A DNA stretch of 64,000 nt. Source: Candidatus Hydrogenedentota bacterium. Lineage in GTDB: Bacteria; Hydrogenedentota; Hydrogenedentia; Hydrogenedentales; JAEUWI01. Below, piece by piece: positions 1 to 64,000 of the stretch (position 1 is the stretch's first letter; the number at the start of each line of letters is the position of its first letter). The notes below the pieces were generated by a model. That model was not told where the DNA came from, made no database searches, and saw only the letters and a list, made by a program, of their open reading frames with translations. The DNA lies in assembly GCA_016182605.1 (NCBI GenBank), contig JACPGE010000122.1, positions 62,001 through 126,000 of the forward strand, given 5' to 3'. Position numbers and translations under genes: made by a program.

Positions 1-74
1 TTCTGTCCGGCCCCCTCGTCTCCCGAAGGGGGACACACAGGGCCGGGCAGTCACGATACTGGAGACATCATGCT

Positions 75-1676
75 ATGACACGACGATACCGGGCCGCATG
101 CGCATATGCGCTGGCCTGCGGCATTTTCCTCTGTATTCCCGGCGCTTACCCGGAAGATCTTCTCCCTCCTGCAGCCCCGCCGCCCTCCACGCCTGAACTG
201 CTGGAGCGCGGGGGGCTGCTCTTTGCCAAAGAATGCGCGGCATGCCATGGCGCGGAAGGCCGGGGCGACGGTCCTGCGGCCTATCTTCTATACCCAAAGC
301 CACGGAACTTGGTGGATGGCGACTTCCGGATCGTTTCGACATGGGAGCGCCTTCCCACCGATCAGGATCTATTTGCCACGATTTCACGTGGGATGCCTGG
401 ATCGGCCATGCCACCCACGCCCCAGTTAAGCGCCGAAGACCGGTGGGGGCTTGTCCATTATGTAAAATCGCTTTCGCCGCGCGCGTGGCCGGGCGGCATC
501 GGCGCGTCTGGCGCGGCGGCGGCGGCGGGAAATCAGGGGCTTATCGCTGTCCCGCCCGTACCCGAACTCACGCAAGAAACGCGGGAACGGGCCGCGAAGT
601 TATTTGCCGACGGCTGTGCGGCTTGCCACGGGACCACCGGCCGCGGTGACGGCCAGCAGGCGCAGTTTGACTCCGATGGCTTCCCGACGCGTCCACGGGA
701 TCTTACGAAGGGCATTTACAAAGGCCCGGCAACCCATGAGTCGGTCTACCGGCGAATCGTAGCCGGTATCCCGGGTACGCCTATGCCGATGAGCGACTGG
801 GCCAGCGGGGAACAGGCTGCTCTCCTCGCGCAGTATGTTCTCGAACTGTCATCGCGGGAGCAGCGCGCGGCTTACGAGCCCCGCCGCGAAACGCTCACAG
901 CGTTTCGAAGCGATCATATCCCCGGGCATCCTGATTCGCGCGAGTGGCAATCGGCGGCGCCGCTAAGCCTTCGTATTACGCCGCTCTGGTGGCGCGACGA
1001 TTCGGCTGATCGCGTCACGGTGCGGGCCATGCATGATGGCAGCGAGATCGCCATCCAGCTTGTCTGGACCGATGCCACCAATGACCACACGGCCATTCGC
1101 GCGGAAGACTTTCGCGATGCGGCGGCGATCCAGATGTCGCCAAACACGGCGCCGCCATTTATCGGCATGGGCGCGAAGGACAGCCCGGTCAACATCTGGA
1201 TGTGGAAATCGGAGCGCCAGGCAAGCCTGGAAACCGCATTTCAGGACATCGAGACGGTCTATCCGAATATCGGCATAGACTCCTATCCGAACCCGGAGAC
1301 ATCGCCCCTGGAACAGCCGGCGCGCCACGCGCTGACCCTGAAATCGGCGCCGGTCTTCGTTACCGGCTGGGGGGCGCGGAACATAGTCTCCGATCCGACT
1401 TACCGGCTTTCGGCAGAGGACCTCAACGCCCGCGGCTTCGGCACCCTGAGTGCCTGCCCCTTGGAGCACCAGGCCATTGCCGCCATTGGCCGCTATGACA
1501 CCTCCACCTACTCGGTGACGTTTAAGCGCTCCTTGCGGTCCGCAAATGATGACCAGCTTGATCTAAAGCCCGGCGCTACCGTCTCCATCGCATTCGCCGT
1601 ATGGGATGGAAGCAATGGGGACCGCGATGGGAAAAAGAGCGTAACCATTTGGCATGAACTTAAAATCCAACCGTGA
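75..1676 (+). CDS. Di-haem cytochrome c / ethylbenzene-dehydrogenase-type haem subunit (NXR gamma-like)
   Basis: Probable electron-accepting haem subunit of the molybdoenzyme encoded just downstream. The 533-residue protein has an N-terminal hydrophobic signal segment (about residues 8-25). Two class I cytochrome c domains follow, with CAACH sites at residues 54-58 and 181-185, each followed by a GRGDG stretch and a GMPG/GIPG Met-ligand loop. The C-terminal part (from about 290) resembles the haem-b-binding EB_dh domain of ethylbenzene dehydrogenase and related gamma subunits. Start ATG 75 has GGAG 10 bases upstream; an overlapping out-of-frame ATG lies at 70. Only 30 bases separate it from the catalytic subunit, so they are likely co-transcribed. 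Periplasmic location is inferred. The c-haem plus EB_dh fusion points to transfer to a soluble cytochrome rather than to a NarI-type membrane subunit. Confidence 0.8.
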   Translation: MTRRYRAACAYALACGIFLCIPGAYPEDLLPPAAPPPSTPELLERGGLLFAKECAACHGAEGRGDGPAAYLLYPKPRNLVDGDFRIVSTWERLPTDQDLFATISRGMPGSAMPPTPQLSAEDRWGLVHYVKSLSPRAWPGGIGASGAAAAAGNQGLIAVPPVPELTQETRERAAKLFADGCAACHGTTGRGDGQQAQFDSDGFPTRPRDLTKGIYKGPATHESVYRRIVAGIPGTPMPMSDWASGEQAALLAQYVLELSSREQRAAYEPRRETLTAFRSDHIPGHPDSREWQSAAPLSLRITPLWWRDDSADRVTVRAMHDGSEIAIQLVWTDATNDHTAIRAEDFRDAAAIQMSPNTAPPFIGMGAKDSPVNIWMWKSERQASLETAFQDIETVYPNIGIDSYPNPETSPLEQPARHALTLKSAPVFVTGWGARNIVSDPTYRLSAEDLNARGFGTLSACPLEHQAIAAIGRYDTSTYSVTFKRSLRSANDDQLDLKPGATVSIAFAVWDGSNGDRDGKKSVTIWHELKIQP

Positions 1677-1706
1677 CATGGAGCGTGTGTGTCACCGGAG
1701 AGAATA

Positions 1707-4700
1707 ATGAGAGACAACGGATGCGCTAGTGGCATAAACCGCCGGAGTTTCCTGCAGGTGCTTGGCGTGGGAATTGGGGCCGGCCTCGCGGGCCTCCCTC
1801 TGGAGCTTCTGCACGCCGCAGACACGGAAATCAATCCTCTGGCAGGAATCCTCACGCGGGACTGGGAGAAGATTTACCGGGACCAGTACCGCTACGACTC
1901 GATGTTTGACTGGGTTTGCTCGCCGAATGACACGCACGCCTGCCGGGTCCGGGCATACCTGCGCAATGGCGTGGTGACACGGCTTGGATCGACCTACGAC
2001 TATCAGGATTATGCCGACCTCTACGGCAACAAAGCCACCGTGAACTGGAATCCCCGTCAATGCGCGAAGGGCTACACTTTTCATCGGGTTATCTATGGCC
2101 CCTACCGGCTCCGCTATCCCATCGTGCGAAAAGGCTGGAAGGCTTGGGCAGACGCCGGCTTCCCAACGCTCACCCCGGAGTTGCGCACGCAATTCAAGTT
2201 CGATAGCCGGGGCTCCGACGAGTTCGTCCGCGTGCCTTGGGAAGAAGTCTTCAAGTATGTGGCAGGCGGCTTGCGTTCGGTTGCCGTGAACTACAGCGGG
2301 GAAAAGGGCACGCAGCGCCTGCTCTCCCAAGGCTACCAGCCGGAAATGGTTGCGGAAACCCAGGGCGCGGGAACCCGCTGCATCAAAATGCGCGGCGGCA
2401 TGGGACTGCTCGGTGTCATGGGCAAGTACGGCATGTACCGCCTGAACAACTCGCTGGCCCTGCTTGACGTGGCGGTCCGCGGCGTTGAGCCCCAGAAGGC
2501 GATCGCGGGCCGCAACTGGTCGAACTACACCTGGCACGGCGATCAGGCGCCGGGCCAGCCCTGGGTTCATGGATTGCAGGCTTCGGAGTGCGACTTCAAT
2601 GATCTCCGCTTTTCCAAGCTGATCATCATGGACGGCAAGAACCTTGTCGAGAACAAGATGACCGACTCGCACTGGTTCATCGAGTGCATGGAGCGGGGCG
2701 CCAAAATCGTGGTGATCGCGCCGGAATACGGGCCGCCCAGCACCAAAGCCGACTATTGGATTCCCATTCGCCCCGCCACGGACGCAGCATTATGGCTGGG
2801 CGTGACAAAACTGCTGATCGACAATAAGCAGTACGACGAAAACTTTGTCAAGCAGTTCACGGATTTTCCATTGCTGGTGCGCAAGGACAACCTGAAACGC
2901 CTTCGGGCGGCCGAGGTGATCCCGGGCTATCAGCCGGGCCTCAAGCCGGATGGCGCCTCCATGAAGGTGCAAAACCTTACCCAGGAACAATACGCGGAAC
3001 TCAGCGATTTCACCGGGTGGGATGCAAAAACAAATGCGCCTTTTGCCGTGACGCGCGACGAGGTTGGGGAGCACTTTGAAGCGAAGGGGGTGGAGATTGC
3101 CTTGGACGGCAGCTATACACTGACGCTGGTCAGTGGCGAAGTTGTCGAAGCCGCGACGCTCTGGACCCTGTACCAGGAGCATCTCAAAGACTATGATATT
3201 GACACCGTGTGCGATATCACACAAGCCCCAAAAGACCTGATATTGCAGCTCACGGAGGACATCGCAACGATCGGGCCGTGCACGATTCATCAGGGCGAAG
3301 GCATCAACCACTGGTTCCACGCGACCGAGATGAACCGGGCTGCCTATCTCCCCATGATGCTCACCGGCAATATTGGCAAGCCGGGGGCGGGCTGTCACAC
3401 CTGGGCGGGAAACTACAAGGCCGCGATCTTTCAGGGATCGCCGTGGACCGGTCCCGGTTTCAAAGGGTGGGTTGCCGAGGATCCCTTCGAGCTGAACCTC
3501 GATCCGAAGGCGCCCGGCAAAGCGGTCCACGCGCACGCCTACACCAAAGATGAGGAGCCCGCCTACTGGAATCATGGGGACAAGGCGCTGATTGTCGATA
3601 CGCCGAAGTTCGGGCACAAGAACTTCACGGGCAAGACCCATATGCCAACGCCGACGAAGGCGATCGTGTTCACCAATGTGAACCTCATCAATAACGCCAA
3701 GTGGGTCTACGAAATGATCAAGAACGTAAATCCCCTTGTCGATATGATTGTCTCCATTGACGTGCAGATGACGGCCTCCATCGAATATGCCGATATCGCG
3801 CTGCCGGCGAATTCCTGGCTCGAATTTGAAGGGCTCGAGATTACCGCCTCCTGTTCCAACCCCTTCCTCCAGATTTGGAAGGGCGGCATTCCGCCCGTTT
3901 TCGATAGCAAGGACGACCTCTCCATTCTGGCGGGCATTGCGAACGCGCTGGGCGAACTCACCGGGGACAATCGCTTTCACGACATGTTCCACTTCGAGAA
4001 TGCGGGAAATCGCAACGTCTATATACAGCGGCTGCTCGATACCTCAACCACCACCATCGGGTATAATCTCGACGAGATCATGGCCGGCAAATACGGGCCT
4101 CCCGGCGGTTGCCTTTTGAACTTCCGCACCTATCCCCGCATTCCGTTTTACGAGCAGATTCACTTCTCGGAGCCTTTCTTTACCGACACCGGCCGGTTGC
4201 ACGCGTATGCCGACACGGCCGAGGCGATCGAGTATGGCGAGAATTTCATTGTCCATCGGGAAGGTCCGGAGGCAACACCCTATCTGCCCAACGTGATCAT
4301 CAGCTCCAACCCTCTGGTGCGCCCGGAAGACTACGGCATTCCGGGCAATGCCGAGCATTGGGACGAACGCACGATCCGCAACATCAAAATGCCTTGGGCC
4401 GAGGCGAAAAAGACCACGAACTTCCTGTGGGAGAAAGGCTATCAATTTATCTGCCTGACACCGAAAACCCGGCACCGCGTGCACAGCAGTTGGTCCAATG
4501 TCGACTGGCACATGATGTACGATTCGAATTTCGGCGACCCCTACCGGCTCGATAAGCGCTCCCCGACCATTGGAGAGCACCAGTTGCACATGAACCCCCA
4601 GGCCGCGCGCGATCTGGGCATTGAGGACGGGGATTATGTCTATGTAGACGCCAATCCCGCGGACCGGCCCTACATCGGCGCGACGCCGGACGACCCCTTC

Positions 4701-5168
4701 TACAAAGTGTCCCGGTGCATGTTGCGCGTCAAGTACAACCATGCGTATCCCTACGACGTCATTATGATGAAGCACGGCCCGTTTATCGCCACGGAGCGTA
4801 GCGTGAAGGCCCATGAGACACGCGCCGACGGGCGCGCACTCTCGGAGAACACGGGCTACCAGGCCAACATGCGCTATGGATCGCAACAGTCGATCACGCG
4901 CAACTGGCACATGCCGATGCACCAGACCGACACCCTGTTTCACAAAGCCAAGGCCACCATTGGGTTCCTGTTTGGCGGCGAAGCCGATAACCACGCCGTC
5001 AACACCGTGCCCAAGGAGGCCCTCGTAAAGGTGACGAAGGCCGAAGATGGCGGCATGGGAGGCAAGGGTGTCTGGGGGCCGACCCTCTCGGGGATGGCCC
5101 CAGACAACGAAGACGAAGCGATGAAGCAGTATCTGGCGGGCGGCTACTATGGCGAAAGCATGTTTTAA
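1707..5168 (+). CDS. nxrA: Molybdopterin oxidoreductase catalytic subunit, nitrite oxidoreductase/nitrate reductase alpha-like
   Basis: Catalytic subunit of a type II DMSO-reductase-family enzyme, most like exported nitrite oxidoreductase NxrA (NO2-/NO3- interconversion). The 1153-residue protein begins with a Tat signal (NRRSFLQVLGVG, residues 11-22), unlike cytoplasmic NarG. The N-terminal cluster site reads C71-x3-D75-x3-C79-x39-C119, with Asp at the second ligand position. WHGDQAPG aligns by eye with the NarG segment carrying the Mo-ligand Asp, and the following stretch (LIIMDGKNLVENK, IVVIAPEYGPPSTKADYW) matches my memory of Nitrospira-type NxrA. ATG 1707 is preferred over the track's GTG 1689 because GGAGAG lies just upstream. 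NXR in the strict sense is not proven; a nitrate reductase or another oxyanion enzyme of the same clade is possible. Confidence 0.8.
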   Translation: MRDNGCASGINRRSFLQVLGVGIGAGLAGLPLELLHAADTEINPLAGILTRDWEKIYRDQYRYDSMFDWVCSPNDTHACRVRAYLRNGVVTRLGSTYDYQDYADLYGNKATVNWNPRQCAKGYTFHRVIYGPYRLRYPIVRKGWKAWADAGFPTLTPELRTQFKFDSRGSDEFVRVPWEEVFKYVAGGLRSVAVNYSGEKGTQRLLSQGYQPEMVAETQGAGTRCIKMRGGMGLLGVMGKYGMYRLNNSLALLDVAVRGVEPQKAIAGRNWSNYTWHGDQAPGQPWVHGLQASECDFNDLRFSKLIIMDGKNLVENKMTDSHWFIECMERGAKIVVIAPEYGPPSTKADYWIPIRPATDAALWLGVTKLLIDNKQYDENFVKQFTDFPLLVRKDNLKRLRAAEVIPGYQPGLKPDGASMKVQNLTQEQYAELSDFTGWDAKTNAPFAVTRDEVGEHFEAKGVEIALDGSYTLTLVSGEVVEAATLWTLYQEHLKDYDIDTVCDITQAPKDLILQLTEDIATIGPCTIHQGEGINHWFHATEMNRAAYLPMMLTGNIGKPGAGCHTWAGNYKAAIFQGSPWTGPGFKGWVAEDPFELNLDPKAPGKAVHAHAYTKDEEPAYWNHGDKALIVDTPKFGHKNFTGKTHMPTPTKAIVFTNVNLINNAKWVYEMIKNVNPLVDMIVSIDVQMTASIEYADIALPANSWLEFEGLEITASCSNPFLQIWKGGIPPVFDSKDDLSILAGIANALGELTGDNRFHDMFHFENAGNRNVYIQRLLDTSTTTIGYNLDEIMAGKYGPPGGCLLNFRTYPRIPFYEQIHFSEPFFTDTGRLHAYADTAEAIEYGENFIVHREGPEATPYLPNVIISSNPLVRPEDYGIPGNAEHWDERTIRNIKMPWAEAKKTTNFLWEKGYQFICLTPKTRHRVHSSWSNVDWHMMYDSNFGDPYRLDKRSPTIGEHQLHMNPQAARDLGIEDGDYVYVDANPADRPYIGATPDDPFYKVSRCMLRVKYNHAYPYDVIMMKHGPFIATERSVKAHETRADGRALSENTGYQANMRYGSQQSITRNWHMPMHQTDTLFHKAKATIGFLFGGEADNHAVNTVPKEALVKVTKAEDGGMGGKGVWGPTLSGMAPDNEDEAMKQYLAGGYYGESMF

Positions 5169-5184
5169 GCGGGCGAGGTACTCC

Positions 5185-5535
5185 ATGCCATATAACGATC
5201 CAGAACCTGAAGACCCCATGGCGCTGAACGGAGTGGCTTTTGAGGCCACGCCTGACGCAGCACTGGAGGCCGCCTATACTTTCGCCGAAGAGCTGGCGCG
5301 TTTGGGCCAGCCCGAGAATTCCATTCTCTATCTGTTTCAATCCCCTCAGTACCAAGGGCCGTACAGCGCCTTTCAGGCTCTTGGGATCGATACAGTCACA
5401 CAGGTAATCAAGGAATGCTGCACGGCGATCGCATCGTGCCGGGCAGCATTGCGGGATTGTCATCTTGCGCCAGGAAAAGATCCGGGCTGCGAAACGGCCG
5501 CGCCGTGGCGATGCGAAGGCCCTCAAAGCCATTGA
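5185..5535 (+). CDS. Small hypothetical protein between alpha and beta subunit genes
   Basis: I do not recognise this 116-residue protein. The track opens the frame at 5149 inside nxrA, but ATG 5185 has GAGG about 6 bases upstream and avoids the overlap. The N-terminus is acidic (PEPEDP), the middle looks helical (ALEAAYTFAEELARLG), and the C-terminal third contains five cysteines with no CxxC pair. There is no signal peptide or membrane segment. It lies 16 bases after nxrA and 59 before nxrB, so it is almost surely in the same transcript. A role in assembly or cofactor insertion is only guessed from position. A second in-frame ATG at 5218 is an alternative start. Confidence 0.5.
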   Translation: MPYNDPEPEDPMALNGVAFEATPDAALEAAYTFAEELARLGQPENSILYLFQSPQYQGPYSAFQALGIDTVTQVIKECCTAIASCRAALRDCHLAPGKDPGCETAAPWRCEGPQSH

Positions 5536-5594
5536 ACTGTAGTGGAAACGAAAGCAGCTTCCGCCCCTCGGAGCGGCCTGCCAAGGAGAACTAG

Positions 5595-6863
5595 ATGCCG
5601 AACGTTTATAACTGGCAACTCGGTCGTGACATGGGCTACCCGTATGAGGCGGAGTACCCGAAGCGCCAGTTTGCTTTTGTGTTCAATACGAATCGTTGTA
5701 TTGGCTGCCAGACCTGCACGATGGCCTGCAAATCCACCTGGACTTTCAGCAAGGGCCAGGAAAACATGTGGTGGGCGAATGTCGAGACAAAGCCCTACGG
5801 CGGCTATCCACAGCATTGGGATGTGAAAATACTGAAGTTGCTCCAGCAGGCAAATCCCGATGCGCAAACCTGGACCCCGGGGGATGCCTCGAACCCGCGG
5901 CAGCCGTATGGGACTTTCGACGGAAAGACGGTATTCGAAGCCGCGGAGAAAATGCTCTCGCCAGACAGTGCGCGCGTGCTTGGATATCTCCCCAAGGATG
6001 AAGAGTGGATCAACCCCAATATCTACGAGGACAATCCATCGGGCAAGACGGGTATCAAGGGCCAGTATGACACGAGCGGCACCTCCTTGCCGGAGCATAA
6101 GACCTGGTTCTTTTATCTGGCGCGCATCTGCAACCATTGCCAGTACCCGGCCTGTGTCGCCGCGTGCCCGCGAAAGGCGGTCTACAAGCGGCCGGAGGAT
6201 GGCATCGTACTGGTAAATCAACAAGAATGCCGCGGCTATCGCAAGTGCGTCGAAGCCTGCCCCTACAAGAAGACGATGTACCGGGGCAATACCCGAATCT
6301 CCGAGAAATGCGTCGGCTGTTACCCACGAGTCGAAGGCTCCGACCCCGAAAGCAAGGGCTTGCCCATGGAGACACGCTGCATGGCCGCGTGCATCGGTCA
6401 GATTCGCATGCAGGGGACCGTGCTGTTGAATGAAGACGGCACTTGGGCCGAGGACCGCAACCATCCCCTTTACTACCTCGTCCATGTCGCGAAGGTTGCG
6501 TTGCCGCTCTATCCCCAGTTCGGCACCGAACCCAACGGCTACTATATTCCTCCACGGTGGGTTCCTCGCCCCTATCTCCACCAGATGTTTGGGCCGGGCG
6601 TGGACGCGGCCATCGAGCGCTACATGTATCCCGACCGCGAATTACTCGCGGTCTTGCAACTCTTCCGGCGCTCGAATCGCATCATCTACCGTTACAAAAT
6701 GGAGGAAGGGCCCAAAGTCTACGAAGGCACGCTTCGGGGAAAGCCCTTCGAGATGTATGACGACACAGTCATTGCCTACGGCCCCAACGGCGAGGAACTC
6801 TTCCGAACGAAGATCGAAGAACCCATCTATGTCCGCCCGGCGGTCCACCAGAACTCCATCTAA
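5595..6863 (+). CDS. nxrB: Iron-sulfur electron-transfer subunit, nitrite oxidoreductase/nitrate reductase beta-like
   Basis: Beta subunit carrying electrons from the Mo active site to the haem subunit. The 422-residue protein shows four cluster-binding groups: CIGCQTCTMACKSTW, CNHCQYPACVAACP, CRGYRKCVEACPYKK and CVGCYPR with a later CMAAC. The third group has Tyr where a fourth Cys would sit, as expected for the [3Fe-4S] site (Trp in NarH). Segments MPNVYNWQLGRDMGYPYE, WWANVETKPYGGYPQ and PLYPQFGTEPNGYYIPPRW closely match my recollection of Nitrospira-type NxrB. There is no signal peptide, so export would depend on the Tat signal of the alpha subunit, as known for this enzyme class. AAGGAG lies about 8 bases before ATG. 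Confidence 0.85.
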   Translation: MPNVYNWQLGRDMGYPYEAEYPKRQFAFVFNTNRCIGCQTCTMACKSTWTFSKGQENMWWANVETKPYGGYPQHWDVKILKLLQQANPDAQTWTPGDASNPRQPYGTFDGKTVFEAAEKMLSPDSARVLGYLPKDEEWINPNIYEDNPSGKTGIKGQYDTSGTSLPEHKTWFFYLARICNHCQYPACVAACPRKAVYKRPEDGIVLVNQQECRGYRKCVEACPYKKTMYRGNTRISEKCVGCYPRVEGSDPESKGLPMETRCMAACIGQIRMQGTVLLNEDGTWAEDRNHPLYYLVHVAKVALPLYPQFGTEPNGYYIPPRWVPRPYLHQMFGPGVDAAIERYMYPDRELLAVLQLFRRSNRIIYRYKMEEGPKVYEGTLRGKPFEMYDDTVIAYGPNGEELFRTKIEEPIYVRPAVHQNSI

Positions 6864-6872
6864 GGAACAAAG

Positions 6873-7649
6873 ATGCCTACCGAAGAGACGCTTGACAAAG
6901 TCGATCTCGCGCTCGCGCGCAGCGCCCTTTACGGCGTGCTTGCCTCTGCGTTCCGCCATCCAGACAACCCGCTGTGCCGCACCTTTGCCGGGCAAGAGGA
7001 ATTCGATGCCTTGCTTGCAGCGCTGCTCTGTGCGGGCGGCCGCTCTTCCGAGGCCTTGAAAAACGCCGGTACACGTTTGCGTGAGGCTGCCCGGAATACC
7101 AGCCACGCCGAAAGAAAGGCGGCATACGTCCGCCTCTTCGGCCACACGGCGCGTGGCGAGGCGCCGCCGTATGAAACCGAATATGGGACGGGCGGCCCTT
7201 TCTTCCAGCCACAGGAAATGAGCGATATTGCCGGTTTCTATCGCGCGTTCGGTCTTGACGTAGACCCGCTCAAACACGAACGCCTTGACCATATTTCCTG
7301 CGAATGCGAATTCATGTGCTTTTTATGCGCAAAGGAGGCCTATGCCTTCCAATCAAGCGGCGATGGAACCGCTGCCGAAGTCAGCCGGGCACAGCGCCTT
7401 TTCTTGCGCGATCATATGGGAGCATTCGCGCGCACGTTCTTTGCAGGCGTTTCCCGCCACTCCCCGGCCCCTTGGCACGCCGCCGCCGCGGATCTTGGCG
7501 CCGCCTTTATTGATGCGGAGTGCGAACGCTTGGGACTCGCACTCGGCCGCCGCTATCTGACGCTGCGGCCTGTCGAAGAACTTGCCGTTCCCATGGCCTG
7601 CGGCAGTTGCGAAGGTGCGTGTGCTTCCGCGCCCCCCCAGGAGGGCTAG
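6873..7649 (+). CDS. TorD/DmsD/NarJ-family molybdoenzyme chaperone
   Basis: Cytoplasmic maturation chaperone, expected to bind the Tat signal of the alpha subunit until the Mo cofactor is inserted. The 258-residue, mostly helical protein carries the family-type segment ERLDHISCECEFM at about residue 135 and the upstream motif ETEYGTGGPFFQ. The C-terminus is unusual: MACGSCEGACASAPP forms a CxxCxxxC array absent from the TorD/NarJ proteins I know; it might bind metal or Fe-S. The gene begins 9 bases after nxrB and ends 3 bases before the next gene, so translational coupling is likely. Family call is firm; the client is inferred from context. Confidence 0.8.
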   Translation: MPTEETLDKVDLALARSALYGVLASAFRHPDNPLCRTFAGQEEFDALLAALLCAGGRSSEALKNAGTRLREAARNTSHAERKAAYVRLFGHTARGEAPPYETEYGTGGPFFQPQEMSDIAGFYRAFGLDVDPLKHERLDHISCECEFMCFLCAKEAYAFQSSGDGTAAEVSRAQRLFLRDHMGAFARTFFAGVSRHSPAPWHAAAADLGAAFIDAECERLGLALGRRYLTLRPVEELAVPMACGSCEGACASAPPQEG

Positions 7650-7652
7650 CGG

Positions 7653-8459
7653 ATGACCGATGCACTTGTGCTCGACCTCGATACGGCTCAGGGCGAAATG
7701 GATTGCCCTGAGCTAACGTTTCTCGAATGCGATCCAGAGCTGGTCGAACGGTCGCTATTCTCTGCAATCCGCGGCAGCAATCACGAGATGGCGTATCATG
7801 CGGCGCGGGAAGCCTGCTATCGAGAGCCGGATTGGGAAGTGCGTGACCGCGCGTTTGTCCAACTGGACCGCGACTGGTTCGTCAGACTCGACCTCGCACG
7901 GCCAGCGATTGAGGCGTGTGGCGAGTGGAAGGCTATCATGTCCCGGGTCAGACGCTGTATTCTCGCCCCCTGTATCCGCCGCCAGGACGAATGCGCGGAA
8001 TTATATGGCCAGCACTATCGGGCAGCCGGGGGCGGGGAAAAGCCAAGTCTTATTATTCGCCTCCACCCCGACTCTTTTTGCCGCCCCGGACACGTGCAGA
8101 TACTTTTACGCCACGAACTGATGCACATTAACGATATGCTCGATCCCAGATTCGATTACGATCCCTCCTTGAGCCAGTTCTACGACGAGACCGGCATACC
8201 CAATGCCATCCGCGATCGCTATCGGATTCTCTGGGATGTCTATATTGACGGAAGATTGTGCGCAAAATACAACACCGCGCACGAGACACGGACACAGCGC
8301 ATACGGGAATTCGGCATGCTCTTCCGGGTGCTTGGAACGCGATCGCTTGACGCCTTCAATTGGATCTTTGAGGCAAGCACACTGACTCACCAGGAGATTC
8401 TGGCATTTGCGCGCACACCTCTAAGCTTCTTCCAGCAGTTGGATTCGGAACGCCGATAG
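7653..8459 (+). CDS. HExxH putative zinc metalloprotease in the molybdoenzyme operon
   Basis: A 268-residue protein I cannot assign to a named family. It contains HELMHINDMLDP at residues 154-165, a HExxH site typical of gluzincin/metzincin-like proteases, in a context (LLRHELMHINDML) that looks like a genuine catalytic helix. The third metal ligand is not obvious; Asp or Glu residues in DVYIDGRL downstream are candidates. There is no signal peptide, so it is probably cytoplasmic. It has several cysteines. AGGAGG lies about 10 bases before the ATG, which follows the chaperone stop by 3 bases. Context suggests maturation or turnover of the molybdoenzyme, or processing of the small upstream protein, but this is inference. 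A HExxH match alone does not prove peptidase activity. Confidence 0.65.
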   Translation: MTDALVLDLDTAQGEMDCPELTFLECDPELVERSLFSAIRGSNHEMAYHAAREACYREPDWEVRDRAFVQLDRDWFVRLDLARPAIEACGEWKAIMSRVRRCILAPCIRRQDECAELYGQHYRAAGGGEKPSLIIRLHPDSFCRPGHVQILLRHELMHINDMLDPRFDYDPSLSQFYDETGIPNAIRDRYRILWDVYIDGRLCAKYNTAHETRTQRIREFGMLFRVLGTRSLDAFNWIFEASTLTHQEILAFARTPLSFFQQLDSERR

Positions 8460-8471
8460 ACGCAGTGAAAA

Positions 8472-8507
8472 GCGGCAGAGGGATTAAGATACTTGTCTCT
8501 TTGCCGC
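8472..8507 (+). terminator. Hairpin after the molybdoenzyme operon
   Basis: GCGGCAGAGGGA pairs at 10 of 12 positions with TCTCTTTGCCGC across an AT-rich loop, 12 bases after the last operon gene. No T-run follows, so intrinsic termination is uncertain. Confidence 0.4.
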
Positions 8508-8551
8508 GTAGAATCTAGCGTATCACTCTGAGCGGCTGCTGGATTGAAAAA

Positions 8552-8668
8552 ACTCCTGCCCGGTGAACGCCAGCGCCATCGTTACGCTGAGCATAGTTCA
8601 CCACGTTGCCAATCCGAATGCGATCCGGAGGTCGCAAAGTGGTGAAATATGCGGGTTAGCCCGGGCTA
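8552..8668 (-). repeat. Dispersed palindromic repeat, copy A
   Basis: Read on the minus strand this matches copies B and C. Inverted arms CATAGTTCACCAC (8592-8604) and GTGGTGAAATATG (8639-8651) enclose 34 bases identical, in reverse complement, to the loop of copy B 3 kb away. The flank GGCGTTCACCGGGCAG is also shared, but the match ends there, so copy A lacks the second module. No ORF is present. Confidence 0.75.
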
Positions 8669-9109
8669 CACCCGGTCGTTGTCCGCCAGCCAATGCTTCA
8701 CCAGCTTCTTGATCGCGTCCGCGCTCTCGATCCGTTCATCGAGCACTTTCTGGGTCAATGCGGGGAGTTCCTCGTCGGAGGCGAAGCGGATGCCGATCAA
8801 CTGCTTCTTGGTCAGGGTGTTCACGCAATCCTTCAGTGGCGCGGGCAGCACTTCCTTCAGGCGCACGCGGGTTTCCGTGCGCACGATGCGGTCCTGCAAG
8901 GTCACGGCGTAGGTGCGGCAGACGAACATGCAGGCGGAGGTGGCGAGACAGTTGAGCAGGGCGCCCGTGCCGAGGAGGCAATGCCCCATGGTGGTATTGG
9001 GATAAAAGAGGCCCGCCAGGATGAGGAGCCCGCCAATGAGTGCGGCCAGGACGGGGAGTATCGTTCCCATCGGTGTGACTTTGTGATTGCTGTAGTTCTG
9101 CTCGGCCAT
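8666..9109 (-). CDS. DUF6526-family membrane protein
   Basis: A 147-residue membrane protein of unknown function resembling DUF6526. Two transmembrane helices lie at about residues 15-36 and 42-64, followed by a cytoplasmic segment with family-like motifs: LQDRIVRTETRVRL, LTKKQLIGIRFASDEELPAL and IKKLVKHWLADNDRV. AGGAG lies 8 bases upstream of the start at 9109. It is monocistronic, and its 3' end runs into the edge of repeat copy A. No enzymatic residues stand out. Confidence 0.7.
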   Translation of the reverse strand: MAEQNYSNHKVTPMGTILPVLAALIGGLLILAGLFYPNTTMGHCLLGTGALLNCLATSACMFVCRTYAVTLQDRIVRTETRVRLKEVLPAPLKDCVNTLTKKQLIGIRFASDEELPALTQKVLDERIESADAIKKLVKHWLADNDRV

Positions 9110-9421
9110 GAGACATGCTCCTGTGCTTTTTGAGGCTGGTTTGGAAGGCTACACACTACACCACAAGAGTCGAAAAAGAAAGAGAAACCTTTCAGGCGAT
9201 CCGGGGGGCCCGCGTCAGAAATGTTGCCGCTTATTTTTCCGGGCGGTTTCCGGGCGTTGTTTGTAGTAACATATACTGCAAACAGCCTCGGGTGACCCAT
9301 CATGAACTCCACGCCTCCCAATCAACGCTAAAGCGGCATCCGTCTCATGAAGAAGGACCGTGTGACGTTTCACCGCGCTGTGCCGCGAATTCGAGGAACT
9401 CGCCGAACGGCGGGCTCTGCA

Positions 9422-9538
9422 TCAGCGCGATGCGGGAGCCACCGCCCCTTCCGAGGCGCTTGTTTCGCGCTCCAGCGCGCCCATTTGCTCCGGCACCAGC
9501 TTCCTGCGCTGCTCGATCCCGGCAAAAATAGAACGCAT
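9422..9538 (-). CDS. Candidate 38-residue small protein
   Basis: Too short for the ORF track as drawn. The peptide MRSIFAGIEQRRKLVPEQM... is preceded by AAAGGAGAG with about 6 bases spacing, an excellent Shine-Dalgarno, and an AT-rich possible promoter region lies about 50-110 bases upstream. It is charged and shows no membrane segment. Not recognised. Coding status is uncertain; the ribosome site is the main support. Confidence 0.35.
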   Translation of the reverse strand: MRSIFAGIEQRRKLVPEQMGALERETSASEGAVAPASR

Positions 9539-9850
9539 CGGCGACTCTCCTTTCTCTCTGTACACGAGCCCGCGCATTCCCGCAAGCTTCAATCGTAGAT
9601 ATAACCTGCAATTTTGTGGCAAAAAAACAATAAAAAGACAAAAACCACATCGATACGCAGCCCCACAGTCCGGTATGGAATGGACAAAACGAGGAGTAAA
9701 CGCCATCATCGTCCTCAGATGCGCCACACAATCCTCAAAATTCACCGCCTACTGGGGCAACCGCGCAGCATAATTCCCACTTTGCTGACGCAGGCCCCCA
9801 GGATCGCGGCGTCCCGGATCGGAAGCGTGTGCGCGGGTCCGCCGCTTTGT

Positions 9851-9856
9851 TATACT
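9851..9856 (+). promoter_or_regulatory. TATACT -10 box for the GT4-like gene
   Basis: TATACT sits 83 bases before the chosen start of the glycosyltransferase gene in GC-rich surroundings. No convincing -35 element is seen. Confidence 0.35.
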
Positions 9857-9939
9857 GGGCGCGCCCGGGCCGGGCAACCGCGGGGAAACAACAAACAGAC
9901 GGCGCGTCCATATCGCGCCTCGTGAATAGCGGCAGGTTC

Positions 9940-11004
9940 ATGCAAGTCGGAGTAGTGACAACACGGGCGCTCGGCCTGACGGAAACGGGCCAGGAAACTT
10001 CCTGGCTGCGAACCCTCCTGGAGGTGTGTACCCGCCTCCAGCAGACCACAACCTTCCGCGTCTATTGCGCACCGGAAGAAGAAGCCCTCTTTGGACGGTG
10101 GAGCCCCCGCGTCATCGCGGACGAGGCGCCCGCGGGTTTCCAGAAATGGTTTGGACGGAACGCGCCCGCCTGGCAGTCCCATCTTGCCGAAGATAGAGTG
10201 CAGGTGGCCATGATTCCCTTCGCGGCGCCCTATCCCCTGCCCTGCCCGGCCGTGCGCTATGCCCTTCAGCTCAGCGATTGGGAAGATCCCCAGCAGGCGA
10301 AGGCGGGCGGCCCCGTCGCGGCCAAACGCGCCCTCCAAAAGGCCATGCCCCAAACCCATCGTGTGATTGTCACGTCCAAATATCTGCAACAGCGCCTGCT
10401 GGAACTCTTCGAAGTGCCGCTCGAAAAAATCCGAGTCGCCCCCGCGGGCACCGACCCCCTCCTGGAAAAAGAACAGGGCACCTTCATCGAGCCGCCCTAT
10501 CTCGTGTGCTATTGCGATGCGGCCTCGTGCGGCACGCTCGTCAAGATGGTGCCGAAAATCTGGGAACGCTTTCAGGACATCCTGCAATCCATCGTCATTA
10601 CCGGGCCCGGCGCGCCAGACGAGCCCGCGCACTGGGGTGAACATGTGCTGCGCGTCGAGTCCATCCCCCTCTTGCAGCGCGCGGGACTCTACCGCGCAGG
10701 AACCTGCTTCTTCTATCCGCACCGCTACGATGGCGCCTGTGTGCCCAGTGTGGAAGCCATGCGCGCGGGCGTGCCGGTCCTCTCCCCCGTCTCCGGCGCC
10801 GCGCGCGAATTGCTGGGCGATGCCCCCCTCTTCTACAACCCCGACAGCAAAGACTCGCTCTTCCAGAATCTGCGCCGTGTATTTCAGGAGCCTGCCAAGG
10901 AGCGTGCCCGCCGCGTGGAGTTGGGCCGCCAACTGGCGCGCGCCAAATCCTGGGACCAGTGTGCCTGGGAAGTCCTGAGCACCTTCAAGGTTTCCGGCAA
11001 TTGA
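9940..11004 (+). CDS. GT4-like glycosyltransferase
   Basis: Putative retaining glycosyltransferase with a GT-B fold, 354 residues from ATG 9940; the track's earlier start at 9829 would add a GC-rich, unconvincing N-terminus. The C-terminal half has the GT4-type donor-site region: CFFYPHRYDGACVPSVEAMRAGVPVLSP (E-x7-E equivalent and PxLSP turn) followed by GAARELLGDAPLFYNP. The N-terminal half is less conserved. No signal peptide or membrane segment, so cytoplasmic. Sugar and acceptor are unknown. A -10 box lies upstream, and the next gene starts 91 bases after its end. Confidence 0.7.
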   Translation: MQVGVVTTRALGLTETGQETSWLRTLLEVCTRLQQTTTFRVYCAPEEEALFGRWSPRVIADEAPAGFQKWFGRNAPAWQSHLAEDRVQVAMIPFAAPYPLPCPAVRYALQLSDWEDPQQAKAGGPVAAKRALQKAMPQTHRVIVTSKYLQQRLLELFEVPLEKIRVAPAGTDPLLEKEQGTFIEPPYLVCYCDAASCGTLVKMVPKIWERFQDILQSIVITGPGAPDEPAHWGEHVLRVESIPLLQRAGLYRAGTCFFYPHRYDGACVPSVEAMRAGVPVLSPVSGAARELLGDAPLFYNPDSKDSLFQNLRRVFQEPAKERARRVELGRQLARAKSWDQCAWEVLSTFKVSGN

Positions 11005-11012
11005 TACCGGCC

Positions 11013-11041
11013 TTGTAACACTTCGCACTTTGGGCCATACT
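11013..11041 (+). promoter_or_regulatory. Promoter for the lipoprotein gene
   Basis: TTGTAA (11013-11018), 17-base spacer, CATACT (11036-11041), 54 bases before the lipoprotein ATG. Good sigma70-type geometry. Confidence 0.5.
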
Positions 11042-11095
11042 ATGGGTGGCGCACACCGCGCCACTTGATATGTGCATAATGAAAAGGAAGTGACC

Positions 11096-11656
11096 ATGGT
11101 GAAAACCATCTCCCGGCGCCTCATGATCGCGTTTGTGTGCGTGAGTGCCCTCCTCGGCGGCATCGGCTGCAACAATATTGCCCTGCCCCCCGTATTGGTC
11201 GATCTTCCCCTGGGCGGCAGCCTGAGCATCCCCGGCTCCAGCAACACCTCGCTGGTCGGCGTATTCTGTAACCTCTTGACGGAAGCCCAGTTGGATCAAT
11301 TGCTCATCGACGCGGGACTCCAGACCGTCGCCGATTTGGTGGACCTCGACCGGGTGGTGCTCGACGAACTCGAATTCACTGCCGCAGTGGGCGCGGGCGA
11401 TTTCAGCGGCTTCACCCGCGCTGATTTTTCCATTATTGTCGGCGTGGAAACCATTGTCGTCGGCTCGGTCATCAATCCCGCAGGTCTGGGCAACAGCTTT
11501 ACCATCGTCCCAAACAATGAAATCGACCTGCTCACCATCCTCGAAGATGGGGCATGTGGCGGCGGCCGCCTCGTGCTCACGGGCACCGCGCCGGCAACCG
11601 CCCTGAACTACAGCCTCACCGCGCACTTGGCGGTCTATACCAGACTCAATCTCTAG
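11096..11656 (+). CDS. Predicted secreted or lipoprotein of unknown function
   Basis: A 186-residue exported protein. The start ATG 11096 has AGGAAG about 7 bases upstream; the track start at 11072 is less likely. A basic N-terminus (KTISRRL) leads into a hydrophobic segment ending at IGC around residue 24, a weak lipobox. The mature part is rich in Leu, Val and Gly, without charged clusters, and contains two more Cys. I do not recognise a domain. Its TAG stop is the first triplet of repeat copy B, so the repeat abuts the gene exactly. Confidence 0.6.
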   Translation: MVKTISRRLMIAFVCVSALLGGIGCNNIALPPVLVDLPLGGSLSIPGSSNTSLVGVFCNLLTEAQLDQLLIDAGLQTVADLVDLDRVVLDELEFTAAVGAGDFSGFTRADFSIIVGVETIVVGSVINPAGLGNSFTIVPNNEIDLLTILEDGACGGGRLVLTGTAPATALNYSLTAHLAVYTRLNL

Positions 11657-11868
11657 CCCGCATATTTCACCACTTTGCGACCTCCGGATCGCATTCGGAT
11701 TGGCAACGTGGTGAAATATGCTCCGCGTGACGTCGATGCTGGCGTTCACTGGGCAGGCTAAATCACGGGCTGTCTGTTATTTCCGGATCCAAGGTTTGGG
11801 CAACAACAAGTGTGAGTGAGAGTTATAGCTCCGTCGGCTGGAGCCCGTGATTTATCCGGGCTAGGAAT
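11654..11868 (+). repeat. Dispersed palindromic repeat, copy B (both modules)
   Basis: Module 1: inverted arms CATATTTCACCAC (11661-11673) and GTGGTGAAATATG (11708-11720). Module 2: TAAATCACGGGCT (11759-11771) and its exact reverse complement AGCCCGTGATTTA (11842-11854). The modules are joined by GCTGGCGTTCACTGGGCAG. No transposase or ORF. Copies A and C share module 1; copies C and D share module 2. Confidence 0.8.
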
Positions 11869-11882
11869 CACGGCAACAGCCC

Positions 11883-11918
11883 GAAGGGACTGCCCCGCGG
11901 AAGCCGGGCAGTCCCTTC
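11883..11918 (+). terminator. Strong hairpin downstream of repeat copy B
   Basis: GAAGGGACTGCCC and GGGCAGTCCCTTC form a perfect 13-base stem with a 10-base loop, followed by TATTT. Probable terminator for the lipoprotein transcript. Confidence 0.5.
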
Positions 11919-11973
11919 TATTTGCCGCGCGCCGTTTGCATCCACCCGCGCACCGCCAGTACCATCGCGGGTG

Positions 11974-13419
11974 ATGGATACTTCCCCCTCCCACGGCATG
12001 CGCGATCTCCGCTGGCTTCTGGTACTGGCGGCGGCCTTCCGTACCCTCTTCTGGCTCGCCATGCCCCGCGTGCTCGATTCTGCCGACGCCATCCATTACG
12101 TGGAGAACGCGCAGCATTTCGCCGATCTGAATCTTGCGTTTGTGGATCCCAAGATTCCCCCACTCTATCCCCTGCTCGGTGCGCACCTGCATCTGCTGGT
12201 ACCTGACCTGGAGTTCGCCCTGCGGCTCGTCTCTTTCTTCTGCTCCATACTGACCGTCGTGCCCGTATATGCCATCGCACTCAGGCTGCACGGCCGGCGC
12301 ACCGCCACCCTCGCCGCGCTCACTGTCATCGTGTGGCCCTGGCTCGCCGACTACGGCAGCCGCGTCTCCACGGAGGCCACCGCCGTGCTGCTGTGGCTCT
12401 GCGCCGTCTGGGGACTGCTCGCTGCACTGGAGGGCAAGAAAGGCGCGGCGTGGTGCAGCGCACTGGCCTTCTCCGGTCTGTACCTCTGCCGCGCGGAGGG
12501 GCTCTTTATCTTCCTCTTCGCTTTCCCCGTAGTGCTTGTGGCGGCACGCCTCACGATGCAATCCGTCTGGCGCCTGGCCACGCCGTACGCCGTCCTGCTC
12601 GTGCTCACATCGGCACCCTACATGCTCTACAACCGCGCCCTCGCTGGCGCAGCCACGGCCAACTACCGAGTGGGATTCATTCTGGAGGAGTTCGATCTCC
12701 TCCGCTTTGCGGACACGGCCTACAAAACCCTCTTCGAAGTCCTGCCCATCATGCTGGGGCCCATCCTCTTGCTCTTTCTCGGCGTGGGCCTACTGCAAAG
12801 CCTCGTCGAACGCCGCGCGCCCATGCCCACAGCCATCGTGCTTGCCTTCGCCGCCGCCCAGTGGTTCGTCAGCCTCTTCGTCCTCTCTCCCGCGCCACGC
12901 TACCTCATGGCGCCCCTCCTCGTGCTCATGCTGTGGTCCGCCGCAGGCATCGAGCAAACCCGCGCGGCCCTCACATTGCTCACTACCCGCCGCTGGATTC
13001 CCTACGCGCCCCACGCCCTGCTTCTCGGTGTCATGCTGGCCTACGGCCTCGTGACCGTGGGCGCGGAACACCTCGGCCGCCAGCCCCGCGAACCGCGGGA
13101 GTATAAAGCCGCGGGGGAATGGATGCGCGAAAACCTGGAACCGGGACTCCTCTTCAGCCGCAAACCGCAGGTGGGCTACTACGCCGGCATGCACAGCACG
13201 GGCCCCGCCGACAACGACACCCTCGACACCGCACTGCAACGCGCCGCAGCGGCCAACGCACGCTACGTGGTCGTGGACGAACGCTACGCGCCCCCGTCCT
13301 TGCGCGCGTTGCTCGATCCCGCCGCCGCGCCGGATTCGCTGGAACATCTCAAGACCTTCGACGACTACCCCGCGAGCCGGGTCGTGGTCTACCGGCTACG
13401 TCCGGTATTGCCGCAGTGA
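11974..13419 (+). CDS. GT39/ArnT-like membrane glycosyltransferase
   Basis: Polytopic membrane protein of 481 residues, likely a GT-C glycosyltransferase using a polyprenyl-phosphate sugar. The N-terminal segment LLVLAAAFRTLFWL is followed by a luminal/periplasmic loop with acidic residues (DSADAIHYVENAQHF), where GT39 enzymes carry their catalytic Asp; about ten further hydrophobic helices follow up to about residue 370, then a soluble C-terminal domain. The track starts at GTG 11971; ATG 11974 is preferred. Its stop overlaps the start of the next gene (TGATG), so the two are coupled. Acceptor unknown; lipid or protein glycosylation are both possible. Confidence 0.65.
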   Translation: MDTSPSHGMRDLRWLLVLAAAFRTLFWLAMPRVLDSADAIHYVENAQHFADLNLAFVDPKIPPLYPLLGAHLHLLVPDLEFALRLVSFFCSILTVVPVYAIALRLHGRRTATLAALTVIVWPWLADYGSRVSTEATAVLLWLCAVWGLLAALEGKKGAAWCSALAFSGLYLCRAEGLFIFLFAFPVVLVAARLTMQSVWRLATPYAVLLVLTSAPYMLYNRALAGAATANYRVGFILEEFDLLRFADTAYKTLFEVLPIMLGPILLLFLGVGLLQSLVERRAPMPTAIVLAFAAAQWFVSLFVLSPAPRYLMAPLLVLMLWSAAGIEQTRAALTLLTTRRWIPYAPHALLLGVMLAYGLVTVGAEHLGRQPREPREYKAAGEWMRENLEPGLLFSRKPQVGYYAGMHSTGPADNDTLDTALQRAAAANARYVVVDERYAPPSLRALLDPAAAPDSLEHLKTFDDYPASRVVVYRLRPVLPQ

Positions 13420-14249
13420 TGCAAACGCTTGCCGTGCATTGCGGCGGCGTGGGCGATTTTATCCTGAGCCTGCCCGCACTGGAACACCTCGCGCAATCGG
13501 GCGCACTCGACCTGCTGGGTTACCCCGAGCGCTTGGAACTGGCGGTAGCAGCGGGCGAGGCGCGCAGCGCGACCCACGTGGACCGCGTGGACTTCCACAC
13601 CGCCTTCACGTCGCCTTCACCGGCGCTGCGCAACTTCCTGCAAACCTACGAACGCATTGTCGTCTGGATGAGCGATGACGATGGCACACTCGCCGCAGGA
13701 TTGCGAAGCGCATTCAATGGCGAAGTACACGTCTTTCCGGGCCTCCCGCCCGACGACTGGACCGGCCACGCCTGCGACTACGTCAGCCATTGCGTGGGCC
13801 GTGCCCCCGGGGCGATTCCCGCAATCTCCCTCCCGGCGGCAAAATACTCGCACGACGTGCTCGTTCACCCCGGCAGTGGCAGCAAGAAAAAGAACTGGCC
13901 CCTCGAAAACTTCGTATCGCTCACGCAAAAACTTCGTGAACATGGGCACGAGGTCACGTGGATCCTCGGGCCCGCCGAAGAGGCCATGGGCGGCCCGCCA
14001 GAAATCAAGATCCTGTCTGCAATCAGTCTCGTCACGCTGGGACAACACCTGCACGGCGCGCGCCTCTACCTCGGCAACGACAGCGGCATCACCCACCTCG
14101 CCGCCGCCGTGGGCTGTTCCACAATCGCCCTCTTCGGCCCCACCGATCCTGCACGCTGGGCGCCGCGCGGGGATCGCGTGCAGGTGCTGCAACACCCCGC
14201 TGTGGACGAAGTCTTGCACATCGCAAGGACGACGCTGCAAGACCCCTGA
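13419..14249 (+). CDS. GT9 (heptosyltransferase-like) glycosyltransferase
   Basis: A 276-residue GT-B glycosyltransferase similar to ADP-heptose:LPS heptosyltransferases. Family features: N-terminal HCGGVGDFILSLPALEHL, the HPGSGSKKKNWP loop at about residue 150, and YLGNDSGITHLAAAVGCSTIALFGPTDPARWAP, the nucleotide-sugar binding segment typical of GT9. The true start is ATG 13419, overlapping the preceding stop by one base; the much longer track ORF from 13119 is an in-frame extension across the upstream gene. Cytoplasmic face of the membrane inferred. It probably works with the preceding GT39-like protein on a cell-envelope glycan. Confidence 0.8.
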   Translation: MQTLAVHCGGVGDFILSLPALEHLAQSGALDLLGYPERLELAVAAGEARSATHVDRVDFHTAFTSPSPALRNFLQTYERIVVWMSDDDGTLAAGLRSAFNGEVHVFPGLPPDDWTGHACDYVSHCVGRAPGAIPAISLPAAKYSHDVLVHPGSGSKKKNWPLENFVSLTQKLREHGHEVTWILGPAEEAMGGPPEIKILSAISLVTLGQHLHGARLYLGNDSGITHLAAAVGCSTIALFGPTDPARWAPRGDRVQVLQHPAVDEVLHIARTTLQDP

Positions 14250-14574
14250 TGCGACGCTGTCACGAATGGCGCCAGGCAACCGGCATAGCGCGAACCCAGC
14301 CACGACTCGCCAGGAGCATTCGAAAAGCACTCGAAATATGGAGTGCTGGCAGCTTGCTGCCGCTTTTCCCAGCAAGCTCGCTTGTAACGTATCCAGTCAT
14401 TTGGGCAATAGGAGGCAGCAAAGCACCTCTTTTGGGGCCACCGACATATTGATTGTAGTGTGTATCAATACGACGGCAGCAAGCTGCCTGATTGAAAGCG
14501 GTAGCAAGCTACCGGCACTCCCAAAACGGGCTGACACCCTACTGAAGGCCGAACACTCGTGCCATTCGAAGCAA
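14250..14574. other. Gene-free spacer between converging genes
   Basis: Between the GT9 gene and the convergent oxidoreductase. The only structure seen is the inverted-repeat pair at 14340-14521. The large plus-strand track ORF across it is antisense to a real gene. Confidence 0.5.
14340..14521. repeat. Inverted-repeat element with AGCTTGCT/AGCAAGCT arms
   Basis: GGAGTGCTGGCAGCTTGCTG (from 14340) and its near reverse complement ending CGGTAGCAAGCTACCGGCAC (14499-14518) flank about 130 bases. A third related palindrome, GGCAGCAAGCTGCC, lies at about 14474-14487. Looks like a small non-coding dispersed element. Confidence 0.6.
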
Positions 14575-15849
14575 TCACCCGCGCTGCAAGACCGCGCCGG
14601 CGTGGGCAGGATCGGGCGTGACAGCGGGTGTGGCGGGGAACTGCTCGACGATATCGCCGATCTCTACCATCGCGCCGTGCTGTTCGCTGGATTCGTAAGC
14701 CGCCAGCAGCACGGCGAGCGTGTCCCACGCGAGGAGCATGGAGGATTGGGGCACGCGTGCGGCATCCAGGGCACAATCGACGGCGTCGTCAATCTCATTC
14801 ACATAGCCGTGGGCATGAAATTGCGAGGGCCGTGGAAAGGATGTGCCCTGGGCCGTGGGGAGTTTCTCCCGCAGGAGGAGGTTCCCGACCACCGCGCCCT
14901 CGGGCAGGAAGAGTTCGTTTTCGTTGTTCGGGTTGGCGCGCACGTGGTACTGGCCGAAATCCGCGATCACCTCAAAGGTGTTGAGAATGCCGCTGATGTT
15001 GAGATCGTGCCCGGTGAGTTCTGCAATGGTCTCGTCCTCGAAGACCACGGTCATCTTCCCAAAATCGTCCACCTGTTGCATGACGCGGAAGTGCTCCGCA
15101 GCGCTGGCGGGCTGGTGCTTGAGGATCTGGCGTGTCATGCCATAGACCGCCTTCGGCCGGATGGGTTTTCCCTGGAGCAGCAAGCCCTCGATCTGTTTCA
15201 GGTACAGCGCCGGACCGAGGGGATGACATGCCTTGTTGAAGAGCGCGCCGCCGCCGGATTTCTCCGGCGAGTCGTAGGCCGGCGCATGGGACCCCTGATG
15301 CGCGCACACGCCCTGCTGCACCAGCACTTTGCCCTTTCCAACGCTCTTCGCCGCGGCAATCAGTTCAACGATGGCCTTCACCCCGTCGAGATACACGAAA
15401 TTCTCCGCGTAGAGCAGCTTCGCGCCGTACTCATGCACCGTGTCGAAGACCCGCTTCAGCGCGGCCATCGATTCATACTTGCGCGTGGCGGCATCGGCCG
15501 TGCGGTTCTGGCGGTACCCCGGCCAGATGATGGGCGGCTTCTCCAGCAGGATCACCTTGACCCCGCACTGGGCCGCCTCTTCGACGTATTGGCCATGCAC
15601 GTAGTTCGCGCAGGCAATACAATCGATCTCGGGGTGCACGGCTTCGAGCATCTGGGCGTGGGAGGCGAAGGCGCGGTGCACGCCATGGCGCGCCGCGAAG
15701 CGCTCCGCATTGCCCAAATTGCCGGAGGTCACGCCCGCAAGCCGGATGTCTACCCCGTTCTTGTGGGGGATCATGCGGAAGACCTGCGCCGTGAAGTCGC
15801 CGGCGAATCCAGTGCCACTGATGCACACGCGAAGATGACGGGTCTGCAT
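14575..15849 (-). CDS. Gfo/Idh/MocA-family NAD(P)-dependent oxidoreductase
   Basis: A 424-residue protein with an N-terminal Rossmann fold: LRVCISGTGFAGDFTAQVF near residue 6 and the EKPP dinucleotide/substrate segment (VILLEKPPIIWPGY), with a family-type KACHPLGPALYLKQIEGL stretch supplying the probable catalytic histidine. The start at 15849 (MQTRHL) has AAGGA upstream; the track extends to 15906 through repeat copy D. Substrate is probably a sugar or cyclitol, but unknown. A sigma70-type promoter about 420 bases upstream implies an unusually long leader. No partner gene is adjacent. Confidence 0.75.
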   Translation of the reverse strand: MQTRHLRVCISGTGFAGDFTAQVFRMIPHKNGVDIRLAGVTSGNLGNAERFAARHGVHRAFASHAQMLEAVHPEIDCIACANYVHGQYVEEAAQCGVKVILLEKPPIIWPGYRQNRTADAATRKYESMAALKRVFDTVHEYGAKLLYAENFVYLDGVKAIVELIAAAKSVGKGKVLVQQGVCAHQGSHAPAYDSPEKSGGGALFNKACHPLGPALYLKQIEGLLLQGKPIRPKAVYGMTRQILKHQPASAAEHFRVMQQVDDFGKMTVVFEDETIAELTGHDLNISGILNTFEVIADFGQYHVRANPNNENELFLPEGAVVGNLLLREKLPTAQGTSFPRPSQFHAHGYVNEIDDAVDCALDAARVPQSSMLLAWDTLAVLLAAYESSEQHGAMVEIGDIVEQFPATPAVTPDPAHAGAVLQRG

Positions 15850-15868
15850 GACGCGCTTGTCCTTTAGG

Positions 15869-15971
15869 TTAACCCGGTAAACCGCGGGCTCCAATTTTTG
15901 TCCCATAACACCTTTTCCCGCATATCATTGCCACAACGTGCACTGCGGAATTCCCAGACAGCCCGTAAATC
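15869..15971 (-). repeat. Diverged copy of repeat module 2 (copy D)
   Basis: Read on the minus strand, it aligns with module 2 of copy C: CTGTCTGG, a shared TGCA-GT-GTGGCAAT stretch, and TTGGAGCCCG followed by a TTTACCGGG-like end. The outer stem is degraded. It lies in the leader of the Gfo/Idh/MocA gene, ending 19 bases before its ATG. Confidence 0.55.
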
Positions 15972-16102
15972 GCGCCGCCCGGCAAGCAGCGTGCTACCAT
16001 CAGGCACGCCGCCAAAGCAAGCCTTCGCTCGATGCGGCGGCTGGAAAAGATGCCGCTGACGCAGCAACAAACGAGCAATGCCCGTATCATCGGAGAGAGG
16101 TA

Positions 16103-16117
16103 TTGGACACTGTCCAA
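16103..16117. promoter_or_regulatory. Perfect palindrome TTGGACACTGTCCAA
   Basis: A 15-base perfect inverted repeat in the leader of the Gfo/Idh/MocA gene. Operator-like by symmetry, but no regulator gene is adjacent. Confidence 0.3.
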
Positions 16118-16276
16118 ACCCCGGTAGCTTGACCCGGAAATGACCCGTGGGCACAATATCCACCGCCTGGATCGAAAAATGCGCCCAATCCTCTTTCAGG
16201 AACCCAATCCCGAAGGCCCGGTGGCTGCAGCAACGGTTGATTGCGGCCGGCGGGCATACATCGCGCTCATGAGCGC

Positions 16277-16305
16277 AGCATACCAAAAATCACAGGCATT
16301 GTCAA
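16277..16305 (-). promoter_or_regulatory. Minus-strand sigma70-type promoter
   Basis: On the minus strand TTGACA (16305-16300), 17-base spacer, TATGCT (16282-16277). It points towards the Gfo/Idh/MocA gene about 430 bases away. The same AT-rich island holds a weaker plus-strand candidate, TTGTCA-17-TAAATT (16299-16327), towards ligA. Confidence 0.5.
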
Positions 16306-16440
16306 TACTTTTATATTTTAGTAAATTGCAGATCTGGAAATCCGGCAAACTGCCGGCCCCTCACGGATCGCGGCCTCTGCGCAGGCAGCCCGAATTCCAT
16401 TGGAGCCGCAGCGCTCGCGAGCAAATCGCAAAAGCCATAA

Positions 16441-19682
<3,242 letters not shown>

Positions 19683-19690
19683 GATTCCCC

Positions 19691-20473
19691 ATGCCCGAAG
19701 CCCTTCCAACCGATTCCATCATCGAAGTGCAGGGCCTGGTAACCCATTACGGGGATACCAAGGTCCTGGATGACGTTTCCTTCTCCGTGAAGCGCGGCGA
19801 GATCTTCGTGATCATCGGCGGCAGCGGCTGCGGAAAATCGACCCTCCTCAAGCACATGTGCGGGCTCATCCGCCCCACCGCGGGAGCCATCCTCTATCAG
19901 GGCGAAGATGTCGCCCAGATGGACGAAACCCAGTTGGGCGTCATGCAGCGCACCATCGGCATTGCCTTTCAGTCCTCCGGGCTCTTCAACTCCATGACCG
20001 TCGGCGACAACGTGGCCATGCCCCTGCGCGAATACGGCGACATGGACGAACAGCTCATCGACGCCATCGTGCGCATGAAGCTCGGCCTGGTCGGGCTCGG
20101 CGACGCCCAGTACAAAATGCCCAGCGAACTGTCCGGCGGCATGCGCAAGCGGGCGGGCCTGGCCCGGGCCATCGCGCTCGACCCGCCCCTGGTCTACTTC
20201 GACGAACCCTCCGCCGGCCTGGACCCCATTATGGCCTCCGGCCTGGACGCGCTGATCCTCGCCCTCCGGAAACTGCTGGGGCTCAGTTTCGTCATCGTCA
20301 CCCACGAGCTGGATTCCATCCGCGTGATCGCCGACACCGTGCTCATGCTGGATTTGGGCAAGATCATTTTTCTGGGGCCCCTCGAAGAGGCCGAAAAATC
20401 CCAGGTGGAACGGGTGAAGCAGTTCTTCGAACGCAGGCCGGACGAGTTCATTGCGCAACGCAATATTGTATAG
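19691..20473 (+). CDS. mlaF: Mla-type ABC transporter ATPase
   Basis: ATPase powering the lipid-transport system, 260 residues. Walker A GGSGCGKSTLLKHM, Q-loop region AFQSSGLFNSMTV, signature LSGGMRKRAGLARAIAL, Walker B LVYFDEPSAGLDP and the switch histidine in VTHELDS are all present. The SGGMRKR signature and the early DNVAMPL segment are characteristic of MlaF/Mkl proteins. It starts 8 bases after the permease. Cytoplasmic, paired with MlaE. Confidence 0.92.
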   Translation: MPEALPTDSIIEVQGLVTHYGDTKVLDDVSFSVKRGEIFVIIGGSGCGKSTLLKHMCGLIRPTAGAILYQGEDVAQMDETQLGVMQRTIGIAFQSSGLFNSMTVGDNVAMPLREYGDMDEQLIDAIVRMKLGLVGLGDAQYKMPSELSGGMRKRAGLARAIALDPPLVYFDEPSAGLDPIMASGLDALILALRKLLGLSFVIVTHELDSIRVIADTVLMLDLGKIIFLGPLEEAEKSQVERVKQFFERRPDEFIAQRNIV

Positions 20474-20519
20474 TAGGGAACACGCCGTGGATCCCTCATC
20501 ACGGGAAAAGGAATAGCGT

Positions 20520-21527
20520 TTGGCTACCAAGACACAGCGCGTAAAAGTGGGCCTCTTCCTCCTCATTTGCGGCGGACTCATGGCCGCCGTGATCCTGCTC
20601 TTGCGCGGTTACTATAACGAGCAGGGCGTCTCGTACGCCCTCGAATTCGAAGAGTCCATCAGCGGGCTCTACGAGGGCGGTATTGTGACCTACCTCGGCG
20701 TGCCGGTCGGAAAAGTGCGCGAGATCTTCGTCACCAACACAAACAAACCGCACGTAAACATCGTGATCGACCCTCTAAAGGTCCAGCTATACGAAGGCGT
20801 CGAGGCGCAGTTGGTGATCTACAGCTTCGCCGCGGGAACCATGTCCATCTCCCTCGAAGGCGGCCACCCCATCTCCGGCGAACTGCCCCCAGGCAGTCTG
20901 ATTCCCGTGAAGAAATCCATTCTCGGCTCCCTGAGCAGCGACATTGAGGTGCTCATCGACAACATGTCGGGCATTCTGGAGTCCATCGACAAGGGACTCG
21001 TGGACTTCGAGCCGGGAACCCTCACCAAGATCATCGACGAGTCCTATGACCTCGTGAAGAAGGTCAATACCGCCGTGGACGATGGCAAGGACCTGATGGC
21101 CAAGGGCACCGACTTCATCGACGAAGCCAGCGCCACCATTACGGACCTGCGCACCGACGTCAAGGAAGTGCTCGACGAGTTTGTGGAACTGAGTGAAGAA
21201 TTGAAGCCCGCCATTCAGGACACGCGCAAACTCCTCGCCTCCTCCACGGAAAAAATCGACCAGCTTGACCTGCAGGAAATGCAGGCCAACCTGAGCAAGG
21301 TCCTGGAAAACGTCGCCACACTCTCGGACAAACTCCGTGAAACCGTCGATGGACTGGACGACACCACCGCCAGCATCCTCCACGAAACGGACAACCTGGA
21401 ATTCACGGTCCGCGCCCTGTCGCAGGATCTGCAATCCACCCTCAGCAATGCCTCGCGTTTACTGGAACAGCTTAATCGTGACCCCTCCGCCCTTGTTCGC
21501 GGGCAGGGTGAGGTCCAGGAGAAATAG
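20520..21527 (+). CDS. mlaD: MCE-domain protein (MlaD-like)
   Basis: Periplasmic lipid-binding MCE protein anchored by one N-terminal helix, 335 residues. Basic KTQRVKVGLF leads into LLICGGLMAAVILLLR (about residues 12-27). The MCE domain follows (ALEFEESISGLYEGGIVTYLGVPVGKVREI). The C-terminal half is long, acidic and predicted coiled-coil (about 140-320), resembling longer PqiB/YebT-like or Mce proteins rather than short MlaD. The start codon is TTG at 20520, supported by AAAAGGA about 9 bases upstream. It ends directly before the lipoprotein gene. Confidence 0.85.
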   Translation: MATKTQRVKVGLFLLICGGLMAAVILLLRGYYNEQGVSYALEFEESISGLYEGGIVTYLGVPVGKVREIFVTNTNKPHVNIVIDPLKVQLYEGVEAQLVIYSFAAGTMSISLEGGHPISGELPPGSLIPVKKSILGSLSSDIEVLIDNMSGILESIDKGLVDFEPGTLTKIIDESYDLVKKVNTAVDDGKDLMAKGTDFIDEASATITDLRTDVKEVLDEFVELSEELKPAIQDTRKLLASSTEKIDQLDLQEMQANLSKVLENVATLSDKLRETVDGLDDTTASILHETDNLEFTVRALSQDLQSTLSNASRLLEQLNRDPSALVRGQGEVQEK

Positions 21528-22163
21528 ATGAAACGCCTCACACTCTTGGTCCTGCTGACTGCGGCCGGCTGCCTCTCGCCCCGGGAAATCACCCCGGTCC
21601 ACCGCTACCTCCTGCAACCTGCGGTCTCGGTGCAAGCCGTCTCCACTTCTCCCAAGACCCTCGGCGTGCGCCCCCTGGAAATTGCCGCCTCCTATGACAC
21701 CACGCTGGCCCATGCCGATTCCAGCCTCCACCTGGCCTATTGGCCCAACGAGGAGTGGGCCGAGCGACCGGCGGTCGCCCTCACCCGCCTGCTGCAAGAT
21801 GCGATCGGCGCCACCAAGGCCTTCCAGGATTCGGGCAACGCCGCGGTTATGGCGCGCCCGGACTATTACCTCACGGGGACCATCCGGAAATTCCACGCGC
21901 GCCAGATGGAATCGGGTCAGGTGGCGGAGATTGAGGTGCTCCTCGAAGTGCGTGAAGCGCGCGGCGCCGCAAGACTGTGGGACGCCCTGCTGCACGAAGA
22001 AGTGCCCATGGACGATTTCACCCCGGCCGCGCTGGCAAGCGCGATGAATCAGGCCCTCGCAAGCGTCGCAAGCAAGGCAGCCAACGGCCTGGCGGAAGCC
22101 GCACAATCCATTCCCGCGGCTGCAACACCGGTGCCCACAATCGATCCGGCATCACAACCCTGA
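21528..22163 (+). CDS. ABC-transport auxiliary lipoprotein (PqiC/LptE-like family)
   Basis: Outer-membrane-directed lipoprotein of 211 residues at the end of the Mla operon. Lipobox LTAAGC near residue 15. The mature part opens with HRYLLQPAV and has LGVRPLEIAASYDT and WPNEEWAERPAVALTRLLQDAI, the pattern of the ABC_trans_aux family found with MCE systems (PqiC). Likely contacts the MCE protein at the outer membrane. No gap separates it from the MCE gene. A GGTACGCT/AGCGTGCC hairpin follows. Confidence 0.8.
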   Translation: MKRLTLLVLLTAAGCLSPREITPVHRYLLQPAVSVQAVSTSPKTLGVRPLEIAASYDTTLAHADSSLHLAYWPNEEWAERPAVALTRLLQDAIGATKAFQDSGNAAVMARPDYYLTGTIRKFHARQMESGQVAEIEVLLEVREARGAARLWDALLHEEVPMDDFTPAALASAMNQALASVASKAANGLAEAAQSIPAAATPVPTIDPASQP

Positions 22164-22187
22164 TCGCAGGCACAGACTCGCGCCACG

Positions 22188-22208
22188 GGTACGCTCCGCA
22201 AGCGTGCC
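22188..22208. terminator. Hairpin between converging operons
   Basis: GGTACGCT and AGCGTGCC pair (one T-G) around a 5-base loop between the end of the Mla operon and the convergent membrane-protein gene. Could act in both directions. Confidence 0.4.
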
Positions 22209-22211
22209 GCG

Positions 22212-23891
22212 TCAGATCGCGCCCAGTGCGGGCAACAGCTTCTGCAGGGTATAGACGGTCAGCACTCCAAGCACCACTACACTGGCAATGCGCAGACCCC
22301 GGCTCTTGAAAGCTTCAAAGGGGATGCTCGACAGCGCGATCGCAAACGGCGGTATGAAGTAAAAACTCCAGTAGTCGTGCACCCAGCTCCCGAAATGAAA
22401 CAGGACCATGTGGAGCATCGCCACAAACGTGGTTACACCGAGCACCCACGCCCCCGCATACCAGCCCTGCCGGTCCAGCCGCCTCGCCATCAGCACCGCA
22501 CCAAGCAGTGCGCACAATATTAACGGCAGGCCAAATGTGTGTTTGACGGCAATCTCCAGCACCTTGTCCGCCCACTGCGTCCAGGTGTACGGCTCATAGC
22601 CAAATTCATCCACACCCCCGCTCCCCATGCGCCGCGATCCCGCATGCAACAACGCCTGAATAGACCCCAGGAGCACCTGGTGCTGCAGGAAGACCAGCAT
22701 GCAAACAATGCTGGACATCGCCCCCAAACTCAACAACAGCACCCTGCGCCGGCGGGCTGGGGCATCATGAAAGAACAGCGCGCCCACCCCAATGGCAGCG
22801 CAATAAAAATAGGCCGGCCAGCCCATGAAACAGGCAATCGCAAACACGATCGGCGCGCCGTACAGCACTCCCGGGTTTCCTCGCTTGAGATAAAACACAG
22901 CCAGACACAGCCCTGTCATCGCGAGGCCCATCGTAACGCTCTCGTGAGAGGCCGCCCTTCCGTGAAAGATGCTCATGGGCAGGAGCAAGTAGAAGGCGAG
23001 CGCGCACAGGCCCTGCGCCGGACCGGCAAGATTCCGCAACAGCACGTAAAAACTCACGGCCCCCAGCGCGTGAAAGAACAGCGGCACAATCCAGATGACA
23101 ATCAGATCTTGTTCGTGCGCTCCGAAAAAACCATAGATCCCCGCCAGGAACAAACCCAATCCCGGCGGATGATGGCCGCCCAGCACACCGAACGAAAGCG
23201 GCGCCGGGCTGTCACTCGCTATATCCAAGCCCTTCGTGTACGCCAATCCGTTCTTCACATGCCGGAACGCCGTCTCCCGCATCCACCACGACAGCCCATT
23301 CACTTGCGTGGAAAATATAAACCGGCCGTACGCAGCAAGACCCAGAAAGGCGATTAGACTCAGGCCCAGCGCTTCGGCCCGGGACAGCACAACGCCAAAC
23401 AGCAGCGGCAACCGAATCAATAGCGCGCAGAGACTCAGCGCGCCCGCGAGACAAAGCAACAGCCGGCGCGTGTGGGAGAGCCGCTCCCGTAACTGAAAAA
23501 CTCTGTGTTGCGCGTCCTGCCCCGCAATGCGATGCCGCCCGCCCTCCGCCGATACTTCCGGGATTCGAAATTGGAGTTCCTGCGGCGGCTTGGTCAAGGT
23601 GATCCTCAGGGTACCGTTCCCCGAGAATTCAAACTTGCCCCGAAGCCCAAGCGCAATCCCGCCCTCACGCTTCATCTTCAGCAAGTTGCTGACCACATGC
23701 CCCTGCTCATCGACCAAATCCCATTCCAAGGCGCGGAATAGTTCTTCCGTGAGACCCGGCCCGGAAGCTTGCGGCACGAAATACACACCCAGCAAAATCG
23801 CTGCGGCACACACCAGCGCCACGGCCATAAAGAGCGAATTGCAGCCCTCCCGATGCCGTTCCAGGAACTCCCCGATTCGCCCAATCCACAT
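22212..23891 (-). CDS. GT39-like polytopic membrane protein
   Basis: A 559-residue membrane protein with about eleven helices, probably a GT-C type glycosyltransferase. The N-terminal helix (FMAVALVCAAAILLGVYFV) is followed by a soluble loop of about 90 residues, then the membrane core. GGHHPPGLGLFLAGIYGFFGAHE resembles the conserved loop of dolichyl-phosphate-mannose mannosyltransferase-like proteins. A large extracytoplasmic loop occurs around YEPYTWTQWADKVLE. It stands alone on the minus strand. Substrate unknown; a plain membrane protein of unknown function is the alternative. Confidence 0.6.
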   Translation of the reverse strand: MWIGRIGEFLERHREGCNSLFMAVALVCAAAILLGVYFVPQASGPGLTEELFRALEWDLVDEQGHVVSNLLKMKREGGIALGLRGKFEFSGNGTLRITLTKPPQELQFRIPEVSAEGGRHRIAGQDAQHRVFQLRERLSHTRRLLLCLAGALSLCALLIRLPLLFGVVLSRAEALGLSLIAFLGLAAYGRFIFSTQVNGLSWWMRETAFRHVKNGLAYTKGLDIASDSPAPLSFGVLGGHHPPGLGLFLAGIYGFFGAHEQDLIVIWIVPLFFHALGAVSFYVLLRNLAGPAQGLCALAFYLLLPMSIFHGRAASHESVTMGLAMTGLCLAVFYLKRGNPGVLYGAPIVFAIACFMGWPAYFYCAAIGVGALFFHDAPARRRRVLLLSLGAMSSIVCMLVFLQHQVLLGSIQALLHAGSRRMGSGGVDEFGYEPYTWTQWADKVLEIAVKHTFGLPLILCALLGAVLMARRLDRQGWYAGAWVLGVTTFVAMLHMVLFHFGSWVHDYWSFYFIPPFAIALSSIPFEAFKSRGLRIASVVVLGVLTVYTLQKLLPALGAI

Positions 23892-23996
23892 TTCAAGCGT
23901 TCCCTTGAATGGTTGCTGCCATGCCCCTATACACCGCGCGCAACGGACCTCAATCCACCATGCGGTCCGGACGCGAAGATTAACACTCCACGCGGC

Positions 23997-24446
23997 TCAT
24001 TCGCCATTAAAATGGCGCCGCAACTGGCGGTGGCGATGGGTGAATAGAAAGCGCACGAAGTACTTCGTCGCCGGGCCGAATACACGGGCTTCGAAATTCA
24101 ACCGGTCCTCGATGAGGGTCCCCTCCCCCTCTGGCCGGACCGTGCGCTCATGGCGCCAGCGCCTCAGCGACCACATTGGGGATTCCTCCGCAAAGTGGCG
24201 CCCAGCCTCAAAGGCAACAGGCGTGAGCAAGACGCGGTCCACAGGCAGTACGCCGAAGAGCAGCAGCCAGCACGTTCCCAGGGGAACGCCGAGTACTGGG
24301 TCTGCGTCGCGCAACGCTTCAAAAGGCTTCAGCCCACGCATCCGGAGGAGCGGCATCAACTCACCGTTCACGCCCTTCGAGGAAGTGGCCCACAGCCAGA
24401 CCACCGCCGGGGGCGCATTGAGTGACGAACGGAATAGAAGTTCCAT
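23997..24446 (-). CDS. SRPBCC/START-like ligand-binding protein
   Basis: A protein of about 149 residues similar to polyketide-cyclase/SRPBCC proteins: MELLFRSSLNAPPAVVWLWATS is the typical first strand and helix, and the C-terminus has RTVRPEGEGTLIEDRLNFEAR and YFVRFLFTHRHRQLRRHF, the last strand and long helix. The track extends to a TTG at 24497; ATG 24446 better fits the domain boundary, although no Shine-Dalgarno is visible. Ligand unknown. It lies downstream of the sigma/anti-sigma pair on the same strand, 91 bases away. Confidence 0.6.
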   Translation of the reverse strand: MELLFRSSLNAPPAVVWLWATSSKGVNGELMPLLRMRGLKPFEALRDADPVLGVPLGTCWLLLFGVLPVDRVLLTPVAFEAGRHFAEESPMWSLRRWRHERTVRPEGEGTLIEDRLNFEARVFGPATKYFVRFLFTHRHRQLRRHFNGE

Positions 24447-24537
24447 GGAGGGTTGACTCTGGCCGGTGTCTGAACGTGAATTTGCGCGGCTTACCAAGAC
24501 TCACCGCAAGCGCAATCCCGCGCGCCAAAGGCGTAGC

Positions 24538-26451
24538 CTACGGCTGAAGGGCGTCCAGATTCACATTGCCAAACTGGAAGACCAGGTTCGCAATGTTCAT
24601 CACGTAATCGAGATTGCCGGTCTCGAAGAGGGCGTTATAACTGATGAGCAGGTTGGAGACATCGGCAAAGGTCGTCATCAATTGCTGGAGATCCTGGCCA
24701 AGCAGGGCCTGGGTCTCGGCGGAATCGAGGATGTCATAGATCTCGGAAAGCGCCTGAACCGCCTCCATCTGTATGTCCACCCCGGCTGCCTGCTCGTTGA
24801 TAAACGCCGCGCCGGCCGTTACCTGCACGCCAAACTGACGGGCCGCATTGTAGATTTCTTCCGCCGTGGCATAGTCGCCCTGGGAGGCATAGTAGGCGCC
24901 CTGCTCCAGCAGTTGCTGGCCGAACGAGGTCATCTGCGTGTACTCGTCCACGCCCCACGCGCTCGCAATCAGCAGACGCGCCACGTCCCGGTCCATGCCG
25001 TTGGCCACAAGCGCTTCTTCGCGCTCCTGGGCATCTTCTAGCGCATACGAGGTCGCCGAACCATAGCCTGCTGCCCGCGTAAGCGCATTCAACGCACTGT
25101 CCGTATGGCCCAGCGCAAAATGCATGTTCGCTTCCATAATATGCGGCAGGCTGTTGTCCGGATCCAGTTCGGCCCACGCCGTCAAATGCTGTTGATAGGC
25201 CGCGGCATTCTTCTCATCAAGCGGCATCTTCTCCAGCAACGCATAGCGCAGGGTTGGGTCCTCTGGATTGCGCTCAATAAGGCCTTCGAGTATCTCAATC
25301 GCCTCTTCCGCGGGCAGAAACTCCAGCGCGCCCAGCAGCGCCTTTCGCGAAAGCGCATCCAGATCGTCCAGAAGCGCACGGGCCTCTTCTTCGGTGAGAC
25401 TCATCCAGTTCGTAAGCTTTTCCAGGGCCGAGGGATTCTTCAACAACGCCGCCCGGCGCGCCTGAAGCGCATCCTGCAGGGTGATCGCCGCACGCGCGGG
25501 TTCCGCGGGCGTTTCCTCCACCGCCGGCTCGCCAATCAACAATGAATTCTCCGGAATGGGATGGAGCGCCGTAAGATCCTTGTCCGGCGTACGCGCTATC
25601 AAGTCACGATGATCCCGCGCCTCCGGGGCCACCGCAACCGAATTGCTGCCTCCGGATTGCCACACCAGATTCCAGCCCTGCCACGCCGCCAGACCACACA
25701 CCACAAATGCCGCCGCTGCCGCCCAGCGCCAGCGCAGAGCAGCCGCGCCATCGGCAACCGCGGCAGGCTTGGCTGCGTCTTTTGGGAAAGGCGCCACCCG
25801 TGTGGGGACCGCCTTCGCCACCTTGCGCGCAGCCACCTGGCCCATCACCGCGCCCACCAGATCGACTTGAGCATGCTGCTGCGTGAGGCTCTCGCCCAAT
25901 GCGGCAAGTTCCATTTCCAGCGCATGGAACGCGCTTTGATCCGTAATCGCCGCGCTGTCGCAGCCGCACTTGGCCAGCACATCGGCCACAATATCAATCT
26001 CGGGAATACCCGCCAAGGACGGCGCAGCCGCCGCAATCAATTCATCATGAAGCTGCTTGATGGCGCTGGTTTCACGCAGCAACGCAGGATTATGAGAGAG
26101 GCGGTTCTCGAAGCGGACGCGGCTCAGTTCGTCGAGCGCGCCTTCCACATACGCCATCGCGGTCACATCATCGGGGGAGGACAAGGCTTCCAGCGCACGG
26201 CCACCCGCCTTGTAGGCCGCCAACTGACGGGCAACTTCGGCCTCCATATCCACAACCGGGGCCTCGGCGGCAACCTGGCTGCCCAGTTCATCCAAGGCAC
26301 GGTCCAACGCCGCCAGGGACGCCCACTCGGGGCCCGGCGCAGGCGCTTCAGCGAGACACAAATCCAGATCGGCCCGCTCTTCCGGCGTCAATTCGCCGGT
26401 GAGCAGCCGTTCCCAGAGTGTCTCGGCCTTATGTGCGTCAAACGTGCTCAC
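24538..26451 (-). CDS. Anti-sigma-like membrane protein with TPR-type region
   Basis: A 637-residue protein partnered with the ECF sigma factor. The cytoplasmic N-terminus (1-235) begins LWERLLTGELTPEERADLDLCL, resembling the start of anti-sigma domains, and repeats helical segments with scattered Cys, but I see no clear HxxxCxxC zinc site. One transmembrane helix lies at about 243-262 (WAAAAAFVVCGLAAW). The outer part has helical TPR-like repeats (residues about 330-520: NPEDPTLRYALLEKMP, DPDNSLPHIMEANMHFALG). It overlaps the sigma gene by 4 bases (ATGA). An inhibitory role is inferred from position and topology. Confidence 0.6.
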   Translation of the reverse strand: MSTFDAHKAETLWERLLTGELTPEERADLDLCLAEAPAPGPEWASLAALDRALDELGSQVAAEAPVVDMEAEVARQLAAYKAGGRALEALSSPDDVTAMAYVEGALDELSRVRFENRLSHNPALLRETSAIKQLHDELIAAAAPSLAGIPEIDIVADVLAKCGCDSAAITDQSAFHALEMELAALGESLTQQHAQVDLVGAVMGQVAARKVAKAVPTRVAPFPKDAAKPAAVADGAAALRWRWAAAAAFVVCGLAAWQGWNLVWQSGGSNSVAVAPEARDHRDLIARTPDKDLTALHPIPENSLLIGEPAVEETPAEPARAAITLQDALQARRAALLKNPSALEKLTNWMSLTEEEARALLDDLDALSRKALLGALEFLPAEEAIEILEGLIERNPEDPTLRYALLEKMPLDEKNAAAYQQHLTAWAELDPDNSLPHIMEANMHFALGHTDSALNALTRAAGYGSATSYALEDAQEREEALVANGMDRDVARLLIASAWGVDEYTQMTSFGQQLLEQGAYYASQGDYATAEEIYNAARQFGVQVTAGAAFINEQAAGVDIQMEAVQALSEIYDILDSAETQALLGQDLQQLMTTFADVSNLLISYNALFETGNLDYVMNIANLVFQFGNVNLDALQP

Positions 26452-27077
26452 AGATCTGCCCTTTGAGGCTCGAATACTTCCCGCAACTGTTTCAAAATAC
26501 GGTGCAGGCGCGTGCGTATCGCGCCTTCGGTGCTTTCCACAATATCGGCAATCTCGCGCGCCGACAGTTTCTCAAAATAGCGGAGCTTCACGATCTCGCG
26601 GGACTCCTCCGGCAATCCCTCCAGCGCCTGAAGCAGCGCAGTGCGGCGCTCCGCGGCCTGCAAGATCTCCGAGGGGCCGTCCGCCGTGGATCGCAACACT
26701 TCCCCCGACTCCCCGCGCGAGGAACTGGCGTATTCTTCCAGGGTTTCCATCTGCACGGTCTTCTTGCGCTTGATCTCGTTCAGGCAAAGGTTCCGTGCGA
26801 TGCAGAGCATCCAGGGCTTGAAGCGCTTGGACACATCGAAGCGGTCCCGGGCGGCATAGACGCGAAGAAAGGTCTCCTGGGCCATCTCCCGGGCCACCTC
26901 CACATTCTTGAGGTAGTGGAGGCAAAACCGGAAAACATCCTGCTGATACCGGCGCACCAGCTCGGCAAGGGCGTCGTCATCGCCACCGCCTAGCTGTTCC
27001 ATGAGCGTCTCATCTGACGTAGAATCAACCATGCTCATTGGATACTCCGCATGCTGCAGAGCATACTTCGGCGCCAT
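26448..27077 (-). CDS. ECF-type RNA polymerase sigma factor
   Basis: Alternative sigma factor of 209 residues. Region 2: ELVRRYQQDVFRFCLHYL, AREMAQETFLRVYAARDRF and FKPWMLCIARNLCLNEIKRKK; region 4: LPEESREIVKLRYFEKLSAREIADIVESTEGAIRTRLHR with a clear helix-turn-helix. ATG 27077 has AGGAGG directly upstream, so the longer N-terminus is accepted. The next gene overlaps by 4 bases and encodes a probable cognate anti-sigma factor, so this is a two-gene signalling unit. Target promoters unknown. Confidence 0.9.
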   Translation of the reverse strand: MAPKYALQHAEYPMSMVDSTSDETLMEQLGGGDDDALAELVRRYQQDVFRFCLHYLKNVEVAREMAQETFLRVYAARDRFDVSKRFKPWMLCIARNLCLNEIKRKKTVQMETLEEYASSSRGESGEVLRSTADGPSEILQAAERRTALLQALEGLPEESREIVKLRYFEKLSAREIADIVESTEGAIRTRLHRILKQLREVFEPQRADL

Positions 27078-27274
27078 AGGTCCTCCTCGTGTTGTGCAGC
27101 CTGTAAAGGATACAACCGGTGAGGAACTTCATCACAGCGCCGCGGCTCCACATCCATTGAAACGTCCTAACCCATTTAATTGATACAAGTTAAGCCATTA
27201 TTGCAGGCGGCAGGGGGGCGCTACAATCTTTTGGCCGCCACACCCCAAGGCGTCACCTTGAGAATACCTCAAAC

Positions 27275-27832
27275 TCAGGGAACAAGCCCCTCGGGGAAGG
27301 GCTGACGCTTCTCCGAAAGAAACGCATCCAGGCCATGACCGGCAACAAAACCCTCCACCGCCTCGACTGCGGCTGGAATCTCTTCCAATACCCGGTGCCG
27401 AAGACCCCAATCGCTGGAATTGTTCGCCATACTCAGCGTGTCATGTATCGTCCGCCGAAGCACTGCATATTCAGCCAAACTCAGCGGGGTACTATCCACG
27501 TCCTGCGCAAGGCTATAGACTTCGCTCCGAAACCGGTCGTTGATCCAGCGTTGCGCCGTCGGCCGGGGCACCGTCTCCCCAGCAGGCACCCGTTCTACAA
27601 ACTCCGCCGCAATGCCCACCAGGCGGTTGGAAAAGCTGCGCAGAATCCGTGCCTCGCGAACCCGGGAACTGTTGTCCGCAACCGGAACTGGAGGAGGCGG
27701 CGCAAGCCATTGAACCGCATAGACGGAGCAAATCAGGCTGATAAACACCCCCAGGACGGCCGAAAGCGCTATACGCAACGGGCGGCCCAGAATCGGCCCG
27801 TCGTAGTTGAAAACGCGGTTCCAGTAACTCAT
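27275..27832 (-). CDS. Single-span membrane protein of unknown function
   Basis: A 185-residue protein that I do not recognise. From MSYWNRVFNYDGP it runs into a transmembrane helix (about residues 19-42, LRIALSAVLGVFISLICSVYAV), then a Pro-rich linker (PPPPVPVADN) and a charged helical domain. ATG 27832 overlaps the stop of the preceding SprT-like gene by 4 bases; the track's start at 27883 would overlap that gene further. Translational coupling suggests a related role, but none can be named. Confidence 0.6.
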   Translation of the reverse strand: MSYWNRVFNYDGPILGRPLRIALSAVLGVFISLICSVYAVQWLAPPPPVPVADNSSRVREARILRSFSNRLVGIAAEFVERVPAGETVPRPTAQRWINDRFRSEVYSLAQDVDSTPLSLAEYAVLRRTIHDTLSMANNSSDWGLRHRVLEEIPAAVEAVEGFVAGHGLDAFLSEKRQPFPEGLVP

Positions 27833-28608
27833 GAGCGTTGCGGCGCCAGGAGCCGTGCCATGTTTTTCGGATTCTCCATCCATTCCAGGGCCCGCGCGTA
27901 TTCGGCGTAGGTCTGTTCCCGCTTTTTGAACTCCGCCGAATGAATCACCCGGCGCCCGCTTGGCAACTCGCCTATACCCATGTCCGCGTGCAGCATCTCA
28001 TGAAACACAATATAGCGGATGAAATACCGCGGCACGCACGCCTGATCCAAAAGCGGGTGGATCCGTATCAGGTGATCGCCGGGAACGTAGCTGCCAAATC
28101 GAATCGAACGGCGGCGGCGCGTCGCCGGCATGCGCCCCCAAGTGATGCCGCAATCGACCCGGCCCGAAAAATACTCCGCGTTCACTTCCCGGAACAGTTC
28201 CATCAGATCCGCGTGAACCCCCACCGTGCGAAACTTTTCGGCCTTCACCGGCTTCGCCTTGATCAGGTGATTCTGCTCCTTGATGAACTGGTTGAGCACC
28301 TTCCCCGCCACCTTCGAAGCCGGACGCTTGATCCAGGTCGCCAGCGCCTTCCGGACCGGCTGCGGCGCGCGGAGAAACATGTGATGCAGGCCCACCCGCG
28401 CAACAGGCCGGGTCTGATGGTGCCGGAGCGTCATCATGGTCGAAGCGTTGTTCGTGATCCGCAGGTGGATCTCCCACCCCGTGTCCGCGCGCAGTTGCGC
28501 ACACAGGGCATCGGCCAGATACTGGGCATCCTCCCGCGCTGGCGGCGCGGCCGGCGCCGCATGAACCGCCTTCATCTCCCACTGAAACTCAAGTTGATTG
28601 TATTTCAT
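27829..28608 (-). CDS. SprT-like zinc metallopeptidase
   Basis: A 259-residue protein with a C-terminal SprT-type domain: FREVNAEYFSGRVDCGITWGRMP is the typical entry segment, HEMLH (203-207) is the zinc site and H223 in IHSAEFKKRE is the likely third ligand. The spacing matches the SprT/Spartan fold. The N-terminal 120 residues are basic and unassigned. ATG 28608 is chosen over 28629 because MKYNQLE starts the domain more plausibly. In other organisms such domains act on DNA-protein crosslinks or stalled proteins; the role here is unknown. Confidence 0.7.
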   Translation of the reverse strand: MKYNQLEFQWEMKAVHAAPAAPPAREDAQYLADALCAQLRADTGWEIHLRITNNASTMMTLRHHQTRPVARVGLHHMFLRAPQPVRKALATWIKRPASKVAGKVLNQFIKEQNHLIKAKPVKAEKFRTVGVHADLMELFREVNAEYFSGRVDCGITWGRMPATRRRRSIRFGSYVPGDHLIRIHPLLDQACVPRYFIRYIVFHEMLHADMGIGELPSGRRVIHSAEFKKREQTYAEYARALEWMENPKNMARLLAPQRS

Positions 28609-29085
28609 GGCCTCGCACAAACACCTCAAAAATGACCTGCCTCCACTGCGCTTACCTTAACAGAAAGCGCCATTTCGTTCCCAATGTGTTCACCGCCGCG
28701 ACAACATGGCGCCGGGAACTCCGCCTCCTTGCGTTCCATCACGCGGACGGCGCGCCCGGCGTCCGGCAATTCAATAAGACTTTGATGCGGGGCACAGCCG
28801 GAGAGTATGATACGACCGGCCACGGCCGGAGGGATTCGCCGCGCATCGACGCCCGGTGAATACCGGCAACGCCGGGGTCATGGCGGGATTTTCAGGGTCA
28901 CGGATTCACCCCTCACCGCGCTGCTTGGCGTTTTTGCCGTCCACAGGCAGAGACTATCAGGGCGCTTCAGAGGCCAGATCCGCCACGCCGTCGGGGTGGT
29001 GATCTTCCGCTGCTGGATTCCATCCATTGCACATCATCGTGATTGCCGCAATTCTGGCAGACGCCAGAGGAGAACCCAAGGCCCC
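28609..29085. other. Divergent intergenic stretch
   Basis: About 480 bases between the SprT-like gene and the transporter. Track ORFs here are shadows or unsupported. Expected to hold divergent promoters; a TATGAT-like -10 occurs near 28806, otherwise I see nothing distinctive. Confidence 0.4.
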
Positions 29086-30456
29086 ATGTCCCTGCTCGCC
29101 CCCCTGGATCCCGAACAACGCGCGTGGCGCTGGCGTATCCTGATCTCGACCTATTTCGCCTACGCCGGTTTCTACCTCGTCCGCAAAGTCTTCAATATTT
29201 GCAAGAGCACCCTGCAGAAATCGGTGGAGGACGGTGGCTACGGCATGTCCTACACCGATGTCGCCGACATCGGGGCCGCCTATCTCATCTTCTACATGCT
29301 GGGCCAGTTCTGCTGCAGCTTCATCGGCCGCAAATATGGACCCCGGGTCATTATCCTCGGCGGGCTCGCGCTCTCCATGGCCTGCAACGTCGTCTTCGGC
29401 TTTGCCAACTCCTACACCACCTTCCTCGTCTTCATGGCCTTCAACGGTCTCGTCCAGGCCGCCGGTTGGCCCGGCGTCGTCGGCGGTGTGGCGGAATGGC
29501 TCCGGAAACACGACCGCGGCACCATTATGGGCATCTGGTCCACCAACTACGTGGTGGGCAATATCATTGTCAAGTGGCTCGGCGGCATGCTCCTCCTGCA
29601 CTACTCCAAGACCGGCCTCGATGCCAATGGCGCGCAACTCTACGACTGGCACCTGGGCGTGCGCTACGCCTTCCTCGGTTGTACGCTTCTCGCCTTCGCC
29701 ATCTGGTGGCTCGTGTACTTTTGGCAGCGCAACCGCCCGGAAGACGTGGGCCTCGATCCCATCGTCCAGCCCGAAGACCGGGAAGATGAGACCGTCATGG
29801 CGTCCAATGAGGAGCGCGTCACCTTCCGCGAATACCTCGCCCTCCTCTTCAATCCTATCGTGCCCATCATGGGCGCCTGCTACTTCTCCATCAAGTTCCT
29901 CCGCTATGCCCTGGATTCCTGGCTCCCCACCTTTCTCAGTCTCCAAGGCATGGACGTTGCCAGCGCCTCCTTTTATTCCTCCATCTTCGACTGGACCGGC
30001 CTCGTCGGCGCCATCGTCGCAGGCTATGCCCTCGACCGATGGTTCAAGGGCCGCTGGGACATCCTGTGCTGGCTCCTCGGCTTCGGTCTCATCGCCGGCT
30101 ACTACGCCGTCATGCAGTTCGGCGCCAACCCCTACCTCCTCGCCGTCAGCTTCGGCCTCGTCGGCTTCATGCTCTACGGCCCCGACACCCTGCTGTGCGG
30201 CGCCGCGGCCGTCATTGTCGCGGGAGAACGCAACGCCGTCGCCGTCGCCGGGCTCGTCAATGGCATCGGCAGCATCGGCCCTGTCGTGCAGGAACTGCTC
30301 ATCGGACGCCTCCTCGACAGCGACACAACGGCGGGGGCGCTGCGGAGCACCAACATTCTCGGACTCAGCATGAGCGTGGTCTATCTCGTGCTCATGAGTA
30401 TCATCGTATTGCAAGTGATGTTGCGCAATCGAAGAAACAAGACAACCCAGACCTGA
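29086..30456 (+). CDS. MFS transporter, GlpT/organophosphate-antiporter-like
   Basis: Inner-membrane transporter of 456 residues with about 12 helices. The N-terminus WRILISTYFAYAGFYLVRKVFNICKSTLQ and the later LGQFCCSFIGRKYGPR, GLVQAAGWPGVVGGVAEWL and GIWSTNYVVGN segments match the organophosphate:phosphate antiporter family (GlpT, UhpT). ATG 29086 has AGAGGAGA upstream; the track ORF opens 279 bases earlier. It is followed by an SDR gene 14 bases later and an aminotransferase gene, so it may move a sugar phosphate or glycerol phosphate linked to that pathway. Confidence 0.8.
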   Translation: MSLLAPLDPEQRAWRWRILISTYFAYAGFYLVRKVFNICKSTLQKSVEDGGYGMSYTDVADIGAAYLIFYMLGQFCCSFIGRKYGPRVIILGGLALSMACNVVFGFANSYTTFLVFMAFNGLVQAAGWPGVVGGVAEWLRKHDRGTIMGIWSTNYVVGNIIVKWLGGMLLLHYSKTGLDANGAQLYDWHLGVRYAFLGCTLLAFAIWWLVYFWQRNRPEDVGLDPIVQPEDREDETVMASNEERVTFREYLALLFNPIVPIMGACYFSIKFLRYALDSWLPTFLSLQGMDVASASFYSSIFDWTGLVGAIVAGYALDRWFKGRWDILCWLLGFGLIAGYYAVMQFGANPYLLAVSFGLVGFMLYGPDTLLCGAAAVIVAGERNAVAVAGLVNGIGSIGPVVQELLIGRLLDSDTTAGALRSTNILGLSMSVVYLVLMSIIVLQVMLRNRRNKTTQT

Positions 30457-30470
30457 ATTGCGGGGAACCT

Positions 30471-31364
30471 ATGAAACAGAAACTTTGGGTAACCGGCTAC
30501 GGCGGTTTCGTGGCCAGTCACGTCGTCAAACTTGCCGGGCCGGAATGGGACGTGGTGGCCCTTTCGCGCCGGGAACTGCCGCACGTCAATCCACACGCGG
30601 AATACAGGATCCTCGATCTCCTGGACAAGGAGGCCGTCACCGCCGCCTTTACCGCCGCGCCGCCCGACGTCATCATTCATTGCGCCGCGATGGCCGACAT
30701 CGATTACAGCGAACGCAACCCGGAGGAGGCTACCGCCATTAACGTGGGTGTGCCGGCCCTGCTGGCCAACCTCTGCCGCGCCCACGAAACGCGCTTCATC
30801 TTCTGTTCCACCGACACCGTGTTCGACGGGGAAAAAGGCTCCTACCGGGAAGCCGACCTGCCCCATCCCGTGAATCACTATGGCCGGACCAAGGCGGAGG
30901 CGGAACGCATCGTCGCGGAGGCCCTGGAGGATCACGTGATCGCGCGCGTCGCCCTGGTAATGGGCCTGCCCGCGCTCTCCGGCGGAAACACCTTCCTCGC
31001 CAAACTCATGAACAACCTGGAGGCAGGCACCGCCACACCCTTCCCGCAAAATGAAGTGCGCTCTCCCATCGACGCGATCACCCTGGCCACGGCCCTCCTG
31101 GAACTGGGCAACCACGGCTACAACGGGATTCTGCACCTCGCGGGCGCCTCCCAGCTCAACCGCTACAAGATTGGCCGCCACATCGCCAAGCATCTCGGCT
31201 ACACCACCGATCTCATCACCACGGCGGCCCCGAACGCCATGAAAGATCGCGCAACGCGGCCCCGGGACGTCTCCCTGGATGTTTCTTGGGCGCGCCAGGT
31301 TCTGGTTACACCCATGCTCACCATCGAAGAGAGCCTGAAGCTCATCTTCAACGACAAGGAGTAA
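30471..31364 (+). CDS. RmlD-like NAD-dependent sugar epimerase/reductase (SDR)
   Basis: A 297-residue extended SDR resembling dTDP-4-dehydrorhamnose reductase. Rossmann motif GYGGFVASHVV at the N-terminus, DVIIHCAAMADIDYSERNP in the middle, and catalytic Y-x3-K in NHYGRTKAEAE. The TDTVFDGEKGSYREAD stretch is typical of RmlD. It starts 14 bases after the transporter and ends 6 before the aminotransferase gene. Probably makes a deoxy- or amino-sugar nucleotide together with that aminotransferase. Confidence 0.8.
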   Translation: MKQKLWVTGYGGFVASHVVKLAGPEWDVVALSRRELPHVNPHAEYRILDLLDKEAVTAAFTAAPPDVIIHCAAMADIDYSERNPEEATAINVGVPALLANLCRAHETRFIFCSTDTVFDGEKGSYREADLPHPVNHYGRTKAEAERIVAEALEDHVIARVALVMGLPALSGGNTFLAKLMNNLEAGTATPFPQNEVRSPIDAITLATALLELGNHGYNGILHLAGASQLNRYKIGRHIAKHLGYTTDLITTAAPNAMKDRATRPRDVSLDVSWARQVLVTPMLTIEESLKLIFNDKE

Positions 31365-31370
31365 GTCCCC

Positions 31371-32564
31371 GTGGCAACCCCCATACAACATGGACTCGAG
31401 ATCAAGTTCGGCAGCGAGTACGGCCCGGAAGAAGAGCAGGCCGTATTGGAAATCATTCGCAAGGGCGCGCCCACGAGCGGCGATGCCTGCATCGCCTTCG
31501 AAGAGGAATTCGCCGCCTACTGCGGCACGAAACACGCCCGCGTCGTCAGCAACGGCACCGCCGCCCTCTTCATGTCCATGGCCGCCCTCGACATTCGGCC
31601 CGGCGACCACGTCATCACCACCCCCATGACCTGGATTGCCACGGCGGCAGCCCCGGCCACCCTCGGTGCGGACGTTGGCTTTGTGGACGTCGATCCCAAG
31701 ACCTTCAATCTCGATCCGAATCTCCTGGAAGCCGCGATCACGCCCAAGACCAAGGCCATCATCCCGGTGCATCTTTATGGGCAATGCTGCGACATGGACG
31801 CGATCCTCGCGATCGCGAACAAGCATGGCATTCCCGTGGTGGAAGACGCCTGCCACACCGCCGGCGGCGCCTACAAGGGCCGCAAGGCCGGCTCCATGGG
31901 CATTACCGGCTGCTTCAGTTTCCACGAACAAAAAAACATGTCCACCCTGGGCGAGGGCGGGGTCGTGGTCACCAACGACGCGGAAATCTTCGAGCGCATC
32001 GCCCTCTACCGCTCCCACTGCACCCGCGTCTACGGCAAGAGCACCAAGTATTGCCAGCTCGATGAAGCGAAGTTCCCCCAGGGAAAGCGCTTCTGGTGGC
32101 AGGATTTCGACGACGTGGGCTACAACTTCCGCATGACCGACGTGCAGGCCGCTGTCGGGCGGGTGCAATTGCGCAAGCTCGACGCCATGAACGATCGGCG
32201 CCGCGAAAGCGCCGCCATCATGACCGAAGGCCTGAAGGACATTCCCGGACTGACCTTGCCCCACACCGATCCCGGCTGCCACCACGTCTACCACCTCTAC
32301 CCCGTCGTCATTGACCCGGAAGTTTTCGGCCTCACCAAAGAAGACCTCGTCCACACCATGTACCACGAGAAGGGGATCAAGCTGGGGACCCACTACATTC
32401 CCCTCCACTGGTCCACCGCCTTTCAAAAACGCGGCTTCAAGCGCGGCCAGTTCCCTGTCGCCGAAATGGCCGCGGAACGCTTGGTCACGCTCCCCATCAA
32501 CCCCCGCCAGACTCAGGAAGGCCTCGATTATCTCATCGCGTGCTTCCACGAACTGGCGAAGTAG
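31371..32564 (+). CDS. DegT/DnrJ/EryC1/StrS-family aminotransferase
   Basis: PLP-dependent sugar aminotransferase of 397 residues. VSNGTAALFMSMAALDI, the TTPMTWIATAAAP stretch, VEDACHTAGGAYKGRKAGSMG and the PLP lysine in FSFHEQKNMSTLGEGG are diagnostic of the family. The start is GTG 31371 with AAGGAG about 10 bases upstream. It ends the operon; a strong hairpin follows 16 bases later. The preceding SDR presumably supplies the keto-sugar, and together they resemble the two halves of the fusion protein at 35872. Confidence 0.88.
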   Translation: MATPIQHGLEIKFGSEYGPEEEQAVLEIIRKGAPTSGDACIAFEEEFAAYCGTKHARVVSNGTAALFMSMAALDIRPGDHVITTPMTWIATAAAPATLGADVGFVDVDPKTFNLDPNLLEAAITPKTKAIIPVHLYGQCCDMDAILAIANKHGIPVVEDACHTAGGAYKGRKAGSMGITGCFSFHEQKNMSTLGEGGVVVTNDAEIFERIALYRSHCTRVYGKSTKYCQLDEAKFPQGKRFWWQDFDDVGYNFRMTDVQAAVGRVQLRKLDAMNDRRRESAAIMTEGLKDIPGLTLPHTDPGCHHVYHLYPVVIDPEVFGLTKEDLVHTMYHEKGIKLGTHYIPLHWSTAFQKRGFKRGQFPVAEMAAERLVTLPINPRQTQEGLDYLIACFHELAK

Positions 32565-32580
32565 TATCGCGAGCAACCTT

Positions 32581-32614
32581 TTGGGCCTCCCTCGGGCAAC
32601 CGCGGGAGGCCCAA
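32581..32614 (+). terminator. Hairpin terminator after the transporter-SDR-aminotransferase operon
   Basis: TTGGGCCTCCC and GGGAGGCCCAA form a perfect 11-base stem with a 12-base loop, followed by TTCCATCTT. Confidence 0.6.
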
Positions 32615-32729
32615 TTCCATCTTCAATTGCGGCTCACGAGAGTGCCCGTCGGCACCATTTCCTTCCGCCCGATGCGAAGTCTTATCCGGAACACTGCCTG
32701 CGGCCGTTCCTGCTTCAAAAAAGATCTTC

Positions 32730-32758
32730 TTGACGCAGGTCATTATGAACTTTATACT
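32730..32758 (+). promoter_or_regulatory. Strong sigma70-type promoter for the carbamoyltransferase
   Basis: TTGACG (32730-32735), exactly 17 bases, TATACT (32753-32758), 58 bases before the GTG start. The best promoter in the window. Confidence 0.75.
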
Positions 32759-32816
32759 GATAGTGGATACTATTTGAAATACTTGCCTGCCCCGGACACT
32801 CCAAGGAGGCTGACGG

Positions 32817-34718
32817 GTGATTCTCGGCCTGAGCTGTTCCCACAATGCGACCGCATGTCTAATCGACGATCACAGTGGTGAAGTGAAGTATTGCGCTTCC
32901 GAGGAGCGCTTCACGAGGCGCAAGCAGGAGTGGGGTTTCCCCGATAACAGCCTGCGCTACGCCCTCTCGCATGTTGCCCCGGCCCATCACATCAGCGCGG
33001 TGGCTGTGGGGGAAACCAGCAATCAGCGCTTCGCCACCGCCGCCTTCGCGGAATTCCTCAATCTCGCCCCCTACGCCGAACGCGATGCGCTCCTGCGCAG
33101 GAAGAGCGCCCTCTTGTCGATCTTCCTCGGCGAGGCCGCAGGCCGCTTGTCCGGGCGCTCTCACGATCTGCGCGCCCTGCTTGCGCAAAAACTGCGCGGC
33201 CTCGGCATCGATGCCTCAATTCGTTACTTCGACCACCATCATGCACATGCCGCCGCCGCCTACTATGGCTCCCCGTTCCCGCGCGCGCTGGTCATTACCC
33301 TGGACGGAGAAGGCGATGGCAACATGGGTTCCATCTGGCACGGGCAGGACTCCACCCTCATCTGCCGCAAGCGTTTTCCGGCACGCCAGTCGTTGGGCCT
33401 GTTCTACAAAATGATTACGGCGTTGCTCGGCTACCGTGTGAACCGCGACGAAGGAAAAGTCATGGCCCTCGCCATGCGCGGTGATTCCAACCGCTATTAC
33501 GCTGAACTGGCGTCATTCCTGAAAATGCGCTCCTCCGGCGGCCAATGTACGGTCTATTCCCCGGCTGCCGCGCTCCTCGTTGACGGCTGGAGCCGCCACA
33601 ACCTTTCCCTCCTGCGCGCCTTCGGCCACCTGGGCCGCACGTGGCGCGCCCAATCCTGGGAATCCCTGTGGAATGCCATTCTGCAACACGAGGCCGAGAT
33701 CCTCTTCGCCCCCGTGGGGCTGCCGCCACGTGCCCAGCGCGATTGGACGTGGCAAACCGGCATTGCCGCCGCGGCCCAGCGCCTCATTACCGAGTGTACC
33801 GTTACGATTCTCTCCGAAGCCCTGTCCCAGGATCCTGAAAGCGCTGTCGCGGCAGCAGGCGGACTTTTCGCCAATGTGTGTGTTAACCGGAGCATTCTGG
33901 AATCGTTCCCGGGGATCTCGCTCTATGTTCACCCCGGCATGGGAGATGAGGGGCTTGCCTTTGGCGCAGCCGCCCAGTGTTTTGCCGATTGTCAAACGGA
34001 AGCAGCGTTCCGGCCCGTCATGCCCCACGTGTATTTGGGACCTCCGCCAACCCAGCACCTGCATGACCCTCTGCCTCGCGGCGATCACACATGGACAGCC
34101 GCCTCGGAGGATGATCTTGCCGCCGTGGTCGCGCGTGCAATCGCCGCCGGACGCGTTGCCGGTATCTGCCGGGGCAATATGGAATACGGTCCCAGAGCCC
34201 TCGGCAACCGCTCCATCCTCGCGCATCCTGGCTTGGCACAATTGCCTGCCGCACTCAACAAACGACTGGGGCGTTCCGTTTTCATGCCCTTCGCGCCTGC
34301 GGTGCTCGATTGCTGCATGGACGAGATATTCGACGCGGCGTATTTGGACGAGGCGCGACTCGCCACGAAGTACATGACGCTGGCCATTCCGGTTGCCCCC
34401 GCTTGGCGGGAACGGCTTGCGGCCGTGGTTCATGACGATGGCACAGCACGGCCCCAGCGCCTGGACGCAGAAAGCAACTCCTTCCTCCATAAGTTGATCA
34501 CGTGTTTCTTGAAGGAGACGGGCCTGGGGTGCGTGCTCAACACCTCCTTCAACCGCCATGGCGAACCCATCGTGCGCACGGCGGAAGAAGCGTATATGGC
34601 ATGGCAGGCACGGGCCGTCGATATCCTTGTTGTCGGCCAGACGTGCTATGCCCGGGAATCGATGGAGCCGTTTGGAGCGCGAAGCACCACGGCCACCATG
34701 GTACGGTGCCCCGCGTAG
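32817..34718 (+). CDS. NodU/CmcH-family carbamoyltransferase
   Basis: Transfers a carbamoyl group from carbamoyl phosphate to a sugar or natural-product hydroxyl. 633 residues, the usual length. The N-terminal ASKHA domain has ILGLSCSHNATACLID, SEERFTRRKQEWGFP, YFDHHHAHAAAAYYGS (metal/active-site histidines) and TLDGEGDG; the C-terminal domain has YGPRALGNRSILAHP and NTSFNRHGEPIV. GTG 32817 with AGGAGG 7 bases upstream. Own promoter, so probably monocistronic. The 3' end overlaps the convergent methyltransferase gene by 73 bases. Confidence 0.9.
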   Translation: MILGLSCSHNATACLIDDHSGEVKYCASEERFTRRKQEWGFPDNSLRYALSHVAPAHHISAVAVGETSNQRFATAAFAEFLNLAPYAERDALLRRKSALLSIFLGEAAGRLSGRSHDLRALLAQKLRGLGIDASIRYFDHHHAHAAAAYYGSPFPRALVITLDGEGDGNMGSIWHGQDSTLICRKRFPARQSLGLFYKMITALLGYRVNRDEGKVMALAMRGDSNRYYAELASFLKMRSSGGQCTVYSPAAALLVDGWSRHNLSLLRAFGHLGRTWRAQSWESLWNAILQHEAEILFAPVGLPPRAQRDWTWQTGIAAAAQRLITECTVTILSEALSQDPESAVAAAGGLFANVCVNRSILESFPGISLYVHPGMGDEGLAFGAAAQCFADCQTEAAFRPVMPHVYLGPPPTQHLHDPLPRGDHTWTAASEDDLAAVVARAIAAGRVAGICRGNMEYGPRALGNRSILAHPGLAQLPAALNKRLGRSVFMPFAPAVLDCCMDEIFDAAYLDEARLATKYMTLAIPVAPAWRERLAAVVHDDGTARPQRLDAESNSFLHKLITCFLKETGLGCVLNTSFNRHGEPIVRTAEEAYMAWQARAVDILVVGQTCYARESMEPFGARSTTATMVRCPA

Positions 34719-35653
34719 TCTGTCTTCAGCACTTCGCATCCCTGCGCCCGTGCCATGCGCGTGATGCGCCGGAGAGAAATGTTGTGCACGTACGGCGTGA
34801 TGCATTGGTCCATGAACAGGGTGCGAAGCGTTGCCTTATCCAGTTCCTGTCGCAATAGCCAGCGCCCGGGCTTCCGAAGAAGCACGCCGTAGAGCGCAAA
34901 AAACGGGGCGATCACACCGGGATGGCCGTGCCAATAACACCAGCGTACCGGCGCGGCGAGGCGATGTATCAGCCAGTGAAACGGGGATCCCCAGTGATAT
35001 GTCGCCACGCACAGCGTGCCGCCCGGCAAGGCGATCCGGACCAATTCACGAAATGCCGCTTCCGGATCCGGTGTGTGGTGCAACACGCCATAACACAGCA
35101 CACGCGAACAGGCGTCATCAGGCAGCGGCAGGTGTGCCGCGTCGGCGGCACAAACCCGGTACCCCTCTTCGCGCAAGGCCGGCAATGCCATCGACGCTAT
35201 GTCGATTCCCGTGATGCCGCCCTGATGCACGCCAAGACTCACGGCCGTTCGCAGCCAATCGCCGCCGCCGCAACCCACCTCCAGCAGGCCTCCGGCCTCC
35301 GCGCATTCCTCCAGCCATTGCATCAGCAGCGGGTGCAGGGCGCGGCGCGCATCGCTGTGCGTCATACTGCCAAAGGGGTGTGCGCCATAGAGAGCGCCTG
35401 CCGCGCGTGCGCCCGATCGGTGACCCGGAAACTTGCCGGTCATCGTGAACTCCCAAGGGTTGATTCCATCAATAGTTCTAACACACCGGGACGCTATTTG
35501 CATCTCCGGAATGGGTGCATCCAGATGCATTGCCGCACGAAGCAGCGTATCTTCTCCGGCCAGTGGATAACCACGAGCCGGGGTGCTCGCGCAACTGCCC
35601 ATCTGAATCTGCAACGTGAAGGGCACCATCCCCGGCGGCGACGTAACGCCCAC
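34646..35653 (-). CDS. Class I SAM-dependent methyltransferase
   Basis: Methyltransferase of up to 335 residues. Motif I LLEVGCGGGDWLR, then GIDIASMALPAL, AADAAHLPLPDDACSRVLCYGVLHHTPDPEAAFREL, the classic UbiE/COQ5-like order, followed by an uncommon basic C-terminal half. The true start is uncertain: the first residues (GVTSPPGMVPFTLQ) look non-coding, and Met at 35530 or within ...NPWEFTMTGKFPGHR is plausible. The end overlaps the convergent carbamoyltransferase gene by 73 bases. It may methylate a sugar or lipid of the same glycan pathway. Confidence 0.75.
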   Translation of the reverse strand: MGVTSPPGMVPFTLQIQMGSCASTPARGYPLAGEDTLLRAAMHLDAPIPEMQIASRCVRTIDGINPWEFTMTGKFPGHRSGARAAGALYGAHPFGSMTHSDARRALHPLLMQWLEECAEAGGLLEVGCGGGDWLRTAVSLGVHQGGITGIDIASMALPALREEGYRVCAADAAHLPLPDDACSRVLCYGVLHHTPDPEAAFRELVRIALPGGTLCVATYHWGSPFHWLIHRLAAPVRWCYWHGHPGVIAPFFALYGVLLRKPGRWLLRQELDKATLRTLFMDQCITPYVHNISLRRITRMARAQGCEVLKTDYAGHRTMVAVVLRAPNGSIDSRA

Positions 35654-35829
35654 GCAGTTTCCTCACCCACTCCACTACTCCCAGTCACTGGCCGTGAGCA
35701 TTGTGGAATTACGTCAAGGCGCACGCGATCCAAAAAGCATTGCGCCCGTTCCTGACCCAAGGGAAATCGGCCCCGCCGTTGCTCCTCACCGGCCGTATAT
35801 GGCAGTGGCGCCCGCCGCCCTTCCACGCG

Positions 35830-35835
35830 TATACT
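35830..35835 (+). promoter_or_regulatory. TATACT -10 box for the SDR-DegT fusion gene
   Basis: TATACT lies 36 bases before ATG 35872; no good -35 is visible. Confidence 0.35.
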
Positions 35836-35871
35836 CTCCGCTCACACTTACGGCATAGGGAGTCTTGGCGT

Positions 35872-38055
35872 ATGCGGGTTCTTTTGACGGGTGGCGGCGG
35901 CTATCTTGGCACGTGTGCCGCCCAACGGCTGCTCGATGAGGGCCACACGGTTCGCATCTTCGATCGCTTCTGCTTCGGCGAGGAGGCCGTCGCGGCCCTG
36001 CGCACGCACGGCCAATGCGAGATTGTCTCCGGCGACATCCGGCGTCTGCACGAATTCCCGGCCCTCATGAAAGACATCGAGGCCGTCATCCATCTTGCCG
36101 GTCTGGCGAACGACCCCTCCTGCGACCTCAACCCCGACATGGCCGAAGATGTCAACGTGGAGAGTTCCCTGGAACTTGCGCGGCTCGCTTCCCAGTTGGG
36201 CGTGCGGCGTTTCGTCCTGGCCTCCTCCTGCACCGTATACGGACGCGGCGTCTTTGCCATTCTCGACGAATCCAGCCCGGCCAACCCCGTGTCCACCTTT
36301 GGCAAGACCAAACTCAGCGCCGAAAAGGCCGTGCTATCCCTCAAAACCGAGGGCTTTGAGCCCGTCATTGCGCGTCTCGGCACCCTCTTTGGCGTGTCGC
36401 CGCGCATGCGCTTCGACCTGGCCGTGAACCAGATGGTGGCCACCGCCCTGCGCCAGGGCCATATTATCGTCCGCGGCGGCGGCAGCCAATGGCGCCCCTT
36501 CATTCACGTGAGCGACGCGGCCCGCGCCTTGCACACCATGATGGAGGCCCCGGCGGAGAAGGTGTCGGGGCGCGTATTCAACACGGGCGACAGCCGCCTC
36601 AACTACCAGATCGGCGATCTCGCGGAAAAGGTGGCCGCTTCCATAGGCGGCATCCAGGTGGAACTGGCCAAGGACGACGACGACCTGCGCAATTTCCGGG
36701 TGCAGTTCGATCGTATTTGGGACACGCTCGGCTTCTCCTGCATGACCACGCTGGAGCAGGGCATCCAGGAAGTGCGCGCCTGGCTGAACGCCCGCCCGGA
36801 ATGTGAACCGTTCGACGAACAGTATTTCAACGTGGGCCGCATGAAGCGCCTCCTGGCCACCCCGGTCGATGAGGGCGGGGAACCCGTGGCGGCACGATTT
36901 ATCCCGCTCGGCAAGCCCAGCCTGGGCCCCGAAGAAGAGCAGGCCGTGCTGGAAACGCTCCGCAGCGGCTGGCTCACCTCCGGTGCCCACCTCCCGGCCT
37001 TTGAATCGGCGTTTTCCAAGACGGTCGAAGCTCCCTACACCATTGCGGTAAATTCTTGCACTGCGGCGCTGCACCTGTGTCTCGTGGATATGGGCGTGGG
37101 CCCCGGCGACGAAGTTATCACTGCCCCCATCACCTGGGTCTCCACGGCGAACACCATCGTAAACATGGGCGCCAAACCCGTCTTCGTGGACGTGCAGCCC
37201 GACACGCTCAACCTGGATCCCGAACTCCTGGAAGCCGCGATCACCTCGCGCACCAAGGCAATCATGCCCGTGCACCTGGCCGGCCACCCGGCGGACATGA
37301 CCCGGATCCGGGCCATCGCGGCGAAGCACGGGATACCCATCGTGGAAGACGCCGCCCACGCGCTCGGCGCACGCTACCGCGGCGCCTGCATCGGGGCGTA
37401 CAGCGAATACACCTGCTTCAGTTTTTACGCCATCAAGAACATCACCACCATGGAAGGCGGCATGATCTCCACCATGGACGCGGACCGGGCCGAGCGGCTG
37501 CGGCGCCTGGCGTTCAACGGCCTGAGCGCCACCGCCTGGGACCGCTACGGCCGCAGTTCCGTGCCCCACCCGCTGGAGGTGGCGGTGCCCGGTTACAAGT
37601 ACATCATGGGCAATGTCAGCGCGGCCATGGGCCTGGAACAGCTCAAGAAGTTCGAGACCTTCAAGGCGGCCCGGAAGCGCGTGGCGAATATGTATCAGGC
37701 CGTGCTGGCGGAAGTGGATGAAATAGACCTGCCTCCGGTGCGCGAGTACATCGACCACGCGTGGCACCTCTATGTCATCCAGTTGAACTTGGACCGGCTC
37801 TCCCGAACCCGGGACGAAATCGCCTACGACCTGCGCCGGGAGAATGTCGGCTCCGGTATCCACTTTTACGGACTCCATTTGCACCAATGGTACCGCGAGC
37901 ACTTGGGGTTATCGCCCGAGTCCTTCCCGGAGTCGACCCGGGCGTCCAACTGCATCTTGTCGATACCCCTGCACCCCCAGATTACCGACAAGAACGTGCA
38001 GGAAGTGGTCGCCGCACTGAAGAAGGTCCTCCACCACGCCAAAAAGATGGTATGA
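35872..38055 (+). CDS. Fusion of an extended SDR and a DegT-family aminotransferase
   Basis: A single 727-residue chain carrying two sugar-nucleotide enzymes. Residues 1 to about 310: SDR with GGGGYLGT Rossmann motif, HLAGLANDPS, ASSCTVYG and TRPF-like GSQWRPFIHVSDAARA. The catalytic YxxxK is changed: STFGKTK gives Phe143 and Lys147. From about residue 350: DegT aminotransferase with LGPEEEQAVLETLRSGWLTSG, NSCTAALHLCLVDM, VEDAAHALGARYRG and PLP lysine in FSFYAIKNITTMEGG. ATG 35872 is at the Rossmann strand; the track ORF starts 57 codons earlier. No frameshift or stop separates the halves, so the fusion is real as sequenced. The substrate is unknown. Confidence 0.88.
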   Translation: MRVLLTGGGGYLGTCAAQRLLDEGHTVRIFDRFCFGEEAVAALRTHGQCEIVSGDIRRLHEFPALMKDIEAVIHLAGLANDPSCDLNPDMAEDVNVESSLELARLASQLGVRRFVLASSCTVYGRGVFAILDESSPANPVSTFGKTKLSAEKAVLSLKTEGFEPVIARLGTLFGVSPRMRFDLAVNQMVATALRQGHIIVRGGGSQWRPFIHVSDAARALHTMMEAPAEKVSGRVFNTGDSRLNYQIGDLAEKVAASIGGIQVELAKDDDDLRNFRVQFDRIWDTLGFSCMTTLEQGIQEVRAWLNARPECEPFDEQYFNVGRMKRLLATPVDEGGEPVAARFIPLGKPSLGPEEEQAVLETLRSGWLTSGAHLPAFESAFSKTVEAPYTIAVNSCTAALHLCLVDMGVGPGDEVITAPITWVSTANTIVNMGAKPVFVDVQPDTLNLDPELLEAAITSRTKAIMPVHLAGHPADMTRIRAIAAKHGIPIVEDAAHALGARYRGACIGAYSEYTCFSFYAIKNITTMEGGMISTMDADRAERLRRLAFNGLSATAWDRYGRSSVPHPLEVAVPGYKYIMGNVSAAMGLEQLKKFETFKAARKRVANMYQAVLAEVDEIDLPPVREYIDHAWHLYVIQLNLDRLSRTRDEIAYDLRRENVGSGIHFYGLHLHQWYREHLGLSPESFPESTRASNCILSIPLHPQITDKNVQEVVAALKKVLHHAKKMV

Positions 38056-38089
38056 TTGGGTGTAACCCGGTGGGAGACCCAGAGCCGTG

Positions 38090-38539
38090 ATGGACCTGAC
38101 ATTTGCCGCAGTCGACTTCAATCTGAAGAAATGCGCCCGGTGCAAGCACCTGTATTTCCAGGTGGATTCCCCCGTTTGCGAGAGCTGTATGCCCGATGAG
38201 GAGGACGATTTCCACCGGATTCGGGACTCCATCATCGCCAATCCCGGGGCAAACGCGGAAAAAGTGGCCAAAAAGGCCAATGTTTCCTTGGGTTGCGTCA
38301 TGCGAATGATCGAGGCAGAGCGCCTCGCCCACAATGTGCCCAGCGAAAAAATCCGCTGCGGACGTTGCGGGGGCCGTGCCCTGAGCGCCAGCAAACGCCT
38401 CTGTAACCGCTGTCTCGCCGTCCTGGAGCGCCAAGTCATCGAAGCCATGATCGAACTGCGGCCCAAATACGCCCCCAAACGCATGCGCGGCAAGATGAAC
38501 GACATTCACGCGTTGGTGTCCCAGAAGCGCCGCTCCTGA
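38090..38539 (+). CDS. Zinc-ribbon/HTH protein resembling the YvyF-type (TIGR03826-like) family
   Basis: Putative regulatory protein of 149 residues. A zinc ribbon CARCKHLYFQVDSPVCESC (about 15-33) is followed by a helix-turn-helix-like stretch (EKVAKKANVSLGCVMRMIEAERL) and a second ribbon CGRCGGRALSASKRLCNRC. The layout resembles the flagellar-operon protein YvyF, but no flagellar gene is nearby. The start could be GTG 38087 or ATG 38090. It lies 34 bases after the fusion gene and 14 bases from a convergent neighbour. Confidence 0.6.
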   Translation: MDLTFAAVDFNLKKCARCKHLYFQVDSPVCESCMPDEEDDFHRIRDSIIANPGANAEKVAKKANVSLGCVMRMIEAERLAHNVPSEKIRCGRCGGRALSASKRLCNRCLAVLERQVIEAMIELRPKYAPKRMRGKMNDIHALVSQKRRS

Positions 38540-38553
38540 GCGGACCCCAGCAG

Positions 38554-39414
38554 TCAGTCCTTTCCGTAGCCTTCCGCGGGCTGGCCGGATTCCTGGAGCT
38601 TGCCACAGGCCCACAGTACCCCGCGTGTCACCAGATCCAGGTACCGCGCATCGGCCACGGTGTCGTTGTTGTGCCCCAGACTGGTGGAAAATACACGGGT
38701 CTTCTTGTCCCCATACGCGCTCGTCCAGATGACTGCCGCATCGGTAAAATTGGGCCGGTCGTTCGGCTCTTGCACGCCCCGGGCCAGAATCTGCGTTCCC
38801 TCCCGCACCACAATGTTGTTGTACAGCTCCTCGTTGATCGTGGTCCAATCCGGCAGATCCCTGGCAGTGGCATGGTCTTTCGCCGTGTACGTGATCGCAA
38901 TGGGTTTCTGCGGACCGTGCCCCGCGGACTGCACGCCCAGGTAGTCAAACCACAGCGACTCGGGCGTTCCCGGCGTCACGGCCACCTTCACATCCGGCGC
39001 CGTGCGGTAACAATGCATGGCGCAATGGAGATTCACACCGGGGATTCCCGCCTTGTGCGGCGCCAGGACACCCTCAACCACAGCGATATCCTTGATGTCC
39101 GACGCACACTCGTCGTGAATCACCACATCGAATCCGGCGGCATAGTCCGGGTTGCCATAAATCGGCAAGGGCGGCGCGGTGGAGGTGTCGGCCGAATAGA
39201 TAATCTCCACCTCCACGTGGGCGCGGGATTCAATGCCGCTCTTGATCAGTTCTTTTTGCGTGGCATAGTCGTGGCAGCACCCGCCCGCAATCAGCAACGC
39301 GCGAAGCGGCGCGGGACGCGCCCCGGCCTCCGCCGCCATCGCCGTCATTCCGGTCCACAAGATCACCGCCACACCCGCGAAACACACCACCGAACGTTTT
39401 GCCATTGCACGCAT
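38554..39414 (-). CDS. Secreted ThuA-like protein
   Basis: A 286-residue exported protein with a signal peptide (MAKRSVVCFAGVAVILWTGMTAMAA). The mature part has the ThuA-like glutamine-amidotransferase fold: ALLIAGGCCHDYATQKELIKSGI, DVVIHDECASDI, GIPGVNLHCAMHCYR and VIWTSAYGDKKTRVFSTSLGHNNDT. ThuA-like proteins are often found in sugar metabolism of planctomycete-type bacteria, but the activity is unknown. ATG 39414 has AGGAGAAGG upstream; the track start at 39489 is rejected. Confidence 0.78.
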   Translation of the reverse strand: MRAMAKRSVVCFAGVAVILWTGMTAMAAEAGARPAPLRALLIAGGCCHDYATQKELIKSGIESRAHVEVEIIYSADTSTAPPLPIYGNPDYAAGFDVVIHDECASDIKDIAVVEGVLAPHKAGIPGVNLHCAMHCYRTAPDVKVAVTPGTPESLWFDYLGVQSAGHGPQKPIAITYTAKDHATARDLPDWTTINEELYNNIVVREGTQILARGVQEPNDRPNFTDAAVIWTSAYGDKKTRVFSTSLGHNNDTVADARYLDLVTRGVLWACGKLQESGQPAEGYGKD

Positions 39415-39650
39415 GAAAGCCTTCTCCTGATTCAGCAAAGATAGCGACAGCAACCGGCAGCCCAATGCAGGTTGTGCCCGATTATGCACGAATCGCGCCC
39501 TCGGTGCACCCCCTTCGCGGGAACTGGGCCAAGCCCGTCCCCCCCGGATCGGATATAGCCTCCCGTTGCAAAGAATAGCCTTCTGTCCCGATCATGTTAT
39601 CCTTCCCGAACGGGGCGGAATTCCTCAACTCAATCGGATCCCGGCTGAAC

Positions 39651-40427
39651 ATGCTTTATATACTACTGTCTGCCGTCGCGGGCGCATCCCTGCTCATGGC
39701 CGCCCTCTTCCTCGTCCAGCGCCGCACCGGCGACGCCGGGATCGTCGATGTGGGCTGGTCCTACGGCGTGGGCCTTATGTCCCTATGGCTCGCGTGGGCA
39801 CTCCCGGGAGACCTCCTGCATCGTCTTCTGATGGCGCTCATCGCCGTGCCGTGGAGCCTGCGCCTTGGCACCTACCTGCTCATGGACCGTGTCATGGGCA
39901 GCGAAGAGGACGGGCGCTATGCGGCGTTGCGTAAACGCTGGGGGGACGCCGCGCAACGCAACTTCTTCCTCTTCTTCCAGGTGCAGGCGGGCTTCATTGT
40001 GCTGTTCGCGATTCCCCTCTTCGGGGCGGGCATGCAATCCCAGGCGCCCGCCATCTGGGATTATCTCGCCCTGGTCACGGGCTGGGGTGCGCTCTTCGGG
40101 GAAAGCCTCGCCGACAGCCAGTTGCGCCGCTGGCGCGCCCACCCGGGGAACCGGGGCAAGACCTGCCGCACGGGTTTGTGGCGCTATTCCCGCCATCCCA
40201 ATTACTTCTTCGAGTGGCTCCATTGGTGGGCCTACGCGCTATTGTGTGCCGGATCGTGGTGGTTCCTGGCAGCGCTCGCTGGGCCCGTCTTGATGCTCCT
40301 CTTCCTCTACCGGGTGACCGGCATCCCCCATACCGAAGGCCAGGCCCTGCGCTCGCGCGGCGGCGATTACCGCGCCTATCAGAAGGAAACAAGCGCCTTC
40401 TTTCCCTGGTTCCCACGGCTCCGGTAG
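39651..40427 (+). CDS. DUF1295 membrane protein (steroid 5-alpha-reductase-like)
   Basis: Polytopic membrane protein of 258 residues, about six helices. The C-terminal CRTGLWRYSRHPNYFFEWLHWWAYAL and the TGIPHTEGQALRSRGGDYRAYQKETSAFFPWFPR tail are typical of DUF1295 and related to isoprenylcysteine methyltransferase and steroid reductases that bind NADPH or SAM. ATG 39651 is chosen because it starts the first helix; the track start at 39594 adds 19 soluble residues. Substrate unknown. Confidence 0.82.
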   Translation: MLYILLSAVAGASLLMAALFLVQRRTGDAGIVDVGWSYGVGLMSLWLAWALPGDLLHRLLMALIAVPWSLRLGTYLLMDRVMGSEEDGRYAALRKRWGDAAQRNFFLFFQVQAGFIVLFAIPLFGAGMQSQAPAIWDYLALVTGWGALFGESLADSQLRRWRAHPGNRGKTCRTGLWRYSRHPNYFFEWLHWWAYALLCAGSWWFLAALAGPVLMLLFLYRVTGIPHTEGQALRSRGGDYRAYQKETSAFFPWFPRLR

Positions 40428-40496
40428 TGGTTCGCGACGCGCAAGCATAATCGGCTAAAATGCCACCATTAAACGGACATGCCCCTGGAAGAACCC

Positions 40497-41030
40497 ATGA
40501 CTGACGCAATTGTGCCCAATGAATCCCCCCGCTTCCTCCCGAATTCCAAGTCGTGCTTTGTCTGCGGCGAGGAGAATCCCGCCGGATTGCAGACCCGCTT
40601 TTTTGTCGATGGCAACTATGTGAAGATGCCGTTGAACGCCCAGGACCACCACTGTGGCTATGCCAACACCGTTCACGGCGGGGTGGTTGCGGCGGCCCTG
40701 GACGAGTGCATGGGCTGGGCGGCGTCCCGCGCGATTCAGCGCATGTGCGTGACGGCGGATCTCACCGTGCGCTACCTGCACCGGGTTCCCGCCGATGTGG
40801 CACTGACGGTGCGCGCGGAAGTCACGAAATCGCACAAGCGCATGGTGCAGGCCACGGCCGTGATTATCGATGCGGCGGGAAAGGAATACGCCCGCGCCGA
40901 AGGCCGGTTTCTACCCCTGAGCGTGGAGGAGACTCTGGAAGTGGACGACGCCCTGCTGTACCGTGGCGACGAGGAACGCATCTTCGACACACTCCGCGCC
41001 GAGTACAATGGGGCGGCAAACCAGTCATGA
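40497..41030 (+). CDS. PaaI-type hotdog-fold thioesterase
   Basis: A 177-residue hotdog-fold protein. CFVCGEENPAGLQTRFF followed by HHCGYANTVHGGVVAAALDECMGWAAS (the HGG motif with a following Asp/Glu) and LTVRYLHRVPADVALTVRAEV are characteristic of acyl-CoA thioesterases. ATG 40497 has GGAAG upstream. The TGA stop overlaps the next gene's ATG (ATGA), so the two are coupled. Acyl substrate unknown. Confidence 0.82.
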   Translation: MTDAIVPNESPRFLPNSKSCFVCGEENPAGLQTRFFVDGNYVKMPLNAQDHHCGYANTVHGGVVAAALDECMGWAASRAIQRMCVTADLTVRYLHRVPADVALTVRAEVTKSHKRMVQATAVIIDAAGKEYARAEGRFLPLSVEETLEVDDALLYRGDEERIFDTLRAEYNGAANQS

Positions 41031-42853
41031 CGCTGGCGCCCAGGGGAACCGATGCCGTTGCGCGCCTGGCCTTGCGCGTCCTTCCCGGTGTACTGCTGCG
41101 CTATATGCGCCGCTTTGCCCTCGCCCATTTTCCCGCTTCCATCTGTAAGGCCTCTCCCGCTCTGGGCGGTCACGAGCTTCGCTGTCTGGACAATCCAGAC
41201 GCGCTGGACGAAGACTTGGACGGCGTGCTCCTCCTGGTCACGGACCCCGGAAACAACCCCGTTTCCCAATGGGGGGCCGCCCTGAAATCGCGGCAATGCC
41301 TCTATGTCTTCGCTCTTGGGGGCACTGCGGGGATGGACGATACGGCGCCAAGCCCTGCGCTCATCCGCTACTATCATTGGGCCATCGGCGAGGACGAAAC
41401 GATTGTGCCCGATCGGGGTGACGGCAGCCTGGCGCCGTTTGCCTGGCTCAGCCTCTACTATCCGGCCGGCTACGATCCCGTGGCGCATGCGCGCGCGCTG
41501 CTTCTGGCCGGCGCGCCGGGCTCCAGCCTGGAATTGCTGGAGAACATTCCCGCCCATCTGCTGCTAAGCGACGAAGCCAAAGGCATGGCGCCGGCGGAAC
41601 ACATGCTGCCCTATCTTCTCTGGGACAAGGCCCAGGGCGAACATAACCGCATCGGACGCTTCTCAACGGCGCTGGATGACTTTAACAAGGCCACCACCTA
41701 TCTGCCCGGTTATGCGCCGGCCTACGAGTGCATGGCGCTGTTCTGGGAGCGGCTGGGTTTGCCTGCGCGCGCCCAACACCTCCGGCGCACGCTTGCCTTC
41801 GCCCAAGACGCGCCCTACGCGCTTCCCGGGGGCTCGCCCACCGTCGATCTGGACGTCACGTATCCCAAGATCGACGTGAAGGCCGCCTTGGCCGCAAGGC
41901 CGCGCCCGCTGCGCCTGCTCTATGTGATGCACGCCGGTTCCGACTATGGCGGCGATCTCCTGTTCAACGGCCTGTGCGAGCACCTCGGCGATGCCAACGT
42001 CGTCGACTTCCCCTGGAAACCCATGCTGCATGGCGAACTGCACGAGGCGGCCGACGGCTATCCCTGCACCTTCACGCGTCCCGGCAAGGCCCTGCCGGTT
42101 CAAGCCGTTGCCGATCAACTCAAGGCGGGTGATTTCGATCTCATTCTACTGAACGATACCCTGGGCGCACTGGACCGGAGCATCGTGGAACTCGTGATGC
42201 AGTGCGGCCACAATACGCCGGTGGTCTTGCTGGACGTTTGGGATCAATGCGGCGACTATGTCGATGTCGTCTGTGCAAGGACGCCCATCGCGAAACTGAT
42301 TGCGTGCGTCAAACGCGAGTACATTGCCGGCGCCACCTACCATCCTCTGACGGCGCCGCTCCCCTTCTCGTATGCGTCCACGGAGATTCCCGCGCAGGTG
42401 AGCTACGAGCATCGCCACGGATTGTTCTGGGCGGGAAAACTGGCCTATGGCGACCGGCGCATCAAGTTGGAATGGCTCTCCCGGCGCCGCGGGCTCGACA
42501 TTCACCGCCGCATGAGCCAGGCCGAGTACCAGGCCGCCATGCGCAGCGCTCTTATCGGGTTGAGCCTCTTTGGCAACGGCTTCGACACCGTGCGCTACTG
42601 GGAGCTGCCCGCACACGGCGTCATGCTGCTCGCGGAGCGCCCCCCAATCCCCATTCCGAACAACTTCGTGGATGGCCAGCATGCCGCCCTTTTCGACGAC
42701 CTGCCCGAACTCGTCGAAAAGCTGGATTACTATCTCGCCCACCCGCGGGAGGCACGCACCATCGCCGAGGCGGGCCGCAAGCACCTGCTGAAGTACCACA
42801 CCGACTATGCGCGCGCGGAACAGTTCCTCCAGATCGTTCTGGATCGGTTGTGA
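41027..42853 (+). CDS. CgeB-like glycosyltransferase with N-terminal TPR-type region
   Basis: A 608-residue protein. The C-terminal part (about 300-608) has the layout of CgeB/Glyco_trans_1_2 proteins: LRLLYVMHAGSDYGGDLLFNGLC, a DUF3880-like middle, and YWELPAHGVMLLAERPPIPIPNNFVDGQHAALFDDLPELVEKLDYYL with the family's conserved glutamate equivalent and C-terminal helix. The N-terminus is helical and includes a possible TPR pair around DDFNKATTYLPGYAPAYECMALFWERLG. ATG 41027 overlaps the thioesterase stop. The long track ORF from 40553 is an in-frame extension through that gene. Confidence 0.68.
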   Translation: MTLAPRGTDAVARLALRVLPGVLLRYMRRFALAHFPASICKASPALGGHELRCLDNPDALDEDLDGVLLLVTDPGNNPVSQWGAALKSRQCLYVFALGGTAGMDDTAPSPALIRYYHWAIGEDETIVPDRGDGSLAPFAWLSLYYPAGYDPVAHARALLLAGAPGSSLELLENIPAHLLLSDEAKGMAPAEHMLPYLLWDKAQGEHNRIGRFSTALDDFNKATTYLPGYAPAYECMALFWERLGLPARAQHLRRTLAFAQDAPYALPGGSPTVDLDVTYPKIDVKAALAARPRPLRLLYVMHAGSDYGGDLLFNGLCEHLGDANVVDFPWKPMLHGELHEAADGYPCTFTRPGKALPVQAVADQLKAGDFDLILLNDTLGALDRSIVELVMQCGHNTPVVLLDVWDQCGDYVDVVCARTPIAKLIACVKREYIAGATYHPLTAPLPFSYASTEIPAQVSYEHRHGLFWAGKLAYGDRRIKLEWLSRRRGLDIHRRMSQAEYQAAMRSALIGLSLFGNGFDTVRYWELPAHGVMLLAERPPIPIPNNFVDGQHAALFDDLPELVEKLDYYLAHPREARTIAEAGRKHLLKYHTDYARAEQFLQIVLDRL

Positions 42854-42993
42854 GCCTTTGACTTCACCGTGTTTCCGTTCCTATCATGTCTCACGACACG
42901 TAATCTGGACCGGCTGCGGCCTCCCTCCGCCACCTTGCACGCACCGCCATGCCCGGCCCGCATTGGGACACAAGATCCCCTGGGGAAATGACC

Positions 42994-45900
42994 ATGAAGT
43001 TTTCACCCGCCCTGCTCCTGCTTTTCACCGGCCTGTGCGCGCTTCATCCGGGCGCCCACGCGCAGGATATTCTCTGGACCTTCAAACCGCCGCTCGGCAT
43101 CGTCGATGCCTCTCCGGGCGTCGCCGACATGAATGGCGATGGCCGGGAAGAACTGGTGCTGAACACGACCGCGGGCAGCACGCTGGTGGTGGACAGCGCC
43201 GGGCAGCAGGTGTGGATGCGCGGCCAGCAGATCCCGATCAGCCTGCCGCCCACCATCGTGAATCTGGTGGAAGATCCCACGCCGGAGATCCTAATCCTGA
43301 ACCAGTCTGGAAGACTGTATTGCATGTCCGGTACGACCGGCGATCCCATCTGGCAATACGATCTGCCGGGCAACGTGGGCTGGGGCATGACGGCCATCGT
43401 GGCCACGGATCTGGATGGCGACGGGGAGCCGGAGGTCCTGGCCGGGGATGAACAGGGCCATGTGGTCTGCCTGAACCGGGAAGGCGAGTTGCTGTGGCAG
43501 TACGACGGCGATCACGGGCAGGCGCTCTGCCCCGCCGTGGGCAAGCTCGGCAAGGACGACACGCCTTCCATCCTAATCAGTGGCACGAAGCAAGCCTTGG
43601 TTTGCCTCAATTCCAAGGGCAAGGAACAGTGGCGTGTCACGGGGGGCGAAGGCCTGGGCGGCAGCCCAATCCTCTGCGATCTCGATGGCGACGGCAAGAA
43701 CGAAGTGGTGGGCGCCCAGACCAATCATGTCATCGCCACCGATGCGGGCGGCAAGGCGCTTTGGCGCTATGAAACCCCGAGGACGATCGACTCCAGCATC
43801 GCCGCTGCCGACGCGGATGAGGACGGCATCCTCGAAATCTATGCGATCGATCTGGCGGGCACCCTGGTGTCCCTCGCGCCGGACGGGACCCTGCGCTGGT
43901 CCGCCAGCGTGCGCGAACGGTCCCGGCGTTCCCCCGCCATCGCGGACGTGGACGGCGACGATCGGATCGAAGTGGTCGTGGCGGGCTACAGTGGCGCGAT
44001 GTATCTCTTCACCGGCAAGGGGGAACTCAAGGAGACCATCCCCATGCCGCAGAACACCAATGCCTCCCCCACCATTGCCGATTTCACGGCCGATGGCACG
44101 CCGGTGGTCATTTACGCCAGCGGCGGCGGCGATGTGGTGGCCTACCGGTGGCCCAACGCCAAGGCAGAGGCAAAGGTCTTGTGGCCCGAATACCGCTTCA
44201 GCAGCCAGCGGCAGGGCGTCTTCGAGGCCGGTCTCCTGCGCACCCCCATTCGCATTGCGGCGGTGGATCCGGGCGATTTCTATGCGGGCGCGAACACGTA
44301 CGCGGTGGAGGTCGTCAACCCAGACGCGGCCGCCCTCCGGATCGAGGTTGCCGTGACCCGAAGCGGAAAAGATCCGCGCGCGTACACCCGGGAGACTTCG
44401 GAACAGGCGATTCGCTTCGAAGTGGACTATGCCCTGGCCGATGGCGCGCCCACGGCCCTGTCCATCGCGTGCCACGTTTATCGCGGCGATCAATTGGTGG
44501 CACAGCGGGTCTCCGAAGCCCATGTCATTCCCTTCCGGAAAGAGCTGGCCGACCTCGAAACGCTTCTCTCGCAGGTGGGCGCACAGGCGGAGTCCCTGCC
44601 CGGCGCCTATGCGCTGCTCGGTGAAACGGCGGCAGCGGCCAAGCGCCTCGAAGACCTTTCGGGACAGGCGGCCATCGCGGGCACCCTGGGCGATGTGGAG
44701 CGCCGCCAGCTTCGGGATGGATTGCGGGCACAAATCGCGCGCTTCCGCTACCTCAAGACCCTCTGTGCCGCGGCCTTGTCGCATCACGCATCGGCGCAGT
44801 GGCCCATCCAGATTTCGGGGGCCAATGCGTGGGCGCCTTTTGGCGGCATGGACGAAGTCATCGAGGGGCGGCTTAGGGCACCCGGGGCGGAGGTCTTTGC
44901 GTTTCAGGGGGAAACGGAAGGTGCGGCCTTGAACCTCTACAACTGGGGTACGGCCACGAAGGTGCTGCGGGTGGAGGCCGGCCCCTTCACACAGGAGGGG
45001 GGCCCATCGGAATCGGCCGTCTTGGCCAAGGATGTGCTGACCTTGCACGAGTCTGTGGGGGTGCCCACGCAAACCCTGGATATCTCCGTGGACGCCTTGC
45101 CTGAAATGAATCCGGCAGCCACCTTCAGCCTTCCCGGGTGGGATGCGCGGCAGCTCTGGCTCACTATAAAGACGAAGGCCCTCCCGCCTGGAATCTGGAA
45201 GTCCACATTGCGTTTCAACAGCCTGGACGTCCAATCCCAGACTTGGGAAGTGCCCGTGCTCGTGACCGTTTCCGGCGTGCAGCAGGCGGACACGAAGGTG
45301 CTGAAGCACTGTAACTGGGGTTACATCCACAGTTCCCGGCTGAAAGACTACGAGGAGGAGGCGCTGGCGGATCGCGTTGCCCATGGCGAGAATGTCTTCG
45401 TGACCAGTTTTGCGCCCACGGGCATCTTCGATGCGGAGGGCACGCTCACGGGGGAAATCGATTTCACCCAGCACGATGCCTATGTCTCCCGCTATGCCCC
45501 CCACGGCATGATCCTGTTTCAGAACCTCGGCGGCTTGCAGGGGCCTGGAGGCCTGGACGGCGCGGCCTATGAGAAGGCGTACATCCCGTATATGCGCGCG
45601 TGGGTGGCGCATCTGCGGGAGATGAGCATCGGCTATGACGGCTATGCCATGTACCCCGTGGACGAGCCGGGGCTGAGCGATGGCCTGGTGGCGCTCTATC
45701 TGCGCAACGCGAAACTGACCCGGGCCGCCGATCCGAAGGTGCTCATGTACACCGACCCGGTGGCGCGCATAACGGAAGCGGAACTGAAGGAAATGCTGCC
45801 GTATGTGGACATCTGGTGCCCGAACCGGGATGGATTCCTGCTGCAAACCGGCGCGGAAAAGCTCGCGTTGATCCAGAATTCCGGCAGCGTGGTTTGGAAC

Positions 45901-46401
45901 TATGAGTGCCAGGGCAATGCGAAGCACCAGTCTCCCCTGGGCTATTACCGCGGCCAATCGTGGCTCGCCTGGAATCACGGCCTGACGGGCATTGGTTTCT
46001 GGACCTATTGCACCTCCAGCGCCGACCCCTGGTTCCGGCCCACGGACACGAACGACTACCTCATGATCTATCAGGGTGACGGCCCCGTTTCGAGCAAACG
46101 CTGGGAGGCGGTGCGCGATGGCATGGAGGACTATGCCATGCTGCATGCGCTGCGCGAAGCAACGGCCCGCGCAAAACAGCACGGCACGAACGCGGAAAAT
46201 GTGGTCCGGGCTGAAAAGCTGCTCGGCGCCCAAGCCGATCGGATTGGCGCCTTCTGCGGGCTCGATAGCGACGGCACCGTGCCGGGCAAAGGCGGCCAGC
46301 CGGAGCAGCGTGCGATTGCGGATCGGCGCTTCGCGGCCCTGCAACGCATACGGCAGGAAATTGCAGCCCTCCACGAGGACCTGAACGCTACAGCGCCGTA
46401 A
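42994..46401 (+). CDS. Secreted beta-propeller and DUF4091 protein
   Basis: A 1135-residue exported protein. The signal peptide KFSPALLLLFTGLCALHPGAHA precedes a beta-propeller of FG-GAP/PQQ-type blades (about 25-400), each with a DxNGDG-like calcium site: DMNGDGREELVLN, DLDGDGEPEVLAG, DLDGDGKNEVVGA, DADEDGILEIY, DVDGDDRIEVVVA. A linker with helices follows, then a C-terminal DUF4091-like glycosidase-fold part (YAMYPVDEPGLSDG, WNHGLTGIGFWTYC). It probably binds or degrades polysaccharide outside the cell. GGGGA lies 7 bases before ATG 42994. A bidirectional hairpin follows. Confidence 0.8.
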   Translation: MKFSPALLLLFTGLCALHPGAHAQDILWTFKPPLGIVDASPGVADMNGDGREELVLNTTAGSTLVVDSAGQQVWMRGQQIPISLPPTIVNLVEDPTPEILILNQSGRLYCMSGTTGDPIWQYDLPGNVGWGMTAIVATDLDGDGEPEVLAGDEQGHVVCLNREGELLWQYDGDHGQALCPAVGKLGKDDTPSILISGTKQALVCLNSKGKEQWRVTGGEGLGGSPILCDLDGDGKNEVVGAQTNHVIATDAGGKALWRYETPRTIDSSIAAADADEDGILEIYAIDLAGTLVSLAPDGTLRWSASVRERSRRSPAIADVDGDDRIEVVVAGYSGAMYLFTGKGELKETIPMPQNTNASPTIADFTADGTPVVIYASGGGDVVAYRWPNAKAEAKVLWPEYRFSSQRQGVFEAGLLRTPIRIAAVDPGDFYAGANTYAVEVVNPDAAALRIEVAVTRSGKDPRAYTRETSEQAIRFEVDYALADGAPTALSIACHVYRGDQLVAQRVSEAHVIPFRKELADLETLLSQVGAQAESLPGAYALLGETAAAAKRLEDLSGQAAIAGTLGDVERRQLRDGLRAQIARFRYLKTLCAAALSHHASAQWPIQISGANAWAPFGGMDEVIEGRLRAPGAEVFAFQGETEGAALNLYNWGTATKVLRVEAGPFTQEGGPSESAVLAKDVLTLHESVGVPTQTLDISVDALPEMNPAATFSLPGWDARQLWLTIKTKALPPGIWKSTLRFNSLDVQSQTWEVPVLVTVSGVQQADTKVLKHCNWGYIHSSRLKDYEEEALADRVAHGENVFVTSFAPTGIFDAEGTLTGEIDFTQHDAYVSRYAPHGMILFQNLGGLQGPGGLDGAAYEKAYIPYMRAWVAHLREMSIGYDGYAMYPVDEPGLSDGLVALYLRNAKLTRAADPKVLMYTDPVARITEAELKEMLPYVDIWCPNRDGFLLQTGAEKLALIQNSGSVVWNYECQGNAKHQSPLGYYRGQSWLAWNHGLTGIGFWTYCTSSADPWFRPTDTNDYLMIYQGDGPVSSKRWEAVRDGMEDYAMLHALREATARAKQHGTNAENVVRAEKLLGAQADRIGAFCGLDSDGTVPGKGGQPEQRAIADRRFAALQRIRQEIAALHEDLNATAP

Positions 46402-46408
46402 TCGAAGC

Positions 46409-46439
46409 GGCGGGAACGGCGCCACGCACCGTTCCCGCC
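46409..46439. terminator. Bidirectional hairpin between converging genes
   Basis: GGCGGGAACGG and CCGTTCCCGCC form a perfect 11-base stem around a 9-base loop in the 60 bases between the DUF4091 and peroxiredoxin-like genes. Confidence 0.6.
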
Positions 46440-46461
46440 GGTTTCACAAGGGCTATTCGGT

Positions 46462-47112
46462 TCAGAGCGCTTCTTTTGCCGCCTTCAACAGGTCCTCTTT
46501 GCCCAGACGCACCTTGTAATCCGCATTGGTGTAGACGTAACGGATTTCGCCTTCTTTGTTCACAATGAAGACCGAGGGGACAGGCAATACGCTGAAGTCG
46601 TGGCTGCGCGGTTCTTTAATGTATTCCAGATATTGCTTCCGCACTTCGGGATCCATCTTGAAGGCGACCCCGAAGGCCTTTGCAGCGGCGAGGGTGCTGT
46701 CGGAGAAGATCCGGTACGCAAGCTTTTCTTTCGTCTTCGCCGCCGCCTCCGTCCCATCCGGCGAAATGGCCACCACCTGATATCCCAGGGCCTGGAGTTC
46801 CGTCTGCGCCTGCCCCAGTTCCGCCAAGTGCTTGTTGCAAAAGGGGCACCAGCCGCCCCGATAGAACACGATCACCGTGGGCTTGCCTTCGAGCACCTTG
46901 GCAAGGGTCCGGGGCTTGCCCTTAATATTGGTCAATGGCACATCGGGTGCGCGGTCGCCGGCCTTGAGGGCTTTGATCTCCTCGGGCGTGGGCGCAATGG
47001 CGCCCGCCTGGCCGCTTTCCGGCTCCTTTCCCTCCGGATCCGCCTGCGCCTGGGCTCCACCCGCCAGGGCGAGCAACAGGGCCACGGCGGCCGCAAACAC
47101 GCTTCTTCTCAT
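46462..47112 (-). CDS. Exported peroxiredoxin-like (AhpC/TSA) protein
   Basis: A 216-residue thioredoxin-fold protein with a cleavable signal (SVFAAAVALLLALAGGAQAQA). APDVPLTNIKGKPRTLAKVLEGKPTVIVFYRGGWCPFCNKHLAEL gives the WCPFC redox motif, and GYQVVAISPDG follows. It resembles AhpC/TSA family members of the PRX-like2 type, probably reducing peroxides or acting as a periplasmic disulfide reductase. The start 47112 has GAGGAG upstream, and TATACT lies 46 bases before it on the minus strand. Confidence 0.82.
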   Translation of the reverse strand: MRRSVFAAAVALLLALAGGAQAQADPEGKEPESGQAGAIAPTPEEIKALKAGDRAPDVPLTNIKGKPRTLAKVLEGKPTVIVFYRGGWCPFCNKHLAELGQAQTELQALGYQVVAISPDGTEAAAKTKEKLAYRIFSDSTLAAAKAFGVAFKMDPEVRKQYLEYIKEPRSHDFSVLPVPSVFIVNKEGEIRYVYTNADYKVRLGKEDLLKAAKEAL

Positions 47113-47157
47113 GCTTCTTCTCCTCGTTAATTGGGGATGCGTTGCACCGCAAGCGAG

Positions 47158-47163
47158 AGTATA
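47158..47163 (-). promoter_or_regulatory. TATACT -10 box for the peroxiredoxin-like gene
   Basis: Minus-strand TATACT, 46 bases before the start at 47112. No clear -35. Confidence 0.35.
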
Positions 47164-47292
47164 CCGCCCGCAATACCTTTTGCATTCCGGACACGGGAAA
47201 GCCCATGTCACCATGCCGTAGGCCTGTCCAAGATGCAGCAGAGCCAGAACGGCGTGCGTCCTGGCTCTGGAAGGGTGTGCGAAGTGAGCGGT

Positions 47293-48555
47293 TCAGGGCA
47301 AGTGGCGTTCCGGCTGCCCGATATAGATCTGCCGCGGACGGTGTATGCGGTTGTCCGGATCCGACCGCATTTCGAGCCAGTGGGCGATCCAGCCGGGCAT
47401 GCGCCCTATCGCGAAAAGCACCGTGAACATCTCCGTGGGAATGCCCATGGCGCGGTAGATGATGCCGCTGTAGAAGTCTACATTGGGATAGAGATTGCGC
47501 TCGACGAAGTAGCTGTCCTTGAGGGCGATCTCTTCGAGGTTTTTTGCAATGTCCAGCAGCGGATCGTTGATGCCCAGTTCGTTGAGGACCTGCTCCGCCT
47601 TTTGGCGCAGCACGATCGCGCGTGGATCGAAGTTCTTGTAGACCCGGTGGCCAAAGCCCATCAGGCGGAAGGGATCGTCCTTGTCTTTGGCCTTCGCCAC
47701 GTACTTTTTGTAGTCCCCGCCATCGGCCTGGATGCGCTGCAGCATCTCCAGCACCTCCTGGTTGGCCCCGCCATGCAAGGGGCCCCAGAGGGCATTGACA
47801 CCGGCCGAGAGACAGGCGTAGAGGTTGGCCTGGCTGCTGCCCACCATGCGCACCGTGGAGGTGCTGCAATTCTGTTCGTGATCCGCATGCAGAATTAGCA
47901 AGGCATCCAACGCGTCCTCCAGAACCTTGGGGACGCTGTAGGTTTCGGTCGGCTCGGCAAACATCATATGGAGAAAATTGGCCGCGTAGGTGTATTCACT
48001 GCGCGGATACATGAAGGGCTGGCCGACGGATTTTTTGTACGAGAATGCCGCGAGCGTTTTCACCTGCCCGATCAGGCGGATGATATTCAGGTTAATGTGC
48101 TCTTCCTGTTCGGAATCGTAGGGGTAGAACGAAGACATCGAGGATATCATGGATGCCAGGATGTTCATGGGGTGCGCGGTGACGGGGAAGTGGTCGAAGA
48201 ACTTCAACATGCTCTCGTGGATGAGGCTGTTCTTCGTAAGGTCGTTCCGCCAGCCGGCGAGCTGTGCGGTGTCCGGCAGTTCCCCATGAATCAAGAGGTA
48301 CGCTACCGCCGAGAAACGCACCCGCCCGACCAGATCTTCTATGGGATAGCCGCGATAGCGCAAAATGCCCTTTTCGCCGTCGATAAAGGTGATGGCGCTT
48401 TTGCAGGAACCGGTGTTGCCGTAGCCGGGATCGTAGGTGATTGCCGTCGTCTCGCCACGCAGTTTCCGGCAATCAATGGCTAGCTCGTTTTCCGTGCCGG
48501 AGAAAGTGGGAAACTCATAGTTTCCTCCGTCCAGCGTCAGTTTGGCTGTCGTCAT
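47293..48555 (-). CDS. gltA: Citrate synthase
   Basis: Condenses oxaloacetate and acetyl-CoA, the entry step of the TCA cycle. 420 residues, a typical type II length. Catalytic residues are visible: His in LWGPLHGGANQEV, His in MGFGHRVYKNFDPR, and Asp in NLYPNVDFYSGI. The N-terminus (LTYDPGYGNTGSCKSAITFIDGEKGILRYRGYPIEDL) is characteristic of bacterial hexameric enzymes. A good minus-strand promoter lies 133 bases upstream. Confidence 0.96.
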   Translation of the reverse strand: MTTAKLTLDGGNYEFPTFSGTENELAIDCRKLRGETTAITYDPGYGNTGSCKSAITFIDGEKGILRYRGYPIEDLVGRVRFSAVAYLLIHGELPDTAQLAGWRNDLTKNSLIHESMLKFFDHFPVTAHPMNILASMISSMSSFYPYDSEQEEHINLNIIRLIGQVKTLAAFSYKKSVGQPFMYPRSEYTYAANFLHMMFAEPTETYSVPKVLEDALDALLILHADHEQNCSTSTVRMVGSSQANLYACLSAGVNALWGPLHGGANQEVLEMLQRIQADGGDYKKYVAKAKDKDDPFRLMGFGHRVYKNFDPRAIVLRQKAEQVLNELGINDPLLDIAKNLEEIALKDSYFVERNLYPNVDFYSGIIYRAMGIPTEMFTVLFAIGRMPGWIAHWLEMRSDPDNRIHRPRQIYIGQPERHLP

Positions 48556-48687
48556 AATTCACTCCCTGATCGTTCTCGGGGCGCCGGAACACCGCGCCGC
48601 GCGCGTTGGCCGCCTGGGTCCCCCGTGCGTGGCTTGCCGTTGTCACGTTCAAACGCCATTTCCCCCTCGAATCCCTTGCGCAAATCG

Positions 48688-48717
48688 AGTATATACAATT
48701 GAAATAAGGGAGTGCAA
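48688..48717 (-). promoter_or_regulatory. Promoter for gltA
   Basis: On the minus strand TTGCAC (48717-48712), 18 bases, TATACT (48693-48688), in an AT-rich patch 133 bases before gltA. Confidence 0.65.
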
Positions 48718-48795
48718 TGAGCACCCTGGCCAGGGCCCCAAGGATGGGGGCATACGAAAACGATTCATAATCGCCAAAAACCCGCCTCGCGCCCA

Positions 48796-48825
48796 TTGCA
48801 CTTTGCCCAGCATTTTTCGCATACT
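48796..48825 (+). promoter_or_regulatory. Promoter for nhaA
   Basis: TTGCAC (48796-48801), 18 bases, CATACT (48820-48825), about 87 bases before the nhaA ATG. Confidence 0.45.
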
Positions 48826-48911
48826 ATCGCACGTCAGCCCCGGAGCGGCACCCCAATGCGGGGCCACTCCATGCCGTTGACCTGATGCAACGTGAAGGGC
48901 CGTGATTATTT

Positions 48912-50429
48912 ATGGCAAAACAGTCATTTGTGCGCAATATTCCGCCATTGGAATACAAGTCCAACCTCCAGCAGATGCTCCACCACGATGCGATGGCCGC
49001 GAGCGTCCTGTTGATCGCGGCGCTGGCTGCCTTCGTCGTCGCCAACAGTTCGGTTGAAGTCCTCTCCACGCCGCTGGGCGAGTTGTACAAAGAGTTGTGG
49101 CATATGGAATTGGGCATCTCTATTCAGGAGATGGCCCTGGGGAAGCCGCTCCACCTTTGGATCAACGATGGGCTCATGGCCATTTTCTTCTTTGTGGTGG
49201 GCCTGGAGATCAAGCGGGAAATGCTGGTCGGCGAACTGGCCTCCTTCCGCAAGGCGTTCTTGCCGATTGTGGCGGCCTTCGGCGGGATGGTGGCGCCCGC
49301 GGGCATTTACACCTTGTTCAATTACGGAACGGACGCTGCCGTGGGCTGGGGCATTCCCATGGCTACGGACATCGCCTTTGCCGCCGGGGTGATCGGCCTC
49401 ATGAGCAAGCGGATACCGTCCTCCCTCGCGGTATTCCTCATCGCTCTGGCCATTGTGGACGATTTGGGTTCGGTGCTCGTGATTGCGATTTTCTACACGG
49501 CCACTATTGAGACCACGCCGCTGCTGATCGGCATTGCCGTGGTGCTCGCTTCGCTCCTCTTCTCCCGGCTCGGGGTCCGCAGCGCCCTCGTGTTCATGCT
49601 CATGGCGATCGTCGTGTGGATTGCGTTTCTCAGTTCCGGGGTGCATGCCACGATCGCCGGGGTGCTCTTTGCGTTCACCGTGCCGGTGGATGCGCGTTAT
49701 GAAACGCCGCTCTTCGCCAAGCGCATGAACATACTGTTAAAGCGCTTTCAGGGGGCGGAGGATTTTGCGAACCCCCTGCTGGTCAACGCGCGCCAACAGG
49801 ATCTTTTGCGCGCCATCGAATTGGAGTGCATTCATGTGGAGGCTCCGTTGCAGCGCATCGAATCGCGCCTGCACCCCATCTGTGCCTTTATCATCATGCC
49901 CATCTTTGCCTTCGCGAACTCGGGTGTGAAGATCGATTTTGGCAATCTCCCGTCGCTTATCCTCTCCCCCGTCACCTTGGGCGTCGTGTGCGGTCTCGTT
50001 ATAGGGAAGCAACTTGGCATCCTTTCCTGCTGCTACGTCACGGTGAAGCTGGGACTCGCCGAGCTGCCCACGGGGATCCGCTGGTCTCAGATCTGGGGGG
50101 TAAGCTGCCTTGCAGGCATTGGCTTCACCATGTCATTGTTTGTGGGTGAACTCGCTTTCGCCGGCGGCGGACACGACGCCGGGCATGGCGCTCCAGCCAC
50201 CACAGTTGCTGCCGGCCAGGACACCGCGCACGATGCCCACGCTGCGGAGCCGGAAGCGGCGGTCTCTGGGTTGGGCAAGGAGGGAAGCCACCTGGCGGAG
50301 GCCAAGGCGGGAACTCTTCTGGCCAGCATTCTGGCAGCAACGGCCGGTTGCGTGGCCCTGATTCTGGTGACCCGAAAGGGAGAGGGAGACATGAGCGGCT
50401 TGGGTCACGAGAGCGTATCGGATGCCTGA
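48912..50429 (+). CDS. nhaA: Na+/H+ antiporter NhaA with a His-rich insertion
   Basis: Inner-membrane sodium/proton antiporter, 505 residues against about 390 in common NhaA. The conserved core is intact: FFVVGLEIKREMLVGEL, GWGIPMATDIAFAAGVIGL, and the ion-binding pair in ALAIVDDLGSVLVIAIFY. LHPICAFIIMPIFAFANSGV and SLFVGELAF near the end are also typical. Between the last two helices lies a His/Ala-rich stretch (GGGHDAGHGAPATT ... AHDAHAAEPEA) of about 40-60 residues, followed by the final helix LLASILAATAGCVALILVT and a short tail. The insertion may bind metal or sense pH, but that is only a guess. Confidence 0.92.
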   Translation: MAKQSFVRNIPPLEYKSNLQQMLHHDAMAASVLLIAALAAFVVANSSVEVLSTPLGELYKELWHMELGISIQEMALGKPLHLWINDGLMAIFFFVVGLEIKREMLVGELASFRKAFLPIVAAFGGMVAPAGIYTLFNYGTDAAVGWGIPMATDIAFAAGVIGLMSKRIPSSLAVFLIALAIVDDLGSVLVIAIFYTATIETTPLLIGIAVVLASLLFSRLGVRSALVFMLMAIVVWIAFLSSGVHATIAGVLFAFTVPVDARYETPLFAKRMNILLKRFQGAEDFANPLLVNARQQDLLRAIELECIHVEAPLQRIESRLHPICAFIIMPIFAFANSGVKIDFGNLPSLILSPVTLGVVCGLVIGKQLGILSCCYVTVKLGLAELPTGIRWSQIWGVSCLAGIGFTMSLFVGELAFAGGGHDAGHGAPATTVAAGQDTAHDAHAAEPEAAVSGLGKEGSHLAEAKAGTLLASILAATAGCVALILVTRKGEGDMSGLGHESVSDA

Positions 50430-50492
50430 GCGCCCAAGGGGAGCATACGGAGCGGCACGGCGTGGATTACAACGGGGAACAAGGGAGTTTTC

Positions 50493-51407
50493 ATGGTGAA
50501 CACGGTAGTGGGTATGGCGGCACACGTGCTGGTGGTCGAAGACGACGCCAACACGCTGAACCTGATCCGGGAGTATCTCTCCCGCGCAAACTTTCATGTG
50601 CGCAGCGCCTCGGACGGCTGGGAAGCCCTCAAGGCGATCAAGGCGGGCCCGGTGGATCTGATCATTTCGGAACTCGTCGTGAGCGACATGGACGGCGCGA
50701 GCCTGCGCGAGAAGTGCTTGCTCAATCCAGAAACGCGGGATGTGCCCTTCCTCTTTCTGTTGGCGAAGGACCAGACCGAACGCCACGTGAGCGCGTTGCG
50801 CAGCGGCGTGGACGACTGCATCACCAAACCTTTCGACCCCATTATCCTGGTCGCGCGTGTGCAGGCCGTCATCCAGCGCCGGCATGCCTATGAACAAATG
50901 GTCCGGGTCGACCCCCTCACCCGCCTCTTGAACCGGCCCTCCCTCGAACGCGACCTGGAAACCGAACTCGACCGTGTCCGGCGGTACCGGCGTTTCGCGG
51001 CGCTGGTGCTGATGGATGTGGACAGCTTTCAGCAGGTCAATAAAGATGGCGGCGTCTCCATGGGCGACTTGCTGCTTACCTGCTTCGCCGGCATCATCCT
51101 GACCAGCATCCGCACCATGGATATCGCGGGCCGCTATCATGGCGGCCAGTTCATGCTTTTCCTGCCGGAGACCCCGGCGGAAGGCGCCCAGGTCCTCGCA
51201 CAACGCATCCAGACCCAGCTCACCACCATCGCCGATACCATTGCGGGCCTCACGGTGACCTTTACCTGTGGCATCGTCATGGCCCCGGAACATGGGGAAA
51301 AGGTGGACCTGATCATCCAGCGGGTGGAAGATGCGTTGAGCTTCGCCAAACAGGAAAAACGGGGCGGATGCTATGTCTGGCAACCGCCCGCGGGCGCGAT
51401 CGCATGA
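50493..51407 (+). CDS. Receiver-GGDEF-like protein with degenerate key sites
   Basis: A 304-residue signalling protein. The receiver domain (about 10-125) keeps the acidic pocket (VVEDDAN), Ser/Thr region and CITKPFDP lysine, but the phospho-acceptor position is Glu60 (DLIISELVV) instead of Asp. The second domain starts VDPLTRLLNRPSLERDL and keeps LMDVDSFQQVNKDGG, but the GG[DE]EF signature reads RYHGGQFMLF, so it lacks both acidic residues needed for diguanylate cyclase activity. It follows nhaA by 63 bases. A protein-interaction or c-di-GMP-effector role is likelier than catalysis. Confidence 0.75.
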   Translation: MVNTVVGMAAHVLVVEDDANTLNLIREYLSRANFHVRSASDGWEALKAIKAGPVDLIISELVVSDMDGASLREKCLLNPETRDVPFLFLLAKDQTERHVSALRSGVDDCITKPFDPIILVARVQAVIQRRHAYEQMVRVDPLTRLLNRPSLERDLETELDRVRRYRRFAALVLMDVDSFQQVNKDGGVSMGDLLLTCFAGIILTSIRTMDIAGRYHGGQFMLFLPETPAEGAQVLAQRIQTQLTTIADTIAGLTVTFTCGIVMAPEHGEKVDLIIQRVEDALSFAKQEKRGGCYVWQPPAGAIA

Positions 51408-51560
51408 GAAAAGCGGACTGCGCGAGAGCCGTGGGTGGCGCCGCGCGGGCTTGGAGATCTCTTCCCTGCTTGTCCAATACGGGTGAGGTGTGCACTTTGA
51501 AGCATTGGCTCTGAACACGTCCCTGGGAATACACGGGCACACTGAAGGGAAGATGGGGAG

Positions 51561-51614
51561 CGGGTCCGGCGGGTCCGGCGGGTCCGGCGGGTCCGGCGGG
51601 TCCGGCGGGTCCGG
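51561..51614 (+). repeat. Tandem 9-base repeat CGGGTCCGG x6
   Basis: Six perfect head-to-tail copies of CGGGTCCGG, then a partial copy. On the minus strand one frame would read Pro-Pro-Asp repeats, but no gene context supports that. Confidence 0.85.
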
Positions 51615-51629
51615 CGGGTACTTGCCCCT

Positions 51630-51720
51630 TATTCGTGTGTATTGGCGTTCATTCGTGGTCTGATTGATGGCCCGGTTCCAGGGGGAATAAAACCACGAAT
51701 GGACACGAATGCACACGAAT
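51630..51720. repeat. ATTCGTG inverted-repeat element
   Basis: Left arm TATTCGTGTGTATTGGCGTT... with TCATTCGTGGT, right arm ACCACGAATGGACACGAATG with a further CACACGAAT, separated by about 30 bases. This CACGAAT-type repeat is, from memory, widespread in planctomycete- and verrucomicrobia-like genomes. Confidence 0.6.
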
Positions 51721-51824
51721 GGGGAGGGGGGATGTTGTTTCGAAAGGAGGGGTGAGCTGAGGCTTGCTGCGGGAAAGATGTCTCACGCAAAGCCGCAAAG
51801 GAGTTGAAGGGCGGCGCGCGGCAA

Positions 51825-51964
51825 GGGACCGTACCCGGGAACGCTAACGTCTCTTCTTCCACGCGAACACTGCAACACTCCATCCACACGCCCGGGTACG
51901 GTCCCCACCGGTGCGGGGTGTGGTTGCATGCGCGGGGCGTTGCGAGCCGGTGGGTACGGTCCCC
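51825..51964. repeat. GGGTACGGTCCCC motif cluster
   Basis: GGGTACGGTCCCC at 51894-51906 and 51952-51964, with an inverted GGGACCGTACCC at 51825-51836. The same core recurs at 62596-62726. Confidence 0.55.
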
Positions 51965-52182
51965 TTGGAATTTCCCGGTAGCGTTACGGGGACAGCCCCT
52001 CGCCGGTACAGGACGATGCTGCGACATTGGGGCATCCACACCCGGCGGGGACAGCCCCCTCAACAGACTGTCATCTCGAACCCTCTATCAGTTCGAACGC
52101 ATTATCCGTTCGAACCCGTTGTCATCTCGAACATAGTGAGCGTTCCCGGTTTATGCCGTGCTTCGATTTGCTCTACACAAGT

Positions 52183-52548
52183 TCAGTCTTCCACTACGTG
52201 CTCGTCCGTGGGATCGAAGGGCGGGGTGACCACGTTGATCAGTTCGAAGTTGCCTTCGAGAGCGTGCCGGACGCCGGGGGGAATCATGATCACGTCTCCG
52301 GGGCGGACGGGCCGGCGTTCGTTGTTGAGGCGCAGCATGCCCTCGCCTTGGAGAATGATGTAGTGCTCGGTGAGGCGATCATGGTAGTGGAGTTTCGCGT
52401 TGCCGGAGACGATCACCTTGTGGATGCCGATCGTGGGCGAGGCTTCCGCATGCACCACGCGGCGGGCCTCTCCGCATGGGCAGGGCACGGGCGGGACCGT
52501 GTCGAAGTTTTGGAGGAAGGGCTCTGGGGGCTTTCCGGGTTCCGTCAT
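52183..52548 (-). CDS. Cupin-domain protein
   Basis: A small single-domain cupin, 121 residues from Met 52548 (AAGG upstream); the track start at 52602 is an alternative. Motif 1: LHYHDRLTEHYIILQGEGMLRLN gives two His and Glu metal ligands; motif 2: VRPGDVIMIPPGVRHALEG gives the last His. It has a Cys-rich N-terminus (PVPCPCGEARR). Probably a metal-dependent enzyme or sugar-binding protein of unknown substrate. Repeat copy C lies directly upstream. Confidence 0.8.
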   Translation of the reverse strand: MTEPGKPPEPFLQNFDTVPPVPCPCGEARRVVHAEASPTIGIHKVIVSGNAKLHYHDRLTEHYIILQGEGMLRLNNERRPVRPGDVIMIPPGVRHALEGNFELINVVTPPFDPTDEHVVED

Positions 52549-52607
52549 TTTGGCTACCTTAAGTTTTGCTGCGGGTCCGGTACATTTGTTCGGGGCACTC
52601 ATTGTAG

Positions 52608-52822
52608 ATAGCCCGCATATTTCACCACTTCAAGTCCTTCTGACAAACAGCCCCTCTTGGAACATGGTGAAATATGCTCAGCGCGAGGCCGGTGCTGGCG
52701 TTCACCGGGCAGGCTAAATCACGGTCTGTCTGGCGATGCCGCCGTGCATGTCGTGGCAATTATGGGTCTAAGAAGGAGTTACGGAACAGACGCTTGGAGC
52801 CCGTGATTTATCCGGGATAGCA
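52608..52822 (+). repeat. Dispersed palindromic repeat, copy C (both modules)
   Basis: Module 1 arms CATATTTCACCAC (52616-52628) and TGGTGAAATATG (52665-52676) with a loop unrelated to copies A and B; module 2 arms TAAATCACGG (52715-52724) and AGCCCGTGATTTA (52798-52810). The linker GCTGGCGTTCACCGGGCAGG is shared. It begins within about 60 bases of the cupin start. Confidence 0.8.
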
Positions 52823-52928
52823 AGACGCCTTGAATGTAAGTGTGTGGCGAGTGCTGCGCGGCGATCCCAGGGCGGGACAGGACTGTGGGTGTGTAGCGAA
52901 TCGCTACGAGGATTCCGGGTTGGCGTTT

Positions 52929-53780
52929 TCACGGCTTCTCAGGTTCCACAAGGATGGCCTGAATCGCCTCGCGGATTGCCGTGGGATTGGTCCAGGGGAG
53001 GAAGTGGTTTTCGCCTTCGAGGACCTTCACTTGCCTGAGGGCGTTGGGGGCGAAGCGGGTCTGCATGAAGGCCACGTTTTCGAAGGGCACGAGCACGTCT
53101 TTCGTGCCGTGCACGATCACGACAGGACACGCAATCGATTTCAGGCGTGGGGCAAGCGCTTCCAATTCCTGCTTCAATGGGAGCAGTTCACTGTTGGCAT
53201 TGCGCAGGACGCGCGGCACGAGCCAGCGCAGTGCCAGGGTGTTGCCCAGGCGCTGAATGAAATAGACCTTTTCGTGCGCGGGGTCGAGGGAGCCCGCCAC
53301 AATCACCAGCCCGCCCACCTTGCCGGGAAAATCCGCGGCGGCCTGGCAGACAATGGGGCCGCCGAGGGAGTGTCCCACGAGGATGGGCCATTGTCCGTTG
53401 CCTTCCACCAGGAGGGGTTCCAGCGCGGCGGCCTGATCGGCCAATGCGGGCACGGCGCGCGTGGGCTGGGTATGGCCAAAGCCGGGCCGGTCATAGGCCA
53501 GATATTCCAGTCCTGCGGCCGGCTGTGTCAGCAGGTCTTCCCAGTCGGCCGCGCCGCCGGGGGTGCCGTGGACGAAGATCACGCGCTGGCCTTCGGGAGC
53601 CCCTGCGCGAAAGACGTTGAGGGTACCGTCTTTGAAGGGCACGCGGTCGTGTACGGCGCCCGGAATCGTGGTCTCTTTCCAAGGAGTGAAGAGCAACTGG
53701 GCGGTGGACACACAACCACCGCCCAGCAGGACCAGCACGACCGCGAGGTTGCGGACGCGGAAGAAGCGCCGCAGGGTCAT
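52929..53780 (-). CDS. Alpha/beta hydrolase, probable lipoprotein
   Basis: A 283-residue alpha/beta-hydrolase with a lipoprotein-like N-terminus (LAVVLVLLGGGCVSTAQ). VIFVHGTPGGAADWEDLL is the oxyanion region, VGHSLGGPIVCQAAA carries the nucleophile Ser, HGTKDVLVPFE the Asp and EGENHFLPWTNP the His. Substrate unknown. It overlaps the upstream DUF3500 gene by 4 bases (ATGA), so they form an operon. Confidence 0.83.
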   Translation of the reverse strand: MTLRRFFRVRNLAVVLVLLGGGCVSTAQLLFTPWKETTIPGAVHDRVPFKDGTLNVFRAGAPEGQRVIFVHGTPGGAADWEDLLTQPAAGLEYLAYDRPGFGHTQPTRAVPALADQAAALEPLLVEGNGQWPILVGHSLGGPIVCQAAADFPGKVGGLVIVAGSLDPAHEKVYFIQRLGNTLALRWLVPRVLRNANSELLPLKQELEALAPRLKSIACPVVIVHGTKDVLVPFENVAFMQTRFAPNALRQVKVLEGENHFLPWTNPTAIREAIQAILVEPEKP

Positions 53781-54808
53781 TTACGGTTGTTCAGCGCCGT
53801 GTAGGGCGAGCGCTCGTGCGGCACGGCCGTGTAGTGTTCCTTGAGCATGTCCGCGCCGAAGTCGGCGGTCATGTCGCGCCAGACGGTGTGGATGTGATTG
53901 GCGCCGTTCTGGATGTTGTCGTACTCCACGAGGAATTTCGTGCCCTGGATCCGGTAGTAGTGGGCTTCGCCATCTTTCAGGCCGCCCATCCAGGTGAAGG
54001 TCACGTTGTCGAGGTCGCTCTTGACGCGTTCCATGCGGGCATCGTAGAAGTCGGGGCGTTGCACGGCCGCGAGGAACTGGAGGACTTCCATGAGTTGTTT
54101 CTGGTGGGCCGCATCGAGTTCGTTGTAGGGGATGCCGGTCTTCTCGGGAACGATGGGGCCGGGCTCGGTGCCGCTCAGGATGTCGCGCGGGGCCTGGGGA
54201 TCCACGGTGGCCTTGGCGCGCTGCGCTTCTGGCAGGGCGTTGATCAGGGCCAGGGCGAGGTCTTCCGAGGGGCCAAGGGGCCGGGTGCCCTTGTGGACGC
54301 CTTCGCGCACGGTACCGGGATTGCTCCCCAGGAACTGGGGCGTGGAGCTGTAGGCCTTGCCGTCGATGAAGACCCAGTGCATGGACATGTGGTGGCCTTC
54401 GAAGCGGAGCGACCAGGTTTCGGTGTCGCTGGGTTCGCCGAAGACGGTGATGAAGTAGTAGAGGGCATCGCGCTTGGGGCCCTTGCCCTGCTCGATCTCG
54501 TTCAGCAGGACCTCCAGGCTGCGGATGGTTTCGGCGGTCTCGAATCCCTGCCGGCTGGTGATGGCGCGGAGCACGTTCAAGAAAAGCTGGGTCTGTGTCT
54601 CGTCCAGCCCGTTCATGGAGAAGCCGTTGCGCTCGTGGGGGACGAAGATCCAGGTGAGGCGTTCGTCTGCTTCGAAGGGGTAGCAGAGCTTTTGTTGCTG
54701 GGTGGCATCGAGACCGGCGCGGAGCGCGGCGACCGCTTCGGTAATGGGGCTGGCGTGGGTGGCGCCGGCGGTGGCGAGCAGACAGCAGAGGGCGAAGAAA
54801 TGGCGCAT
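53777..54808 (-). CDS. Exported DUF3500-family protein
   Basis: A 343-residue secreted protein with signal peptide MRHFFALCCLLATAGATHA. The mature part resembles DUF3500: LTWIFVPHERNGFSMNGLDETQ, YYFITVFGEPSDTETWSLRFEGHHMSMHWVFIDGKAYSSTPQFLGSNPG and EYDNIQNGANHIHTVWRD are family-like. Function unknown, though His/Asp-rich motifs suggest a metal site. It is the first gene of a pair with the alpha/beta hydrolase. Confidence 0.75.
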   Translation of the reverse strand: MRHFFALCCLLATAGATHASPITEAVAALRAGLDATQQQKLCYPFEADERLTWIFVPHERNGFSMNGLDETQTQLFLNVLRAITSRQGFETAETIRSLEVLLNEIEQGKGPKRDALYYFITVFGEPSDTETWSLRFEGHHMSMHWVFIDGKAYSSTPQFLGSNPGTVREGVHKGTRPLGPSEDLALALINALPEAQRAKATVDPQAPRDILSGTEPGPIVPEKTGIPYNELDAAHQKQLMEVLQFLAAVQRPDFYDARMERVKSDLDNVTFTWMGGLKDGEAHYYRIQGTKFLVEYDNIQNGANHIHTVWRDMTADFGADMLKEHYTAVPHERSPYTALNNRK

Positions 54809-54918
54809 GGGAACCTCACTTTGATGACAATGCCGGGGTTAAAGGGAACCGTTTTTTTGCACGCCCGGATCGGGTGGAAACGGGCAGCCCGAATTCGTAA
54901 AATGCCGGGGGCCTGTGC

Positions 54919-54924
54919 TATAGT
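54919..54924 (+). promoter_or_regulatory. TATAGT -10 box for infA
   Basis: GCTATAGTAC lies about 110 bases before the infA ATG; the -35 region is weak. Confidence 0.35.
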
Positions 54925-55031
54925 ACACAAGGGACGGTACCAAACGGCATTTTTGTTTGGTGGCGTCTCTGTGTTTGGTTTGGCTGAATTTCTGGACACA
55001 CAACCCAAGAGCGAGGACACGTAACATCCTT

Positions 55032-55250
55032 ATGGATAAGGAAAAATCAATTGAAGTCGAAGGGACCGTTGTAGAACCGCTGCCCAATGCCATGTTCCGC
55101 GTGAAGCTGGACAACGAGCATATGGTGCTCGCCCACATCTCGGGCAAGATGCGGAAATACTACATTCGTATCCTTCCAGGCGACCGCGTCACGCTGGAAA
55201 TGTCGCCCTACGACCTCTCCAAAGGCCGTATCACCTACCGTTACAAGTAG
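55032..55250 (+). CDS. infA: Translation initiation factor IF-1
   Basis: The essential 30S-subunit factor, 72 residues, normal length. [67 protein letters not shown]... is IF-1 throughout, with the OB fold intact. ATG 55032 gives the correct N-terminus; the track ORF begins 25 codons earlier. It stands alone, away from any ribosomal protein cluster, with its own -10 box and terminator. Confidence 0.97.
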
Positions 55251-55293
55251 GCCTTCCCGCCTCCAACCGATTCGCCTCCTCCCCCGCTCCCTC

Positions 55294-55330
55294 AAGTACC
55301 TTGGCTCGTGGGCTGCCGTGGTACTTTTTT
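55294..55330 (+). terminator. Intrinsic terminator of infA
   Basis: AAGTACC ... GGTACTT stem followed by TTTTC, about 45 bases after the infA stop. Confidence 0.6.
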
Positions 55331-55360
55331 CTTTGAACCCTTCCCCCCTTGTCCTCCCCG

Positions 55361-55924
55361 TCAGATGCCGCCGAAATGCCAGATGTCGTATCCCAGGGAT
55401 TTGAAGACCACGCTGCCGATCTGCACGAGGCCCGCGCACAGGAGGCCTCCGATAAAGAGGGAGTAGGACCAGTAGAGGTAGCGGTATTTCCGGTAGGCCA
55501 GGAAGGCGCCCAGCGAGTATAGCTCCCGCACCATCTGCTCTGTGGCCAGATTATCGTCGTTGAGCATCTTCTCCATCTCCTCGCAAAACTCGTCGTAGGA
55601 GAGGTGTATGAAGCTGCCGAAGAAGAGCAGGTTGAAATGGGGGGAATTCCGATCCACGGGTTTCTTTGCGTTGGGGAGAGGCACCCGGGGCATGGCGGAT
55701 AGTATGGCGGTAAATACCGAGGCCATGCAGAAGCCGATGAGGGTGAGGGCCGGCCACTGGAAGAAAGGGTCGTTGAGGTAGCCCACGGAATAGGTGAGCA
55801 CGATCGAGGCGACCGTGAGCATCATGTTGGCCTTCATGTCGGCCATCATGCTCAACTGGACATGGTGGACGCGGGTCTGGCGCATCAGGTTATCCAGCAT
55901 GGAGCCTGGATGATCGACCTTCAT
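55361..55924 (-). CDS. DUF5706-like membrane protein (Pycsar effector-like)
   Basis: A 187-residue membrane protein whose layout matches Pycsar transmembrane effectors: the ADMKANMMLTVAS start at residue 28, two N-terminal helices (about 33-50 and 57-77), the cytoplasmic NLLFFGSFIHLSYDEFCEEMEKML region, YSLGAFLAYRKYRYLYWSY, then a final helix (about 150-172). In Pycsar defence such proteins are gated by cCMP/cUMP to damage the membrane. No cyclase gene is adjacent. Housekeeping or stress-related homologues also exist, so a defence role is only a possibility. Confidence 0.6.
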   Translation of the reverse strand: MKVDHPGSMLDNLMRQTRVHHVQLSMMADMKANMMLTVASIVLTYSVGYLNDPFFQWPALTLIGFCMASVFTAILSAMPRVPLPNAKKPVDRNSPHFNLLFFGSFIHLSYDEFCEEMEKMLNDDNLATEQMVRELYSLGAFLAYRKYRYLYWSYSLFIGGLLCAGLVQIGSVVFKSLGYDIWHFGGI

Positions 55925-56076
55925 GGAATACCTCTTCTATCGATGGATGCGATCCGTCAGAAACCAGTTAAGGATTGGTAAGGAAACGGTCAGGAAGATG
56001 CCCCCGCATATGTAAGCCAAACGGCCCCTGACAATCAAGAAAATAATGCGCCCGGCCTGCCCACGCTTAATCCGCG

Positions 56077-56493
56077 TCAGTCGCAGCCCTTGTCCACGGA
56101 GCACTGCGATCCGGGTGCCTTGGGGGTGAGGAAGGCGGAGATCTGGAGGCGGTGCCTGGCCACCCATCGGTAGACGATGGGCGCGGCAATACCCGCGCCT
56201 GGAAGGCGAAAGAGCAGGCCGGCCCAAGCCCAGCCGCGGATGTAGGGAAAGATGTGTTCGAAGGCGCGTTCGCCTGCGTGGACGGTGCCGTCGGGCAGGA
56301 CGAGTTGCATGGATTCCATACAGGCTTCCGTGGGTATTTGTGGGGCGACGGCAGGGCGTTCGGGAGACTGGCAGGGCAGGAGGCGCAGTGTGGCGGGATC
56401 GCTGCGGCGGGCCACCCAGTCGCGCGCGCGAAGGCACATGGGGCATTCGCCGTCATAGATCAGCACGGGGATATTGGTGTGCGGCACGGCCAT
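56077..56493 (-). CDS. DCC (DUF393) thiol-disulfide oxidoreductase
   Basis: A 138-residue protein with the DCC motif at its N-terminus (VLIYDGECPMCLRARDWVARRS), the CxxC redox pair being Cys-Pro-Met-Cys. RLLPCQSPE and GERAFEHIF follow in the family order. ATG 56493 is supported by AAAGGA and a minus-strand TATACT 26 bases upstream. The C-terminus contains SQCSVDKGCD, extra cysteines that may be a second redox or metal site. Redox partner unknown. Confidence 0.83.
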   Translation of the reverse strand: MAVPHTNIPVLIYDGECPMCLRARDWVARRSDPATLRLLPCQSPERPAVAPQIPTEACMESMQLVLPDGTVHAGERAFEHIFPYIRGWAWAGLLFRLPGAGIAAPIVYRWVARHRLQISAFLTPKAPGSQCSVDKGCD

Positions 56494-56518
56494 GACTTTG
56501 GATCCTTTACCCGTGGGC

Positions 56519-56524
56519 AGTATA
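56519..56524 (-). promoter_or_regulatory. TATACT -10 box for the DCC gene
   Basis: Minus-strand TATACT, 26 bases before the start at 56493. Confidence 0.35.
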
Positions 56525-56587
56525 CCATAGGGCGGACTCGGCTCGTTTAGCCGGGCGTCAACGGCCCAGCCCCTTATCGAGGTTAGT

Positions 56588-58375
56588 ATGAGCAGTCCCT
56601 CTCCCCGAAGTGTGTATGACGAGCGCATCGCGCAGGCACGGGCCATGTTGGCTGCGATGGGCCAGAAGGATGACCGGATCGCGAACTTGCGCTTGCTGGT
56701 CTTCCTTGCCGCCGTGGTCCTGTCCGGGGTCTGCTACGGCTTGGGTCTGACCTTTTTGTGGCTCCTCCTGCCGGTTGCTGCGTTTGCCGGACTGGTGATT
56801 TACCATGATCGCGTGTTGAAAAGCCGCGACCGGGCGCAGAAGCAAATCGGCTATTACGAGCAGGGCGTGCGGCGGCTGGAAAATCAGTGGCAGCAGGATG
56901 GGAACCAGAAACTCGACTTCGTGCCCGCGGAGCATCTCTATGCCTTTGACCTGGACATTTTCGGCGAGGGGAGCCTGTTCCAGTTGTTGAACCGGGCACG
57001 GACGGGAAGCGGCGAGCACACTCTGGCCGCGTGGCTGCTGAGTCATTCCGAACACGCCACGATCCTTTCGCGCCAGGCAGCGGTGCGCGAACTGGCCGGC
57101 AAGATCGCATTTCGCGAACTGCTCGCGCTGGAGGGCCAGGAGATCGAGAACAAGGTTGCGCCCGGTGTGTTTGCGGTGTGGCTGCGGCGCGCGCCCCGGC
57201 TTGTGAGCCGTATCCCGGAACCGGTGCTGCTTGGGGTAAGCGCCCTGGGCGCGCTGAGTATCGTGCTGAGTGGCGTGGTGGCGAGCCCGGCGCCGGCGTT
57301 GATCATGCTGACGTTGAGCGTGTTCTTGTTGAGTTTTTTCAAGAACGATCTGATGAGTCTGTCGGGAGAACTGGCGGAGCCCAAGCGGGAACTGGCGCTG
57401 CTCAAGCACCTGCTGGAGATTCTGGAGCAGGAGCGCTTCGAGAGTGAGACAGCCCGTGCCCTTCAGGCGCGGCTCTCTGAAAAGTCGACCGGCGCCAGCC
57501 ATGCGATCGCGCGTTTGAACCGTCTGATCGATTATTACGATCTTCAGCGCAACCAGTTTTTCATGCCCTTCGCCCTGATCCTGTTGTGGGGCTATCACGT
57601 GGGCAAGCGTCTGGAGTCGTGGCGCACGGAGTATGGTCCGGAGGTGCAGGTGTGGCTGGACGTGGTGGGCGAATTCGAGGCACTGGCCTCGCTGGCGACG
57701 TATGCGTATGAGAACCCGGAGGCGATCTATCCGGAATTGCGCGAGGGCGCGCCGGCGCTCCACGCGGTCGATCTGGGGCATCCGCTCCTGCCTGCGGGCG
57801 AGCGGGTGTGCAACGATGTGTCGTTGGGGAAGGAGCACCGCGTGATGGTGGTGAGCGGATCGAACATGTCGGGCAAGTCGACGTACCTGCGCACGATCGG
57901 GATCAACTGGGTGATGGGGATGGCGGGCGCGCCGGTGCTTGCGACGCGTTTTGAGGCGAGCCTGATCCAGATAGGCGCGACGTTACGGATACAGGATTCG
58001 ATTCAGCGGGGCGCGAGCCGGTTTTATGCCGAGTTGAAGAAGATCCAGGCGGTTTTCGAGCGGGCGCAGGGGAATGTTCCGTTGCTTTTTCTGTTTGACG
58101 AGATCCTGCACGGGACGAATTCCCATGATCGGGGCATTGGCGCGACCGCGATGGTGAAGGGGCTGTTAAAGTACAACACCATCGGCCTGGTGACGACCCA
58201 CGACCTTTCGCTGACAGGAAGCATTGGCGCGCTGGGCGAGGAGGTGGCGAACTTTCACTTTTGCGATCAGTGGTCGCCGGAGGGGCTTTCCTTCGACTAC
58301 AGGCTGCGTCCGGGGGTGGTGCAATCGAGCAATGCGCTCAACCTGATGAAGAGCCTTGGACTGCCCGACGCGTAA
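56588..58375 (+). CDS. Membrane-anchored MutS-like ATPase
   Basis: A 595-residue protein with the MutS C-terminal ATPase domain: Walker A GSNMSGKSTYLRTIG, the Q-loop-like INWVMGMAGAPV, Walker B LLFLFDEILHGTNSHDR and switch TTHDLSLTGSIG. Upstream are a helical region with core/lever-like segments (SKPSTGASHAIARL-type stretch) and, unusually, two hydrophobic hairpins: about residues 36-70 and 219-250. It lacks the N-terminal mismatch-recognition domain. It resembles MutS-related membrane proteins of Bacteroidota-like bacteria; function unknown. It is unlikely to be the mismatch-repair MutS. Confidence 0.75.
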   Translation: MSSPSPRSVYDERIAQARAMLAAMGQKDDRIANLRLLVFLAAVVLSGVCYGLGLTFLWLLLPVAAFAGLVIYHDRVLKSRDRAQKQIGYYEQGVRRLENQWQQDGNQKLDFVPAEHLYAFDLDIFGEGSLFQLLNRARTGSGEHTLAAWLLSHSEHATILSRQAAVRELAGKIAFRELLALEGQEIENKVAPGVFAVWLRRAPRLVSRIPEPVLLGVSALGALSIVLSGVVASPAPALIMLTLSVFLLSFFKNDLMSLSGELAEPKRELALLKHLLEILEQERFESETARALQARLSEKSTGASHAIARLNRLIDYYDLQRNQFFMPFALILLWGYHVGKRLESWRTEYGPEVQVWLDVVGEFEALASLATYAYENPEAIYPELREGAPALHAVDLGHPLLPAGERVCNDVSLGKEHRVMVVSGSNMSGKSTYLRTIGINWVMGMAGAPVLATRFEASLIQIGATLRIQDSIQRGASRFYAELKKIQAVFERAQGNVPLLFLFDEILHGTNSHDRGIGATAMVKGLLKYNTIGLVTTHDLSLTGSIGALGEEVANFHFCDQWSPEGLSFDYRLRPGVVQSSNALNLMKSLGLPDA

Positions 58376-58382
58376 GGCCCGC

Positions 58383-61130
58383 TTATCCGGTGGTCCGCTC
58401 GCCGCTGGCGATGGCGTTGATGCAGAGCAGCAGTGAGGGCACCATGGCGTTGGCCTCGGTTTCATTGCCCTCGTTGCGCAGCATGCGCCATTCGCGCAGG
58501 AGGGCGATCTGCCTGCGGTGGAGGAAGAGCAGGCCGTCTTCGCGCATAGCGAGGGTCTTCTCCATGCGCGGGCGGCGCTCCAGCCGGGGCGCGCCAAAGA
58601 GGCGGTTGATCGTTTCCTCGACGCGCCGGTACTCGCCGGCGATACGGTTGTAATAGGTTTCGCGAATGCCCGGATCGGTGACGAGCGCGGCGTATTCGCG
58701 CATGAGTCCCAAGTCGGCGGAAGCGAGACTGGTTTCCGCGTTGTAGATGACATAGCGCATGAAGGGCCAGTCCTTGACGCGGCTTTGCAGGAGCGCGAAG
58801 GCTTTGGGGTCTTCGAGGAGCAGGCGTTCGAGTGCGGTGCCGATGCCGTACCATCCGGTGAGATAGTAGCGGGCCTGAATCCAACTGAAGACCCAGGGGA
58901 TGGCGCGCAGATCGTTGAGATTGCGTTTGCCGGTGCGGCGCGAGGGGCGCGAGCCGATGAAACTCTGTTCGAGGGCGTCGATGGGGGTGGCTTCGGCCCA
59001 GAACTGAATGAAGCCGTCGCTTTCGAGGAGGTCTTTGTAGGCTTCGCTGCTGTAGTTGCTGAGGCGTTCGCCCAGGCCGAGCATTTCCTGGTCGATCTCC
59101 TTGGGGAGCTGGTGTTTCAATGCGGTCACGGTGGCGCCGGCGACGAGGAGTTCGAGGTTGTAGAGGGCGGTACGCGGGTTGCCGTACTTTTGCGCGATGG
59201 TCTCGCCTTGTTCGGTCATGCGCAGGCTGCCGGAGAAGGAGCCGTGGGCGAGGGATTCCATGAAGCGGTGGGTCGGGCCGGCGCCGCGCGAGAAGGTGCC
59301 GCCGCGGCCGTGGAAGAACTGGAGGCGCACGCCGTGTTTGCGTGCCACGGTGGAGAGGGCGTCCTGGGCGCGGTGGAGATACCAGTGGCTGGCGAAGATG
59401 CCTGCTCCCTTGTTGCTGTCGCTGTAACCCACCATGACCTGCTGCACGGGGTCCGCGGCATTGTGCGCCTTGAGGCTGCGTATTGCGATGGGGTGTGCGA
59501 GGAACTCATCGATGATTCCCGCGCTGCGCTGTAGGTCTTCGATGGTTTCGAAGAGGGGCACCACGGGCAGCAGACAGATGGAGCCCTCCAGGCTCATGGT
59601 AAGGAGCCCGACCTCACGGGCGAGCACGAAGACGACCAGGAGATCGGAGAGGCCGCGAGTCATGCTGATGATGAGGGAGCCGATACCGGCGGGGCCGTGC
59701 GCTTTCAGGTGCGCCGCCAGCACTTGATAGGTGTCGAGTACATTGGCTGCCTTTTCGCCGAGCACGGCGCCGCGTGGGGCGAGGGGCCGGAGGGATTTGA
59801 GTTCCTGGTTGAGAAAGGCGCGGCGCTGCGCTTCGGTCCAGGCGGGGAAATCGCTGAGATCGATGCCGGCGGCGGCGCAGAGTTCCACCAGGGCCTGATC
59901 GTGAAATTCGCTGTTCTGGCGGATGTCGAGGGCGGCGGTATGGAAGCCGAAGACGTCGAGATAGCGTTCGATGGGGCGCACGTCGGATTCCACGAGCCGC
60001 TGTGCGCCGACGGTTTCGAGGGCGAGCCTGAGCTGCCGCAGGTCTTCGCGCACTTCTTCGGGGCGGCGGTAGTGCGTGGCGTGGCTGGACTTGCCGGTGG
60101 GGAGTCCGGCAATGATGAGGCCCACGTATTCGCGCCAGGGTTCGTGCGCGAGGGGGCGCGCATAGGGGCTTGTGGACGCGCCAATAACGGCACGGCGCGC
60201 CTTGATGGCCTGGACGAAGGTTTCCGGGGGGCCCTGGAAGAGATTGGAGAGGGACATGGCATTGTAGAGCTGGTCGAGCTGTTCGCGCAGGCCGTCGATG
60301 GCGGAGAGGCGCAGTTGCTTCAGGGTCTGGGCGGTGATCTTGGGGGTGACGAGGGGGTGGCCGTCGCGGTCGCCGCCGACCCAGTTGCCAAAGGTGATGC
60401 GGGGGAGCTGGGAGGCGCGGCGGATGCGTTTGGGGTCGTAGCCCGTATCGACCCAAGCTTCCCGGAGGCGTTTGTCGAGTTCGGGGAGGACCGACGGAAA
60501 GACCATGCGGAAGTAATCGAGGACGTGGGCCAGTTCGGATTCGACGTCGGGCTTTTCGAGGAAAATTTCCCCGGTGCGCCAGAGCCTTTCCAGGACGACT
60601 TTAATAAGTTCCTTGAAATCGTTGCGTTCGCGCTCGGTCCACTTGGAGTTGTCGAGGCGCTGCATGAGGGAGAAGAGTTCGCGGTGTTGTTTGAGGACGA
60701 TGGGGCGCTTGGCTTCGGTGGGGTGGGCGGTGAGGACCACGTCCACATGGATATGGCGAAGCTGGCGGGCGATGTCTTCTTCGGTCAAGCCGCGCTTGGC
60801 GAGGCGGACGAGGCTTTGGCCCCAGTGCCCGGGTTCGTAGAGGGGTCCGTGGAGGGTTTCTCCGAAGCGGCGTGCCTGAACGGCGGCCGATTCCTCGACG
60901 AGATTGAGAAGCTGGAAAGCGATGGAGAGGACCTGCAATTCGCGGTCGATGACGCCGAACGCGGTTTTTTTGGCGGGTTCGGCGATGGTGCTTTCGTCGA
61001 GCCAGGGGAGAATGCGGGCGAGTTCCTTCTCTCCGAGTTCTTCCAGGACTTCGCGGAGGCAATTCATGAGGAAATTAAGGTCGTGATCGATGCGCTGGAA
61101 CCAGTCGTTGTGAACGTCGTCGATGGGCAT
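58383..61130 (-). CDS. ppc: Phosphoenolpyruvate carboxylase
   Basis: Fixes bicarbonate onto phosphoenolpyruvate to make oxaloacetate, feeding the TCA cycle that starts with gltA in this window. 915 residues, full length. Active-site motifs: VVLTAHPTEAKRP (H136), FGNWVGGDRDGHP, MVGYSDSNKGAG and FFHGRGGTFSRGAGPTH. The C-terminus ends INAIASGERTTG, close to the usual NGIAAGMRNTG. Convergent with the MutS-like gene, 7 bases apart. Allosteric control sites were not examined. Confidence 0.95.
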   Translation of the reverse strand: MPIDDVHNDWFQRIDHDLNFLMNCLREVLEELGEKELARILPWLDESTIAEPAKKTAFGVIDRELQVLSIAFQLLNLVEESAAVQARRFGETLHGPLYEPGHWGQSLVRLAKRGLTEEDIARQLRHIHVDVVLTAHPTEAKRPIVLKQHRELFSLMQRLDNSKWTERERNDFKELIKVVLERLWRTGEIFLEKPDVESELAHVLDYFRMVFPSVLPELDKRLREAWVDTGYDPKRIRRASQLPRITFGNWVGGDRDGHPLVTPKITAQTLKQLRLSAIDGLREQLDQLYNAMSLSNLFQGPPETFVQAIKARRAVIGASTSPYARPLAHEPWREYVGLIIAGLPTGKSSHATHYRRPEEVREDLRQLRLALETVGAQRLVESDVRPIERYLDVFGFHTAALDIRQNSEFHDQALVELCAAAGIDLSDFPAWTEAQRRAFLNQELKSLRPLAPRGAVLGEKAANVLDTYQVLAAHLKAHGPAGIGSLIISMTRGLSDLLVVFVLAREVGLLTMSLEGSICLLPVVPLFETIEDLQRSAGIIDEFLAHPIAIRSLKAHNAADPVQQVMVGYSDSNKGAGIFASHWYLHRAQDALSTVARKHGVRLQFFHGRGGTFSRGAGPTHRFMESLAHGSFSGSLRMTEQGETIAQKYGNPRTALYNLELLVAGATVTALKHQLPKEIDQEMLGLGERLSNYSSEAYKDLLESDGFIQFWAEATPIDALEQSFIGSRPSRRTGKRNLNDLRAIPWVFSWIQARYYLTGWYGIGTALERLLLEDPKAFALLQSRVKDWPFMRYVIYNAETSLASADLGLMREYAALVTDPGIRETYYNRIAGEYRRVEETINRLFGAPRLERRPRMEKTLAMREDGLLFLHRRQIALLREWRMLRNEGNETEANAMVPSLLLCINAIASGERTTG

Positions 61131-61323
61131 GGGGATTCCTTGGTGTTATCCGGGGTGCACACAGGTTGCGCCGCACAGGATTCTGGGACGGTAGAACAAC
61201 ACCAGCGCGTCTTGACAGAAGACGCCACACAATGGAACTGGCCGGTCGCGGGAATAGGATACGCAGACACGTGGCTGGGGTGCAAGATTTCCGCGCTTGG
61301 GGGAGATTTCGGGCCGGGAGTGC

Positions 61324-61329
61324 TATACT
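61324..61329 (+). promoter_or_regulatory. TATACT -10 box for the cyclotransferase-like gene
   Basis: TATACT lies 41 bases before the ATG at 61371. Confidence 0.35.
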
Positions 61330-61370
61330 CGGGATCTCCCGGCGAGTACAGACCGGGTTGATGGAAGACC

Positions 61371-62492
<1,122 letters not shown>

Positions 62493-62877
62493 AGCGAGAC
62501 GTTTCCGGGCGGGATTCGTGAGGGGGATTGCACGCAAGTTGGAGGGTAGTCCCCGGGGAGGAATCCCACGTGGGTGAGTCTCCGTGTATGTGCTCGGGTA
62601 CAGTCCCTGCCGGGGATGGTTTTTGCATCCAGTTCAACGACTGGATTGCCGGCAGGTACGGTCCCCTTGAGATGTGGGTTTTTGCGTCCAGTTCAACGAC
62701 TGGATTGCCGGCAGGTACAGTCCCCTGTGATGTGGGTTCTTGCGTGTTGGCGGTGAGGGGAGCGTCCCCGAGGGGGATCTCTCACTTCGTCCGAGATGAC
62801 ATTTCGTTCAGGTGGACATTTCGTACGGGAAGACGCTTCGTTCGGGAGGAGGCGGGCTTCGAGAGCGGATGAATTGA
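62493..62877. other. Repeat-bearing spacer between converging genes
   Basis: 385 bases without a credible gene. The tandem 59-base repeat lies in its middle. Confidence 0.5.
62620..62737 (+). repeat. Two tandem 59-base units
   Basis: Unit 1 from TTTTTGC at 62620, unit 2 from TTTTTGC at 62679, and a partial third. Each holds the palindrome TCCAGTTCAACGACTGGA followed by TTGCCGGCAGGTAC(G/A)GTCCCCT. The GTACGGTCCCC core matches the cluster near 51900. Confidence 0.75.
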
Positions 62878-63936
62878 TTAATCCGCGGCTGTGGGGACGG
62901 TTACCTCGAACCATGCGCCACCTTCTTCGCGATTGCCAAAGGTAATGAGGCCGTTGTGTGCGGCCACCATACGGTGTGCGATGGAAAGGCCCAACCCTGT
63001 GCCGTCGGGTTTGTTGGTGAAAAATGCGTTGAATATATCTTGATTGGAGGGGAGATGGATGCCGGGCCCGGTGTCTTCGCAACGGAAGACGGCCTGTCCG
63101 GTCCGGTTGATCAGGGTGAAGGCGACGGCGCCGCCATCCCCGGCGGCTTCGATGGCATTGCGGAGGATGTTTGCGAGGGCTTGGGCCATTTTTTCGCAGT
63201 CCGCTTCGAGTGCAACGGGTTCATTGGGCACGGCCACGTGGAATTTCACCTGGAGTTCGCGGGCCAGGTTTTCGCACAAGGTTACGGCGCGATCCACGAT
63301 CTGAAGCGCATCCATCGGGATCGGGTTTACCGTGAAAGGCCGCGCGAATCCCAAGAACTGGGTGATGAGGTCCCCCATGTGGGTGGCTTCGTCGTGAATG
63401 GTTTGGGCGCGCCGCTTGAGGGCATCTTCGTGGAGTTTCCGGACCAGCAGTTCGGCCAGGCCGCTGATGACGGAAAGGGGATTGCGCAGTTCGTGGACGA
63501 CGCCGGCGGTGAGTTCGCCAATCTGAGCGAGCTGCTGGTTGAGTGTGGCGAGGCGTTCGAGGCGGCGCATCTCGGTCATGTCGATGAAGAGGAAGATGGC
63601 TCCGTGGAATCCGGGCGCGCCCTGGAGTGGGGATGCGGTGATACCGAGGAAGCGGGTTTCGCCGCCGTCTTGCAGGGCAAGTTCGACACGGGAGAGGGTT
63701 TTTCTCTCGTTGCGGAGTTTTTCGAGCAAATCCAAAAGGGGCGTCAAGGCGGGGATGGAGTGCAATTCGATTCCGGGCGCCAGTTCGCCTTCGTTAAGGC
63801 GCAGGTGCCTGCAGGCCGCGGCGTTCACGCGCAGTATGGCGCCTTCTCCGTCGCAGGCGAGCACGCCGCTGGCGAGGCTGTCGAAAATCTGATCGTTAAT
63901 GGTGTCGTGCTGCAACCTTTCAGGCGCATTTTCCAT
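62878..63936 (-). CDS. PAS-domain sensor histidine kinase
   Basis: A 352-residue two-component sensor kinase. N-terminal PAS domain (FDSLASGVLACDGEGAILRVNAAACRHL, about 15-120), then DHp H-box GVVHELRNPLSVISGLAELL with the phospho-accepting His, N-box NILRNAIEAAGDGG, G1 CEDTGPGI and G2 GTGLGLSIAHRM. No membrane segment or signal peptide, so a cytoplasmic sensor. It is NtrB-like in layout. ATG 63936 has AGGAGG about 11 bases upstream; the track start at 63969 is less likely. A response regulator partner would be outside the window on this side. Confidence 0.85.
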   Translation of the reverse strand: MENAPERLQHDTINDQIFDSLASGVLACDGEGAILRVNAAACRHLRLNEGELAPGIELHSIPALTPLLDLLEKLRNERKTLSRVELALQDGGETRFLGITASPLQGAPGFHGAIFLFIDMTEMRRLERLATLNQQLAQIGELTAGVVHELRNPLSVISGLAELLVRKLHEDALKRRAQTIHDEATHMGDLITQFLGFARPFTVNPIPMDALQIVDRAVTLCENLARELQVKFHVAVPNEPVALEADCEKMAQALANILRNAIEAAGDGGAVAFTLINRTGQAVFRCEDTGPGIHLPSNQDIFNAFFTNKPDGTGLGLSIAHRMVAAHNGLITFGNREEGGAWFEVTVPTAAD

Positions 63937-64000
63937 AGGCCAAGGTCCTCCTTTGTGCATAAAGCCCAAGACCGCCCCCGGTCCGTAAGCGCGCGCGCCT

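What the first reader, a model, noticed from the sequence alone, without database searches (positions are those of the whole stretch)
7653..8459. HExxH protein coupled to the molybdoenzyme operon
A cytoplasmic protein with HELMHINDMLD follows the chaperone by 3 bases and ends the operon. I know of no metalloprotease in standard nxr or nar operons. It could be an assembly-quality or maturation protease.
Basis: partly seen in the sequence, partly recalled or inferred. Interest (0 to 1): 0.6.

Follow-up and report, generated by a model that had tools for sequence, protein, structure and literature searches.

The report
Metalloprotease-like nitrite oxidoreductase companion protein
The gene encodes a cytoplasmic protein built like a zinc protease that travels with the enzyme making nitrate from nitrite in widely separated bacteria, and because several relatives have lost the protease site it is more likely a helper for building that enzyme than a plain protease.

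Summary
In detail: a 268-aa cytoplasmic HExxH protein starts 3 bp after a TorD-type chaperone gene and ends an operon whose molybdoenzyme is a nitrite oxidoreductase (NXR) of the Kuenenia/Nitrospira kind. It matches no Pfam or NCBIfam model and no solved structure. Homologues track this NXR clade closely: 5/5 against 0/3 for the sister enzyme clade in the window's own phylum, 80/82 against 0/12 in Nitrospirota, and 18/22 in a broad 386-genome sample, with no full-length copy in an NXR-free genome there. In 37 of 40 loci examined it lies near torD or nxr genes. AlphaFold2 (pLDDT 87) puts HELMH on a confident helix; the best, non-significant, fold matches are zincins. 'Protease' is not established: six homologues in three or four separate places of the NXR tree have lost the motif while keeping operon position and a C-terminal CxxC…CxxC ribbon, which the window's own lineage lacks. 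Best explanation: a dedicated pre-export NXR assembly factor with a zincin fold, whose peptidase activity, if any, is ancillary. A 'putative zinc finger' protein of NXR clusters noted in 2013 is probably this family; the zincin identity and its repeated loss appear undescribed.

The parts
75..1676 (+). di-haem cytochrome c fused to an ethylbenzene-dehydrogenase-like haem b domain (NxrC-like subunit)
   Evidence: Pfam Cytochrom_C 5.7e-24 and EB_dh 5e-26; TIGR03477 6.4e-37
1689..5168 (+). nxrA, catalytic molybdopterin subunit with Tat-type N-terminus (RRSFLQ)
   Evidence: PDB 7b04_B Kuenenia NxrA, 1695 bits, residues 16-1151; in NxrA clade A of the tree
5188..5535 (+). small conserved protein (MPYNDPEPEDPM...) between nxrA and nxrB, function unknown; start codon inferred from relatives
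   Evidence: homologues at the same place in L014, L015 and L115; no Pfam match
5595..6863 (+). nxrB, iron-sulfur subunit
   Evidence: PDB 7b04_A Kuenenia NxrB, E 9e-176
6873..7649 (+). TorD/NarJ-type chaperone
   Evidence: PF02613 1.9e-21; TIGR03482 4e-23, below its cut-off
7639..7645 (+). AGGAGGG ribosome-binding site inside the end of torD
   Evidence: read directly
7653..8459 (+). HExxH (zincin-like) NXR companion protein, 268 aa
   Evidence: family; model
8112..8126 (+). HELMH motif, residues 154-158, on predicted helix 145-163
8247..8249 (+). Asp199 codon, candidate third metal ligand on helix 185-206 (WxxxxDxR)
   Evidence: kept in 16 of 18 sequences with intact HExxH (one of the two exceptions is a gap in a contig-truncated copy), lost in 4 of 6 without; inference
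8307..8309 (+). Glu219 codon, alternative third metal ligand or active-site residue
   Evidence: kept in 15 of 18 sequences with intact HExxH, lost in 6 of 6 without; inference
8472..8507 (+). hairpin just after the stop codon, consistent with the end of the operon (no clear T run)
   Evidence: ViennaRNA fold of 8460-8530, -27.6 kcal/mol; not in the terminator scan

Best explanation
The protein is a dedicated biogenesis factor of Kuenenia/Nitrospira-type (clade A) nitrite oxidoreductase. It is made from the same transcript as TorD, stays in the cytoplasm, and is proposed to act with TorD on the immature NxrA(B) before Tat export. Its zincin-fold domain (HExxH helix plus an Asp/Glu ligand from following helices) serves as a metal-stabilised binding or sensing module for the apo-enzyme. 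The window's copy can probably bind zinc and may still cut, but cutting is not the conserved, indispensable function. Shown here: co-occurrence, gene order, conserved core residues, confident helix, repeated loss of the motif. Inferred: co-transcription with torD, cytoplasmic action on NxrA/NxrB, cooperation with TorD, zinc binding, and the non-proteolytic core role.
For: Own phylum: homologue in 5 of 5 genomes with clade A NXR, 0 of 3 with clade B, 0 of the other 60. Nitrospirota: 80 of 82 clade A genomes, 0 of 12 clade B genomes. Broad sample of 386: 18 of 22 clade A genomes, every strong match in a clade A genome, no full-length match in 27 clade-B-only genomes. Same-strand torD within 6 kb in 34 of 40 loci, nxrC 22, nxrB 16, nxrA 13. 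Tat motif on NxrA and no membrane stretch in the HExxH protein. Model pLDDT 87.4, pTM 0.83, HELMH on helix 145-163; top fold matches include zincins 4l7a, 6mdx, 4qhi, 4jix. Six homologues lost the motif but keep D161, W194 and R201, and keep the C-terminal CxxC...CxxC, in 3-4 separate places of the NxrA tree, with no second copy reported in those genomes.
Against: No direct evidence of interaction with NxrA, NxrB or TorD. Most lineages keep HExxH intact, including nearly all Nitrospira, which argues that metal binding or catalysis is usually selected for. Four clade A genomes of the broad sample (G411, G513, G420, G481) show no homologue, though two have contigs that end inside the operon. 18 Nitrospirota genomes have the homologue but no detected nxrA, which may be assembly loss of repeated nxr copies but was not shown. 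Kinship among genomes inflates the association.
Confidence: 0.55

Rival explanations
1. Active maturation endopeptidase: it makes a specific cut in an NXR subunit (analogous to the hydrogenase end-peptidases) after cofactor insertion, releasing the complex for export.
For: Intact HExxH in the window and most homologues, with D199 and E219 lost together with HExxH; operon with structural genes and chaperone.
Against: Lineages with FSWLQ or RExxQ in place of HExxH still have full-length NXR. No cleaved precursor was looked for or is known here. The Kuenenia NxrA and NxrB chains of 7b04 align with the window proteins to near their C-termini.
Confidence: 0.2
2. Quality-control protease that degrades cofactor-free or misfolded NxrA, a dedicated counterpart to Lon acting on TorA.
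For: Lon degrades cofactor-free TorA and TorD counteracts it (PMC10609526); the gene sits beside torD; distant, non-significant similarity of the model to SprT-type and selecase-type proteases.
Against: The motif is lost in several lineages that keep the gene. No unfoldase domain or partner is evident.
Confidence: 0.12
3. Regulatory protease or sensor (ImmA/IrrE-like) that cuts or binds a repressor of the nxr genes.
For: HExxH proteins of this size can be regulators (own knowledge); one weak viral IrrE-like fold match.
Against: Conserved neighbours are chaperone and subunits; no common adjacent regulator was seen, though regulators were not searched for systematically.
Confidence: 0.07
4. Unrelated housekeeping gene that sits here by chance.
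For: A distant relative of the catalytic half (195 aa) stands outside any NXR operon in G492 (L122).
Against: Co-occurrence and neighbourhood across the window's phylum, Nitrospirota and several further families.
Confidence: 0.02

Closest known systems
HExxH/zinc-ribbon protein of the Nitrospira NxrC-TorD cluster (probably one of the unknown-function proteins of NITMOv2_3614-3631, PMC12342949, and the 'putative zinc finger' protein of NXR clusters in PMC3578206)
   Same: Sequence homologue with HEL-H-I-D-M-L-D and RYR-LW----D-R conserved; near torD and nxrC
   Different: Nitrospira copies carry a C-terminal CPLC...CDRC ribbon and a ferredoxin gene lies between them and torD; the window copy lacks the ribbon and directly follows torD. 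That the published 'zinc finger' is this protein is inferred, not verified.
TorD/NarJ system-specific chaperones (redox enzyme maturation proteins)
   Same: Dedicated cytoplasmic helper encoded with its molybdoenzyme; same operon
   Different: No PF02613 match; a second, different fold beside the TorD that is already present
SprT-like, M76 (Atp23) and minigluzincin (selecase, jannalysin) zincins
   Same: HExxH on a helix; weak fold similarity; Atp23 also shows the HExxHxxD pattern and a protease-independent assembly role (own knowledge)
   Different: No family-level sequence match for the window protein; fold matches not significant
Hydrogenase maturation endopeptidases (HybD/HycI)
   Same: Idea of a metalloenzyme-specific peptidase in the operon
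   Different: No HExxH in that family (own knowledge); no cleavage evidence here; motif dispensable in this family

Membership tests
Zincin metallopeptidases (superfamily level) | HExxH on an active-site helix | tested here: met
   HELMH in helix 145-163, block pLDDT 97
Zincin metallopeptidases (superfamily level) | Third metal ligand | tested here: inconclusive
   D199 and E219 vary together with HExxH; no model coordinates available to measure distances
Zincin metallopeptidases (superfamily level) | Zincin fold | tested here: inconclusive
   Zincins lead the Foldseek lists but E >= 0.36 in PDB and >= 0.03 in BFVD
Zincin metallopeptidases (superfamily level) | Zinc binding and peptide hydrolysis | not testable with these tools
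   needs purified protein
SprT (PF10263) or peptidase M76 (PF09768) | Match to the family model | tested here: not met
   P0001 has no Pfam match even at E 10; one relative each at 0.026 and 0.14
TorD/NarJ chaperones | PF02613 or related model match | tested here: not met
   none for P0001
Kuenenia/Nitrospira-type NXR operon | NxrA and NxrB closest to characterised NXR | tested here: met
   7b04 chains best by a wide margin; clade A versus B split 100/100
Kuenenia/Nitrospira-type NXR operon | Nitrite oxidation activity in this organism | not testable with these tools
   sequence only
'Putative zinc finger' protein of NXR clusters (PMC3578206) | C-terminal CxxC...CxxC ribbon | tested here: not met
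   absent in the window copy and its four phylum relatives, present in the other homologues

The most novel reading that the evidence does not exclude
A previously unrecognised zincin-fold maturation factor specific for one clade of nitrite oxidoreductase, ancestrally with an intact metal site that was lost several times without loss of the gene, showing that building the nitrate-forming enzyme needs a second dedicated helper besides TorD.
Probability: 0.5. Interest if true: 0.7.

Novelty: new variant of a known kind. Interest (0 to 1): 0.55.

Why it matters
NXR makes nearly all biological nitrate, yet how it is assembled is barely known. A near-universal, sequence-recognisable companion gives a concrete candidate for an assembly factor, could bear on attempts to express NXR elsewhere, and helps tell true clade A NXR from its sister enzymes in metagenomes. 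The natural active-site losses provide ready-made tests of whether the protease site matters.

Tried and rejected
Pfam, NCBIfam and PDB sequence searches with the protein and the family profile: nothing (the RfaH match at E 0.03 covers a short N-terminal stretch and was judged chance). Plasmid tblastn: only two Rhizobium matches above E 0.1, taken as chance. Viral contigs: none. Fold searches: no significant match. Single-sequence AlphaFold2 of TorD: useless, pLDDT 38. Lücker 2010 (PNAS) is not held. Weak profile matches in G387, G534, G424 and G411 cover only the C-terminal ribbon and were not counted as homologues; those in G492 and G388 cover only part of the catalytic half.

Full report
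What is there. The ORF at 7653-8459 (+) encodes 268 residues with HELMHINDMLD at residues 154-164. It begins three bases after the TorD-like gene, with AGGAGGG as ribosome-binding site inside the end of torD, has no membrane stretch, and is followed by a strong hairpin. Upstream lie, on the same strand, a cytochrome c/EB_dh fusion (NxrC-like), nxrA, a small conserved ORF, nxrB and torD. NxrA and NxrB are unmistakably of the Kuenenia/Nitrospira type (PDB 7b04; 1695 and 588 bits, next best 182 and 200).

The protein is in no described family that could be found here: no Pfam or NCBIfam match even at E 10, no credible PDB match alone or as a family profile. Only single relatives give weak zincin hints (SprT 0.026, M76 0.14).

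Who has it. In the window's own phylum (68 genomes searched, one order; names are withheld, and I did not verify which phylum it is) five genomes have a homologue, and these are exactly the five with a clade A NXR; three genomes with the sister clade B enzyme (about 41-43% identical to the window NxrA) lack it, also with the sensitive profile. In 296 Nitrospirota genomes, 80 of 82 with clade A NXR have it and 0 of 12 with clade B; 18 have it without a detected nxrA, perhaps because repeated nxr copies drop out of draft assemblies, which was not shown (Fisher p 1e-51, inflated by kinship). In a sample of 386 genomes drawn from the whole domain, 22 have clade A NXR and 18 of these have the homologue; every strong match sits in a clade A genome. 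Of the four lacking it, G481 and G420 have contigs that end inside the operon, while G411 and G513 look like true absences or very diverged copies. No full-length match appeared in 27 clade-B-only genomes.

Where it lies. In 40 loci, torD is within 6 kb on the same strand in 34, nxrC in 22, nxrB in 16 and nxrA in 13; the three loci with none of these include two contigs that stop about 1 kb downstream. Orders vary: nxrA-nxrB-torD-HExxH in the window's phylum; HExxH-ferredoxin-torD-nxrC in Nitrospira; nxrB-torD-nxrC-HExxH in G103; HExxH directly upstream of nxrA in G392, G501, G512, G539 and G674; HExxH-nxrB-torD in G655. Conserved proximity with shuffled order is typical of functional partnership rather than a frozen operon.

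Anatomy. AlphaFold2 on the 26-sequence family alignment gives pLDDT 87.4 and pTM 0.83; HELMH is in the middle of helix 145-163, followed by helix 185-206 (R189, R191, W194, D199, R201) and a helix with E219. The best Foldseek PDB matches include a Bacteroides zinc peptidase, SprT and the minimal peptidases selecase and jannalysin, and the viral library returns SprT-like and other peptidase names, none significant. A zincin-type core is therefore likely but not proven. Homologues outside the window's phylum carry a C-terminal CxxC...CxxC ribbon of about 60 residues that the window's lineage lacks.

The turning point. Six homologues have lost the motif: RExxH (G461), FExxH (G559), FSWLQ (G512) and RExxQ (G392, G674, G539). 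On the NxrA tree they fall in three or four separate places among intact copies, so the intact motif is probably ancestral. All six keep D161, W194 and R201 and the C-terminal ribbon cysteines, while E219 is lost in all six and D199 in four (15 of 18 and 16 of 18 kept among intact copies, one of which is truncated at a contig end before both positions), which makes D199 or E219 the candidate third ligand. Their nxrA genes are open over full length, and no second copy was reported. Proteolysis thus cannot be the universally required function.

Mechanism. I favour a dedicated NXR assembly factor acting with TorD in the cytoplasm before Tat export, using the zincin fold as a binding or metal-sensing module, with peptidase activity ancillary or lineage-specific (0.55). 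An obligate maturation peptidase (0.2) or a quality-control protease analogous to Lon acting on TorA (0.12; PMC10609526) remain open. No interaction or activity was tested.

Known or new. PMC3578206 lists 'one putative zinc finger' protein among genes conserved in the NXR clusters of Nitrospina, Nitrospira and Kuenenia; PMC12342949 counts unknown-function genes of the Nitrospira NxrC-TorD cluster among those diagnostic of nitrite oxidation; the Kuenenia cluster has two unassigned genes between nxrA and nxrB (PMC6423088). It is likely, but unverified, that these include this family. In the papers searched, no description was found of a metalloprotease or zincin tied to NXR or to TorD/NarJ-dependent molybdoenzyme maturation; most subscription papers are not held, so that is weak evidence. 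What appears new: the zincin assignment, the tight link to clade A and not clade B, the spread to many further families, and the repeated loss of the active site.

Noticed in passing
window 5188-5535: Small protein (MPYNDPEPEDPM...) between nxrA and nxrB, conserved at the same place in L014, L015 and L115 and weakly similar to a 92-aa ORF in L142; no Pfam match. Possibly another NXR-specific helper.
   Followed up: partly
L122:8454-9038 (G492): Stand-alone 195-aa relative of the catalytic half (HELTHTYDELNPRF ... WDVWIDGRL), beside a gene that looks like methionyl-tRNA formyltransferase, in a genome without NXR: hints at a wider unnamed HExxH family.
   Followed up: partly
L066-L068, L069-L072, L137, L138, L140, L141: A second clade of NXR-like molybdoenzymes (39-44% identical to the window NxrA) with TorD in several operons but without the HExxH protein; NxrB about 375 aa instead of about 422. 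Function unknown.
   Followed up: partly
L112, L113, L114: Homologues in family f16 carry an acidic low-complexity insert of roughly 50-80 residues before the HExxH domain.
   Followed up: no
L001:11046-11651 and L001:14170-15951: Nitrospira NxrC-TorD cluster also holds a NapG-like ferredoxin (also beside nxrA in L111) and a B12-binding radical SAM protein, conserved in most Nitrospira loci examined.
   Followed up: no
window 27829-28629 and 28957-30414 (-): Two further crudely called ORFs of the window contain HExxH (HEMLH, HEIDH).
   Followed up: no
L082 and L083 (G103): One homologue gene is split over the ends of two contigs of the same draft genome, with nxrB-torD-nxrC directly upstream.
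   Followed up: partly
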